In this document: one piece after another, positions 1-64,000 of the stretch | Layout: the number at the start of each line of letters is the position of its first letter | Numbering within the stretch: position 1 is the stretch's first letter | Assembly: GCA_002335605.1 (NCBI GenBank) | Contig: BEDY01000003.1 | Coordinates: forward strand, 2,418,001 to 2,482,000 | DNA from: Prillingera fragicola | Taxonomy: Eukaryota; Basidiomycota; Tremellomycetes; Trichosporonales; Trichosporonaceae | Direction of reading: 5' to 3' | DNA length: 64,000 nt | Notes under the pieces: model-generated | The model's database searches: none | Told to the model about the DNA's origin: nothing | The model's input: only the letters and a program-made list of their open reading frames with translations | Translations under genes and position numbers: made by a program

Positions 1-798
1 CAGCCGTCCTTTGGTTCGCTCCCCTTCATGCAGCCCAACAGCGGTGCCGCCCCCGCTGGAGCCGGCTCAAACGTCTTTGCCGGAAACCAGCAGTTCATGC
101 AGCCCAACGCCGGCCAAGGTGTCGCGGCAGGCACAGCAGCTCTCGGCGCCGGCGCCGGCGCCGCCGTCGCAGGCAACCAAGCCGCCCCCCGCGCGCCCCG
201 CCCCTCGGACGCCGGCAGCCACGGCAGCGGCAGCGCGCACCAGTGCGGGCACCGCCGCTCCGAGTCGGGCGGCACGCACTTTGTCCCACCCGTAGCGATG
301 CCGGCGTTCGCCCGCACGGACACGGGCGGGATCACGACCGTCCCGGCGACGTACGCGAGCCACCTGCCCGAGGGGCTGCGGGACCACCTCGCCGTGGGGC
401 AGCAGAGCAATGCGCTCGCGGACACGGCGCTGGCGCAGTCTGAAAAGACCGGGTTCCACAACTACATGCCCCAGGGGGTGGCGCAGGGCATGCCCGAGCT
501 CACTGCTGTGCGGTCTGCGCAGAGCGCCGAGCAGACCGCCGCGGTGGGCGGTATCGGCGGTCTTCCTGCCGGGTGGCAGAACCAGCTCCCGGCCGGGCTG
601 CAGAACCAGCTGCCTGCCGGCATGCAGGGTGGGTTGGGCAAGTTTGGGCTTGGGGGTGGTTCGGGTGCTGCTGGCGAGGCTGGCGCGGACGGCAGTCCTG
701 CGGGCAAGGCAAAGGGCATGTTGTCCAGCCTGGGTAACCTCGCAAAGGACAAGATCCGTGGTCACGTCGGCGGTGCGACGCAGCACTCGAACGTCTAA
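1..798 (+). CDS. Low-complexity protein, 3' part only
   Basis: The frame is open from base 1 and stops at TAA 796-798, so the start lies outside the window. The visible 265 residues are rich in Gly, Ala, Gln and Pro. They include an early Ala/Gly run and a short internal repeat of the type LPAGWQNQ / LPAGLQNQ / LPAGMQGG near 560-640, and end in a small basic tail. No catalytic motif, membrane segment or signal peptide is visible. I do not recognise the family. A structural, cell-surface or disordered regulatory protein would fit the composition, but that is only a guess. The reading frame is supported by strong GC3 bias and by lying just upstream of a normal intergenic gap. Confidence 0.6.
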   Translation, partial: QPSFGSLPFMQPNSGAAPAGAGSNVFAGNQQFMQPNAGQGVAAGTAALGAGAGAAVAGNQAAPRAPRPSDAGSHGSGSAHQCGHRRSESGGTHFVPPVAMPAFARTDTGGITTVPATYASHLPEGLRDHLAVGQQSNALADTALAQSEKTGFHNYMPQGVAQGMPELTAVRSAQSAEQTAAVGGIGGLPAGWQNQLPAGLQNQLPAGMQGGLGKFGLGGGSGAAGEAGADGSPAGKAKGMLSSLGNLAKDKIRGHVGGATQHSNV

Positions 799-1450
799 GC
801 CCTCGGCGTCGTTCCACTGCATTATTTGAGTCACGGCTTTCTTGATTCTCCTGTTTTGAGTCTCTTGATCGGTTTGGCTGCTCGAACCCTATCTCTTCTT
901 GTACCGGACCTTTGGCCGGTCCTTGGTCGTCTTTATCTGCCACTATGTGGTGAACACTTTTTTTTCTTCGCTCTCTAGGGATCCAAACCTTGTACTGCAT
1001 CGATATATGTATTTGCATTTTGAACACCGCCGGAGTGACTGGTAAGGGTGAAAGCTGCGTAGCTGGACCTGCCTTGGTCGTTGATTGAGGTGAGAGAGTG
1101 GACGCCACTGTGGGGCCATGCGGGGCGCAGATTGATAACAGACCCCAGCCTACATGCTCTCGTCAGCATGTGTTCTGCTCTAGCACATGGAACACGGCTC
1201 TGCATACGGGAACATGGAATCCTACACGAACATGCATAGCGAGCACGACGTGTTGCATACGGCCGAGACGAGCACCCAGTGTGATTCTCGGTATTCGGTC
1301 CGTCGGTCAACTCCGTCCTCGACCGCCGGCAATGGAATACCGGCTGCCCATTCCCCAGTACATCTTACTTAACCATACTCTCTCTGCTGCATTGCTCACT
1401 CCTCACGCACTCCTCACTCACTCACTCACCTCTGCACACACACCGCAGCA
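799..1450. other. Intergenic; thiolase promoter and leader
   Basis: No gene is seen. A T-run lies near 958-967 in the presumed 3' region of the preceding gene. Bases about 1376-1450 are strongly pyrimidine-rich with repeated CTCACT-type units and lead into the thiolase ATG, which is the usual leader style in this window. Confidence 0.5.
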
Positions 1451-2763
1451 ATGGGCAAGCAGGATCTCTTCGCCAAGAACCCGGACGATGTAGTCATCAG
1501 TAAGCCCCAAACACCCTTCGCAAGCTCACCCACAGTCGCCGCCAAGCGCACCCCCATGTGCAAAGCCTACAAGGGCGGCCTCAAGGAGGCCCGCATCGAG
1601 GACATGCTCAGCGCCGTGCTCAAGGGCACCATCGCCGCGGCCAAGCTCGACCCCGCCCTCATCGAGGACATGCAGATCGGCACAGTCCGCACCCCGCGCG
1701 GCGGCGCTTCCATCAGCCGCATGGCCGCGCTCCACGCCGGTATCCCCTACACGACTAGTCTGGGCATGGTGAACCGCCAGTGCTCGTCCAGTCTGCAGGC
1801 TATCTGGGTGATTGCCAACGAGATTCGCGCGGGGGATATCGACATTGGTGTCGCTGGTGGTGTCGAGAGCATGACCCACCACTATGCCAAGACGATGCTG
1901 GACCACCCTGCCAGTGAGGAGGTTTTGACCAACCAGCGTGAGTAGATGGTGCCCGCGAGTGAGAAGCAAGAGCTGACGCCGCAGTCGCTGCCGACTGCCT
2001 GATTCCTATGGGTATCACAAACGAGAATGTGGCTGTCGAGTACGTCTACCCTCCGCATATTAGCCGCTGACAGCGCAGGAACAATGTCTCGCGCGAAGAC
2101 CAGGACGCCTTCGCCGCGAGCAGCTACCAGAAAGCCGAGCGGGCCCAGAAACAGGGCCGTTTTGAATCTGAAATCGTTCCAGTGACTGTAAAGGGCAAGA
2201 CGGTGTCTGTCGACGACTGCCTGCGCTACGGCGTCACGGCCGAATCGCTCAAGGACGTCAAGCCCGCGTTCAAGGCCGACGGCATGACGACGGCCGGAAA
2301 CGCGTCTCAGCTCACCGACGGCGCCGCGGCAGTAGTCCTCGCGCGCCGCTCGGTCGCCGAGGCCCGCGGCCTCAAGATTATCGGCAAAGTCGGGCGCGTC
2401 GTCACCGCCGGCGTGCCCCCGCGCATCATGGGTATCGGCCCCGCGGTGGCGATTCCCAAGCTGCTCAAAAAGGAGGGCCTGGCCGTCGGCGACATTGACG
2501 TGTTTGAGATCAACGAGGCGTTTGCCGGCCAGGCAGTCGCTTGTGCGCGCAGCATCGGGCTCGACCAGGACAGGCTCAACCCCAACGGAGGAGCTATTGC
2601 CCTCGGACACCCCCTCGGGGCTACCGGCGCGAGGCAGGTCGCCACGGGTCTGGCAGAGATTAGGAGGCAAAACGGAAAGTTGCTCGTGACCTCCATGTGT
2701 GCTGGTACTGGGTATGGTGTGGCCGGTCTCTTTGTCAACGAGGCTGGGGACTCGAAGCTCTAA
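1451..2763 (+). CDS. Peroxisomal 3-ketoacyl-CoA thiolase (acetyl-CoA C-acyltransferase)
   Basis: Exons 1451-1499, 1536-1937, 1985-2039 and 2079-2763 give 396 residues. Introns of 36, 47 and 39 nt are fixed by splice sites and by restoring the thiolase core. The enzyme catalyses the last step of beta-oxidation, releasing acetyl-CoA. The catalytic Cys99 sits in NRQCSSSLQA, the general-base His346 in ALGHPLGATG and the second Cys376 in CAGTGYG. The block DCLIPMGITNENVA, split by an intron, is characteristic of 3-ketoacyl-CoA rather than biosynthetic thiolases. The protein ends Ser-Lys-Leu, a type 1 peroxisomal signal, and I see no N-terminal PTS2. The first intron is in frame and stop-free, so retention would add 12 residues. 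The gene converges with an acyl-CoA synthetase 79 bp away, also with a PTS1. Confidence 0.95.
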
Positions 2764-2842
2764 GGTTGTCGGGTCGTCGTTGTAGTTTAAGTGTATTCAA
2801 AAGCATTCCTCACATGCCCAAAGAGATACATGACAGTGCACA

Positions 2843-4643
2843 CTACAACTTTGCCTTCTCGCTCTTAGCAAACTCCTCTTGCGCAGCCTTTCGCAGCTGA
2901 TTCCTCAAAATCTTGCCACTGGGACTCTTGGGGATGGCGTCGATCAAGATCGTGCCGCCGCGCACATGCTTTTGACCCGCAAGCCGCCCGTTGACCCATG
3001 CCTGGACGTCGGCGGCAAACTTTTTGCCCTTGTCCCCCCTGGTGTCGATACCGGGTGCCGGCACGAGGTAGGCGCGCGGCAGCTCTGTGGCCTGGGACTC
3101 GTCCCAGACGCCCACGACGCCGGCGTCGACGACCTTGGGGTGCTGGAGGAGCAGCGCCTCGAGCTCGGCGGGGGCGACCTGGAACCCCTTGTATTTGATC
3201 AGTTCCTTGACGCGGTCCACCACGCTGTATCGTCAGTGACTGTCGCCACGGGAGACTCACAACCACAGCCCGTCCTGCGACACGGTGCACACGTCGCCAG
3301 TCTTGAGCCACCCGCCAATCTCCATCGTCTTGGCAGTCGCCTCGGCATTGTTGTGGTAGCCCTTCATGACACTCGGTCCGCGCACCCACAGCTCACCCCT
3401 GTCACCCTCTGGCGCATCCGTTCCGTCCTCTCTGACCAGGCGCGCTTGGAACGTCGGCAGCAAGCGCCCCACACCCATGTGTCCCGCCGCCGCGTCCTCG
3501 GGGGAACACATCAGGACACCAGGTGAGGTCTCGGTCATGCCGTAGCTCTGGCTGACGAGGACGTGGGGGAACTTTTGCGCAAACGTCTTTTGCAACGAGG
3601 CGCTGAGGGGTGCCGCGCCGGATTGCATCGTGCGGAGCGTCGAGAGGTCGTAGTTTTTGACGTTCTGCGAGTGTACCAGCAGCAGGACGATGGGCGGGAC
3701 CATGAGTGCGTGGGTGATCTTGTACTGCGGCGTTAGCTTTGTCCCTAGCAGGGATATACCTTTTGGATAGCCTCGAGCATGCCAATCTCGTCGAAACGCG
3801 GCATGAGCACGACGGGCACGCCAAATAGCGCCGGGTAGAGCACGATTGCCGCGAGGCCGTAGACGTGGGACAGGGGCAGAAAGCCCAGAATGGCGTCCTT
3901 GCCCGGCTGGAGCTTGGGGTAGAATGCCGGAGACGCATTCATTTGCGACGTCAGGTTGTAGTGGCTGCTCATGACTCCCTTTGGCATGCCAGTGGTTCCA
4001 GATGAGTAGCACAGCCACGAAGTCTCCTGGGCCAGCGAGTATTCAAAGTGCTCGGCCTCCACGGGCTTGGCCTCGGCGAGCTGGTGGACGGTGCGGTTGG
4101 GACCCTCAATGGGGGTCTCGGAGAGCAGAAAGATGCGCTCGTCTGGAATGGTGACCTTGAGGTGCTTTTGCGCGTTGCGGAAGGTCGGGAGGAGCTCGTG
4201 GTTGAGAAAGATTACCGTCGAGCCAGAGTCGTTCATCTGGTGCGCGAGCTCATGTGCCGCGCTGTCCGTCAGTTATCGTTGTTGCGATTGACAGCGAGAA
4301 GGAATACCCACTAGGACGCACTAGCCGGCGACGTGACCAGTCCAGCACACATGCAGCCAAACGCAGTGAGCGCCCACTCGATACTGTTCATGCCCCAGAT
4401 ACAGACCGTCTCCCCGCGCTCAACGCCAGCGGCTTTCAAGCCACCGGCCATGCGGTGTGAAAAGTCACGCAACTGCGAGCGGAGGACGGTGCGGCCCGTG
4501 ATGGCATCGATGTAGATCTTGGTGTCGTCTGCTGGCTGGGGGAGGGGGGAGACACCGGGGCGCGAGGGGAAGATGTAGTCGAACAGACCCTGTTGAGGGA
4601 GAAAGGGGGTTGGGAGGCTGGATTCGTAGATGCGAACTGCCAT
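2843..4643 (-). CDS. 4-coumarate-CoA-ligase-like acyl-CoA synthetase, peroxisomal
   Basis: Exons on the minus strand are 4643-4312, 4261-3760, 3724-3261 and 3224-2843, giving 559 residues. Introns are 50, 35 and 36 nt. The protein is an ANL-superfamily adenylate-forming enzyme that activates a carboxylic acid to an acyl-AMP and then a CoA thioester. Visible motifs in order are the P-loop SSGTTGMPKG, the QSYGMTE motif, the GWLKTGD motif, and the C-terminal lysine motif PKSPSGKILRNQLR. Length is normal for 4CL-like enzymes. The C-terminus Ala-Lys-Leu is a good PTS1, so the enzyme probably works in the peroxisome. Fungal relatives use fatty or aromatic acids, and the substrate cannot be read here. 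Its convergent neighbour is a PTS1 thiolase, consistent with a shared beta-oxidation role. Confidence 0.92.
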
Positions 4644-5501
4644 CGTTGCTGGTTCGTGAATGAGGTGAGATGGGAAAGGAAGTGGGGTTGTGTTATCAGG
4701 TCAGTAGACTACTAAGGCCGGTTATGGATGTGGACGTTGGCCGTGATGGCTCGGCGAGACTTGGCGGCAAGCTTGTCCTGCACAGTTGCGGGCTCTCTGA
4801 GCTGTTGCTCCTGGAATGGCGGGCAACATGCGCACATTAAGCTTCAAGGTGAAGGGTGAGGGGAGCATGGCTTGTGCTGATGCACTGTTGGTAGCCACTG
4901 CCGAGAGCAAGATGGTGAGCGACCCGACTGGGCGGAGAACGCCGAGTAGGGTGGGCCCGCTTACTCGGAGGCCGGGCAAGACCATTGAAGTACTTCGGTC
5001 AGAACGGTGGCATTGCCAGCAGCATCTCGTGGTGACAGTCAGTGGCAGTGACCTGGATGGGATGTATAACAAGTGGGGCGACGTGTGGATGCACAAGGAC
5101 AGTGGGTTGTGCAGCAAGGTCAGTTGGTGGTGATCGGCATATACTCATTCCCTGTTCGCACACTCGACCAACTCAGCCTGCTGTGAATGGCATGCTTCGC
5201 CCCCCTACGTGCACTGTAAGGATAGCAGCCCAGTGTGTTCAGTACTACTAGAGTACTAAATGATCGCCCATGACTGACTGAGCATCTTGGAGAACATTCA
5301 TAAAGTGGGTGTTGCCTACACTTGGGCACCAATCGGTCCACGACAGACACATACATGCTGGTTCTACTCGCGGTAATGCTCTACCAACGACCGCTACGCT
5401 ATGCTTTGACACTGCTTCGTTCTCGCCAGCACCAGTCACTCATGCTAAGTCTGGTTGCGTCAGTCCATAAGCGATCATGCGATGGGGCGAGACCGACCCA
5501 C
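4644..5501. other. Intergenic
   Basis: This holds the promoter side of the acyl-CoA synthetase and the 3' side of the nucleoside hydrolase. A 105-codon open frame at 4816-5133 (+) has no recognisable motif and no splice support. I see nothing else. Confidence 0.5.
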
Positions 5502-6494
5502 CTAAACTTCTGGGCTCCCAATCCTCACAAGCGCATCGACCATCAACCCCCAAAACTTGTCCACATCAACCGTAGTCGCTGCCCACGTCTGGCACCCCGC
5601 AGGCGCAAGCCTCCGCAAGTCCACGACAGTCATTCCAGTCGTGACCCTCCCTTGCGTCTCAATCTCGATCGGAGCATTGACAACACCGAGCACAGACTTG
5701 TCCACGACGTAGGCCACAGCCACGGCATCGTGCACCGGCGGAGCTTCAAAGCCTTGTTGGAGTTTGTACGTCTCCCCAAAGAACTGGAGCAGCTCGTCCA
5801 CAAACTTTGCCGGGCCCGTACCCACGCCGCGGATTCTGTCCCTCACGGCCGGCGTCGCGAGGGCCTGGTGCGTGACGTCCAAGCCGACCATGGTGACTTT
5901 CCATCCCGCACTGAAGACAACGTGCGCGGCCTCGGGGTCGACGACCATGTTGAACTCTGCGACCGGACTCCAGTTGCCCGTGTGGATCCCGCCGCCCATG
6001 AGGACCACCTCCTTTACGCGGGCGGCGATGCGCGCGTCGGTCCGCACAGCGAGGGCGAGGTTGGTCAGTGGTCCCGTGGCGATGAGTGTGACGGGGTCGT
6101 CGTCGGGCGCGGACAGGACAGTGTCGATGATGACCTGCACGCCTGAGCGGGGGTCGAGCTGCCAAGGCTGCGGTGGGGGGAGGACGGGACCGTCAAGGCC
6201 CGTCTCGCCGTGGATGGCTTCGGCTACGACGACGGGGCGGACGAGCGGCGCGGGTGCACCGGCGACGATGGGGATTCCTTGGCCTGGTTGCACGCCTGGG
6301 GCGGTGGGGGAGAGAATGCCTGCGATGCGGGCGACAGAGTATGCGTTGTTGGTCACTTTGGCTAGAGTCTGGTTGCCGCCTACTGTCGTGATGGCGAGGA
6401 GGCGGATGGAGGGGGAACCGTAGGCCAAGAGGATTGCGAGGGCGTCGTCGTGGCCTGGGTCGCAGTCTAGCAGGACGGGAGTCGGGCGGGACAT
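5502..6494 (-). CDS. Inosine-uridine-type nucleoside N-ribohydrolase
   Basis: A single exon encodes 330 residues if the second ATG (6494) is used. An in-frame ATG seven codons upstream (6515) would add a short extension. The later one is preferred because the family normally begins a few residues before the Asp cluster. The N-terminal LLDCDPGHDDA is the IUNH calcium-binding and catalytic motif. Central TLIATGPLTNLALA and VLMGGGIHTGNWSPVAEFN are the substrate-binding and second Asp regions, and PPVHDAVAVAYV carries the conserved His/Asp. The enzyme hydrolyses the N-glycosidic bond of nucleosides, releasing base and ribose. No signal peptide or PTS1 is seen. It fits the nitrogen-scavenging flavour of neighbouring transporters. 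Confidence 0.92.
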   Translation of the reverse strand: MSRPTPVLLDCDPGHDDALAILLAYGSPSIRLLAITTVGGNQTLAKVTNNAYSVARIAGILSPTAPGVQPGQGIPIVAGAPAPLVRPVVVAEAIHGETGLDGPVLPPPQPWQLDPRSGVQVIIDTVLSAPDDDPVTLIATGPLTNLALAVRTDARIAARVKEVVLMGGGIHTGNWSPVAEFNMVVDPEAAHVVFSAGWKVTMVGLDVTHQALATPAVRDRIRGVGTGPAKFVDELLQFFGETYKLQQGFEAPPVHDAVAVAYVVDKSVLGVVNAPIEIETQGRVTTGMTVVDLRRLAPAGCQTWAATTVDVDKFWGLMVDALVRIGSPEV

Positions 6495-7760
6495 TGTTGA
6501 TGGAGAGAAGCACACGCCAAGGAGGTGACTGGTGCTATTGTTATTGTTAGAAGTGGCCGACTGGTGAGTGACGCAGGCTCAGGCCAGGCACAGGATCGAC
6601 AACATCGACGCGATAGCTGCATAGGCACGCAGTTGCAGCCCAAGCAGGCGTTCGTGATCCTATCCAGCGGAGTAGACGTTGGACGCGCGCCTACAGGCTG
6701 ACAAGAGACACATTCAGGCTGACGTAATATTCGGAGTCAATTGTCTCAGACATCCACACAGATCTGCTCCCGTTCCCCGGCGCCCTTGTCCCTGATTTTC
6801 CTCGTGGTTGGCCGAGGTTGGCCGCTCACTCGGCAAGTAAAAAATGTTCACATGTCCATATATCCATGGATTTTACCCACGCTTGGCAGCCCACATGCCT
6901 GGCCACATGCCCAGAAGCCCAGAGTCCATACCCCTGGAACGATGTCAACAACCCTTTCAAAAGCAACCCCCCTTGACCCTCTGCAGGTGCCGCGGCGGCG
7001 GCCGGAGCATCGTTCAGATGGCAGAACAATGGCCAGGACCCATCTCGGCAACCCTGGAACTGTGCAAGAGCCGAGAGCCCGTTGATTATCGGCGCTATTT
7101 GCGTCGCAATGACGCCGTTGTACACAAGTCCTAGTTCTCGCACCCATTCTCTAGCCAAGAGATTTTCGCCTCGCCTGATTCCTGTGTTCCCTTGGGGTCT
7201 AGCCAAACGGACAGCTGACAGAGATCTATACCCGGTGGGAATTGATATTGCTTGGCTCCCCATTGGCGACCAACTGTCCTTGACCCGTGCTGGACGGAAC
7301 ATGTCCAGTTCGCGGCATCTTGGCCGGTGTGACAAACGTCGTTCCAGTCCAGTAGCAGCGCTAGTCGTTTCTAATGACACGGCGCGGACCCTTGATCCAC
7401 CGGCTCTGGGCAGGCTCTAGCATACCCCGGCCTCATGCGATGCTTGAATGCGTTTTTTTTTTCTGTTGGACACCCATCCCCGGACCACGTCAGCCAGCGC
7501 TCGACCAGGGATACTCCGCTCCAGTGACTAGACTGTATATAAGCAACACGCGTGCCCCGCAGTCCCATGTTTGGAGCCCACTTTTTCACTAAACTCATCT
7601 TGAGACTCCACTCTCTTTCTCTTTAGTCAGCGCGCAATCTGTGCCCTCAACGGCCGTCGCTTCCACTTTAGTACCTCACGCGCTAGAGTCTACTCGCGCC
7701 CCCTTGTTCCCCTCACTGTAGTCTTACACATCTTTGACCTCATTCCCCATCCCAACGACC
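6495..7760. other. Intergenic, shared divergent promoter region
   Basis: The region separates the nucleoside hydrolase (minus) from the AAAP transporter (plus), so both promoters lie here. A T-run occurs near 7450-7459 and a TATATAA element at 7536-7542. No coding feature is supported. Confidence 0.5.
7536..7542 (+). promoter_or_regulatory. TATA box candidate of the amino-acid transporter
   Basis: TATATAA lies 218 nt before the ATG at 7761, followed by a pyrimidine-rich leader with CTCTTTCTC-type runs. It is the best TATA match in the gap. Confidence 0.4.
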
Positions 7761-9418
7761 ATGTCGGCAACACCACGCACCCCGTCCGCCGAGACGCTTC
7801 GAGGCATGAGCGAGAAGCCCATGCAGGAGAAGGACGTCGAGGCCTTCCCCACAGCTTCTGGATCGACCACTCCCGTCGCCGCCGCACCCTTGTCAACAAA
7901 GAATAAGGACGTTCCTGTCGACGTCTCGGTCCTCTCGGCCACCCATGCCAAACGCCAGAACAAGGCGTACAAGCACATGAACGAGGTCGAGCGCCAAGAG
8001 TACCTCTCCGAGACGGTTGAGGCTGGCGAGACAAAGTACCACCAGCTTGGGTGGCTCCAGCTGGTGGTTGTCCTCATTGTGGAGGCTATTGCCCTCGGTT
8101 CGCTTTCTCTCCCAGGGTACGTACACTTGGTACCGCGGGAGCACACGTTGGCACTGCCTGAACGTGCTCTCTTAAAGTTGTCAACAGCAGCGGCCACCGC
8201 CACACTCAGAGTGAAAAATGCTGACGCCACAGCGCCTTCCACACCCTCGGCATGGTGGCCGGTACAATCCTTACCATCGGCATTGGACTGATTGCCATCT
8301 ACACTTCCTACGTTGTGGGCCAGGTCAAGATCAAGTATCCCCAGGTCGTACACTACAGCGATGTCGGTCCCCTTATCGGTGGCAAGCGCTTTGGTGGCCT
8401 CATCTCGGTCCTCCTTGGTATCGGATTCTTGCTCTACCTGATTCTGCTGGTCGGCTCGCACTGTCTCACCGGCACTATTGCATTCAAGACCATTTCCGAG
8501 GTCGACATTTGTTTGATCGTCTGGGGAGTCGTCTCCATGATCCTCCTGTTCATCTGCGCCATCCCGCCCTCGTTTGCCGAGATGGCCATTCTCGGCTACA
8601 TTGACTTTGTCTCGATCGTCGCGGCTATTCTCATCACCCTCATCGCGACCGGTATCAAGGCCGACAACCAGCCTGGGAGCTTTGCCGCCGTGCAGTGGAG
8701 TGCTTGGCCCAAGGAGGGCTGCACCTTTGCCAACGCCATGGTCGCCGTGACCAACATTGTGTTTGCGTACTCGTTCGCCATCTGCCAGTTCTCCTTCATG
8801 GAGGAGATGCACACTCCGACCGACTTTCCCAAGAGTGTCTGGCTTCTGGGCATCACTGAGATTGTCATCTACACCCTCACCGGCGCCCTCGGATACGCAT
8901 TCATTGGCGACACCGTCAAGTCGCCTGCGCTCTTGTCTGCTGGCCGCACCGTCTCGCGCATTGCGTTTGGTGTCGCCCTCCCAGTCATCTTCATCTCCGG
9001 CTCCATCAACACGGTTACCGCCGGCCGCTACGTCCTCGACCGGTGCTTTGCCAACTCGACCATTCGCTACGTCAACACGGCAAAGGGCTGGGCAGTGTGG
9101 CTCGGCATCATCACCATCGCCTCCATCATCGCGTTTGTCATTGCCGAAGCAATCCCCTTCTTCAGCGACCTCCTCGCCATCATCTCGGCCTTGTTCATCT
9201 CGGGCTTTTCGTTCTACATCCCGGGCATCATGTGGTTCATGCTCATCCGCGAGGGCCCGGCGTTCAAGGGCTGGAAGAACATTATGCTCAGCTGCATGAA
9301 CATTATGTGCATCGCCATCGGCCTCATCTGCCTCGGATGCGGGACCTACGGCGCCGTCACCGATATCAAGATTGCCTTTGACGACGGAACGGTCGGCAAG
9401 TCGTTTGCTTGCAAGTAA
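7761..9418 (+). CDS. AAAP-family neutral amino-acid transporter (Mtr-like)
   Basis: Exons 7761-8116 and 8233-9418 encode 513 residues. The 116-nt intron ends TGCTGACGCCACAG, with a clear branch site, and splicing restores SLPGAFHTLGMVAG, the conserved first-membrane-segment block. A hydrophilic cytosolic N-terminus of about 100 residues precedes roughly 11 hydrophobic segments typical of the amino acid/auxin permease fold. Fungal relatives such as N. crassa Mtr import neutral aliphatic and aromatic amino acids by proton symport. The Lys-rich N-terminus could be a ubiquitination target, as for other fungal permeases; that is inference. An antisense open frame of 585 codons covers this gene but is a codon-bias shadow. 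Confidence 0.92.
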
Positions 9419-10493
9419 GCCTGCCTCCGTGGCGGTTTCGTCGCTTGCCCGGAGGACAGAGGGGGAGAGGCAAAGGAGCATGGGCCTGTTGTCCCATCAC
9501 AGTCTACGCGATACAAAACGCACACAAGTTGAACCTAGAAGCCTGCAACAGGCGTATCATAGAATTCAGTATATACTAGGTAGCTTTGTCCTTGTACCAT
9601 TAGTGCATATATGCAGAAAGAGTAGGCATTAGCTCCGGCTGGGTCGTGCAGTTGTACGTGATGACTCGATAGAAGTATCGCGTCAGTGGACAGCGTCTGG
9701 TCAGTATACCATTGTAGAGCTCCTATACGCTTCTAATTGATTGGTCGCACTTGGCGCCGTCGCTCCATGGACTGTACGCGATCTGTGGTTCACTCATGAG
9801 TATGCTTTGCGCAGATGGAGCGACATCACCATGCACGCACGGGTACCCATCGCTGGCCCACTAAACCTGCAGGCACTACCCCTTAGCACCTCGTTCACAT
9901 GACATCTGCCCACTTAGTGTGGCCTTTTATCTCAAGCTCTCCTGCCGAGCAGCCCCACAAGTCCCCGCTGCGAAGGTTTCAGGCAAGCCGCGGACAGCCT
10001 CTCGATACCGCGATGAACCGGCTGACCGACCGGTGACCGGCCGGTGACTTGATCAAGATGGCCACACTAGCCCACCGGCCGGCCCACTCTGAAGCTTAAT
10101 CTTGTGACTCGGTCTCCACCCACTTACTCCGCTGTTTGGGACTTACTCCGCTGTCTGGGGAGACCATTCGGCCCATACAGACTTGGCGCTAGCGACACGC
10201 ACACTAGTGCCAAGGACGCCTGAGCCAACGCCCCGTTCAGTGAATGGCAAATCAACAGATTACCGAGCTCGAGCACCCGCTACGAGTTGCCGTCCATAGC
10301 CCCAGCCGATGGGTACCGATGTGCACCCTCGCCAGCGAGTAAGAAGGGGTCAGAGACGTTATAACCCTCTTCTTCCCCATGGCACCCCACAGTTTATCCC
10401 TGCAACGCCGTGTTCACCGCAGCGAGGACCCCACATCCAGAGTCTCGCACTTCTATCCACAGCCCCAAGCCAACACCTCCCAGCAGGACACCG
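9419..10493. other. Intergenic; promoter of the MFS gene
   Basis: No gene is seen. Bases 10020-10085 are rich in CCGG palindromes (ACCGGCCGGT-like). A 19-bp tandem repeat lies at 10122-10159. The ATG of the next gene follows an AC/TC-rich leader. Confidence 0.5.
10122..10159. repeat. 19-bp tandem direct repeat
   Basis: Two adjacent copies of ACTTACTCCGCTGTYTGGG (10122-10140 and 10141-10159) differ at one position. They lie about 335 nt before the MFS start and could be a duplicated factor site. Confidence 0.8.
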
Positions 10494-12523
10494 ATGTCCG
10501 CGGCCCCTGACCTTACTCACGCAACCTCGCGTACCAGCCATAAGCTCGACGCCGAGCACCTCGAGCATGCAGAGGATTATGACACAAAAGTGGTCGACGA
10601 CGATGGTGTTGATCGTCACTTGGCCGTCAAGGTCCCCGTGTCGCTGCAGGGCATGAGCGAGGCCGAACTCGAGGCGCTTGATAAGCGGGTTACGCACAAG
10701 GTCGACATCCTGCTGGTACCCACGCTTGTCATGCTCTACGTGCTCAACTATCTTGATCGTCAGAGTGAGTGTGTTTGGTGGGCTGGGGCTTTGAGCAAAC
10801 TACCCGACCGTCGTGCGATAATGAGTCTCTAACACGCCCAGATATTACTACTGCCAAAATCGGTGGTGTCACCAAAGACCTCAACATGACGACCAACGAC
10901 TTTGCGACCTGCGTTGCAGTCCTGTTCGCAGGTTACAGTGCGTTTCTCGCGACCAGCCTGCTAACTCCGGCGGGCCTAGCTAAGCTAGGATATCCCCGGA
11001 GATAAGGCCCCACACTGCCATGGAAGCTGACATCCGGACCAGTCTCGCTGCAGATCCCGTCCAACATGATTGCCTCGCGCGTGTCCCGCCCAGGCGTATA
11101 CATCTGCATCTGGTGTGGAATCTGGGGGACCGTATCAGCATGCACTGGCGCGGTGCAGAGCTACGTCGGGCTCGTCATCTGCCGTTTGGTTCTCGGCTTT
11201 ACGGAAGCAGCCTTCTTCCCCGGCGCAGTCTACCTGCTGTCCATGTTCTACACGCGCAAGCAGCTTGCGCTGCGTACGGGTCTCATGTACTCTGGCTCGC
11301 AGATTGGGAATGCTTTCGGCGGTCTTTTCGCGCTGGCTTGTCTGCAGCTGCATGGCGCGCATGGGCTGCAGGGCTGGCGCTGGCTTTTTATCATCGAAGG
11401 TGAGTTCTCTGCAACAAGTGGCATGGACCAAGCAGCCGATGCATGCCAACAATGTTGCCGTGCTCAACTTTGGGTCGGCTGTGTGAGATTGTCGGTCAGG
11501 AACGACGATCCTGTCTCGGTGATCGGCATAGTGATCGGCGCGCGTCCGTGCGCTCATCTTATCTCTCTCAACAGGGGTGGATCACTTATGCCACTTGAAT
11601 GAGCTCTTTGCTGACAGCCCAGGTGCCATGACTGTCGGCTTTGCCATCATCTTCGCGCTGTACATCCGTGAGTCCCTCCGACGTCCAGTTTGTGGCTGAC
11701 GGTACCAGCCAACAAGCCCGCCACTATGCGCTGGCTCACCCCCGTCGAGCGAGACCGTCTCCTTTATCGTCTCGAGACTGACCGCGGTACACAAGACGGC
11801 ACGTCCGAGATGCGCATGAAGACGGCGTTTTGGCTCGCTCTCACCGACGTAAGTGGCATGCGTGTTCGATGTGTCAAAGACTGACGTTGCTAGCCCAAGA
11901 CGTGGCTCATCGGTTTCACACTCTTCTTCGCATGGGTTGCCGCCGCGGTCACAAACTTCTTCGCCGTGGTCGTGTCGTCGCTTGGCTTTAACCGCACAAT
12001 CACTCTCGTGATCACTGCACCGCCGTACCTGCTCTGCATCGTCGTCATCAACCTCGTCGGCTGGAGTTCAGACAGGAGGAAGGAGCGCACTTTCCACGTG
12101 GTCGGCGCCTTTGCCGTCTGCATGCTTGCCAATGTTATCGCGCTCGCGACCCAAAACACCGCAGCACGCTACGTGGCCATGATGCTGATGCCGGGATCCT
12201 TCTACGCTGCCACCATCGTCCTCCTGTCCTGGATCTCTACCACAGTCGTGGGCCCAGACATCAAGCGTGCTATTGCCATCGCAATGATCAACTCGTTTGC
12301 CAACTCGGCCAACATCTGGACGTCGTATCTGTACGGCGGCGCGCCCAAGTATTACCTCGCCTTTGGCGTCAACCTGGCGGCGAGCGTCATTGTCATTCTT
12401 CTGGCTCTTACCACCAGGTGGTACCTCAAGCGCCTTAACGCGCGTCTGGACCGCGGGGAAGACTTGGGCATCCACGGTCCTACGCGGGTCCAGATTGAGG
12501 CTGGCTATAGGTTCCTGCTCTAG
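10494..12523 (+). CDS. MFS transporter, Dal5/anion:cation symporter type
   Basis: Six exons, 10494-10764, 10842-10937, 11043-11399, 11623-11667, 11709-11848 and 11894-12523, encode 512 residues. The introns (77, 105, 223, 41, 45 nt) all close in frame. The protein has 12 predicted membrane segments. The N-terminal pattern LVMLYVLNYLDRQN and the later GYISLQIPSNM block are typical of the allantoate/ureidosuccinate/nicotinate permease family, as is GWRWLFIIEGAMT before the central loop. Members import small organic anions, often nitrogen sources. The substrate cannot be assigned. Exon 4 is only 45 nt. The 223-nt intron is unusually long for this genome and might hide a second splice form. Confidence 0.9.
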
Positions 12524-13600
12524 GTTGGCTGAGAAGAATCATGAGCTCCGTCGGGATCGGACCGAACGGCTCGAACAAGAGCAAGCAAAGACAGAATGAG
12601 CGAGAATAGTGGGCCAGTGCGTGGCCAGGGTTCTATCAGGGATTAGTGCAGAGACGACGTTGTAACCAGACATGTGCCCGACATGAATGAAGCAAATGTG
12701 TGCGGGTACATATGGTACTCTACGGTACTTGGCGGCATAGACCGGTGTGAGCCTCCGCCGGCACTCGTTGGAGGGACGGTCGTTGGCGAGTCTGGCGATG
12801 CATGCAATCATGCCACGCCGCCACCAATTCTACAAGACTCGGCATGTGGGACGCCAGCAGACATGTGAGTAAGGGACTGGGCAGGGAAAAGTGCTAGGCC
12901 ACTGTGAAAAAGCAGGAAATCAGGAGATACCGTTGGATAAGGGGGCCGATTTCCAGCCCTCAAGGTCCGTCGTCTGTAACGTGTTCAATCTGCGTTCATT
13001 ACTGTATGCTCGGTTGATCTCTGTTGGAGAATTCTCCAGTGCCGCCAGCTTCTGTTGCGCACGCCGTTTCCAGCAGACGTTGTCTCTGCTCGCAAAAATG
13101 CGACAGTGTTTCTCCGTCAAACTCTCCATGAGCCAAATCGCCCCTCATTGGCCCCGTTGCAGATCTGCAGTCACAGCCCTCACTAATGGCCCCACAGTTT
13201 GTCAGTAACCTCGCACCCAACTGGCGTACTGGCCCCGGTGCGCACGGCGGCGCGCATGGTTGCTTAGGGACCGCAGCGGGGCTAGCGAGGTAACCCAGGG
13301 CGGTTTGTCCCCCTTTCAGGCGGCCGCCGACGTGACAGTGTCATCGCCACGCAAATTGCTCAGGATGTGACCCAAAGGCCTGTCGTCGCCACGACGTTCG
13401 GCCGTGGTCTACCGCGGTGGCGTTTAATGTCCTGGATATCACTGGTCGAGGTATGTCGTGTATCCTATTTCTATCCAAACCTTGCCACACGCCACAAAAC
13501 TGACGTCTTGGCGGCAGCCAGCTCTGTAAAGTATAACCATGCGGGGTACGACGACATCGTTGACTCTGTACCGTTGACTCTTACTCATTGACTGGGCACC
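12524..13600. other. Intergenic
   Basis: No coding feature is supported. The last 300 bases are the promoter of the FNT-family gene and contain several CGG/CCG-rich stretches that could bind zinc-cluster factors, but no single site is convincing. Confidence 0.45.
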
Positions 13601-14857
13601 ATGTCGACGTTCACCCCGCCCGAGGTTACGAGCAGTAAGTGGAGACACCACGGGGGCACGCTAACCACGCAGTGATGCTCGCCATTGCCCAGCGCAAGGC
13701 CAGTCAGCCCTACGTGCTTACCTTCTGCAAGGCGGTCATGGGCGGCTGGATGATTGGCTTTGGCGCCATGCTCGTGCACTACATGCACGGGTACGGAGGG
13801 TCGCTTGCAACGGAAGCCCCGGCCATCATCAATCTCCTCGCGGCACTCTTCTTCCCCATCCCCCTTCTCTTGATCCTCGTCTCGGGCCAGGAGCTCATCA
13901 CCATGAACCTCAGTGCGTAACCCACAGTTAGACTCTTGCTGACGGCCTCAGTGGTCATCCCCATGGCGGTTATTAAGGGTACTCTCAAGTTGTGGGAGCT
14001 GCCACTCAACTGGCTGCTGGTCCTTTTCGGCAACCTCAGCGGCGTGCTCCTCTACGCCGTGTTGATGGGTCAGTCATCAGTCAGGGAGCTTGGCGACGCA
14101 TGCGCCAGTTGTGGAACTTTACTGGCCCCTCCCTCGCTCCCTTGTTCGGCGCAGCCCATTTAGCTCACACCTACAGGCCACTACTCAGAGCTCTACGTGG
14201 ACGCCCCGCTCGTTGAATATACAATCAAACTTGCCATCAAGAAGACGACCCTCAAGTGGGGCGTCGTCGTGCTGCGCGGCATTGGCTGCAACTTTCTCGT
14301 GTGCTCGGCAGTGTGGCTCGCCGTCGCCTCAAAGGAGATGAGCTCCAAGATCATCGCCATGTACATTCCTGCAAGCCTGTTTGTCTTCCTAGGCTTTGAG
14401 CACGTTGCTGCGTAAGTACGCTACGATGACGTTGGGGCTGACAAAACAGTAACATGTTCTTTGTGCCGGTGCGTGATCCAACAGTGACCTAACCCAATCC
14501 CTTATACTGACCCGACAGATGGCCATGCTCACCGGCGCCGACATTACTGTGCGCAACTATGTCGCCCGGTCCCTCATTCCTTCTTTCATCGGTAACAGTG
14601 AGTCGAAAGCCATCACGCCAAGCTGACTCTCCAGTGCTCGGTGGTTGCATTCGTAAGTTTTCCCCTGCCCGCGGCGAGCGCGCGAACATGCACTAACCTG
14701 ACCCACAGTTGGCGTCTCAATGCTGTTCATGTACCAGGCGCCCGAGCTCCCGAGCTTTCTCCGGCGCGGCGCCAGCAGGCGCTCCTCGCTCGCTACGATC
14801 TCCGGCAACGACGTGACCTCGGTGTACGCCGTGGACGACAGCTCGGCCAAGCCTTGA
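13601..14857 (+). CDS. Formate/nitrite transporter (FNT) family protein
   Basis: Eight exons, 13601-13634, 13673-13912, 13952-14068, 14177-14411, 14450-14468, 14519-14597, 14635-14652 and 14709-14857, encode 296 residues. Two exons are only 19 and 18 nt. The introns are 38, 39, 108, 38, 50, 37 and 56 nt. Six hydrophobic segments match the FNT pentameric channel fold. Family blocks include GSxELITMN-like SGQELITMN, the FEHVAANMFFVP motif and the ITVRNYV...IGNMLGG block in the last segments. Fungal members carry nitrite (NitA-type), formate or other small acids. I see no nitrite or nitrate reductase gene in the window, so the substrate is open. The C-terminal Ser/Arg-rich tail would be cytosolic. 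Confidence 0.9.
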
Positions 14858-16189
14858 TAGATGGAGTAGAAACCGTGTAGCAACAATGTCCATGTTCGAG
14901 CTGGGCTCGAGCGGGGGAGGGGATGTCATCATTTTGGCATTAGCACCGTACGTTCAACCGTCTGTTGCCTTGTGCTGGTCCAAACGTTAGGCAAAGTATC
15001 AGCGGTCAGGATCTTTACGGTCTCCGAACAGTTAGGCCATAGGCTTGCCCACATGCGGGGCGACACGCTCAGGCTGAGGACCTCGGCGGGATGACAATGG
15101 TGCAGACACAAGGCAAAGAAGACAGAACCGATATGGAATGGATGTCCCCTGGAAGAGTGAAACTGGATACAAACGTGAATCTTACATAAGCACACGAGCG
15201 TACACATGTGCCATGGTTAGTGCACATGCAGCAGCGTCTGTTGTGGTCACAGAACAGTTGCGTGCTCGTTCTGTTCATAATGCACTACATGTACTAGCCG
15301 CCCGTGCCCTCCCAGGCAACTATGTACCCTTGTGCCGTGTCCTGTTAGCCACTGTAACCATAGTCGCGCAGGATACGTACGCATTATTCTCTGATAACAA
15401 TCCCACCACTTCCCACGGTCGATTCTAGAAGGTCACAGGTAGCAGAAGTATGCTCTTGCAGCAATGACTCGTGCTGCAGGAGCTGCAGGCCCTGCTGCAT
15501 GACGGTACTGGGATATTCCCAGTTCTGGTATCTAGACTTACATATACCCTGTACCCTGTTTTGTATTTGCGTTTTGCTACCCGCGTTATGCAGAATGACT
15601 CCTCATTGGCACGAGAGCAGAGACCCATGGCTTTGGCTCGCTGGCAACGCCACACTTTGTTGAGGCCTGGACCTCTTGCACCTCGTCCTGCTAGAAGCGC
15701 TCATGCATCGCCTTTGGCGGGTAGCCTTCCGTTCCCCCTGTTCCCCCCTTGTTAGCGATGGTTAATTATTCCAACAGAGCCTAGAGTGGGCATCCGGGAT
15801 GTCGGATGGGGACAAGACGGGGGTAAGAGCACAGAGGGCCGGGTTAGGTCCAGACTGCAAGGAGAAAGAGATCGAGGAAGAGGGAGTACGTACTGCAGCA
15901 CCCCCACTCTGCCATCCAGCCTGCGCGTCACATCACGCGCATGTGCTGGACAAATGGGGCCAGTGTGACTCTCCCGCCCAGCCAAGCCGGCGGGTCATCA
16001 CTGAATCCAGAGTTATGAGGCAGAACCTGGCCGGCTGTCGTGCTTAGTAGTGTTAGTGCGCAAACGGTATCGACGAGGTCGATGTTGGACTTGTATCCAT
16101 ACCACTCTTTCCACACTCACACGCGGTCGATCATTGTCCCACCCCAGCAGCAGTTCTCCCGACTGTGAACCCCGCTCCGACGACCAGTC
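14858..16189. other. Intergenic
   Basis: 1.3 kb without a supported gene, tRNA or repeat. A short purine-rich stretch at 15800-15890 and pyrimidine-rich leader just before 16190 are the only compositional features. Confidence 0.45.
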
Positions 16190-18806
16190 ATGCGCTTCGA
16201 GGAGCCAGCGCAGTGGACGCCGGGGCAATTTGCCGACGTCGACCTAGGCGGCGGGGAAGCCTTCATTGAGCAAACTACACCACTCCACTGGGCATGGAAC
16301 CGATTCCTGTACGACCCCACCGAGGTGGACAGCGGCCCGCCGTCGCTGTCGAGCTCGCACACAGGCACCGACAGCCTCGAGCCGATGACAGATCGTAGTG
16401 ACCAGAGCCACAGCAGTGGCTATACCTCTGAACCTGAGTCTAGTCCACCGACACCGCGCGCGTTCCAGCTCGGTGGCATTCAGCTCCCCTTGCTAGACGA
16501 TGGCGAAGGTGTCGGTTTCGACGCAGCGCAAGAGAAGGCGGAGAAGCGCGCAAGCGGCCGTGCCAAAACAATGCCAAACTACTCTTCGCCGCGTCTTAAC
16601 CGGGCGAGCACACCGACAGCGCCAAGCACGCGCCGGCCAGTGCCCAAGATGCAGTCGCCACCATCACCACGGCGTTCGGCGTCCGCTGGCGTCCCTTCCC
16701 CGCCATCACACCTCGCGACCCCATCCCTTCCTTCAACGTACCAGGGCTCGCCCCTGCGCGTTCCTACTCTCCCGCCACTCTCACCCCCCGTCTCGCCCTT
16801 TGCCATGTCACTCTCACCACACATGTCTCCCACTCCCCAGCGCCAACCCTCGCCCCTCCAGAAGCAGCAGCCCCCCGTTTCCCCGAGGCTAGTCACCTCG
16901 CCACCGCGGGCCCCATACTCGCCATACTCTGTTCCCGGTGGCCGCTCTCCTCTTCCCCCGCGATGTGCTGACCCTGTCGAGGCGGAGCGCAAGGCCAGCC
17001 CGGGCAGGAGCAACACCAACCACAACAGTAGCGCAAAGGCGTACACACCGCAGCCAGTAGGCCACGCTCACCTCCCAATGTGGGACAGCATGCGCTCTGC
17101 GAACGTGCCACAGCAAAAGGCCACACAAGGCCGCACGACACCCACACAAGCCAACCACGACGAGCAGCCCGACAACTCAACCTACAGGTACAGGAGCTAC
17201 GACCCCGAGTCGTCGGATGACGAGAGCCGCCCGCCGTCGCCGCCCACGCCTCGTGGTCCCAGTCTGTCGCGCATGTCGTTCCGCGACAAGGAACTACCCT
17301 TGCCACCCGCCGACTTTGATCAGACACCACCGAGCCCCCCAACGCCGCTCACGCCTACGGGCCGATCGGCTCCGATGCCGCTGTTCACGAGTTCTGCGCA
17401 CCCAATGTTTGGCAACCTGCCCGGCACGTCCAGTGCCCCCAACCTTGCCTGTCCTGCGCCGCCGCTCAGTTGTCCGACCCCGCGGCCGGCGAGCACCAAG
17501 ACGACGACCCAGCACTCTGCCCCGGGACTCAAACTGTCAGCCAGCAAGCCGCCCGCCGACGCCTGCGTCATGCAGGCAGTGGCGTCTACGCCACTCGACA
17601 CAAAGGACCTCGACGTCGAGCGCGTCGACAAGGACTACTTTCTGCGCACCACTCTTGACAATCTCGTGCCCATGGCTCCGCGCAACCCGGGCGGTCCGCA
17701 GCCGCGTACGCTGATCTTCTTCCTTCGCCATTTCCTGTGCGGCCTGTGCCAAGACTACGTCCGCGAGTCGCTCATGCAGATTGACGCCGAGAGGCTGCAG
17801 CAGCTCAACATTTCGTTGCTCATCGTCTCGCACGGCTCTGCCGGCATGATTGACGTGTATGGTCGCAAGATGCAGTGCGACTTTGAAATCGTCTCGGACC
17901 CGCGCATGCAGCTGTACAAGCTGTTTGAATTTGCACCAAAGCCCCCCAAGGGCGGTCCGAGGATTTACCACTCGCCCAACGCTATTGCCAGTGTTCTCAA
18001 GGGTGTCGTCTGGGGCTTTACGCATTTGCCATGGACAAAGATTGGATGGCCAAAGATTGGTCAGCTTGGTGGAGAGGCTATTCTGCGTCGTCTGCCTGAC
18101 GGATCGCTCGAGTGCGAGTTCCTCCACAGGATGGGTCATCCTCTTGGTAAGTTGATGTTCTTCTGTTCTCAATGGCGGTCGATTGCTTGGAATGCCCCTG
18201 ATGGTTTGCGTCATGCACGTTTGCCGCATGACTGCCGTGACCGGCGGGCACGCAACCCCGTTGGCCATGCACATCATGGGCCACGGGCTCCACTGTGCAT
18301 CGGCTCTTATCATTCGGAAGAGGTTGTATCCACTCTCGGTATCGTGACGTTGGAGACGACAGACATTCCTTGACAATTCCGAATCCCACAAACCTTACTC
18401 TTACTCTCCGCCGCCACAACTGCCACACCCACCCAACATGCTGACACTCCCAGACCACATTGACGCTGTCGAAATCGCAAAGCTTGCCTGCGTACGTGCT
18501 CTCGCTGAAGTCTACGTGCAAACCCCACTCGGCCGCCTGGTGCACGAGATGGGCAATGAGGCCGTGGAAGAGCTGGATCGCGCCGGCCTCGAGTCGCAAG
18601 AGGCAAAAGCTGCCGGTCTGAACGCCAACAAGCTTTCCGGCCACACTGGCCGGAACGGGCGCGGAGCACGTACGCGTGTTAGGCGCGCTTGGGAGTGGAT
18701 CAAGCCCGAGAAGGGTGCGCAGGAGGAAGAGAGGAGTGAAGAGGAGATGGAGATTCAGAGGCAGTGGGAGGAGTGGGAGAAGATGAGGGTTGAGAAGGGG
18801 CTGTAA
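16190..18806 (+). CDS. Disordered-arm peroxiredoxin-like (AhpC/TSA_2) protein 1
   Basis: Exons 16190-18146 and 18454-18806 encode 769 residues. The N-terminal about 450 residues are Ser/Pro-rich, low-complexity and probably disordered, with many SP/TP sites suited to proline-directed kinases. Residues about 460-670 form a thioredoxin-fold domain of the AhpC/TSA_2 (PRXL2-like) type, with FFLRHFLCGLC giving Cys517-x-x-Cys520. The C-terminus is basic and Glu/Lys-rich. Such domains are putative thiol oxidoreductases; activity is unproven. The 307-nt intron is the longest in the window; it is supported by GTAAGT, a terminal CAG and frame closure, but could contain a small exon. A paralogue with the same layout lies next in tandem at 21249. 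Confidence 0.8.
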
Positions 18807-21248
18807 GCTCCTTCACCTCTTCCAGGATATCCAGGCGGGGCAGCGTGCTTCCATCTCAGGCAAGGCTCCATGGAGCGCTACCTGTTGAAATCATGCCTGG
18901 CCCCCGTCGACGCCATACAGACACGCCGGGACTGGCGCTCCCCGTGCAACCTATATAAAAGACTGTGTTATTGTATCTTGGTTGTATGATAATTCTGAAC
19001 CTCGCTTTTCTTTAGTACTGCGACAGCTAAGCGCATGGTCGCCACCATCATCGCGTTGGCCATCATTCACGGGAAGAGCTCGAAAGCCGGGTTCATATGG
19101 TGGCTGGCCACTGCGCTGTATGCCTTCCATGTCCCTGAGTACAAGTGTCGATTGGGCTTGTCGTCGACGCTTGCTCAAGAGCTCATGAACGACGAGAACG
19201 GGCATTATCTTCCCATCGCTGTATCTGATTGTGGAGCACCATCTGATCGAGACACCACTCATGAACAGGCCGTGCTCCACGCACTCAAGAGTGAAAGGGT
19301 TGCCTGAAAAGGGCAGTAACAAAAAAGGGTACCACCCACGCTACCTTGCTCCACTACTGACGCGTCGCAATCCTCATGGCGAGTGTTGGCTCTGGCGCGC
19401 ATGCCCGATGGTCGGTCCGTTCCTTCTGTACCTTCCATGATCAGCTCCGTGGCTCCGATACTTGTCCGTTGTACCCTCTCCCCGTGTGTCGAAACACGTA
19501 TCAAAGGGCTCGACTTGCTCTTTCAAGGAGGCTGCTTTTGGGGGCACAGTCTGAATCGGCACAGATGACAAAGCTAGTGCACAAATGTCAACGAGAAGTG
19601 GTGGTGCAAAGTGCCCAACCCTTGGTGTTGCATAAGAGTGATCTGTGGGAACCCGGATGATCGAGTCGACGTGTTCCGCTGGAGTGAGCATGTTCGATGG
19701 TGGCGTCGAGAGTGTTCGTTGCATCCGCAGTGAACAGAGTCCGTTGAACGAAGCATGATACAACATGCCAAGCTTACACATGGCTGACGCTGCCACCACC
19801 ATGATACAAGAGCGGGAAAGCAGTGCTCAACAGCGCGTGAATGGCACATAAAGGCAGGCCTCGGTTCCCACAGTAGCGACTACAGTAGTTGCAAGGCCAG
19901 CCCCAGGTATGCACCCTGCGTTCCAGAGTCCACACGGGAAGGTTGTGTACGTGAAACGGAGAGCATAATGGGCATAGACGCGGCGGAACGGGTCACGCAT
20001 CTCGCAACATTACGACTCCTTTCCAAGAACTAGTCGTCGTGTCATCGTGAGTTGATGCCAATGGACCGGGTTCGTGGATCATCCGGAGCATTGGATTCCC
20101 TCTTGACACGCTGGTCGAGCACCCTGAGTCCTGCCCGTATAGGTACACATCAAAACCCAGCGTTTAGTTGCTGCTGAACCATGTCGTCGTCCAGTGGGCC
20201 AGAGGCAGTGGTGCCCAGGGCGAACAGCATGGGGAGGCGTACATGGGGGGGTCGGTGCCCTCCCCGTCGGCCCTTTTGGCCGTTCCTCGCTCCGTCTCAT
20301 CCTCCTGCACTTGCTTTCGTTTGCTTGCACTAGATCCTGCAGTACAGCCCAGAACTTTCCCCTCCGATTCCAATGCCCATCAAGAGTGTCGCGTGCAATA
20401 TACTGCTACATATGGAAGGCTGCATAAGTGCGTCACTACTGTGACCGAAACTTGGAGACAAGACATCGGTGAACGAACCACTCGGTCCGATGGATCATCT
20501 CAACCAAGCCTCGCGATGGGTAAAGGACATGGTGCCGTACTCATAATCTCCTATCAATGGTACTACTACGGCAGCGTAATGTTCAGCACGTTCGGCACGG
20601 GTTCAAGTGCCGTTATGCTCCACATCTAAAGCCAGTTTGTGGCCTTGTGGACGGGTGTCATCAGGGAAGACGTACTCATCCGCCAGGCCCAAGGTCAATA
20701 GCTCTTTGCGGCTGCCCCTACTCTTTGGGTGCACGAGTTGCAAGAACCGAGGGAGACACGGGCAGTTTGGACGTTCCTTGTTCTCGTCGGCTCAGCCTCC
20801 TTGGCACCTTTGGCCACCATCGTTTGTACCTTGTCGACAACTCGCAGCCCACCCAGTAAAGCCTAAACATGGTCTACAACCTTAATAGGAACAAAGGAAC
20901 GTGACCAACGGCCCTGATGAAGGTCCACCCGGGACCCGGTCGTCGGCGACGACGATGGATGGGCCTTCGTCCTCACGCAGGCGGCGGAGCGGGCCAGCTG
21001 GGTTTGTAGTCACACGTCTGTTCTAACAAGGCCCGTCTGACCTGACGCAACACCACCACACCACCACCAAGAACGCAAAGCTTGCTCTGCGCTACTGGGA
21101 ATGCATAAACTAACACCTCTAGCCACACTAGACTGCCCTTCTCAACGTCTTACTCATTCACTGTCTTTCCAAGCAGGCGTTCCCGGCAGCTGCGCGTTCC
21201 CGCTACACCTCCAAGTCATCAACGCCGCCGCTTCCGTAGACAGTCAAC
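18807..21248. other. Intergenic; possible small gene at 19035
   Basis: 2.4 kb between the two peroxiredoxin-like genes. A TATATAAAA element at 18952-18960 precedes a 90-codon frame at 19035-19307 (+) with a mildly hydrophobic start. No motif, homology or splice support makes this a firm gene. The rest shows no tRNA or repeat. Confidence 0.4.
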
Positions 21249-24200
21249 ATGTACGCCTCGCCGCTATCAGGCTCCTCGCAGGATGGGCCGCGAGGCTTCT
21301 CCGCGGCGCGCAAACAGCATCTGGATAAGCAGCACGCTCTCGCTGTGCAGGGCCTGCAGGCCGCTCGCGCTAGCCCCGAGGCAGACTTTGGCAACCTCCA
21401 GCTAGCCGACGACGATTTCCTCGAGCCTCCTAGCCCCTCGGGGTCGTATGGCACGTTTGCGTCACGGTCCGTCAGTGCGTGCTGGAGTCCACAAACCCCG
21501 CAGTTCCGCTCGTCGACACCAGAGACGCTCGCTTCCAGCAGCAATGCCACGACCATCGCAACACCGCCCGCCCACCCTGGCCTCCCCCTCCAGCCGCGTA
21601 TAGAGGGCAACAGCCCTGCTCACTCCTACCTGGGTGTGCCCAAGTCGTACCGCTCCTACACTGGCAGCAGCTACGACGATAGCAAAGGCAGTCCCGGAAC
21701 AGACGACACAGAGTACTACCCCGCCGAAGGCTATTCGCGCGAGGATTTGGCGGACCAGTACGGCGACGACACGGATAGTCCTGACAGCCCTAAGGCCGGT
21801 CGCACCTCGGAGGGCACGCCTACAATCTCCAGCATTGCAGCCTTCCGTCCCGAGAAGAACCGCGTCAGCGTCATGAGCCTCGAGGTTGCTGATCACAAGG
21901 AGGTTCGCGCGACGAATCGCCTCAGTGCTCCGTCGTATGTTGGCTGGGATCCCGCCGACATCACGGCAGAGATCCAGCAGCAGAGCTCGCTGGCTCAGCC
22001 GAAGAACGAGTCGTCGGAGCGGCTTGCCAGCCCGCATCCACCCTTCCGCGCCGGGCATCAGGCGATGAGTTCCGTTGCCTCTGTGGGGTCGTTTGGTGCG
22101 CCGTCGACGTTTGGTGGGCAGCACTCCGACATGGGTTCCGTCGACTACCTTCCTGCGACAATCTTGAAAGCAAACCGTCAGGAACTCAAGCCTGCGACCA
22201 GTTCGGACACAGGGCTGTTCCCCTACGGAACACGCTACTTTGCTGACGTGAACGATGATGAGAACGGCAGCGAAAATGACTATGGTGAGATGAGTGGCGG
22301 ATTGGCCGTTATTGGTCGCGAGGTTGAGCAGGCGCGGTCAAGCTCTGATCTCGGTGTTCGTGAGGCACAAGAGTCGACTGACTCGTTTGGCGGTCCTGGG
22401 CGGTCATCGCGTCAGGCAAACGCTGTGTCGAAGGACTCGCTCGCCGAGTCTCTCGGCTCGCCGCCTCGCCCAATCGCCAACAGTCACTCGATCCGTGGCA
22501 TTCGGTCCATGTGCTCGTTCCCTTCTCTCGCCAACGCTGGCGAGGAGCAACCGCCCATCACCGCCACACCCTCCTTCCCTAGTGGCAGCAGGCATCACAA
22601 GTCGCTCCCACCCGCGCCGCCATCTGCGATGCGCTCGGCGCGCTCCATGGCATCTCTGTCGGGCTCGCTCAAGAAGTCTGACTCGCAAGACTCCCTCCCT
22701 CCGCCTCTGCCCACGTCTGGTTCATTTGGCACACTGGCCGAGTTGGGCGGTATACCCCGCACGTCGCTGTCGGCTGTTCGGCCAAGACAGGAGTTTGAGG
22801 ACGCTTCCGAGGCAGGCCACAGCATGCGCTCGATCCACTCGAGTCGCAGTATCTGCTCCATTGCCGGCGGTGACACGAGCGAGTCCAACCACCCTCGCCC
22901 CTCCCTGTCCGCCTTCCGTGGACGCGAGCCAAGCATGCAGTCTGCCCAGTCCCACATGGACAGCGACGAAGAGTCCTCCCCTCGCGCCTCACTGTCGGCA
23001 TTCCGCGGTCGGGTCCCGCCCACCCTTGACCTCGCGCCCTCTGGCACCTCCCACTCGCACTCGCCGTCCCTCGGCCCGCACACGCCCATTACAAGAGCCC
23101 AGTCCGACGGCCACAACTCGACCTGGGCACCCATGCCCTCTCCTTCCTCCCCGTTCCCGTCGGTCCCGCCCAGTCCACCCCAGCGCGCGTCCGAGGCGGC
23201 ACCAGGCGTCTTCCCAGACCCCGAAGCCCGCCTCCCCTCGGACCACGTCTTCCTCGAGGACGTCAAGCGTCAGAAACGCCTACGCCGCTCGCTCTCGGCT
23301 GGTGCGCCCGATTCGCTTGGTTGCAGCTCTGCAACCTGCGGTGCGCCACGCAGCAGCACGAGCTCCACCCGCGTTGATTTTAGCCAGCCTTCCCACTGGA
23401 GTACGCGCTGGAGCACCCTCCACTCGGACGGCGCCCAGGTCGTCGTGCCACATGACGCTGGCATCGCGCTCGCACCGCCAACAGCGTGGTCCGGTGCCTC
23501 ATCCTCGGGGTACGTGACGGCGCGGAATACGCCGTCGACACCGGACATTGCCGCCTTTGCCCCGGACCCCACCTACGGCTCGCCCGCGGGCTCTCGCGTC
23601 TCTTCGCCCGGGGAGGCCAGCGTCGCCGTCCTCCCACAACCGCCACACGTCCCAAGCCCAAAGACGGGCCACCTTGCGCAGTTCCCCGCCCCACCCACTT
23701 CGGCCCGCCAGGCAATCCGCGTTCAGAACTATGCGTCCGCTCGCGGCCCCCCGTCGCACCCGTTTACGCGCGGGATGGAGCCGTCGCCCACGGCCCACGG
23801 ACTCGTGCGGTCTACCTCCGTCGGCCCCGCGCCAGAGCTGCCCAAGCCCTACGTCCTCGAACGGCCCAGTCTCGCCGAGTCGGCGCCCGAGCCTGAAGTC
23901 TTGGCTGAAGGCGAGTTTAATGCCTACGGCCTGCCCACAGCAGACGCTTGGGAGGCTGCTATGGCGTATCCGCTCACCGACTCTGCTGGGCGTACGACAA
24001 CTATCGCCGACTTGCTGCCTGACCAATGGATTGGACCTGAGCCGCGTGTCATTATCGTTTTCCTCCGGCATTTCTGGTGCGCGGTGTGCCACGAGATTGC
24101 GCGGGAGGCGGCCAAGCTCCGTCGTGAGGTGCTATCCCACCGCAATGTCGAGGTGGTCCTGATCGGCAATGGCAGCTTTAAGCATGTCGAGACGTTTAAG

Positions 24201-25257
24201 AAGTGGCTCGGACTCGAGTTTGACATGCTCACCGACGAGAGCATGGACCTGTACCGTATCTTTGGGTGAGTTGAGCCTTGGATCTTGTGGGATTATTGCT
24301 GACAGGCAGTATGCGTGAGAAGCTTATCATGACCAAGACAGAGGACTACCCAGCCCACAAGAGTAGGATGAAGCTCGGAACAGTTGTGAAGGGGCTGGTC
24401 GTAAGTGTTATCTTATCAACCAAAACCAACGAATAAAGTCTAACAATACTCAGAACGGCATGGTCCACGTCCCATGGAACTTCCAGCGCGTGGGTTCACT
24501 CCAGCAAATGGGCGGCGAAGTCATTCTCGCCCCCGGCGAGCGCGGCAAGCCCCGCTGCGTCTTCATCCATCGCGTCCCCGATGCAGCGCGGTGGATCGAC
24601 CCGGCCATTCTCGCCGCCCAAGCTCTCGTCTCGCAAGGCACGCCAACTGGCCGCATTGTCCCCATGGACGCCACCGAGCTCCGCGAGTCTCTCATGTACA
24701 TGCGCCACGCAGACAGCATGGAAAGGTCCGCGCGCTCACGCAACAACTCGACCACCCCCTCCTCGGCCCCGCCTGCGACCTACCCGCCTCAACCGCGCGA
24801 TCACCGCGCACAGTCGGCACCCTTCCTGGGACCAGCGTTCGAGCACGCTCCCCCCTCGCCGTCATTTGCCGTCGTCTCCCGCGCCCCAGCGTCGCCTGGC
24901 ATGCCGCCCACACTCGTCGCCAAGCCAACCCCCACCCATCGCGGCCTGGAAGGCACCCCCATGCCGCCCGAGCCGTCCCCCAACCGCTCGCCGCGGAGCC
25001 AGCAGGCCCAGACCCCTTCTGGGGTGGGATACTTTCCCCAGCCCCCGCCCAAGACCCTCCGGCGCCTCACGCCGCAGCTCGGCCAACTCCCGTTCGCCCC
25101 CTCGGGTCAAGGAAGCCCGCGGAGGCCGCTGAACATGAATGCCCCGCCTGCAAACGGGTACGAGTCGAACGTGAAGCAGGACCTCAGAATGCTCGTGCAT
25201 GACCAGGGCGAGGTTAGTCGTGAGCGCCGGGCGAGGAGGAGGCAGTCTGCAGCGTAG
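21249..25257 (+). CDS. Disordered-arm peroxiredoxin-like (AhpC/TSA_2) protein 2
   Basis: Exons 21249-24265, 24310-24400 and 24454-25257 encode 1303 residues. The introns of 44 and 53 nt restore the domain. About 880 residues of Ser/Pro/Arg-rich low-complexity sequence come first, with recurrent short units such as RASLSAFRGR and RPSLSAFRGR near residues 550-590 (RxxS basophilic-kinase-like sites). The thioredoxin-like domain follows, with VFLRHFWCAVC giving Cys944-x-x-Cys947. A further 200-residue Pro-rich tail ends the protein. The domain order and the RHF-x-C-x-x-C signature match the upstream gene, so this is a tandem duplication with very different arms. The first splice acceptor is chosen at 24309 because the earlier AG at 24305 would create a stop. 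Confidence 0.82.
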
Positions 25258-25849
25258 AGAGATAATGACCGGAATGAAACGACTGGACGATTACGGAGAC
25301 ATATGTATTTAATTGAAATTATTATTATGTTAGCTTTGGAACGGCCTGTCGCCGTTTGTGTTCAACTTCGTTGGGTAGGTCTGGATCGTACTCGCCATGA
25401 ACTGGCATCCGGGAGACTGTTCCGTTCCGGTTGCATGCAAGCAAGCAAGTGGAACCATGAGATGGCGATGGTGATAGCGAGGCCGGCAAAAGTTGGGCAA
25501 GCTGTGCGAGAAGTAGCGCACCACAGTAGTGAGATTATGAGGCGCAATGTCCCTGTAACAACTGTCACCGTACGCCACTCGGCTTCCTCAACCTTACTGG
25601 AGGCAATTAAAAGGGTTATTAACTCATCGGCTTGGCAGGGTTGCTGATCTGCCCATGCCCGGCTCGGAAGCCGAGTACGTGCTGCTGAGATGGGTGTTGG
25701 GGTAGTGACCAGCGTGGCAATCAAACGTGTCATTCAGTCGTAGTCTGCAGGCATTTCACCCCCGATCCAGCAACAAGTGTCATGACATCTAAACCTAACG
25801 CATGTAAAGTACCCATGATATAGTCCATTATTAATTATCCCACAAATTT
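25258..25849. other. Convergent intergenic region
   Basis: 3' sides of the peroxiredoxin-like gene and the PriA-like gene. AT-rich stretches at 25303-25330 and 25820-25850 could hold polyadenylation signals. No gene is seen. Confidence 0.5.
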
Positions 25850-26817
25850 CTAAAGCTTGAGCGCAGGCACACACTTGCTCCCAAACAACTCGTACCCAAT
25901 CCTGCACGACGTCGCCACACACTCGCCGTTGGAGCACGTAACAGCGCCAGCCCGAACACCCGGCAGCATGGTACAGTCCACACCAGCCGGTTGGGTCACG
26001 TTCCAAGTGACTTCTGGAGCGTATAGTCCGCTAGCACAGCCGCCGCACGACTCGAGCTCACTGAACGTATCGAGGCACTCGTATCCACCCTTGTCGCCGA
26101 CCTTGCACGGCGTCAAGTGAGAAGGACAGAGCTTGGGCACGGAACGTTTCTCCCTCGCGATGTGTACGCGCTCCTCGCGCCTCGCCAGTGCCGAGGTGGA
26201 CGCGTGCCCAAATGTGAGGTAGACGTAGTACATGTCGTTAGTGCATGGCCGCGTGTTGATGGTCATGTGTGTCTCGCAAAAGCACTCTTGCGTGTTAATC
26301 TTGTAGGCCGCCACCCCGCCTTCGTAGTATGGTAGCTCGTTGTCGCACTGAGCGTTGCAAGCCCGCTGATTCGGCTGGATAGTGGGAATAGGGTTGGTGT
26401 TGGTCGATCCCGTCGTTGGACGCGTCACTGTCCCGTCATAGGGTTGAATGTAACTTGCGCAGTAGTGAAAGTACCATGTCGTGTACACGCGCGCGGCGCG
26501 GGCCTGTGTCGCAAGACAGTTCATGTCCCCGTCCACAGCCTGCAGCAGCTGAGGAGAGGGGTAGTCGTTGCTGCACTGGCAGGTGGCGGTGCCGGCTGTA
26601 AAGTACGAGTAGAGGTAGTTTGAAGCGCGGCAGTTTGCCTGGCAGGGTTAGTTTGGGTCAACTGGAGGGGACATACGGAGCAGGTCTCCGAGTCGGCTCC
26701 GGTGCCAGAGACCGCAGAGGGGACATCGCTGGGGTTGAAGCAGCCAAAGCGCTCGTCCTCCCATGCAATGGCTGGGAGGGCAAGGGTGAGAGCTGCGATG
26801 GCCAGGGCGACCTTCAT
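25850..26817 (-). CDS. PriA-like secreted cysteine-rich protein
   Basis: Minus-strand exons 26817-26677 and 26638-25850 (38-nt intron) encode 309 residues. The first 18 residues (MKVALAIAALTLALPAIA) are a clear signal peptide. Two cysteine-rich parts follow: an N-terminal half with TCQCS and ECFCETH motifs, and a C-terminal half with LCPSHLTPCKV, CGGCASG, GVDCTMLPGV and CSNGECVATSC. The latter are hallmarks of basidiomycete PriA-type proteins. PriA was described from fruiting-body primordia of Lentinula, and related proteins are abundant and secreted in many basidiomycetes with unknown biochemical role. A Lys/Arg-rich dibasic stretch between the halves could be a processing site. A TATAAA lies 57 nt before the ATG. 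Confidence 0.85.
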
Positions 26818-28167
26818 TGTTTTCAGTTTATTTATTGAGACTGGGAGATTGATCTTGGGCACGCTTGCTGTTGCTTTATATGCGCTCGAGTTTACGTGCT
26901 TGCTCATTTTGTACACGTTTGTGAGGTCTTGTCAGACTTTGGGGGCTCTTGGCACACTGGGCCACCGCACAGTAGAGAGTTAGAAGCGAGGCCGAAGACA
27001 TGGAAGCTCGGAAACAGTTGAACGGCGGGCATGCGTCGCGCGTTCCTATGGCTGAATGGGCAGGATGTTGATCAGCAAGGGTTTTAGTAAGAAGGTTGTC
27101 AACACTGGAATGGGTCTACAGTGGTAAGACTCTGATGTCAAGCTATCAGTCAAATGAGAAGACACTGGAACTGGTCCGCTTCCCGCCTAGGTTCTCTAAC
27201 TTTTGAGTGTGAGTGGCTGCTTGGCAGCTCAGGGGGCTGGGGATGCTGATAGCCCTGGCGGCGCAATTCCGCGCGGCATTCACACAGAATCCAGCGCAAG
27301 CTGCCGAATGCCGCAACAGCAGCCCCCATGAGCTTTGTGGATGAGCTTGATCAACCAAGCAAAGAACCACCTCGGCCTCGTTCAATGCCGACCAAAGTCA
27401 ATGTGGCGGCCGCGGACGGTGGTGGCGTCAATGGATCGCCGACTTGGCCAGCCCTGGGCCCCTGAGCAAAGTAAACTCTGTCGACGCCGCCGAGGCTTCA
27501 AACACCGCCCAATCAACCAGCCTGGATAATTATCATGGAAGAATACACAGGGCATGGCAGGTTTACAATTTTCGGTGTGTTGCGGAACGACTGCTTGGGA
27601 TGATGGTGGCGTTCCGGTATCGCGGTATTTGACTGGGGTGGTGGGCTCTTCGGGGATGTAGAACTCGGCAGCCACCACCTCCACCGGTTTTCAACAAAGT
27701 CTGCCGGAACGGCGTCTTTCAGCTGTAAGGTTGGTTACTCCTCACCGGCGTGAGAAAGGCTGGGAATACTGTGACTGAAGGGGGAGTTATGGCCAGGGAA
27801 CTCCAAGCGAGACGAGACCTAGGCCGAGACAGCCGTGACAACGCGGCATGGTTGATCGACATCAAAGTTTGGCGTCGGCCGTGTCCTTTGTTAGACAACT
27901 TTGGATTTCGGCCGCCGATGAGTTGGAATGTAAGTTGAGGGGCTGACACCTCTGCTCAGCCACGTGCAGAGTGGGTAAGAATGAGAGTAAGGAAGAGAGA
28001 GCCCTTGATGTAGACGCCAGAGTAATCGTTCTCGTCGATGGTGTATCTCTGTGGGGCCCCATGTGGAAGTGGAGGTGGAGGCCAAATCTACTTCCGCTCG
28101 CCACGCGGATCAGTGACTAGTACATGCTCATCTCACTTCCGTTCTTCTCTCTCATCCCTCATCTACA
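26818..28167. other. Divergent intergenic region
   Basis: Promoters of the PriA-like gene (minus) and the chromodomain gene (plus). The TATA of the former is at 26875-26880. A TC-rich leader precedes ATG 28168. No gene, tRNA or repeat is supported. Confidence 0.5.
26875..26880 (-). promoter_or_regulatory. TATA box of the PriA-like gene
   Basis: TATAAA on the minus strand ends 57 nt before the ATG, the same spacing as in the two calpain-like genes. Confidence 0.6.
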
Positions 28168-30090
28168 ATGCTGGCCCCACAACGGGAGCCAGTAGTCCTG
28201 AGACCAATGGGTCTCCCGCCCATCAAGACTACAATCGACAACAAATGGGCATTCATCTTCTTTCGCTTCTGCGCAGAACGACACCAGATGACAGAACGCC
28301 GTCTCGCAGGAGTAGCCCGTGACAAACTAACAGCCGATGAGGCCATGCAGGGTGTGCACATCGGCAATGTGTTCCGACAGCTCGATCCGTCATCGCATCA
28401 CATGAGCGAGAATATCATTGGGAAAGGAGATCAGTCGGTTGAAGAGGTTTGCTGTAAGTTGTGCGACCAAAGGACCCTAGCTTAACCTCCAGTCCGCGTG
28501 TTTCTGTACTGCAGCTTCTACACCAACGCAACCTGGGAACTGCTCTGCAAGGCCGCTGGTGGTATTCCGACATGGCAAAACTTTGAGAACTGCGACATGG
28601 CCAAGATGGAAGAGGCACTGCACGAGCGGAGTATCATGCAAAGCAACAAGATTTATTATGGTGGCTTCCAGATCGTGCCCCCGACAATCTACTTTACCGA
28701 CAACAGGAACAAGAGCGCGACCGAGCCAGATGGGAAGACCATGTATCACTATGCTGCGAGCTTGCGGCTCGTGCTTGCTATCATGGAAATGGGCGTACCG
28801 CAGAAACTGCTCGAGTGCAAGTATGTCCTTCCCTCTGCCGAGTCGGCGCTGACAGCAGGTACGCAATGGATGCAAGTTATCTTCTTCAAACCCTTCCAGC
28901 ATTTGGCGGCTTTCTCTCCCTCAACGTCCTATGCTACCTCAACGAGTCAGCCTCCCCGCACTTCAACTGGCACTACCGCGACTTTGCCACCTGCGGCCCA
29001 GGAGCCCGTGCCTACCTGCAGCGCATGTTCGGCAAGGAGTCGATCAACGGCGTTGCAGCCGAGAATGCCGGACTCAAGTGGCTTAAGGACAATCAATGGC
29101 GATACTGGGCCCGGCTTGGGCTTGATCCCCCGCACGCCTGGCAGGACCTTGCGCCTGGGATGCGGGTGCTGGATTTTGAGAATGCGCTCTGCTGGTGCCA
29201 TCGCTATGTTGCGTCGTACACTGCAAAGGGCCACCGGAGCTTTGCCGATGCGCCGTGGCCCGACTATGACCCGACCATCACTGAGGTCTGTGGGCCGTCG
29301 GCATGGTGTCTGGAAGAAAAGCACATTGGCACGGAACAAGCCGACGACTGCCTGGGACCGTTGTATGGTGAGAACGATCTCTACGAAGTCGAGTCGGTTG
29401 TTGCGCGCTCCGGGCCGTGGTATCGGGTGCGATGGAAGGGGTGGCCGCCTGAGGAGGATACGTGGGAGTTTGAGCAGAACCTGCAGGAAGACGCAGCAGA
29501 CGTGAGTACTCCTCCCTTTGCGGCCAAACTGACAAGCAAAGGCGCTGAAGGAGTGGGTCGACTGGGAAGCAAACGTCGCGACAACAATCCAAGCAGTAAA
29601 GCATCAACCATATACGAAACTCCCAGCGCCCGGCATTGTTCCGAAAGTGGAAACGGCGCGTCCAAAGCGGAAACGCGCAGCCGTACAGCGCTATGCGGCG
29701 CGATATCTCGATCTGGAGGCCGAGGAGGTGCGCGACGAGGTGCAAGTCGAGGAGCCCTCTGGACGTGGGAGAAGGAAACGGCATGCTGCCCAGCCTGGTG
29801 TGGGTCACGGGCTCTACGATCTCGAGGCAGAAGAGGCTCTCCCGGGAGAGGAGGATGACTTCGACGACCAGCACGACGACGAGTACGAAGAGGACTTTGA
29901 GGCTGGGTTCGAGGAGCCCCCTGCTTACTCTCCGCCGGAACCCAAGCGCTCGGTCTCACAGGCCATCCCGCCAGGAACGTACAGGAGCGTCGGGTGCGGG
30001 CCCGTCACATATCGGAGCGTTGGGTGTCAGACCGAGGATCAGCCTCTGCGGGTCATTACTGGGAAGCGGCGAAAGGTTGAAGAGTTGTAG
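28168..30090 (+). CDS. Chromodomain protein with aGPT-PPlase/HMUDK-type helical domain
   Basis: Exons 28168-28453, 28493-28820, 28859-29501 and 29542-30090 encode 601 residues. Introns are 39, 38 and 40 nt. Residues about 20-345 match the pattern of the alpha-glutamyl/putrescinyl thymine pyrophosphorylase clade 3 (5-hmdU DNA kinase helical) domain. Visible blocks are FFRFCAERHQMTERRLAG, HIGNVFRQLDP, LLQTLPAFGGFLSLNVL, CGPGARAYLQRMFG and VLDFENALCWCHRY. Residues about 378-430 are a chromodomain: YEVESVVARSGPWYRVRWKG followed by WPPEEDTWEFEQNL with the aromatic cage Tyr, Trp and Trp/Glu positions. A basic PKRKR stretch and an acidic tail follow. The inferred role is a chromatin-bound factor linked to DNA base modification or its recognition. 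The third exon acceptor is a tandem CAGCAG. tRNA-Ala lies 119 bp downstream. Confidence 0.85.
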
Positions 30091-30209
30091 CATGATGTGT
30101 GTATTGTATATATTGCCTGCTGTTCTGCCCTACCAACACTCGAATTCTCAGACCTGCACTGCAGCAAAAACGAGGAGCTGGCGACCACGACAGGAAAAAA
30201 AGGAGAAGT

Positions 30210-30290
30210 GGACGAGTTAGGAATCGAACCAAAGACCTCGTCAAATAGACTGATGCTAATGACGCGCTCTACCAACTGAGCTACACGCCC
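30210..30290 (-). tRNA. tRNA-Ala(AGC) with a 9-nt intron
   Basis: Reading the minus strand from 30290: acceptor GGGCGTG pairs with CTCGTCC and includes the G3:U70 pair that identifies alanine tRNAs. The D stem is GCTC/GAGC and the anticodon stem CGTCA/TGACG, with loop TTAGCA and anticodon AGC. A 9-nt intron follows position 37. The T arm has TTCGATT with one stem mismatch. A seven-base T run on the minus strand (30201-30195) is the Pol III terminator. Confidence 0.93.
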
Positions 30291-30840
30291 TCTTACGTAA
30301 GTGATTTTCAAACTGTCAGAATCGGTTTGTCACCATGAATGAATGACGACGACCTGCTGATGTCATGTCTTTATCGTCGCAGACGAGTCAGTCGACGCCA
30401 ACATGGCGAACGCGCGCTGCAGGAAGAGTTGCAACGACTGAGGCACGTTGGTGACAAGTTCCAGGTTAGGTCAATGACTCGATCGCCCATGGGACGAGAT
30501 GTGAGTTGACAGCACACATTCCAGACACCAAGGATGAGTGAGTTTCTGCCTCGGCCAATGCAGAAACGATGACGGATGCTGCCAGCTACGGATGTTCTTT
30601 CTCCGACAACAGGGGCCTGCACAGCACCGATACCATCCGCCGAGACGACGAGCGGCACGCGTCCGTTCCTGGTTGATGTTGATGATAACTACACCTGCGT
30701 GTATGACTACTGCCGACCTGCACCCCTGGCAGGAACCCGGCAGCTAGCTGACAGCGGCCGCGCCGGAGCAGTCAGCAGTCCATGCTCTCTGGCTCAACCC
30801 CATACACTAGTGCCAGGCAAACATCAAGACGATAGCTGTC

Positions 30841-31028
30841 TTCTCCACTTGCTTTAGTCTTTCGCCGCTGATCCGCTGACCACTGGCAAAGACCCAACCA
30901 AAGGCAGTGCGGTAGTAGCAGTCACCATTCAATGTTCGTTCGCCTCCACCCCACCCACCCACAAGTTTCAGACAAACGCCGAAAGCGATGGTGCCTGTTT
31001 TCTCCACCTGCTTTAGTCATTCGCCGCT
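30841..31028. repeat. 29-bp imperfect direct repeat, two copies 159 bp apart
   Basis: 30841-30869 and 31000-31028 match at 27 of 29 positions around the core GCTTTAGTCWTTCGCCGCT. Weaker similarity extends upstream (CAAAC...GATRG). It may be an upstream element of the calpain-like gene or a trace of local duplication. Confidence 0.7.
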
Positions 31029-31317
31029 CCCCCTACGTTTGGATCTATTTATCTATCCTCCCTATCGATGCTCATCAACTGACCACAATGTGCTCGACCG
31101 CAATCTGGACTCGAGCCAGCCAGAACGCGTCCAACGTTGCGTTTACGCTTCGTCCATGGGAGCGGTAGGCACGGGACAGAAAGACGTGACGGTGTTTGCC
31201 TCGGCGCGTCATCCCCCGGAAGAGCTGTGGCCGTAAACTGTGGATCTGGAACACTGATGTTTGGCTCGTCGAGCACTGTCTGCCAAAGATGTTTGGCGAG
31301 CAATTAACCAGAGCCAC

Positions 31318-31323
31318 TATAAA
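31318..31323 (+). promoter_or_regulatory. TATA box of calpain-like gene A
   Basis: TATAAA ends 56 nt before the ATG at 31380. Confidence 0.6.
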
Positions 31324-31379
31324 GACCTAGCGACATTCAGCTGCTCACTGCCAGCCCCAACGCTCTCAACCTTTCCACA

Positions 31380-34300
31380 ATGAAGCCTCTTTTGACATGG
31401 CTGTCGTTGGTCTTTGTGACACTGCGTACGTTTCGACTGTCTCGCACACGACTGACATTCAGTGGCCATCATCTCTGTCACTGCGCGGCCGGTGCATCCA
31501 CATCTGCGAAGTAACCGGAATCCAACCGGTGTCGACTACAACCCCTTCCAGGTTGGTACTCATGGCCAGCACAAGAGGGCGCCGCCCAGGCTTTTTGGAC
31601 CTGATGGTCCCAAACCAGAAGATGTCCTTCAAAACCAGTACAGCGACTGCTGGTACATGGGCGGAATGCAAGTCATTGCCCAGGACGCGCCCCAGTTGAT
31701 TGAAGCTTTGTTAGTTCCGGATGGCGACGATGTCAACGTCGACTTTCCCATCGACCCGGACAGGGACAAGAACCCAACGCAATGCAAAGACGCACCCGTT
31801 AAAGTCACACAACAAGACCTTGGAACGCTGGGGGCCCCCAACAGTAGGCCGCGCCCCGGTCCCAACGGGGCACTGTGAGTTTGGTTTGGTTGCTAATACT
31901 GATGGCGCTCAGGTGGCCCAATTATCTCAAGGCAGCTTTGGAGAAAAAGGGAATCCCCTGCAACTCATCACCGACCCGGCGAGTACGTCAAATATGACCG
32001 AATCCCACTCATGAGAGGCAGGCTGACCTTCCAGGGCTTGGAGCTCCTTCTAGGCCGAAACGTCAATTCGAAAAGCATTCAGACAGAGCTCACAAACCAA
32101 CAGCTCGAGAACCTCCTTAAAGACGATTCGGCCATGCGCCTGCTTGGTTCCAAGTCGGATATTGACCTGTTCCCAGGCGCGAAGGAGTATCTGGATTCAT
32201 TGGGGCAGCTTCCCAAACCATTCAAGTCTCCAAAACATGTTTATTCCGTCATCCAATACTTTCCAGGAACTGGTACGAAGGAGGCGTCGTGAGTCTGTCA
32301 AGATGGCGCAACGAAAGCTACTTGCTGACGCGTGAAGTGTGATGCTTCGGAATCCGGATACCTCGATAACGGAAACCTTAACCCTCACTGAGATAAAGCA
32401 TTACTTCAAAACGATTGTTACCGCCGATAAAACGGGTGGGGGAGCCGCGCCTGGACCAGCCCAGTTGTCTAGACGAGCCCCCACCTGTGCCCCACGCAAG
32501 CCTCCCTCTGCAGCAGAGAGGGCCGCCCAAGCTGCAAGGGCAGCAGCTAATGTAGCCAGGGCCGCAAGGGCAGCTGCCTTGGCTGGCCAGTCAGCCGGGG
32601 CAGTTGCTATGGCTGCCTCAGCGGCAGCTGCTGCTGTGCCTGGCATTGCCAGTGCTGCCGCCGCCGCTGCTGCAGCAGCGGCTGTAGCTGCTGCGATTGC
32701 CGCTGCGATCGCTTCCGGAAAGGGCATCTGGGACGCCGTACACGACGGCGAGGATGAGGCTGAAAAGTACGACACGCCCAACGACGATTCTGCCACTGGC
32801 TCCTCCGATCCTGAAGGTGGTGACGACGGTGGCGACGAGCCCGATGATCCAGAGGACAACCCGGGTGACGACTCGCCAGAGCCTACTCCGTCTGATGATG
32901 GTGACGAGCCCGATGCGACATCAACTTCGGACGATGACGGACCATCGCCTAGCACAACTGCCCAGGAGGAGCCCGAGGAGACGCCCACCGCCACGGATGA
33001 TGGCTCAGCCACATCGCCAACTGCTGGTCCCACCGAGGAGCCAACTTTGTCTGAAGATCAGCCTCCTAGCCAGACGACCGCCGAGCCGTCTCCGTCCAAT
33101 ACCGACAGCTCTGAACCGTCATCATCTCCGTCTGAGTCTGAACAGACGCCGTCGGCTACCTCTGCCTCGCCTGGTTCAGAGTCGTCAAGTGCCGGCACAG
33201 CGTCGTCTACTGGCGACACCTCTTTCGTACCCACGGCGTCCTCTTTGTCTCCATCATTGTCTTCATCTCTGTCAGCGTCGTCCTCCAGATTGTCAACATC
33301 GTCTTCCAGAACAACGTCTACGTCTGCAACGTTTACATCTGCGTCTTTGCCCAGCACTTCCTCTGAGACTTCGACCTTCTCTGAGTCGACCTCGGCCACT
33401 GCTTCGTCACAGCCCACGCCGAGTGACGCAACCTCAACCGACGGAGAGGAGTCGCAGACGGACAGTACTGCGACACCCACCTCAGCCACTTCCACACAAG
33501 AGCCGACGTTGTCTGAGGAGCCTACACCTACCGAAGACTCAACTACAGAGGAGCCCACTGCGACACAGGAGCCCACCACCACAGAGGAGCCCACTGCAAC
33601 CCAGGAGCCCACCACAGGGGAACCCACTGCGACCCAGGAGCCCACCACCACAGAGGAGCCTACACCGACCGAAGACTCCACTACAGGAGAGCCCACTGCG
33701 ACCCAGGAGCCCACCACCACAGAGGAGCCGACTGCAACCCAGGAGCCCACCACCACAGAGGAGCCCACTGCAACCCAGGAGCCCACCACCACAGAGGAGC
33801 CTACACCGACCGAAGACTCCACTACAGAGGAGCCCACTTCGACCCAGGAGTCCACCACCACAGAGGAGCCTACACCTACCGAGTCGACTTCAGTGGGCGT
33901 CCCTTCTACCCAGGAGCCCACCACCGCAGAGGAGCCGACCCCTACCGCAGACTCGACTTCAGAGGAGCCCACTTCGACCCAGGAACCCACCACCACAGAG
34001 GAGCCGACCCCCACAGGAGACTCGACCTCAGAGCAGCCTACGCCGACAGAGGAGCCGACCGCAACTGAGGAGCCCACCACCACAGAGGAGCCGACCCCCA
34101 CAGGAGACTCGACCTCAGAGCAGCCTACGCCGACAGAGGAGCCGACCGCAACTGAGGAGCCCACCACCACAGAGGAGCCGACCCCCACAGGAGACTCAAC
34201 CTCAGAGCAGCCTACGCCGACAGAGGAGCCAACCACAACTGAGGAGGAGCCGACCCCGACCGTAGACTCAACCTCAGAGCAGCCTACTCCGACAGAGGAG

Positions 34301-34732
34301 CCAACCACAACTCAGGAGGAGCCAACAACCTCAGCAGAGCCTTCACCGACTGAAGCGCCAACCGTGACTGTAGAACCTCAGCTCTCAGTTCAGCTCAGCT
34401 CCACGGAGGACACTACTACCTTTTCGCCACCCCCGCTGCTTCTGCCCTCGTCGCTGATTGATACCGACACGATCACCTTTACTCCGCCTCCGCTGCTCCT
34501 TCCGTCCAGCCTGTACGAAACAGACTCTCCCGCTACGGAGCCCACCCCGGAGCCCACTCCGACTCCTACCCCGGACACCAACAATTGTGCGATATCTGGA
34601 CGATGCCCCTTCCCACCACCGGGTGGCTGGCAGTCGCAAGATGGCAATGAGCCCCCGGAGCCCGAAGAGACATTCACTGCCGAGTCCGAGCCACTCCCAC
34701 CGCACAACCCGGGAGTTCCTCCCCCTTGGTGA
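31380..34732 (+). CDS. Secreted calpain-like mucin-type protein, copy A
   Basis: Exons 31380-31425, 31463-31874, 31913-31982, 32035-32288 and 32338-34732 encode 1058 residues. Introns are 37, 38, 52 and 49 nt. Residues 1-24 form a signal peptide (MKPLLTWLSLVFVTLLAIIS). Residues about 55-290 resemble a C2 (calpain) protease core: QNQYSDCWYM with Cys78, a substrate-domain block ALWPNYLKAALEKKG, His244 in HVYSV and Asn266 in LRNPD, so the triad positions are all present although the Cys motif is atypical. A long Ala-rich helical block, about residues 320-385, is followed by IWDAVHDGEDEAEKY, an acidic stretch, and roughly 500 residues of Thr/Ser/Pro/Glu repeats suited to O-glycosylation. No GPI signal or membrane anchor is seen at the C-terminus. 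Calpains are normally cytosolic, so secretion is odd. A paralogue lies inverted at 44466-47449. Confidence 0.8.
33490..34332 (+). repeat. Coding tandem repeats of calpain-like gene A
   Basis: The first part is made of 36-nt units (EEPTATQEPTTT and variants such as EEPTPTEDSTTG). From about 34000 a longer 87-nt unit (EEPTPTGDSTSEQPTPTEEP plus ATEEPTTT) recurs nearly perfectly about three times, with a shortened last copy. The near-identity at DNA level implies recent unequal exchange or slippage. Confidence 0.9.
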
Positions 34733-35155
34733 CAGCTTTACTGTACACTAGCTGCTGCTGGCCAGCACATTCTGCAGACGAATCCGTGTATTCCTTCACC
34801 ATTTATACCTGTTAGTATTGCCTGATGTGACCCGACTGACTGTGAGCATAAATGCTGCGGTGACTTGTATTGTGGTGGAGGTCGAGTTTGCCACTCATCA
34901 TCATCCTTTGCCCACTCACTCTCTCAACCAACCCAGTTGATAACTACTCACACGCCGTCTGGTCTTCAACCGTCTTGCTTCAAAACTGGGCAACGATCTA
35001 CAGCTCACAAACGATCTCTGGTCGTTCCAGGGCACCGCCAATACGTCCTTCTGCATCGGCAAGTGATGAGAACAGATCGCGCCAGTCTCCACCCGTCGAC
35101 TGTACCGTTTCGCACATCGAATAACGAGCGTCGAAAAGCCATCGCAGCGGCAGAC
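34733..35155. other. Intergenic and leader
   Basis: 3' side of calpain-like gene A and leader of the coiled-coil gene. The downstream frame is open back to 34865, and an in-frame ATG at 35066 is an alternative start. Confidence 0.45.
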
Positions 35156-36334
35156 ATGGACTTCGAGAAACTCATGTACGCCGCCGAAACCCAAAATGAA
35201 GTCCACGCATGCGAGAAGCAGGAGATACAAGGCGCCGAGGAGGACGACTCGAGCTCTGAACTCGACACCACAGTCATCGTTCATCAGCATCAGCCTGTGC
35301 CCACTCCTACATCCGACTCGGCTCCACCGCCCACAGTCTCTCGCGCCGGCCAATACTTGCAAGCAGCCCGGACAGGCCGTCTTTCTTCCGCGTTCGTTAC
35401 CCCCTCGGCGACCGCTCGGCTTCTTCCCGGATCGTCTTCGGCGTTCACCAATCAGCTCCTCGGCTCTCGCACTGCGCGACGCGTTCCAGCCACAGCGGCG
35501 CAGCCAGCGCCCGGTTTGTTCCTACAGCAGCCCCCGCCGCCCCCTCTCCCGGTGGCAGCTTTACATCTTGCAAAAGACAATGCTGCATCGAGACCATCCG
35601 GGCCTACTACCTCGAGCAACACACCTGCCAAACCCTTCCAGCGTCCACTCAAACCACGCGATCTTAACCAACCCACCGTCACCAAGCCCACCCAGCTACC
35701 CAAACCACTCCCACCTCGTCGCTCGTCTCTCTCAGGTCTGGATATTGCCAATCTCCAAACCGACCTTGCCCAGCTTGGCACCGAAATCGACACGCACTCG
35801 AGTAATCTCAAAGACATCGCCTTCAACGTCCTCGAGGTGGCGCAGGAACAGGTTGGGTCCTGGCAGACCGAGATTTCGGATGTGGACAAGCAGATTCGCC
35901 GGCTCAAGGCCAAGCGTGCCGAGATTGCTGGCCAGAGGGAGTGGGGCAAGGGACTCGTGAAGGTGTTGCAGGGCATGGTCTGTCATGACTCTGTGGTTGG
36001 CGGTGAGGATGAACCAGCGGCCACCACACATTCGGCACGAACGGCAATGGTAAAGGGCAAGACTTCAGCCAAGGGCAAAGTCTCCACCAAGACGGCAATG
36101 AACGTCTCTGCCGCTCGACGTCTGACGCTGTTTGGCAGCGTCGCGGAGCCAGAACCAGCCATGCGCACCGAGGCGGTGAGCGCGCTGTATGACCGGTGGC
36201 GCGACGAGGTGGCTCCTGCCCGCAGTGTGCTGTTCAGTACCTGTGAGGTGTACAATGAGGTCGAGGGGAGGCTGCAGCGAGGGATGCAGAGTGGGTCGTC
36301 CATGAATGAGAAGGAGCTTTGCCAGGGAAAGTAG
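35156..36334 (+). CDS. Coiled-coil protein of unknown function
   Basis: A single exon encodes 392 residues from ATG 35156, chosen for its context (GACATGG) and the folded-looking sequence that starts there. ATG 35066 in the same frame would add 30 residues. An acidic segment is followed by a Pro/Ser-rich linker to about residue 195. A coiled coil spans about residues 198-265 with heptads such as LQTDLAQLGTEID and ISDVDKQIRRLKAKRAEIAG. A second basic linker and a C-terminal helical part (ALYDRWRDEVAPARSVLF) follow. No catalytic motif, signal or membrane segment is visible. The layout would suit a kinetochore, spindle or cytoskeletal adaptor, but nothing identifies it. Confidence 0.65.
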   Translation: MDFEKLMYAAETQNEVHACEKQEIQGAEEDDSSSELDTTVIVHQHQPVPTPTSDSAPPPTVSRAGQYLQAARTGRLSSAFVTPSATARLLPGSSSAFTNQLLGSRTARRVPATAAQPAPGLFLQQPPPPPLPVAALHLAKDNAASRPSGPTTSSNTPAKPFQRPLKPRDLNQPTVTKPTQLPKPLPPRRSSLSGLDIANLQTDLAQLGTEIDTHSSNLKDIAFNVLEVAQEQVGSWQTEISDVDKQIRRLKAKRAEIAGQREWGKGLVKVLQGMVCHDSVVGGEDEPAATTHSARTAMVKGKTSAKGKVSTKTAMNVSAARRLTLFGSVAEPEPAMRTEAVSALYDRWRDEVAPARSVLFSTCEVYNEVEGRLQRGMQSGSSMNEKELCQGK

Positions 36335-36787
36335 TCTTCTGTACGGCACAGAGAGCATGTAGCGTCATGAATGGAGGGCGAGTGACAATGCTGGCGAGTA
36401 CTCATTTAACGGCAGAGGTAGCCAAGAGACCCCTCCTTTGGCATTGCTCATCCCGAAGCTCCTGCCTAGGACTGCCTTTCAGTGCGGCGATTACTCTGCG
36501 CACAGGGCGAGCGGTGGGTTCTAGGAAGGCCATGACAATGTAGTACATTCTGGACATTTTGTGGCGATGTACGAAGTGGTCACTGCCAGGCTACAGCACC
36601 ATGCACACTATCAAGAAGTGCAAGAGGGCGCTGAGTACAACATCTAGTCTTTGAGATGGAGCAGTGTTTCCTTTAAAAGTAAACGTGGCACAGACCATCT
36701 AGTCATCACCACAACCCAGCCTTGACTCTTCAACACTCGCAGCTTCAAAAGACCATGCATGTATGCACACACATGCAAAAAGGAACT
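36335..36787. other. Intergenic
   Basis: 3' side of the coiled-coil gene and downstream flank of tRNA-Ile. No gene is seen. Confidence 0.5.
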
Positions 36788-36878
36788 GACCACTGACAGG
36801 ATCGAACTGCCGACCTTTGCATGACTGATATCTATCAAGATATTAGTACAATGCTCTAACCAGCTGAGCTAAGCGGCC
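36788..36878 (-). tRNA. tRNA-Ile(AAT) with an 18-nt intron
   Basis: From 36878 on the minus strand: acceptor GGCCGCT pairs with AGTGGTC, D stem GCTC/GAGC, anticodon stem TTGTA/TGCAA, and loop CTAATA with anticodon AAT. The intron follows position 37. The T arm is GGCAG-TTCGATC-CTGTC with one weak pair. Five T residues (36781-36777 complement) follow as terminator. Confidence 0.92.
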
Positions 36879-37160
36879 TTGGATGTTGTCGACTGGGAGA
36901 TGCGTTTGTGTGTCGGCCTGAAGGATGACCGACCGAGTTGCCAATTCAAAGGCCCTATGCATAGACATGAATACGACACGTACGAGAGTGCGAAAGGTGC
37001 AGATGAGCCGACTGAATGGACGAGAGACTGCGCAAAGGTTGTTAAAGTCACAACGGAAGCAAAAATGTGTGTTCGCCCCGACACTGTCCTCCTCTGCAAC
37101 AGTTGTCTTCCTCTTCAAAAACAAAAGATACAAGCGTCGCAAGACGCTGCAGCCATTTCT

Positions 37161-37248
37161 CTCTCAACTGTGAGTCGAACACAGGACCTGCGGATAGCTA
37201 TAAGGAAACAGTTACAGTCCGACGCTCTACCAACTGAGCTATTGAGAG
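37161..37248 (-). tRNA. tRNA-Tyr(GTA) with a 16-nt intron
   Basis: From 37248 on the minus strand: acceptor CTCTCAA pairs perfectly with TTGAGAG. C1:G72 is the eukaryotic tyrosine identity pair. The anticodon loop CTGTAA carries GTA, and a 16-nt intron follows position 37, as expected since eukaryotic tRNA-Tyr genes nearly always have an intron. The T arm is CTGTG-TTCGACT-CACAG. It lies 282 bp upstream of tRNA-Ile on the same strand. Confidence 0.93.
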
Positions 37249-37602
37249 GTTGATGTTGATGTTGGTCAAGTGGCGTGATGGACGGCCGCGAGAGAAGGTG
37301 TGCTTTGCAGACGCAAGAGAGCTTACTGGAGTGAAGCAGGTGAACCGTGAACTCATGCTGAGGACGAGCCCTGAAGGGCCAGTGAAGAGGGGTAGCGGAG
37401 GGAGCGAGAGAGTGCGAGCAAGTGGCGTCCTCCAATCACGGAAGCCCTTCGCCATCCCGGCCAACGACCCTTGCACAAACACAATGCATATACTTATTCC
37501 TTGTACAATATTTAACTAGCCCCATTGCATACTATACTAATTGGCTCATGATCCGCAGCACTCTCTTCGCCACGATCCGCAGTAAACTCGGCCTTTAAAG
37601 TC
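37249..37602. other. Intergenic
   Basis: Upstream flank of tRNA-Tyr and 3' side of the membrane-protein gene. No gene is seen. Confidence 0.5.
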
Positions 37603-39226
37603 CTACATTGTCGATTTCTTCTCCGAGGAACCCGGCTGCGGCGCAGGCCCAGCGTCCTCGTCATGCACGACCCAGCGGTGCGGCCGCGCGTCGTCGTGGG
37701 AGAGGGGCTGCATAACGGCGTCGTCGTAGTGATACTTTTGGTGCGGGTCGCTCGACCCGGCGCCGACAGAGTATCGTGCAGCCGTCGACGGCGGGTCAAC
37801 CGAGTATCGCGGGTTTGAGCGGCCCGAATCGACCTCCTGATACGCTGGGATGTCGCTTGGACCATCATACTGCTGCCCGTACGACATTGGCGCTGGGTTG
37901 AGTGCGGTCGAATCAGCCACGGCGTGCCGCTCAGCAGCAATCTCCCTTGCTTTGGCGTTGGGCAGCAGCGGAATCATGTCGTGCCGCTGGTATCCTACCG
38001 TAGCAGACGGGTCGGCGTTGATGGCCACGGGAGCTTCAAACTTGACGTGCTCGTCGTCAATCGTAAACCCTTCCTCTGACTGGGTGGATTCCGGCTTGCG
38101 TTTGCGTTTGCGGCAGCAGAAGAAGATGAGCGCGCCGAGAGCCAAAAGAGCCACGACGCCGCCTACGACGCCGCCGGCAATGGCGCCGACGTTTGTCTTT
38201 TTGCCTCCCGACTTGCCCTTCCTGCGCTGTTAGCTGGGGAGAGGTTGGCAACTCACGACACGCCGCTGTGGAACACGAGCCTGTCGAGGCGGTATGTCGC
38301 GTCGACGCCGCTGGAAATAGTCATGGTGTACGCGTGCGCGGGGTTGAGGGCCGTCATGTAGAGCAGTGCGTTGGCTGCAACGGGCATCTTGGTGGTGATT
38401 GGAATCGTGCGGCTGTCAAACGGCGTCGGCGGCGGGCCGTCTGCGCCAAAGTCGATCTGGATGCTGTCCATGCTGGGGCCCACCGAGCCAAAGAGTTGGA
38501 GATACGCCGTGTTCGGAGGGATAGGGACAGTGACGGCCGAACCCTTGCCCCCGACGAGACCTCTCTGGCTGCTCGCGAGATTGTCTGACGGTTAGTGGGA
38601 GCTGAGCACGAGGACTTACTGTAGCCTTCCTGTATAGTGTTGGCGATGGAGAATCCTCCAGTGTACTTGAAGTCGCCATTGTTCTGTCCGCTGACGACGA
38701 ACGGCGCCGTAGAGGTCTTGACCTCGGACATTCTTGAGCTAGCGGTCAGCGTCGACACGGCCGTGTTCACCTACACGTCTGCCTTTATGCCTGTCGTTAT
38801 CATCATCTCGGTAATGCTCAGCCTAGAGTTGCTGCTCTGGCCTGTCTGCAGGTCGAGGCTGTGCCTGCCCCAAGCCATTTCGCTCGAGTTGATAATGGGC
38901 GACTGTTGAGCAATGTTGACAGTAGCTCGGTCTAGCGTTGCCTTCATGTTGCCAGCGGCCCCTTGAACACTGCCGTACACGTTCACGAGCGTGCCGACAA
39001 AGTCGAGCTGGAACCCAGAGTACGAGCCCGAAGTCCACCGTTCCTGCTTGTTGGCGCTCCATGTCGGTTTGCCCGGCGAGTCGTATTCAGCCCAGTTGAC
39101 AACGGCATCTAGGTGCGTGATGGTGTAGTTGAAGAACAAGTTGGGCGACCAGTCGGCAGTCTGTGCACTGGTCGACCCCAGGTGCGCGAGCACGATGGCG
39201 ACGGCGACGGGGAGCCCGCTCCTCAT
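37603..39226 (-). CDS. Type I membrane protein with two-part ectodomain
   Basis: Minus-strand exons 39226-38777, 38722-38620, 38584-38257 and 38221-37603 encode 499 residues. Introns are 54, 35 and 35 nt. A signal peptide (residues 1-22) precedes an ectodomain of about 280 residues with two related-looking halves. One has the WSPNLFFNYTITHLDA block, the other the YLQLFGSVGPSMDSIQIDFG block; each has predicted beta strands. A Gly-rich transmembrane helix lies at about 302-325, followed by CCRKRKRK and a 170-residue cytoplasmic tail rich in Tyr, Ser, Pro and Asp. Many basidiomycetes encode such proteins, possibly cell-wall sensors or carbohydrate binders; no function is known to me. The first intron's acceptor (38723) is the least certain, since other AGs occur nearby. 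Confidence 0.78.
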
Positions 39227-40203
39227 GCTGCAAGCTGTGGTCAACGCAGGGAGGCAACCGTAAAGTATGCAGGAATGGTCAGTGTATGTGAGGAGGGGAC
39301 ATGGAGGACTTGTCTCAACGAGGGAAGGTACGGCCACTGCTGCTTGGACATGCCATGATGACCGCTGACCGCTGACCCACCCAACACAGCCATCCATACA
39401 ACCATCCAGTGACCACAGCTTACTTGGGTCATGGTTGTTCGGGTGCCTAGAGTAGAGTGTGGCATTTGTGCTATCGAGAAAGCACAACACGAGAGGAGCA
39501 TGCTGTGGTACCTGACACGGCGGGTGCCTCTGAGCATGCCCGCCTGTCACATCCACAACAAGCCATTCCGCGGAGCCACAGCCACTGTGGAGACTGCACT
39601 CACAAAGCAAAGCGCGCGTTGTTGACAACCTCATAATACTTGGTGTTCAATGAACAGCGACGCCTACCGGCACGCTAGGTTGTGCCCACCACGCTCAGCT
39701 CTGGTGTGACCTCCGCTACAGCGGCTCGCCTGCACCTACGAGCAAGCGATAGAGACCATTTCGGCGCAATGTCCTGAGCAGCAATGAAACCTGCAGCAAC
39801 AAAGCCCAATCCCAGTCGGGTTGAGTGTGCACTGGTCCGTGCAACGCGCCAAACCATGTCGGCCGCCTTGATCGCGCATCCAAGCACCTCAGTTCTTGCA
39901 GAATGTGCGCGAGATCCAGCCGTCTCCGGAGCACTGCAGTGCTCGCCGCCAGCCACCAGTCAGTCACCGAGAGGACGAAACACGTTGTCATGATCATTAC
40001 AACTCCTCAGCCACCACGTCTGCCTCCTCGCACCTGCTATGGCTTGCAGTCGCAAACGTCGCCGCCGCACGTCGCGATTCCTCCGCCGAGATACTGCGTG
40101 AGGCGCGAGTATCGCTTCACCAGCGGGTGCTCGAGGATGCTCTGCCCGGGGACAGTCTCGTCTTGCAAGCTGTCTGTCAGCCCTTCTCCCGCGAGGCTAC
40201 GCA
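39227..40203. other. Intergenic
   Basis: Promoter of the membrane-protein gene and 3' side of the alpha/beta hydrolase gene. Short open frames have no motif. Confidence 0.5.
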
Positions 40204-41602
40204 CTAGTGCTTGAGCAAGTTGTGTCCCGGGCGGTTGAGCCGCGTAAAGACCCGCCCGCCAAACCCGCCCATGTACGTGGGGATGCGCTCCCGCACGCTC
40301 GTGGGCGACTTGAGCGCCTCCACGCGCTGGAGGTTGATGTCGCGCTGGGACAGGCTGATGCTCGCTGCCGACTTGTCGCCGCCGACCTGGATCGCCGAGC
40401 CGACGACGCCGAGCATGGCGACGGGGTCGAGCTCGTTGGCAAAGTGCTCGACGTGGCGGAACGGGCGTTTGGCGCCCTTTGTGAATGGGTGGGGCGAGTC
40501 GGCCGTCGGGGGGCTCTGGTCGACGGATGGGAGCACGGGGTTGGAAAAGTGGTTGGCAGCCGAGGCAAACGTGTAGAATTCGACCTTGTGCAGCATGTCG
40601 TGGGGAAAGTCTGTCAGGAGCTGGTCGGCCCACGCCGTGCAGATGATGCCGCCCTGCGAGTGGCCGAGGATGATGACGCGCTCAATCTTCTCGTCAGCGA
40701 TGGCTTTGCGGATTTTCTGCGCTGTCAGCTTGCACTTGCGCCGCCCACGCACCTTGTAGCCGCCGCGGACATCGGTCGTCGAGAGGAGCAGGTCGCGCTG
40801 CAGGATGCACTCGCCGACGTCAAAGAGCATGCCCAGCGTCTTGTTGTGGATACCATAGATCTTGCGGCCAAAGAGCTCATGGAACCTGTTCGCCGCGATT
40901 TGGGCACTGGCCTTGGACGTGTTGATACCGTTCACGCTGTTGCGTCAGCGAGACTATCACTGGTGCATGCTGGGGTTCATTGCGTGCTCGCCGTGGGCCG
41001 GATGCTGCGCTGTCTTGCACACCAGCGCAGTGGCCGTCACGCACCGCACGCCGTCGCTACGCTCTCGCCAGTACTCACTAGAACCACCGCTCGTTGTCAA
41101 ACTTGGGATCCGCCTCGCCGTGACTCTCAAACTCAAACTCTCCCTGGGCCGAGAAGCACGCCTTTGCATACAGCCCAAGCGCGGGGATGCCCAGAAGGGG
41201 CGGCGCGAGGAACAGGGGGATGCTAACCACCAAGCTGCCGAGGACCATTGCGTAGGCGCCCAAGCGCGACGAGAGCGGCTCGGTGGGCGTCTGGGTCTTG
41301 ATGCCTGTTGGGCGGGCAATGTTGAGCCATTTGGTCGGGCTGTTGAGGACAAACTTTGTGTCGCGCCAGAGGAGGCGCCAGGGGGCTTGCCTGAAGAGCA
41401 GCGGGGCCGAGGTGGCGTCGATCTCATACTTGATGTCAAAGGCGATCATCGAGTTTTCAGGCTGGCCGGGTGCAGCGGCGGCGGCGGGGGGTGGGAGGGC
41501 AGCATTGGTGTTTGGGTCAATGGCTGGTTTGGATGGTCCGCCGTCTGTAGAGGTTGATGTGCGGCTGTGGTCGTCTGCGTGGGGGAGGGAGGAGGGGGCC
41601 AT
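40204..41602 (-). CDS. Fungal alpha/beta hydrolase (lipase-like), membrane associated
   Basis: Minus-strand exons 41602-41079, 40936-40753 and 40716-40204 encode 406 residues. The first intron is 142 nt. The second (36 nt, GTGCGT...GCTGACAGCGCAG) is in frame and stop-free; I remove it because the joined block GGYKKIRKAI fits the family and the intervening residues do not. A hydrophobic hairpin at about 122-158 suggests membrane association. The block WFYVNGINTSK opens the hydrolase part, and Ser256 in LGHSQGG is the likely nucleophile. KVEFYTFASAANHFSNP and HVEHFANELDPVAMLGVV carry the likely Asp and His region. The family is widespread in fungi and uncharacterised; esterase or lipase activity is inferred. 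Confidence 0.82.
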
Positions 41603-42707
41603 TGTGTGTGTGGGTGCGTGTGGATGTGTGTGTGAGTGTGGATGGAAGAGAGAGATGTTGTCAAAAGCACAATCAGAAACGGGTGGCAAAGTGACGAATG
41701 ACGAGTGGATGGAATGACAGGTGACGTGAACAGCGGATGCGATCTCTGGTAGAGTAGCGCGAGATCCCACATGTACAGTCTCTACACTGGTCTCTCGCTC
41801 TCTCACTACTAGGGAACGCATGCTAAACCTTATCCTGCTCAAACTCTAAATCCACAGCCACAGCAGCCGCAAGAGCGACAGGCAGAGACAGAGAAGGGAT
41901 TTGTTGACACTGCTATAACGGAATGCTGGCTTGTTCCTGGCAGAACCCATGTCTCTTCCGCACTCGTGCTGCTGCTGCTGCTTCTGCTCGCTCGTCGTGT
42001 GCTGCTATGCGATCTATGCGTTAGGTGCACTCTCTCCCTCTCATCACCTGACCAGTCTGTCACAACACTACCCTGTGCATGCATGCCCTGCAGGACAAGA
42101 CGCGATAACAAGTCGTCGTACTCTCTTGGTATCACGTGACTTACTCTGCTCTCATTTACCCTTTGAGCGTTACCAATTGGCCGACCTTGTTTTCTAATGT
42201 ATATGCCAGGGGAAGTGTACATTGTGCAAAGGGGTAAAATAGACATAAACAGCATACAGCAGAGAGGGGAACAAGGGGGGGGAACAAGCAGGGGACCCAA
42301 TGTGTTGTCGACACAATCACAACTGATAAAGAATAAAAGCTCTACAGACACCCAACCACCCAGTTACATACGACGCGTCTTCCACTCTTCCCAACTGAAT
42401 TAGCTCCCCACTCTACCCTGCTCAACTGCCGACGTCCTCAACTGCCGAACCGCACACCGAACAACGATGCATTGTACTCCACCCTGGTTTAACGTACTTA
42501 CCCACACGGAGCGTATCGCAGTCGTATAAATCGTAACTCGGCTCGAGATAGTGGGCAAGCCACCTTCCGTATCGCAGCCGCGCTGGTGACATCTCGTATC
42601 GCAGCTCGGCAACATGCATGCCCGGGCAACAGGATATAACCAGCATACGCTCGACCACAAGCCCACCTCACCCACTTTCTTTGGACTGTGTTACTACACA
42701 ACGCACG
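41603..42707. other. Divergent promoter region
   Basis: Separates the hydrolase (minus) from the carbamoylase gene (plus). It contains a GT-rich microsatellite-like leader at 41602-41650, a CACGTG E-box at 42133-42138, a TATAAA at 42525-42530 and three CGTATCGCAG copies between 42512 and 42604. Confidence 0.55.
42512..42604 (+). promoter_or_regulatory. Three copies of CGTATCGCAG upstream of the carbamoylase gene
   Basis: Identical 10-bp copies at 42512-42521, 42568-42577 and 42595-42604, 104-196 nt before the ATG. All are in the same orientation. The reverse complement is CTGCGATACG, containing a GATA core. They are probably binding sites of one regulator. Confidence 0.55.
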
Positions 42708-44051
42708 ATGACTGTTAAAAAGTATCAGCCCGGCGACCTCAAGGTCAATGCCAAACGACTCAACGACACGCTCCACGAGACATGCGAGTGGGGTGCCGCG
42801 CACCGGTACGGCGAGTATGTATCGGGAACGTGCGCTCAAGCACCACTGACAACCAGCCAACCAACGCAAACCGGCATGGCGCGCCTTGCTCTCTCCGACA
42901 CGGACAGGCAGGTGCGCGACTGGTTTGTGGCCGAGATGAAGAAAATCAACTGCACGGTGCTGGTCGACGAGATGGGGTCGCTGTTCGCGATCCGAAAGGG
43001 TAAGAAAGACGGACCGCCGACAGCCATGGGCAGCCACCTGGACACGCAGCCGACAGGCGGGCGGTACGACGGTATCCTCGGCGTGCAGAGCGCAGTGGAA
43101 GCCATGCGGGTGCTGCACGAGAACAATGTCGAGACGGAGTATCCGGTGTGCGCGATCGACTGGACCAACGAGGAGGGAGCGCGGTTCCCGAAATCCCTGC
43201 ATGCGAGTGCGGTGTGGGCGCACGACGAAACGCTCGCCGACGCGCATGCGCTCGCCGATGTCGCTGACCCGAGTATCTCGACGATCATGGAGCTCGAGCG
43301 GATCGGATACAAGGGCGAGACCAAGTGTTCATACGAGGCGAATCCGATTGCGGCCCACTTTGAGCTGCACATTGAGCAGGGGCCTGTGCTCGAGAACGAG
43401 GGGCTCAAAGTCGGCGTCGTGCAGGGTGGCCAGGGGTATAACTGGTTCAACATCAAGATCAAAGGCCGGGACTCGCACGCGGGCACGACGCCGCTCGACC
43501 TCCGGGCCGACCCGCTGCAGGCTGCTGCGCAGATTATTGTCATGTCCAAGCAGGTCGCGGTCAAGCATGGCGGGCTCGCTACGACGGGCATCTTCCATCT
43601 CCTCCCCGGGTCCGTCAACACGATCCCGCACACGGTCGAGTTTAGCCTCGACATTCGCCACACGCAGGACGCGGTGCTGGCCGCGATGGAAAAGGAGATT
43701 CGCACGGCGGCCGACGCCATTGTCGCCGGCGACGACTACACCGCGTGCACCATCGAGTGGACGTATCTCTACGGCCACTCGGTGGTGCAGTTCCACCCGG
43801 CCTGCATCTCCGCGGTGCGCCAGGCAGCAGAGTATGCCGTCGGCAAGGACCAGACACGCGACATTGTCAGTGGCGCAGGCCACGATAGCTGCGCGACGGC
43901 GCGTCATGTGCCCACGGCCATGATTTTCATTCCCTCGGAAAAGGGCCTGTCGCACAACCCACACGAGTACTCTACGCCCGAAGACTGTGCTCTCGGCGCG
44001 CAGGTGTTGCTGGATGCTGTCATGCTGTATGACTCGCAGAGGACGGCGTAG
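42708..44051 (+). CDS. N-carbamoyl-L-amino-acid hydrolase / beta-ureidopropionase-like (M20 family)
   Basis: Exons 42708-42814 and 42857-44051 encode 433 residues. The 42-nt intron is in frame and stop-free; removing it gives HRYGDQPTQTGMARL, the family's conserved start. The enzyme is a dinuclear-metal amidohydrolase of the hydantoinase/carbamoylase group, which includes yeast PYD3 beta-alanine synthase and AllC-type enzymes. Metal ligands are visible in GSHLDTQPTGGRYDG (His, Asp), WTNEEGARF (Glu), HIEQGPVLE (His) and SHNPHEYS (His). SGAGHDSC is the family's substrate region. It releases ammonia and CO2 from N-carbamoyl amino acids in pyrimidine, hydantoin or ureide breakdown; the exact substrate is not readable. 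No targeting signal is seen. Confidence 0.92.
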   Translation: MTVKKYQPGDLKVNAKRLNDTLHETCEWGAAHRYGEYVSGTCAQAPLTTSQPTQTGMARLALSDTDRQVRDWFVAEMKKINCTVLVDEMGSLFAIRKGKKDGPPTAMGSHLDTQPTGGRYDGILGVQSAVEAMRVLHENNVETEYPVCAIDWTNEEGARFPKSLHASAVWAHDETLADAHALADVADPSISTIMELERIGYKGETKCSYEANPIAAHFELHIEQGPVLENEGLKVGVVQGGQGYNWFNIKIKGRDSHAGTTPLDLRADPLQAAAQIIVMSKQVAVKHGGLATTGIFHLLPGSVNTIPHTVEFSLDIRHTQDAVLAAMEKEIRTAADAIVAGDDYTACTIEWTYLYGHSVVQFHPACISAVRQAAEYAVGKDQTRDIVSGAGHDSCATARHVPTAMIFIPSEKGLSHNPHEYSTPEDCALGAQVLLDAVMLYDSQRTA

Positions 44052-44465
44052 GTGGGTAGCGTCGTATGCAAGATAATCTCCTGCTGCTATCCTGCCCAGG
44101 GTGGCTTGCGAGACAGCTGCGGCATAAACACATGCTATATCGGCATGCTACTAATCCAGTCCTGGACGGTAACGAGGTGGCAGACCGCGTCGCTGAGAGC
44201 AATGCTAGTTTCAAGGGAGCCTACTATACTTGCCGTGCTAGGGGAACAACTTTATTTCACCATTAATTTCGAGCCCAAGCAGTATTAATTTCACCGCCCT
44301 GGCCGGCCTGAGGTCACAGAAGGTGGTTGGTGGTGCAGATGTGAACAGATCCGGCCAGACATATGAGCAAGCTCGACCCAGTTGCGCGGACGTTCGCCAT
44401 TAGTGCCGGTATCCATCCGCAGACACATATTCATATACACACTACAAACACTTTCTTCTCGCACG
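44052..44465. other. Convergent intergenic region
   Basis: 3' sides of the carbamoylase gene and calpain-like gene B. No gene is seen. Confidence 0.5.
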
Positions 44466-47449
44466 TCAACCGTCGCATGGTATCCACGTCGGGATGCCAC
44501 CGAGGGGGCTAAACAGGCAAAACTCCTGTTTCGGCGGGGGGGTGATCTCGGCGGGCTCCCCCAAGCCACCGATGATGGGTGACACGATGGGCTTTGGCGG
44601 GGGCCGTTCGCAGGGCCAGTTGCCAAACTCGGCGTGCGGGCCAGAGCACGTGGACGGACCCTTTGACGTAACAGCCGGCTCAGCCGGGCTGCTGGATGGC
44701 GGCAACGGCGGCGGCACTGAAGTCGAGACTTCCTCTAGCGCCGCAGTCGAGCTTGTGACATCGCTCGACGAGGCCGCGGTCGTAGGTGCGGTCTCTGTGG
44801 ACGACACCTCAGTTGTAGGCGAGGCTTCCGTGGTCGACATCTCAGCCGACGTGGGCTCTGTGCTCGACATCTCAGTCGAGGGCGTGGGCTCCGTGGTCGA
44901 CAGCTCAGTCCAAGTGGGCTCTGTGGTCGACATCTCAGTCCAACTGGGCTCTGTGGTCGACATCTCAGTCGAGGGCGTGGGCTCCGTGTTCGATGTCTCA
45001 GTCCAAGTGGGCTCTGTTGTCGAAATCTCAATCGAGGGCGTGGGCTCTGTGGTCGACTCCTCGGTCGACGCCTCAGTCGTAGGAGCAGGCACTGAAGTCG
45101 TCACCTCAGCCGAGGATGTGGGGTCCATGGTGAACGTTGGCTCTGACCACGCTACCGAGCTGGTACTCGATTCCGCCCATGAAGTCGAATCGGACCCGAC
45201 ATTCTCGCTGGTTGCTGGTGAGGCTGTCGGATCAACCGAGGCTGAAGCGGCGTCGGACCAGGTGGGCTCGGAGGATGAGGCTGACTCGGACCATGATGCC
45301 GTCTCCAGGGAGACTGTGGAAAGACTGGATCCGCCCGACGCAGTTGGTTCAATGGACGAGGGAACCCAGGCGGTCGGCTCAAATGAGGATGAAGACGCCG
45401 CCCAAGACGTAGACTCGGACGAGCCGGATGGCTCAATCCACGTTGAAGTCGGGTCAAACCATGAAGAGATCGTCGAAGAGGCAAAGTTTCCCGAAGACAG
45501 TGAGTTGCTCCTCCAGGCCGACGAGGAGGAAGGTTGTTGTTCAGACCACGCGACTGGTACGCTGGAAGAGGTGGATTCAGATGAGCTTGCAATGTTGCTG
45601 GGGTCAAGCGTTTGAGACGACGCAGAGGACGGCTCCTGCAAAGTTTGAGACGTGGCAGGGAGCGAACCCGCTGAACCGAAGTCACTGAAACTTGACGTTG
45701 CCAAGATCTGAGCCGCACTGGCAGCGGGGTCGATGGAAGTGGCCGACTGGGCAATGGATACGCTCGCAGTCGGTTCAAATGTCTCACTGATGGCCGACTC
45801 GCTGGACACAGAAACTGCGACGGCTGTGGGTTCCACTGTTGCTGTCGCCTCCTGGTCAGAGGCATCGGTGGCATCTGGCTCATCCTCCGCGGCAGAGGTT
45901 GGCTTCTCATCGTCGCCATCATCCGCGGCAGAGGTTGGCTCCTCATCATTGCCTTCGGACGGAGTCTGGTCGTCATCAGAGCCGTTGTTGTCTGAGTTGT
46001 CTGAGTTGTCCGAGTTGTTGTCGCCCGAGTTGACGGCGGATGAGTAGTCAGGCGCGTCGTACTTTGCCGCTTCCTCCTCGCCATCACGTATAGCGTCCCA
46101 GATGTTCCGCCCGGCTGCAACAGCACCGGCAATTACACCGGCCACAGCAGTAGCAGCAGCCACGGCTGCTGCTCCATTCGCAGCGGCTGCGGCAGCAGCA
46201 GCCGCCGCTGCAGCTAAAGCCGCTGCCTCCCCAGCCAGTGCTGCTGCCCGAGCAGCCTTGAGGACATCTGCTGCTGCCTTGGCTGCTTGAGCAGCTTTCC
46301 TTGCAGCTTCTGCAGCACTACGAGCGCTGTCGAATTTCGGAGGGGGGCGTGGGCAACGCGACGCTTGCCGCCGGGTGAAAGAATCCAACAGTCTGCTGGC
46401 TGCTGCCGACTTGAAGTATGTCATGAATTCGTCCAAACCCAGAAATTTGCTCTGTCCGGTAGTCACATCGTAGAGCTGCATGCTAAAGAAGTCAGACAAT
46501 TCATTGAGCATTACTCACAGGCCCATTTTTGCTTTGTTTCCCGCATCTCCGTAATAGGTCATGCTGTACACATGTTGAGGGATGTAAAAAGGTTGCTCTC
46601 CTGTACCAGCCCGCCATTCCCTGGTGCCGGGGAAGTGGTCGAAAACCCAATTCCACCAGTCGACGGACTTCGTTGTAAGGCTTTTAGGAGGTCCTTTAGT
46701 CCCAGTCACGACAATGTCGCCTTTGAACTTGGTGAACCATTTATGCAGTTCGGACATGTCGCGGCTGCTGACGGTAATTCTGTCTGGCTTTATACCGATC
46801 AGAGTTTCAAGTCCCTGTGAGGGTCAGCTACATCAGGCTTGTATAAATGAGAAATCACTCTATGAACGGCATTGCGATCATTGCATTTGAGATCGGGAAA
46901 ACGGGACCTCACGCCTGCTTTCAAGTATTGGGCCCACCTGGCTGGCATCAGCAGCTGAGCGTTGAGGGGACGATGATGCACTCACTCGGCGCCACTTTGT
47001 CCTAATCGAGGTACCCCAGACTTGGTAATGCTGGATGTGGGGACGTTGAAAGGTGCGTACCGGCATCCTTTAAAGCGGTCCTGGTCCATTGGCAGCGTAA
47101 CTTGCACCTGGCCGTCGATTATCCCAATCTTATCGGTGATCAGCTGGGGATTTTGGGAAACCATAGCATGCATTGCCGCAAGGAGCCAACAGTCGTCGGC
47201 CTGGCCTTGCAAGATGTCGTCAGCCTGTGGACCAACAGCTGGATCCCATAATCTAGGGGGCGCCCTCTCGAATAGAGCCCTGGCAGTCTGGGGATGGTCA
47301 CGATGCAAAGTGGTGTTCGTGGGTAAAGTGGTTGCCGAGTGGAGTGGCAAAGGTCCTGCTGCGGCTGTGTCTGGTTAGGATGCTGTTCACAAGATATGCC
47401 GCTTACCCAGTGCGCAGCACAAAGCCAGCCAGGGGACGAAAAGCCTCAT
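44466..47449 (-). CDS. Secreted calpain-like mucin-type protein, copy B
   Basis: Minus-strand exons 47449-47407, 47364-46986, 46937-46859, 46814-46519 and 46482-44466 encode 937 residues. Introns are 42, 48, 44 and 36 nt, at positions matching copy A. The signal peptide is MRLFVPWLALCCALAAAG. The C2-like core has a canonical QADDCWLLAAM motif (Cys73) and HVYSM (His248), but the position of the catalytic Asn in copy A (LRNPD) reads MQLYD here, so the triad looks broken. As in copy A, an Ala-rich helix, IWDAIRDGEEEAAKYDAP, an acidic Asp/Asn/Ser run and a long Ser/Thr/Glu mucin-like region follow. The C-terminus ends with a short Cys- and Pro-containing segment and no membrane anchor. It probably acts outside the cell, as adhesin, wall protein or pseudo-protease; this is inference. 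Confidence 0.8.
44795..45080 (-). repeat. Coding repeats of calpain-like gene B
   Basis: Units of about 33-36 nt encode variants of STTEPTxTEM and STTEPTPSTEM. They are more diverged than the repeats of copy A and use a different consensus, so the arrays expanded independently. Confidence 0.8.
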
Positions 47450-47997
47450 TTGTAAGGGTGCAGAGATGAACACAGATAGCCACTACTTTCGTCCATCTCC
47501 AGTCACCTTATATATGTATGTAGCATCACTTTCCACACTTACGCGCCATGCACACAAGCCTGGCCATGTGAGACGTTAGGAGTGTTCTCGGCACAGGTAA
47601 CGCAGCTGGCACTCTTGATATTTGTTCTCTGTTGCTGCCGGCTGTTCGCGCGGCAGCGCGAACTGAGAAACACGTATGTAATTGCCAACCTGGGCCGCAG
47701 ACGCTGTGACAAGAGGGGGGGGGGGAGTGATTTCTTCGTTGAGAGTCAACAACAAGGACGCGCCTGATGCATAGCATTCTAGAACGTGTTGCTCGCTGCA
47801 GCTGACCAACTTCAGGTGAGTGAAAGGGAGCAGTCGAGGCCGGTGAATCACTGCCACGAACCTTGTTTTTCACCACCCCCTGCCCTGACGAGCGAGTTGG
47901 CAACGGCGAGCACAGCAACAACCACCTTTCAATGTTCCACCTCTCGCGCAGCTCCATCCTCCCATCTGACCAGCTCGTCGCGTCTCTGTCATACAAC
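47450..47997. other. Divergent promoter region
   Basis: Between calpain-like gene B (minus) and the F-box-like gene (plus). It holds a TATA box at 47508-47514 and an 11-base G run at 47715-47725. An in-frame ATG at 47932 is an alternative F-box start. Confidence 0.5.
47508..47514 (-). promoter_or_regulatory. TATA box of calpain-like gene B
   Basis: TATATAA on the minus strand ends 58 nt before the ATG, as in copy A (56 nt) and the PriA-like gene (57 nt). Confidence 0.6.
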
Positions 47998-49032
47998 ATG
48001 GCGGATGCGCACTCTCTAGCCGCGGCCACCACATCTCCGCTGCAACAGGCTCCCGACCAATTGCGCTTTCCATCAGAGCTGGTCGCCCAGGTTATCGGGC
48101 ACCTCGACCCCACTGAGGACCGCCAGACGTTGTCAGCTCTGCTACGCGTATCTTCAGCAGTGTGGGAGGACGCTTCACGCGTACTCTACCGCGATGTGAC
48201 CCTTGATAGCCATCGTTTGCAGCTCCTGCTGAGCAGGGAATCGGTGCGTTCTACCAACGGCAACAATGAAGACAGAGTCGACGTCACTGTCACGGCCCGA
48301 ACGCGCCGCTGCCTTAGCTTTATTCAGCGTCTCAAACTCCTCACACCGGTGGCCATCAGCGACGTTTACATGCTATGGGACAGCGCGATTCCCGGAGAAG
48401 TTCTGTTTCCTCGTGTGCGCCAGCTCGAACTCACAATCCCCCCTGGACTCCCATGGGACGGCGCGAACCATGAACGAGGAGGGCTGAAGGTCAAAAGTGG
48501 TGCATTGCTAGTACCTCCAATGGCTATTCTGCTTTTTGACACGCCCGACATCTGCTGCAACAGCTACAGCGCTCGTAGCCTCCTTCCCTGCTTGCCGTGC
48601 CGGAATGTGCCGTCATACACTTTTCACTGTGTAGACTCACAGCTCGTTGTAACGGAGGCCGTTCATGACGATATCCCGAAGAACTGGACCTCACTTCGAT
48701 TGTTCGAACGCCACGCATACCGACTGGAGGCGGTGGCTCGGCTGATCTTCGTTTTAGAGGACTATCTCGATGGCATGAAGAAGATTTTCCCTCCGCCCAT
48801 TGAGATTTGCGCCTTCAGCCCCACGAAACAGGACCACGACCAAACGATTGATCGCATAGACAGAAACAGCCAAGGGACATACTCGTCGACTAGGTTGTTT
48901 CGGGCGCGGGTTTGCGTCGACGAAAGTGCATGCCAGCCATGCGCCGTGTGTGGTAGGTCGGCCCTAAATATCCCCCTACTGACCAGTACAGGAAAGTATT
49001 GGCGCGAGAATGAGGGACATGGGCGGCCGTGA
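47998..49032 (+). CDS. F-box-like protein, probably truncated
   Basis: The frame from ATG 47998 (context ACAACATGG) encodes 344 residues; ATG 47932 would add 22. An F-box-like helix set is visible at about residues 20-70: LRFPSELVAQVIGHLDP, then SALLRVSSAVWEDASRVLYRDV. F-box proteins couple substrates to SCF ubiquitin ligases, and large divergent families occur in basidiomycete yeasts. The rest resembles no domain I can name. A likely 39-nt in-frame intron (48953-48991, GTAGGT...CTGACCAGTACAG) may be spliced, giving 331 residues. Coding-like fragments in several frames continue to 49638, so this gene looks shortened by frameshifts and may be a pseudogene. Confidence 0.6.
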   Translation: MADAHSLAAATTSPLQQAPDQLRFPSELVAQVIGHLDPTEDRQTLSALLRVSSAVWEDASRVLYRDVTLDSHRLQLLLSRESVRSTNGNNEDRVDVTVTARTRRCLSFIQRLKLLTPVAISDVYMLWDSAIPGEVLFPRVRQLELTIPPGLPWDGANHERGGLKVKSGALLVPPMAILLFDTPDICCNSYSARSLLPCLPCRNVPSYTFHCVDSQLVVTEAVHDDIPKNWTSLRLFERHAYRLEAVARLIFVLEDYLDGMKKIFPPPIEICAFSPTKQDHDQTIDRIDRNSQGTYSSTRLFRARVCVDESACQPCAVCGRSALNIPLLTSTGKYWRENEGHGRP

Positions 49033-49126
49033 CTATACCACCAGGCGGGCAGCGCTCGCTAACCGCCTGTAGCATGTGGGGGACCTTCGGGTCGGCGGTG
49101 ACGCACCAACAGGGATCTCACCGCAG

Positions 49127-49638
49127 CATGTGATTGACCCCTCCGCTCGCGTTTACGAGAGTTTTCCTGCAGTGAGAAGCATGAAGAAATGTCATCTGAT
49201 CAATGTTCTCCCCATTTCGAGCAAACTGGACCCAAGGATGGTCTAGTAGTCGTGAACTTTGTACCTGGCTTTCCCCAGTCGGGTGCCTTTTTCGCGTCGT
49301 CCAAGCATTCTCGAGCGTGACAGTGAACACATCGCATGGAAAGTTGCAACATACCATACCCTCAAGAGTGTTCCATCTTGAGCAGGGGCAAGAAGGGGTC
49401 ATTATGGAATGACCCAGAACAGCCTGTGCCTCGAGGGGTTGAAGACCCAGAAATTGCACACTACCCGAAGTTGTCGATTGATACGTCCAGACTGAGTGAG
49501 CTTGTTTACCAGTATTCGTGGGCTCTATGGAAGAAGCGTTTCTGGCCGACGCTCGCGTTTCATGATACTCTTAATCCAGCGAAGGAGGGGGAGAGTTTGC
49601 CTCTGACCAGGAACGTTGTAACAACAACGCAGGAGTGA
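49127..49638 (+). pseudogene. Decayed 3' part of the F-box-like gene
   Basis: Four protein-like pieces follow one another in changing frames. They are HVIDPSARVYESFPAVRSMK (frame of 49127) ended by TAG 49244, then VVNFVPGFPQSG (frame of 49249), then VNTSHGKLQHTIPSRVFHLE (frame of 49203), then WNDPEQPVPRGVEDPEIAHY through to a stop at 49638 (frame of 49336). The last junction needs a single-base change at about 49404. Short distances exclude introns at the junctions. The pieces have the look of one decayed C-terminal domain of the upstream gene; sequencing error is the alternative. Confidence 0.5.
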
Positions 49639-51283
49639 CAGTGAAATGTACCTCCTCTAGTGCCTCCCGCTGACCAGCAGGCATGAGACTCGACAAATGC
49701 ACTGAACGGCAGTGATTTCACATCGCTGTCAATCAGTTTGACATCGAGCCGGAGGCGTCAGAGGGTAACGCCGGGTGGGGTGTTCAGGACTGTCTTTGTA
49801 ACATCTTTTGTTGACCAGAATAAGGGAACACGCCAGTTACGTGGCCCGACTTGGTGCGCCGTAACTGGCACCATGGGATTGATTGCGAGCGTATTCGATC
49901 CCAGGGTGTTTGATCGAGGGCAAAGACTAGTTGTCAACGAGAGGGCAACATGAAACTTGTCGTTGGACTAAAACAGATTCAATCACATAAGACGCGCTTG
50001 CGTTGACATCCCCAGCGTGCTACTCATAGTGCTCGGAGCCTACCGTGTCCAATTCCGCCAATGTTTGTCTTGAAGGCACTTGTTTCTGAGTGGGGTTCTG
50101 AAGTCACTGAAATCATGCCGTGCCAAGGTAGAGTTCTCATTGATGTCACATTTGACAGACAACAGTTGATGAAGGGTTTCCTTCAGCCAAATGCCGTTGT
50201 GGACAGTTGTCACCCAGGCATTTCATGTTTCTCGAGGTGAAACCCCTGAAACAGTTTTCTCGCTGTGGCCTCACAGGTCCTGGAGCAGCTTGCCCCTCAG
50301 CCACCACTAGGTCGATCTCCGTCGTAAGAGTCGCCTGGCACACACGTGTTGCTCTTTCATCCAGGCGAGATTGATTCTAGCCATCATCACATCCACCCGG
50401 CCCAAGTTTGCCTACCAGTAAATGCGATACAACCTCATTACCAAGGACTCACAATTCACAGGGAACAAGGTGTGGGCTGTCGTCAGAGGCTATGCCCACG
50501 AGCAATACAAGCAGAAACGACGGATATTATAATGATCAGCTCGAGAACGAAACATGCTGAGACTATTGTTCGAGCACCACCCACACTGATCATACCGAAG
50601 CGCAATCGAAGAGAGCGAGGTAAAGAGGGATGGGCACTTGAGTAATTCAGTGAGTGGCCGAGGTGCTCTGTCATCTTCAAACTTTGCGAGTACAAGATAC
50701 TGTTTGAGCGTGGCCATGAAAGGGGACTGTGCGCTGTCTGTGCGACGACCCTGCCTGCGCCCTAGACATCCCCCGCAGATCACCTCTGCAGATCAGTCTG
50801 CCGATCATCCCATTCAAGAGGCAGCGAACACCCAGTTGTGCGGGCTTGACATGTCACGTACCCAACCTGATCATCCACTCAACTGTTCACCCCACGGTGA
50901 TGTATGCGTGGCATGCGTGGAACCCACGTGTTCTGGACGTCTCACCGTGGTGTTCAAGAGTGTTTGGGCGGATCGGAGGGATGTTTCAGGCACGACACTC
51001 GTGCCTCTCCCTTCACGCGCACGGCCCCGGCCTGTGATCACCCCCTCTGCCCGTGCGCCGCCCTGCGTCTGGGGTGGGTGAGTTCGCGTTGCAGAAAAGC
51101 CTCTTGTCGTCCTATTCACTCCAATCTCTACTCTCTACTCTCTCTCTCTCTCTCACTCTCTTTCGGTTGTCTGTCTGTCGTCGCTCCTTCAACACTCCCA
51201 GCACACGGGTGCACCCCTTTCATTCGTTACGCCAAAACTGGCAAATTCCCCCTTCCCAGCGCGCGTCGTCTCCTCTCCTCCCA
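49639..51283. other. Gene-poor intergenic region
   Basis: 1.6 kb without a supported gene. It is AT-richer than average, perhaps older decayed sequence. Near the right end lie a CT microsatellite (51139-51154) and a pyrimidine-rich leader of the next gene. Confidence 0.45.
51139..51154 (+). repeat. CT dinucleotide run in a 5' leader
   Basis: An uninterrupted CT run within a longer pyrimidine tract, 130 nt before the SGNH-like gene's ATG. Confidence 0.8.
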
Positions 51284-52587
51284 ATGTTGGCCAACCGCAC
51301 CGTCAAATTGCTCTGTCTGGGCGTCTTTGTCTTTCTCATTACCAGTGGAGGCATCTACTCGCATCAGCCGAGCCGCATAACAGTCACAGGCTTTGTGCAT
51401 GAACAGCACGGCAAGTGGTTCAAACCTGGCAAGCGCATTCCATGCGACGTGTGAGTACCCCCGCCAGTCCCTGCCAGGGCAGTCGTGCTCTCAGCCGCGA
51501 CGCGTCCTTATCTTCCGTCGTCACCCTTGCTGACCACCGTGTAGCAACGCGCAACCGGGATGGTCTGACAACCAGCGCATGTACTGGAGGACGGACAACC
51601 CCGACTGCCCCGGTGAGGAGATTCGCGATGCTATGCGCGACACGAAACGCGAGGACTTGTGGGACAAGTTTCCCGAGTACCGCAACAAGACCATCCTACT
51701 CGCTGGCGACTCGGTTGGACGGCACTTGGCTGAAGTGTTGTGCGGCGAGTTTTTGCAAAAGGGCCTCGCAAATGAAAAGCCCCCCGGGTTTGAAGCTCAC
51801 TATGGCTGGTCGAGCAAGTGCACCAACGAGCACCTCGGCATGACGGTGCTCATGGGCCACATCTACGGCATGTCCAACACGTCTGACCCAGAGGTCATGA
51901 AGATTCTCGACAAGGCATGGATTGGATCCGACTGGGACCTGCAGAGCCGTATCAACCGCTGGTTCAACACGACCCTCAAGGGCTACGAGCCGGATTACAT
52001 CCAGCTCAATTCTGGCGCGTGGGAGTACCGCGCGTGGTATGTGCGAGACATTCTCAACAACAAAAAGCACGACGACCTCCCGAAGGAAGATCGCGATGAA
52101 GCAGCCCGCATGGCTGTCCAGTCGCTCGACTTTTTGCAAAAGAAATGGCCTAAGGCCAAGGTCTGGTACATGCACATGTCGATGATGAACGAGGACGACA
52201 TGAAGATTCGCAAGGGTCGTGAGTACCGTGTAGTCTTTGCGTAGTGCATAGGCTGACATTGCAGACGGCAAGGACTTTTTGAAAAAGGGCGCAGACGTCG
52301 ATGACCCCAACTCGTACCCTCCTCTGTACACCTGGCGCAGGCAAGCCCAGTACAGGGCTTCCATGAAGCGTATCATTGCCGAGGCAGGCTACGAATCGCT
52401 CGACGTGAGTTGTCCATCTCTCTCCACACCCCGCTGACGACTGCAGTACGTGCAGATCCAGTCTGTCATGTCCAAGGTCGACTTTAGCAGCCCGGACGAC
52501 GTGATTCACCCTCAGTGGAAGCCTCGACGCACGATGGGCTCGATGATCATGTCGCGTATCAGGCGGCACGCGCTTTACGGCGTATAG
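51284..52587 (+). CDS. Type II membrane SGNH/PC-esterase-like protein
   Basis: Exons 51284-51450, 51545-52218, 52265-52404 and 52447-52587 encode 373 residues. Introns are 94, 46 and 42 nt. A short basic N-terminus and one hydrophobic helix (about residues 8-24) predict a signal anchor with the rest in the Golgi lumen or outside. ILLAGDSVGRHLAEVLC is a GDS motif of SGNH/PC-esterase-type enzymes. PDYIQLNSGAWEYRAW and the HPQWKPRR region near the C-terminus resemble the second block and catalytic Asp/His area. Relatives act on polysaccharide or lipid O-acyl groups. Capsule or wall glycan modification is plausible in this yeast group, but not shown by the sequence. The 3' end lies 98 bp from a convergent acyl-CoA synthetase. 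Confidence 0.8.
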
Positions 52588-52685
52588 ACAAATCTAGGAT
52601 ACTGTACAGTTGTGTTTTTTGTATACGCTCTTTTACCAGTTCATCTCTGCATTCATATAGATTTCTACAACTACTGACGCAGGGG

Positions 52686-54614
52686 TTACAGCTTGGCGCG
52701 AAGCGCAGGTGGGTCCCGCTCCTTCCACGCCTCTGCGACATGATCCCTCAGCACGCGCTTCAAGATCTTGCCGTTGGCGTTGACAGGCAGCGTGGGCTCG
52801 TGCCACTGGATCACAATATCCGGGCGGGCATGGCTACGCAAATGCTGCTTTGCGCGCGCGATGATGCTCTGCTCATCGGCACTCGCTCCTTGCCTCAGAA
52901 CGACTACGCACCCGACGCGCTCTCCCAGCACATCGTCGGGCACAGGCACAGCAGCGACTTGGAGTATCCGCTCGTCTTTGAGCACGCCGTTCTCAACCTC
53001 GGCAGAAGCAATGTTTTCACCACCACGGATAATGAGGTCCTTTGCGCGGTCAGCGACGAACAGGAACCCCTCGTCGTCGACCCATCCCATATCTCCGGTG
53101 TCGAGCCACCCCTCGTCGTCAATCGCCTTGGCAGTAGCCGCCGGGTCGCGGTAGTATCCCTTCATGACCTGGACGCCCGAGAGCAAAACCAAGCCCATCT
53201 CGCCTGTGGGCAGCGCCTGGCGGGTCTCGGGGTGCACGACACGCAAGCCAGTGTTGGGCGTCGCCGGCCCCGTGCTGGCCGGCTTGGCAGCGTACTCGCC
53301 CCCGCCGTGCCCGCACGCATAGCCGTTGCATTCGGTCATGCCGTAGCCCTGCACAATGTTGACCGCGGGCAGTTTGCGGCGGACGTCGGCAGCCAGACGC
53401 TCGGCAGCCGGGGCGCCGCCATAGGTCACTCCCTCGATCGTGCTGGGATCCAGATCCGGGGACTGCATCAGGCCCGTGACGTAGGCCGGGACGCCGCCTA
53501 CGATGTTGATCTTGTGGTCCTTGATCAGCTTTACTGCCGCGGGGACGCTCCAGCGGTCGAGCAGCACAATCTTGGTGCCCTGGTTGAACGCCCGGAGGAG
53601 CCACGAGAGCGTGCCCGTGACGTGGAAAAAGGGGGCCACGAGGAGGTGGACTTTTTGGGTGTGTTCCGGCATGGGTTCTGGCGGCGGCGCGCGGCCGGTG
53701 CGGAGGGCAGACACTGCTGCGGGGAACTGGGTGGAGAGGACGTTGGTCAGTCCCTGCCGCTGGGTAGAGAGGACGGCTTTGGGATTGCCAGTTGTCCCAG
53801 AGGTGAAGAAGATGTGCGCGTCGCTCTCTGGGGCTAGAGCGCGGACACATGAGCCAGAAGTCACAGTGTCGAGCGAAGCGGCAGAGACACGCGGCTTGGG
53901 CTTGACGTGGTGGACGTCCGGGGTCGTCGCCGCCGGGAGGTGGGCCGTGGTGGACCAGCAGTAGATGGCGCCGACGCCTTTGGGTCTCAGTGAGCTGGCC
54001 CACACGGGGCCGAGGAGGGACGCCGTGTGCGCATCCACGAGGATGAGCTTTGGTGTGCTCAAGTTGAGACAGTGGATCAGGCTGTCTGTGTGCATCGACA
54101 CATTGAGGACAACGGCGACGGCCCCGATGAGATTCATTGCCATAAAGGAAATGATCCATCTGTCATCAGCTCACAGACGAACAAGGCGACTCACTCGGAC
54201 GAGTTGTATCCACCAATACAGACATAGTCGCCCATGCGGATCCCCTGATCGTAGAGCCAAGCTGCACGTAGAATGGCGCGCTCACGCACCTCGCCAAAGG
54301 TGAGAGACTCGCGCGCGTCCGGCCCACCGGCCTCTGGAGGCAATGGCGCTTGTACAAACTCGCGGTCCGCAAAGCGGTCTGTCTGGCGCAGGAAGAAGGC
54401 GCGGTAGGACGGGCAAAGCTTCTCATCAGCTTACAGCCCCAGGGAAAGGGCTCACATTCTTGAAGACCTTGACCTTGCGGCCCCAGATGACCTTGTCCTC
54501 GAGCTCAAGATACTTGCCGGGTCCAGTGAGTATCTTGTGGCCTGACGTTAGTTAGCTGGCGTTGTTCCTGTGGACCTTACATTCTTGAATGGACAGTGGT
54601 TGCTTGGCCGTCAT
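52686..54614 (-). CDS. AMP-forming acyl-CoA synthetase, peroxisomal (second copy type)
   Basis: Minus-strand exons 54614-54581, 54541-54456, 54421-54195 and 54159-52686 encode 606 residues. Introns are 39, 34 and 35 nt; the 34-nt one is the shortest in the window. Motifs in order are the GDYVCIGGYNSSEW opening block, FTSGTTGNPKAV (P-loop), QGYGMTE, GWLDTGDMG, the DRAKDLIIRGGENI hinge and the catalytic lysine motif LPVNANGKILKRVL. The C-terminus Ala-Lys-Leu is a PTS1. The family activates short, medium or long fatty acids or unusual carboxylic acids; the substrate is unknown. It is only distantly similar to the ligase at 2843-4643, so the two are not recent duplicates. Confidence 0.92.
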
Positions 54615-55154
54615 TGTGAGTAGAGTGTATGGGGGAGTCTGAGCATCACCCCAGCTCACGCGGTGCATATAACGGGGCAGTCGTCAGAGGAGGACCAGCA
54701 TGGGTGAGCGGCTTTGGAGATGAACGCCGAAGTGCGAACATCCACACGGAGAGATGCCGGAGTTGACCGATCTGATCCCGAACCAACCTGATCACATCAG
54801 CATGCCCGTACGGCCGAGTAGAGAATGGCATGCATGGGCAGCTACGAGTGGGCTGCATAGTCCGGCAGAGCGCTGTCGGCAACACGCATGGTCACCTCGG
54901 CCGCAGTCGTACAAGAGTGTTTTCATATGAGGTGATACAATATAATTAAATTGACCAGCGCAATGCTTTGAGCTGGCACGATGCTGGCAAGACGACCCCT
55001 TTCTCACTCCCCCCTGCAGCAGTGGCAGTAGCCAAACCCATACGTGTGTGTTGGCGCTGTGGCAAGCGCGAGTCTGCGCTGCATGCCAATTGGGTTGACC
55101 GCACCACGTCACCTTCAATGCAACGTGTGATTGTCCTCTCCCTTGCATGGGCCG
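54615..55154. other. Intergenic
   Basis: Promoter of the acyl-CoA synthetase and 3' side of the permease gene. No gene is seen. Confidence 0.5.
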
Positions 55155-57666
55155 CTACTGGGAGATGGCCTTCCAGACCTTGCCGTACCACGTCTTTGGC
55201 TCTTCCTCCTCGGTAATGTCCCATGGGTTGATAATGTTGGATGTCAAATCCGCCTCGGCAGGGTCGATCATCTTGGAGCGCTTGAACAGCTTGTACCCAA
55301 CATACGGCAAGAGGTAGAGCACAAAGGAGATGTAGGAAGCGACAAAGTCGGCGGCGTCCCAGTTGCCCTTGAGGAAGACGGGGAAGCCCTTGAAGACGCA
55401 GACGACGCAGGAGAAGATTAACGCAAACCACGCTGCGTACGGTTGGAAGTGGCCGTGCCAGACTAGGGTTCGTCGGCTAATGTCCTGGGCCTTCATGGCC
55501 TTGTGGAAGCGGAGGTACACGAGGGCAAGGAGGGCTAAAGTGGCGTCAGTTTCAACTACTTTTTGCAAGGGCAAAGACGCCGACTCACCCCAGTTGAGAA
55601 TGTTGTTGAGTGAGATCAGCTTTTGCAGCCAGTCAAACGCCTGTGGAGCTCCACCCGAGCCAATCGAGAGGAACGCCAACAGGCCAAACGGTGCCGAGCA
55701 CACGACGGCAAAGAATGGCACACCACGCTTGGTAGTTTTTGCGAGGAACGGCGGGGCTTGGCCGTTGAGCGCCAGGCCACGAAGCGTGCGCGCTGCAATA
55801 TACAGGTACGTGTTGCCCGCCGACCAAGCCGAGGTGATGATGGCTGCGTTGATGATGGAAGGCAGGGCCTTGATGCCCGCAGTCTTAATGGCAATGACCC
55901 AAGGGGACGAATTGCCGTTGCCGGCGCCGTTCACCAGGTCGGGGTCGTCGTAGGGGACACTGCAATGTCAGCACATCTCATCACAGGTGTTTGGCCAGAA
56001 CAGGCTACAGCCAATACTCACAGCAAGCCGATCATCAGCGAACCTCCAACATCTGAGGTGTGAGTTGTGTCCCGGTGAGTAGAGCGACAGACGTACAGAA
56101 GAAGAGCTGGCGATAGACAAACAATCCCACGTTCCTTGGGATCTGGCGCGAGGGATTCTTGGCCTCGGCTCCCGCGAGGACGATAACCTCGGTACCGCCG
56201 TACGCGAACGCCGCATTGGTGAGCGAACTGTTTCGTTAGCTTTTGAACAGCACGGTAGATGTCGACGACTCACTAGAAGAAGCCAAGAAACTGTCCCAGG
56301 GAGCCCTGGATACCGTTGAATTGGGCCAAAGCACCGGGGTTGCGCCAGTACTCGAACCCACGACGGTGGCGGTCAGGAGCACCGCCGCAAGTGATGACAA
56401 GACCACAGATCATTAGACTGTGGGGTGTAAGCGAGTAACAACGACAGCGGCAGACGTCGCACGCCGCCTGCGCCACACTTGCGCAAGCGCTTAGCTGCCC
56501 TTTGGAAACCCAACTCACCCAACAAGAGTGATAACCTTGATGGACGCAGTGGCGACCTCGGCCTCGCCGTAGTAATGCACTGGCAGCATGTTGAACATGT
56601 AGATGACGACGAGCGCGATTGCAATCCATACTGCAGCGTTGATGCTCGTGATCCAGTACTCGACCAGAATGCCGATGGCAGTACATTCAACAGCGACCGA
56701 GATGGCCATGTTGAACCAATCTGGGTCGTCAGTTAGAGGGCCCTACAAGGCCGATGGCGATACGCACACGTCCAGCCAATGGTGAAGCCCACTGCGGGGT
56801 CCACAAAACGGGCGCCAAGCCCAGGAAAGCTGGCGTCGACGGGGTACTGAGGGGGTGTCAGTTGTCGTGGTAACGCGGCCTAGCTGTCGCCTGATGGAGG
56901 GTGGTCGCATGGCGCAGAGATGTTCCCCGTCGTCACACAGAGCACCGCTGAGCCGCCGTAACAGTATCGCTTACCTTTGTCACAATCTCCCCAATGGATT
57001 GGATCTGGCGCAGTCAGTACCACACATGCTCGCCGTTCCAGCAACTACTCACGACACACCACACAAGTGTACCGGTGATGGTAAAGGAAAGGAAGATGCC
57101 TAATGGCCCGGCCGCTGCGAGCGACTGGCCGATCCCGACAAAGAGACCTAGGACACAGTGTCAGCGGCGAAACTCATGACCCTGTTGTGGGGTGGGTGGG
57201 AGTCGGGTGTGAGACGTACCGACTCCAATACCTGGATGCATGCAAGAAGCAATGGTCAGCACTGGGTACATGCGGGGGCTGCAGGTAACGCATTTGCGGG
57301 CCGGCTGGACGCACCTCCTCCAAAGCCAATGAATGTAATGTGCCGTGATGTGAGTGTTCGGCGGAGACCTCCCTGTTCTGGATGAATGTTAGCGACGACT
57401 GCGGCAGAGGGGACATTGGGAAGGCAGTTGATACGGGAGGGAGGATGATGCGCTGTATAGCGGTAGGTGGGGGTGGGCAGGGGACTAGAATGCAGTAGAC
57501 TCGTACGTGGATGGTTGAAGCCATTCTCTCCCTCGACGGTGATGACAGTAGTGTTGTTGATGCCATTTGTTGGGTGGGTAAACTCGGATGTGTCCCCGAG
57601 ACTGATATCGCCAAAGTCGTCCTTGACGTCTCCCTTCTCGTGGTTGCTCATGGTTGGGTGATCCAT
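55155..57666 (-). CDS. Amino-acid permease, APC/YAT family
   Basis: Twelve minus-strand exons: 57666-57507, 57377-57315, 57231-57220, 57147-57053, 57004-56975, 56846-56768, 56720-56519, 56417-56274, 56227-56097, 56052-56022, 55959-55589 and 55534-55155. They encode 565 residues. Exon 3 is a 12-nt micro-exon supplying IGV of FGGGIGVGLFVG, the substrate-site loop of membrane segment 1. The last intron (54 nt) is in frame and stop-free. Other family blocks are LTSRHITFIGFGGG, GWTYWFNMAISVA, NAAFAYGGTEVIVLAGAEAK and SAGNTYLYIAARTLRGLA. Twelve membrane segments are expected, with N- and C-terminal cytosolic tails. It imports amino acids by proton symport at the plasma membrane. Start 57666 was preferred; ATG 57651 is also possible. 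Confidence 0.93.
57220..57231 (-). other. 12-nt micro-exon of the permease gene
   Basis: Flanked by CCAG on the upstream side and GTACGT on the downstream side, it joins phase-1 introns of 83 and 72 nt. Without it the conserved GGGIGVGLF block loses four residues. Confidence 0.8.
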
Positions 57667-59074
57667 GATCGATTAGATGAGTGATGAACAGCCGTGGTTC
57701 ATGAGGTATGGATTCCAATGGCAAAGAGAGTTGGTGGGTGGTGGGTTGGTAGGTTGTAGAGGTTGTGGTGTGTGCGGCAGGGAGGACGAGGCAGAGAGGC
57801 CAAGCTGCTCCGCCTACGTACATGCGTGTCACGGCCCCTCTCGAGACTTGGCTGTTGGGTCTACCACTACCCGTCATGTGATCCGTATTCTTCCAGACGC
57901 ACGTAGCCAGCGACCCAGGCAAGCAGCACAGTCTCATTCTCCAGCCGCAAGGGGTGGCCCCGAGTACTGCATGACGCCGCTGCCTGGCATGCGGCAGTTG
58001 GGCTTGGAGCAGTGGCGGTGGGCAGCCAACCAACCGGAGTCTTTGTCCCTGGAGTCTCTCGCCTTGCGCCGCTGCCATCTGGCGCGGCTGCTGTTCTCTC
58101 CCTGCCATCAACAACCCCGCATAACCGTCGCCACTGTTCCTGCGAGGGGCCCGCCTTTGTACCTGACAGCTGTTCCTGATAAACTGAACTCTCATCCAGC
58201 GTCTCCCTGCCTGTCTCGGCTGCGAACAGAACAGCATGTGCATGACAGAGGCAGAAGCAGTAAGCAAGGAGAGGGGAGAGAGAGAGTGTCGAGCTCGTCG
58301 AGATGCAGAGGACGATCCTCCAATGATTTGCAGGCACCAAAAGGTCCGGATCCTCACATCCATTGTCTGGGCGCAAATGCATGAACAACATTCAGCGCAA
58401 TCAAAGGAATGAGTGGCCTTGATTCCAGTGGCACTTGCACATCGGAACAGTATAGAGGACACGGTACGCTACACGTTCTAGCCCAGAGCTGGTTAGTAGT
58501 GCCACCATGTCTGCGAGAACCCGTCATGGCTGTGAATGACCCGGACGTGGCCGTCTTTATGAGAGCACATGCAGACTGGGCCAGGTGGACTGGCAACTGT
58601 CAATCTGGAGTGTGGGCAAGAGCTAGGCGCTAGAACGATCATGTGCCAATCAACTAGTTAGTATCTCCATCCGAGCCGGGTGGGCAAGGACACACCCCAA
58701 ATCGGAGACTCGTACCACTCTCACCCGCCACTTCAGTTTTGACTCGTTAGGTCCCACCGCTCTGGGTGCAATGACAATGCATGCACGCCCAAACCCACCT
58801 ACATCCTTGGCAGTCGGATCGCGTCGCTGATAGGCAGCGGCGCGTGCGGCTACCCTCGGTGCATGACTCGCACCAGTGCCGACAACGGTGACTCCGCCGA
58901 AGGGACCCGTTGGGACCCGTGCTTGCGGACCGACGATTAGGCAGACATCATTTCGCCGAACACACGGCAAAGTTCGGATGCAGCACGTCTTTGCGTCAGC
59001 TGCTCCGCATTGAAAACCGCAGCAGCGCGCAAGACTACGTTTCTCTACCCTCATCACTGTAGACGCACATCCCA
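57667..59074. other. Divergent promoter region
   Basis: 1.4 kb between the permease (minus) and the FAD oxidase (plus). Long open frames on both strands at 57485-58462 have no motif and overlap the permease leader. No gene is supported. Co-regulation from this region is possible. Confidence 0.5.
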
Positions 59075-60498
59075 ATGGCAAACATCTTCACCAAGCCCTC
59101 AGTGCTCATCGTCGGTGGCGGCGAGTTTGGCGCCTCAACGGCGGTTGAGCTCCTTCGTAGCGGCAACTACAGCACTGTCACGGTAATTGACCGCGCTGCC
59201 CAGCTGCCCGCTCTCGACGCTGCCTCGACCGACATCAACAAGGTCGTGCGCTTCGACTACCCGGACCCCGTATACGCCAAGCTCGCTCGTGAGGCAATTC
59301 GGCGCTGGAACCAGCCCCAGTGGAAGGGCATCTATCACCAGTGAGTCACCTTGTGGCCCCCCGGCATTTAGCTGACGTGAAGGACGGGATTCATTGTCCG
59401 AGGCTTGACGCACAAGTATGCAATGCAGACGTTTGAGAACGCCAAAATGCTCGAGCCCAAGTCCCACATTCTCGCGACGGAGAAGGATGTCGCTGCCAAG
59501 CTCTCTCCCTCGGGAAAGGCCGCTCTGGGCAAGGACGGCGTGGCGAACAAGTCGTACTGGAATCCAACCGGCGGATGGGTGCATGCCTCGGGAGCCGTGA
59601 ATGTGCTGTATGACGAGATCAAGAAGATGGGGGGCAAGCTCGTCCCCGGCGCCGAGCTGGCCTCTCTTATTGAGGAGAATGGCGAGGTCCGTGGTGTCAA
59701 GTGCGTCGACGGCCGCGAGTTCTTCGCCGACAAGACCATTATCGCCCTTGGATCATGGACCGGCGGTCACGCGGCCCTCAAGGGAGTCTTCCCCAAAGGA
59801 TTACTGGTCCCTACTGGCCAGTGTATTGCTGCCGTGCAGCTTACGCCCGACGAGGTGGAGCGATACAAGGACATGCCGACGATAACCAACCTCGACGGCT
59901 CAGGTTACTACTCGTTCCCGCCCAACCCCGATGGACTGGTCAAGTTCGCGCTCCACGCCAACGGATATACTGTCCCCAACGCTGTCCCGCGAACGGCGGC
60001 TGACCCTTCCGCGGTACAGTACACCAAAGAGCACCAGGTTGGTGAGTATAACGCGCTGTCCATTCACTACTCCAGAAGCTGACCTAGGCAGGCTGGATCC
60101 CCAGGCAGTCATTCAAGACAATGCGCCAGAAGTTTGGCGAAATCTTCCCCGAGCTCGCCGCAAAGCCCATGGCGATGACGCGCATGTGCTGGTACTCTGA
60201 CACGCCCGATAGCGACTTTGTCATTGACTTTTCGCCCAAGCACACCAATCTCATGATCGCGAGCGGCGGCGCAGGCCACGGGTTCAAGTTTTTGCCCGTC
60301 ATTGGGGAGCTCATCCACGCTAGGTTTGAGGGTCACCTCGCGCCTGAGCTGGTCAAAAAGTGGGCCATCAACCGCCGCTTGCCGACGCACGATGAGGACA
60401 GGCAGGGCACGCCGCGCCAGCCCCTCAAGCTCGACGACCTCATCACGGCGCGCGAGATGGCGGCGGCCGACAGTGTGCAGTTTGGTGCCAAGTTGTAG
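59075..60498 (+). CDS. FAD-dependent amine oxidase, sarcosine/fructosyl-amino-acid oxidase type
   Basis: Exons 59075-59340, 59383-60041 and 60092-60498 encode 443 residues. Introns are 42 and 50 nt. The N-terminal SVLIVGGGEFGASTAVELL is the FAD dinucleotide-binding motif, with Asp/Arg at the end of the second strand (VIDR). TIIALGSWTG is the central FAD motif. MCWYSDTPDSDFVIDF carries the Cys at the position that covalently binds FAD in monomeric sarcosine oxidases, and ASGGAGHGFKFLP is the family's C-terminal flavin block. The C-terminus Ala-Lys-Leu is a PTS1, typical of fungal fructosyl-amine, saccharopine/pipecolate and sarcosine oxidases, which make hydrogen peroxide inside peroxisomes. 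The substrate is not readable. A zinc-cluster regulator converges 56 bp away and a permease lies divergently upstream. Confidence 0.92.
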
Positions 60499-60554
60499 AC
60501 CTCGCACGGGACAATTGGGTGACGAGCGTTATGCATAGTGTACAACTATAGGGC

Positions 60555-62915
60555 TCAGGCTTGCTGAGCGTCGATTGCCTGGATGAACTCGTCAAAGTCC
60601 GAGATGGTGAGGACGGGGTCAAAGCCCCAGTTGGCGAACAGGTCGGGCTGAAGCTGGATTTCACCCATGTTCACTGGCAAGGCGTTGCCACCCATCTGGT
60701 CGTTGGGCACGACAGCACCGGCAGCAAGAGTCTCAGTCGCGAGCGCACGGGCGTCGACCATGTCGAGGGCGACGCCGACGCCATGCTGCGCGTCCGCAGC
60801 TTGGCCATACTCGGGCCGTCCGCTCCCGGGGAACACGCGCGCGAGGAGGGTGGCAATCTCAAACGAAATGTGGTCCCGGTCGACGCTGGCTTCGCGTAAG
60901 CAGGTCATGATTTGGTGTTGGAGTTCGAGAATTGCGGGCTCCTTTTCGGAAACGGCGCCGACGGACATTGCCTTCATGAGGAAGACACTTGCAAACATCT
61001 GCCGTCAGCTACTGTAAACGGATAGTGCACTCACGAGACGTTGAAAAACGCGACCGGGGCAGTATCGCAACAGATCTCTGCGATGGCTCTCAATGCCATG
61101 CTGCACAAGCGAGATGGCCGACTCGACAGCCTCAGTGACCTGAACCGCCTCGACTGAAATCAACATGACGTGATTCATCATGCGGTGGTTCGGCGGTCGA
61201 TGGTGCGGGTCCTCGGTCGTGTGCGTCATGTGCCCGTTGGCGCTCATGTTGCGGTGTCGCATAAGGCGAGCGACAGCGGCTCGCATCGCGATGGCATTGG
61301 CGTAGAGCCGGACATAGTCGTGGTCCATGCGCCACATGAGTTCTTTGAGCTCCACATCGGCACCGGCGCCAGGCGTATCTCGCATATCGCCAGTGAGAAA
61401 GAGCCAGAGTTCGTCAAGTTCGGGCTTGAGGCGTTGAAGGATGCTCTGATACCGACCCGAATGGATGAGATCGCTCGTGACAGCTTGACTGGGGTAGAGC
61501 AGCTCATGGCAGTTGGCAATCGTGTGCGAGTGCTCGGCAGTCACACGATAGTATCGCCACTCATACTTTGAGCGAGGTATGGGGTACTCTTCCCGCGCAG
61601 ACGACTCAAAGCTGATACGCGAGAACCGCTCCCACCAACGCGCACCCATTTTGGTCGGCATTACCGACTGTCGACCCAGTCGACCAGACACGTACCTGTC
61701 CGCTGACATGCACTGGATCCACGTCTTCGGCCGGCGCAGTGTCTCCCAGGTCTCGATACCGCGATCGGTTGTCGTGTACGTGTTTTCGTCTTGCAGAGAC
61801 AGTTCTTGGGCAATGCGCACAGCAAGGCCGGTCATTGTCCACGCCATGTCGTCGTGGTGCTGGCATGCCATCGTGGGTCGCACGCTTGGACCAGGCTCGC
61901 CGCGGTTCTGGACTCCTGCGGCCGCGTCCTCGAAGAAGAGCGCACGGGGTGGCCACTCGCTCAAAATGAGCATGGCCTCGACTGTTCCAATGGTACGGAG
62001 TGTGGAACTGGATGTTCAGCAAGGCCTCGGGGTTGCAACTCACGATCCCATCGTAATGTACGCAATCCGCAGCAACAACCACTCGACCAATCTCGCTTGC
62101 ACTATGCGCGACCGGCTCGGCTCTCGGGGATCAAACGACTGTCCCAGGTCGGCATATCGAGCGGCCACACACGTAATGGCGCCGACAAGCACCGGTTCCC
62201 GCAGCAGCAAGCTAATGTTGGATGGCTCAAACAGCTGGCTCGGGACAATGGGATGGTTGGGGTTGATGTTGCGGCCGTAGAACCCAACGAGGGCAGCAGC
62301 TTCGTTGGAAGTGAGTAGACCCTCACGGACAGGCGCCCAACGTTTCCACAGGTCGCCACCAACGCTCTCCTGTGACGGAGGCCGGTCTTCGACTGGCGTG
62401 TGGTCACCATCAGCTACAGAGCATAGAAGACGGAGGGCGTCGGCCGGGGTTTCGAGGTTGCGGTCGTATACGAGATCAAGCCTGGGAGGGCCAGTGTCCG
62501 GGGGATGCGCGCTGCCTGGGGTGGTCATGGACCGGCCGCTCGTCGGTGAGGACTGGCGTGGGGGCAGCTCGCGCGGGTGGTATGGGTCATCCATGAGTCT
62601 GGCGTCAGCGTGGGTACATGGGAAGTCGGCTCACTTGGGCTTCATTGCCTCGTGGGCATCGGCACCGCGGTCATAGTCGTGATGTCCCGGGTGAGCTTGG
62701 GATGTGGATGCAGCGTTACTGCGGCGGTACGACTCTTTGAACGTACACTGCCTGCCTGTCCGGCGACAACGGCGGCAAGGGGGGTCGTGAGGGTCTTCGA
62801 CGCTTCCGAGGTCGCAACGTAGTTTTGCCGATCGGCATGGGATGCATGCTTTGTAGGAACGCTGATGACGTATGGGTCCCGTTGATGATGACGATGCTGG
62901 TGCCAGTGGTGGCAT
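60555..62915 (-). CDS. Zn2Cys6 fungal transcription factor
   Basis: Minus-strand exons 62915-62635, 62598-62044, 62007-61035 and 60998-60555 encode 750 residues. All three introns are exactly 36 nt. The DNA-binding domain follows C-x2-C-x6-C-x12-C-x2-C-x6-C (Cys24, 27, 34, 47, 50, 57; KACIPCRSAKLRC and PPCRRCRRTGRQC). A central fungal_trans-like region is recognisable around TLRTIGTVEAMLILSEWPPR and ELMWRMDHDYVRLYANAIAM. The acidic C-terminus (DFDEFIQAID) could activate transcription. ATG 62915 is chosen for its position after a TC-rich leader; ATGs at 63026 and 63023 in frame would add about 37 residues. By position it may control the adjacent oxidase or permease; this is inference. Confidence 0.9.
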
Positions 62916-63332
62916 GGTTGGTAGATGGGAGGGTGTGGATGGAAATGTTGTGCGGGTGATGAGAGCAGTGGAGAGATTGCGGTTCCTGTCGGATGCAGTG
63001 GTGGCTGCTCGGAAACTCGGCATCATCCCGTCCAATGGCAGCTACAGCAAACATCGCATCTCTTTCATCGTCAGCAAGAGCAGGCAGCAGAACTGTATAA
63101 GGAATTGAGAATTTGTAGAGTACGGCCTTGAATGAATAGACTTGCGCACACCACCGGAAATCCTGACGTCCTCGCACCAGCATGGCATGTCGACAGCAAC
63201 ATCCTTGAACTGATACCTTCCGCCGCTGTATATTGTCCCTTGCGAGTGCGAGGTGCAGAGGCAAGCAGCTTGGGCATCTGACAAGACAAAAACAAATGCA
63301 TTCAGATGCATAGGCAGACCGGTAAAAGAGAT
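62916..63332. other. Intergenic
   Basis: Promoter of the transcription factor and flank of tRNA-Glu. No other feature is seen. Confidence 0.5.
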
Positions 63333-63435
63333 TCTCCGCCAGGGAGTCGAACCCTGCTCTATCGCGCGCTTCCCAGGTAATCTGGGGCACTCTCACTTTG
63401 AGAGGCGATTATACTAACCGATATACTAGCGAAGA
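63333..63435 (-). tRNA. tRNA-Glu(CTC) with a 32-nt intron
   Basis: From 63435 on the minus strand: acceptor TCTTCGC pairs with GCGGAGA with one wobble. The T1:A72 start is typical of Glu. The anticodon stem ATCGC/GCGAT is perfect, the loop carries CTC, and a 32-nt intron follows position 37. Variable loop AGAG; T arm CAGGG-TTCGACT-CCCTG. Four T residues follow as a weak terminator. Confidence 0.92.
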
Positions 63436-63699
63436 GACCATGTTTGAGCTTCTGCTGCTGCGAATTTGAAGGGAGAGGGACGGAAGAAGGGGGACATGAG
63501 GGGGGATGTGAGCATCGAACACTTGGGAGTCAGATTGCCTCTAGGGGAGCTGCGTGAGTTCTATTAGGGTGTGCATAGGGCATGGTCACGCACGTCTGGC
63601 AGATCGTGATCTGCTGCGCCGGCGAGACTGCTGCGAAGCAACAGCTTAGCGTATGCCAGATTCTGCCCAAAGTGCCACTGGACAAACCCGAACATCATT

Positions 63700-63783
63700 G
63701 CCTGGTTATATCAGTCGGTAGATAGTTTGACTCTTACTCTTATAAGATATCAAAATGTCATGGGTTCGAGCCCCATACTAGGC
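63700..63783 (+). tRNA. tRNA-Lys(CTT) with a 12-nt intron
   Basis: Acceptor GCCTGGT pairs with ACTAGGC (one G:U). D stem TATC/GATA, anticodon stem TTTGA/TCAAA, loop CTCTTA with anticodon CTT, then a 12-nt intron. The T arm ATGGG-TTCGAGC-CCCAT is perfect. T runs at 63811-63814 and 63817-63821 are terminator candidates. Confidence 0.92.
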
Positions 63784-64000
63784 TACAGCACGGTTGCAAG
63801 GCCGCGTATCTTTTGCTTTTTGGAGGACTGCAGGAGAAGATTTGACGAGGGCTACGCGTTCAGTGCGAAATCATATCGCCAGGGCAACCTCGACGCGTTC
63901 GCACTACTCGCATAGCGTTGGACCCTGCGATAAGGATGTTTGTTAGGGTATGGCCCAGATCTGGGGCGATCGACCAATTCTACTGCAACTAGAACATTGG

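Follow-up and report, generated by a model that had tools for sequence, protein, structure and literature searches.

Introduction

Eukaryotic calpains are mostly cytoplasmic according to the portions of PMC4631099 available to us, and the same portions record a predicted signal peptide on C2 peptidases of Geobacter lovleyi, Segniliparus rotundus and Bacteroides thetaiotaomicron. These secreted bacterial calpains resemble the five-member fungal family described here (genes A to E) in having a predicted signal peptide, and they differ from it in host and in partner domains, as with discoidin in Bacteroides. In Schistosoma mansoni, extracellular calpain activity that is calcium-dependent is reported together with the tegumental calpains SmCalp1/2 (PMC5635006, in the parts available); activity outside the cell is a likeness to what is proposed for the present family, calcium dependence is a difference, and neither a mucin-like tail nor a "signal peptide" is described in those parts of the article. 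Export of a calpain is therefore not new in itself, and the statement in an earlier note on this DNA that calpains are normally intracellular holds for most eukaryotic members but has to be qualified by the three bacterial and the Schistosoma exceptions.

Bacterial-type minimal calpains (P0001-P0016, see below) share the C2 domain with A, B and C and have no calpain III or EF-hand domain in their precomputed Pfam lists. P0001, the one protein of the 16 that was inspected, ends just past the C2 domain, whereas A to E extend further. The described fungal calpain PalB/Rim13 (calpain-7 type) is not known to have a signal peptide. It shares the C2 domain with the family and differs from it by an MIT domain (PMC4631099, in part), and human calpain-7 is described in the same source as lacking both calcium sites. 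PalB has been listed among larval haemolymph proteins during Aspergillus fumigatus infection, alongside normally intracellular proteins (PMC11261830, in the part available), which counts against the novelty of the present family. Gels run in an arsenite study of Trichosporon asahii identified two hypothetical proteins, A1Q1_00754 and A1Q2_04745, which have weak Pfam C2 matches (E 0.0021 and 0.0072) in one segment, a mass of 53.7 kDa and a C2 domain at 157-470 and 157-477, respectively (PMC4111368, in part); compared by description only, they are possibly kin of the five-member family.

The available parts of other sources add little: only a non-secreted calpain is mentioned in those of PMC3320591, the PalB gene is tabulated and nothing more in those of PMC5810475, no secreted fungal calpain is named at the 12 places seen, of 16, in PMC10318531, and the terms "signal peptide" and "secreted" are absent from PMC4977516 and PMC13413365. 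Judged from the titles and abstract openings among the top literature matches, a signal-peptide calpain with a mucin-like tail was not found in a fungus.

Two Convergent Genes with a Common Architecture

The window, meaning the whole stretch of 64,000 nucleotides that was analysed (C3:2418001-2482000), comes from a genome of 20.2 Mb in 17 contigs. Table 1 collects the features of its two calpain-like genes, A and B. Each has four introns, at aligned positions and in phases 1, 2, 0 and 2, and the two share one order of parts, namely a predicted signal peptide, about 30 further residues, a core of about 240 residues, an Ala-rich segment of about 70, an IWDAxxDGExEAxKYD block and a Ser/Thr-rich tail. 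The genes converge, with 9.7 kb between the stop of A (34732, plus strand) and that of B (44466, minus strand). The calpain-like architecture of A and B that the earlier note had reported is thus confirmed as an observation, including the matching introns, the Ala-rich segment, the common block and the convergence at about 10 kb. Measured from the end of contig C3, B starts at 27 kb and A at 43 kb; visual inspection of the final 1.3 kb showed no telomere repeat, and a subtelomeric siting is not claimed.

Table 1. Features of the calpain-like genes. Coordinates are positions in the window, except for the last row, which gives contig positions.
Feature	Coordinates	Strand	Remarks
Gene A	31380-34732	+	1058 aa; spliced frame open to the stop, GT-AG introns; also retrieved by genome search
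Gene A exons	31380-31425, 31463-31874, 31913-31982, 32035-32288, 32338-34732	+	GT-AG splicing
A, predicted signal peptide, residues 1-23, split by intron 1	31380-31485	+	hydrophobic FVTLLAII, mean 3.1
A, Lys-Arg 53-54, candidate Kex2 site immediately N-terminal to the core	31573-31578	+	24 residues before Cys
A, calpain-like (C2) core, about residues 55-289, exons 2-5	31579-32422	+	hhalign 96.5%, 210 columns; Pfam C2 15.8 bits, below cut-off
A, catalytic Cys78; Gln72 at -6	31648-31650	+	alignment
A, catalytic His244	32236-32238	+	alignment
A, catalytic Asn266 (LRNPDT)	32351-32353	+	alignment
A, Arg-Arg 306-307, C-terminal to the core	32471-32476	+	
A, Ala-rich segment, residues 318-390, about 60% Ala	32507-32725	+	low-confidence two-helix model
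A, block IWDAVHDGEDEAEKYD, residues 391-406	32726-32773	+	
A, Ser/Thr/Pro/Glu tail	32774-34729	+	40% Ser+Thr; 37 EPT triplets; Cys pair 1011, 1017 near the end
Gene B	44466-47449	-	937 aa; spliced into a single open frame
Gene B exons	47449-47407, 47364-46986, 46937-46859, 46814-46519, 46482-44466	-	GT-AG splicing
B, predicted signal peptide, about residues 1-17, split by intron 1	47357-47449	-	hydrophobic LALCCALA, mean 2.7
B, catalytic Cys73	47189-47191	-	alignment
B, catalytic His248	46572-46574	-	alignment
B, Asp271 at the catalytic Asn position	46467-46469	-	alignment
B, Arg-Arg 303-304, C-terminal to the core	46368-46373	-	no dibasic site before the core
B, Ala-rich segment, residues 321-392	46104-46319	-	
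B, block IWDAIRDGEEEAAKYD, residues 393-408	46056-46103	-	
B, Ser/Thr-rich tail, STTEPT-type repeats	44469-46055	-	37% Ser+Thr; four Cys near the end
Tandem paralogues D and E	C6:991949-994845 and C6:996738-999714		

Other features of the window lie around the two genes. In an open frame at 28587-29855 (plus strand), a chromodomain (33.1 bits) comes after the helical domain of a 5-hmdU DNA kinase (HMUDK_hel, 99.9 bits), an odd pairing that is possibly that of a mobile element. A peptidase M20 family amidohydrolase at 42600-44048 (plus strand) is convergent with B and ends 0.4 kb from the stop of B. ARAGORN reports a tRNA-Thr at 37160-37248 and a tRNA-Lys at 63700-63784; the minus strand at 36780-36880, where it reports nothing, resembles by eye an intron-bearing tRNA gene.

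A Family of at Least Five Paralogues

Genome searches identify at least five members, with A, B and C on contig C3 and D and E on contig C6; since these searches score the best candidates only, five is a lower bound. The suggestion of a family in the earlier note is supported by these members. Paralogue C (904 aa, minus strand, starting at C3:2365316) and the divergent paralogue D (905 aa) were found with the A and B cores, and paralogue E (903 aa), which has the orientation of D and begins 4.8 kb upstream of it, was found with D as the query. With E itself as the query, only E and D appear among the matches listed. All five paralogues have four introns in phases 1, 2, 0 and 2, where intron 1 of D has an uncertain acceptor and is assumed to be 148 bases long. 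Two weak matches were rejected, one on C8, which reads by eye as prolyl-tRNA synthetase, and one on C1, where no calpain-like frame was seen by eye. A PF00648 family search of the same genome gave no matches, and its positive controls likewise gave none.

Identity in the core is 51% for A and C, 35% for B and C, and 34% for A and B, so that A is nearer to C than to B and the two genes of the window do not form a sister pair. The "inverted pair" of the earlier note therefore stands as a description of orientation, but the pair is not self-contained. Core divergence between A and C (dN 0.42, with dS saturated at 2.98) is consistent with purifying selection.

The paralogues vary outside the core. 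The octapeptide EEPSPTTT occurs 33 times in the tail of C and is absent from A and B. D and E have no Ala-rich/IWDA module and instead have a doubled Cys motif of the CVLPPPACLIVPCATGFCPD type and a basic C-terminus that starts TRQCRR. A genome search with the doubled Cys motif has only D and E among the matches listed.

Relationship of the Core to Calpains

Against Pfam PF00648 (Peptidase_C2, curated cut-off 23.8 bits), the profile to which the earlier note had pointed, paralogue D scores above the cut-off at 27.9 bits, while A (15.8), B (20.2), C (18.9) and E (20.6) all fall below it. The matches cover profile positions 44-244 in D and 47-245 in E. Peptidase_C2 is nonetheless the sole family named in a Pfam scan of the A, B, C and D cores at E<=10, and E has one other weak match, to LRV_2 (14.5 bits, under its cut-off). 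No Pfam family is found at E<=0.1 in the last exons of the five paralogues.

A profile of A, B, C and D was run against 5.8 billion proteins, and a single one of the 7009 candidates, P0001, was reached at E<=1 (E 4.2e-6). It carries PF00648 and is 29% identical to A over 32% of A. As a query, P0001 retrieves 16 proteins at E<=0.001 including itself, from metagenomes and genomes and all with PF00648, and the alignment of these 16 served as our calpain reference profile. Compared singly with this profile by hhalign, the five paralogues reach probabilities of 96.5% (A), 95.7% (B), 98.6% (C), 95.8% (D) and 95.5% (E), and A, B and C together reach 98.8% over 216 columns (range for A, B and C 210-216). 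P0001 was obtained with a profile that included D, and the single comparisons of A, B and C are independent of D. The best of 120 shuffled sequences (40 each of A, B and C) reaches 5.2%, three reversed sequences reach at most 4.5% and 60 column-shuffled alignments at most 3.2%. Given these controls, the match of A and B to calpains is not due to chance, and the C2-protease-like core first described in A and B is borne out. The matched stretch in both runs from before the Cys to past the Asn or Asp. We conclude from these profile comparisons that the cores of A to E are homologous to the calpain catalytic domain (peptidase family C2).

Direct searches of the PDB by sequence gave weak results. 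With B as the query, a sequence search of the PDB lists calpain-8, calpain-9 (two entries) and calpain-3 at E 0.5-1.2 beside unrelated chains; the same search gives no calpain for A and no match of any kind for D, and B as a protein-search query reaches none of 2873 candidates at E<=1. A scan of bacterial genomes gives five weak partial relatives, in Nocardia, Rhodoblastus (two), Aureispira and Myxococcales. A structure predicted for the exon-2 piece of A together with 20 relatives has a mean pLDDT of 58, finds no counterpart in the PDB at E<=0.001 and shows a helix that begins near the Cys; because the piece is only part of the domain, this fold test is uninformative.

Outside the C2 domain, neither calpain III nor EF-hand domains are present in the A to D cores (Pfam, E<=10) or in the E core and the five last exons (E<=0.1). 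The Pfam scans of the family also contain no MIT domain and the N-termini are hydrophobic, a combination that suggests that A to E are not PalB/Rim13.

Catalytic Residues and Calcium Sites

The Gln six residues before the Cys, the Cys itself and the His are kept in all five paralogues, and the Asn in four (A, C, D and E), with spacings of 166-192 residues from Cys to His and 22-24 from His to Asn. In the surrounding NPWG motif, A and C have lost the Trp (NPD instead of NPW), and B has neither the Trp nor the Asn.

These departures bear on whether the proteins are still peptidases. They could instead be secreted surface glycoproteins that are no longer catalytic, in which the calpain fold serves as a binding module and the Ala-rich segment, the block and the tail carry the function. 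Of 267 calpain homologues, 29 are non-peptidases (PMC4631099, in the part available), and besides the Asp of B and the missing Trp of A and C, the core is more divergent than the Ala-rich segment and block: A and B are 34% identical in the core and 66% in that segment and block (80% for A and C). Since 35-38% identity is expected there from the composition of the Ala-rich part (about 38% for A and B), the higher identity of this region tells us only part of what it seems to. Against a loss of activity stand the conserved Cys, His and Gln and the Asn of four paralogues, and an Asp in place of the catalytic Asn is tolerated, so that a peptidase may still function, as in the yeast PalB peptidase (same source). 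A purely non-catalytic role therefore seems unlikely to us.

The calcium requirement was considered through the residues of the two calcium sites, of which site 2 was compared by eye for A only. Residues of site 1 were placed by eye, by offset from the catalytic Cys, with the numbering of that Cys in the reference calpain taken as an assumption of ours. In rat calpain-2, site 1 comprises Ile89, Gly91, Asp96 and Glu175 (PMC4631099, in part). The Asp is found in all five paralogues, the Gly in A, B and C only, and the helix Glu (after a conserved Trp) in D and E only, with Lys in its place in A, B and C. Site 1 is thus incomplete in every paralogue, which makes calcium independence the likelier reading for the family.

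Predicted Export and Processing, and the C-Terminal Regions

Signal peptides were called by hydropathy alone, as the maximum eight-residue Kyte-Doolittle mean. The N-terminal peaks are 3.1 (A), 2.7 (B), 3.2 (C), 2.1 (D) and 1.8 (E), so the predicted signal peptides are convincing in A, B and C and weak in D and E; on this measure, those first noticed in A and B are retained. Cleavage in A would presumably fall between VTA and RP, on the (-3,-1) rule. It is also important to consider whether the first exon belongs to the gene, because it comprises just 43-46 bases and could have been wrongly joined to the core of an intracellular calpain-like protein. An exon 1 in the same phase is found in 5/5 paralogues, and at the N-terminus A and C agree in 63% of the first 52 aligned positions, which makes such a misjoining highly improbable.

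Kex2 cleaves after Lys-Arg or Arg-Arg pairs. A dibasic site lies 24 residues before the Cys in A (Lys-Arg) and C and 27 residues before it in E (Arg-Arg). B has Glu-Arg where A, C and E have the dibasic site, and the sole dibasic pair before the Cys in D is a Lys-Arg only 11 residues upstream of it. C-terminal to the core, a dibasic site is present in all five paralogues. Further pairs occur inside the cores of A, C and D, so that at least some pairs would have to escape cleavage. Two further core Cys are aligned in A, B and C (123/115/125 and 169/159/172, respectively), as is one after the core (311/309/311), which suits an oxidising compartment.

The Ala-rich segment is modelled as a helical hairpin at low confidence (mean pLDDT 52). 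Its lowest 21-residue sums on the biological scale, +1.2 (A), +2.2 (B) and +1.5 (C), are not those of a clearly inserting transmembrane anchor, although its 19-residue Kyte-Doolittle means are high (2.1-2.2). An amphipathic helix was considered and dropped, as shuffled sequences had a moment as high in 769 (A), 188 (B) and 3212 (C) of 5000 cases. In a genome search with the Ala-rich/block module, the matches listed are A, B, C and one weak match on C7 (E 0.04) and no others.

The mucin-like character of the tails is upheld by their Ser+Thr content (Table 1), and they extend for 655 residues in A and 532 in B, counted from KYD. By hydropathy, no strongly hydrophobic GPI or membrane anchor is seen at the C-terminus of any of the five paralogues, where the best 15-residue means within the last 40 residues are -0.63 (A), 1.11 (B), 0.49 (C), 0.14 (D) and -0.78 (E). 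"Surface" is therefore a weaker description than "secreted", and of the earlier "surface or secreted" the export signal is retained while the surface stalk is not.

The lack of such an anchor also fits a peptidase that acts within the secretory pathway or the vacuole, for which the signal peptide would serve entry only, and having a signal peptide does not by itself show where a protein ends up. Long Ser/Thr-rich tails and dibasic sites are, on the other hand, common in exported fungal proteins, and the C-termini PPPW (A), PCDG (B) and PCPP (C) are not ER-retention tetrapeptides, so that we regard a destination inside the cell as quite unlikely.

Discussion

Weighing these observations, we find it probable that the five genes encode secreted, Kex2-processed, calcium-independent calpain-like cysteine peptidases with an O-glycosylated tail. 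A cleaved signal peptide would take the protein into the secretory pathway, where Kex2 would remove a short propeptide at the Lys-Arg or Arg-Arg just before the core (in A, C and E). The Ser/Thr-rich tail may be O-mannosylated and would extend the protein or retain it within the layer of wall or capsule, and the core would cleave proteins outside the cell with a Cys-His-Asn site (Asp in B) and no need for calcium. Against this explanation count the weak N-termini of D and E, the missing dibasic site before the core of B, the short distance of that of D from the Cys, the altered NPWG motif of A, B and C, the Pfam scores below the cut-off in four of the five paralogues and the single relative found in the protein search.

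A more far-reaching reading, which we hold to be possible but rather doubtful, is that an exported zymogen with Kex2 sites on both sides of the core arose in a fungal lineage from a minimal calpain of the bacterial type. Cutting at both would free a soluble calcium-independent peptidase, and the Ala-rich/IWDA part with the tail would remain as a separate wall component. On this reading the family would be a branch of eukaryotic calpains made for the classical secretory pathway, and we know of no second one.

If the explanation of a secreted, processed peptidase is true, eukaryotic calpains extend beyond the cytoplasm and this fungus has an expanded, exported branch of them. As this branch lies mostly under the Pfam threshold, threshold-based secretome surveys would miss members of it. 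The family would also be a test case for the rebuilding of a cytosolic protease fold for the secretory pathway, by way of a signal exon, a propeptide, extra cysteines and the loss of calcium sites.
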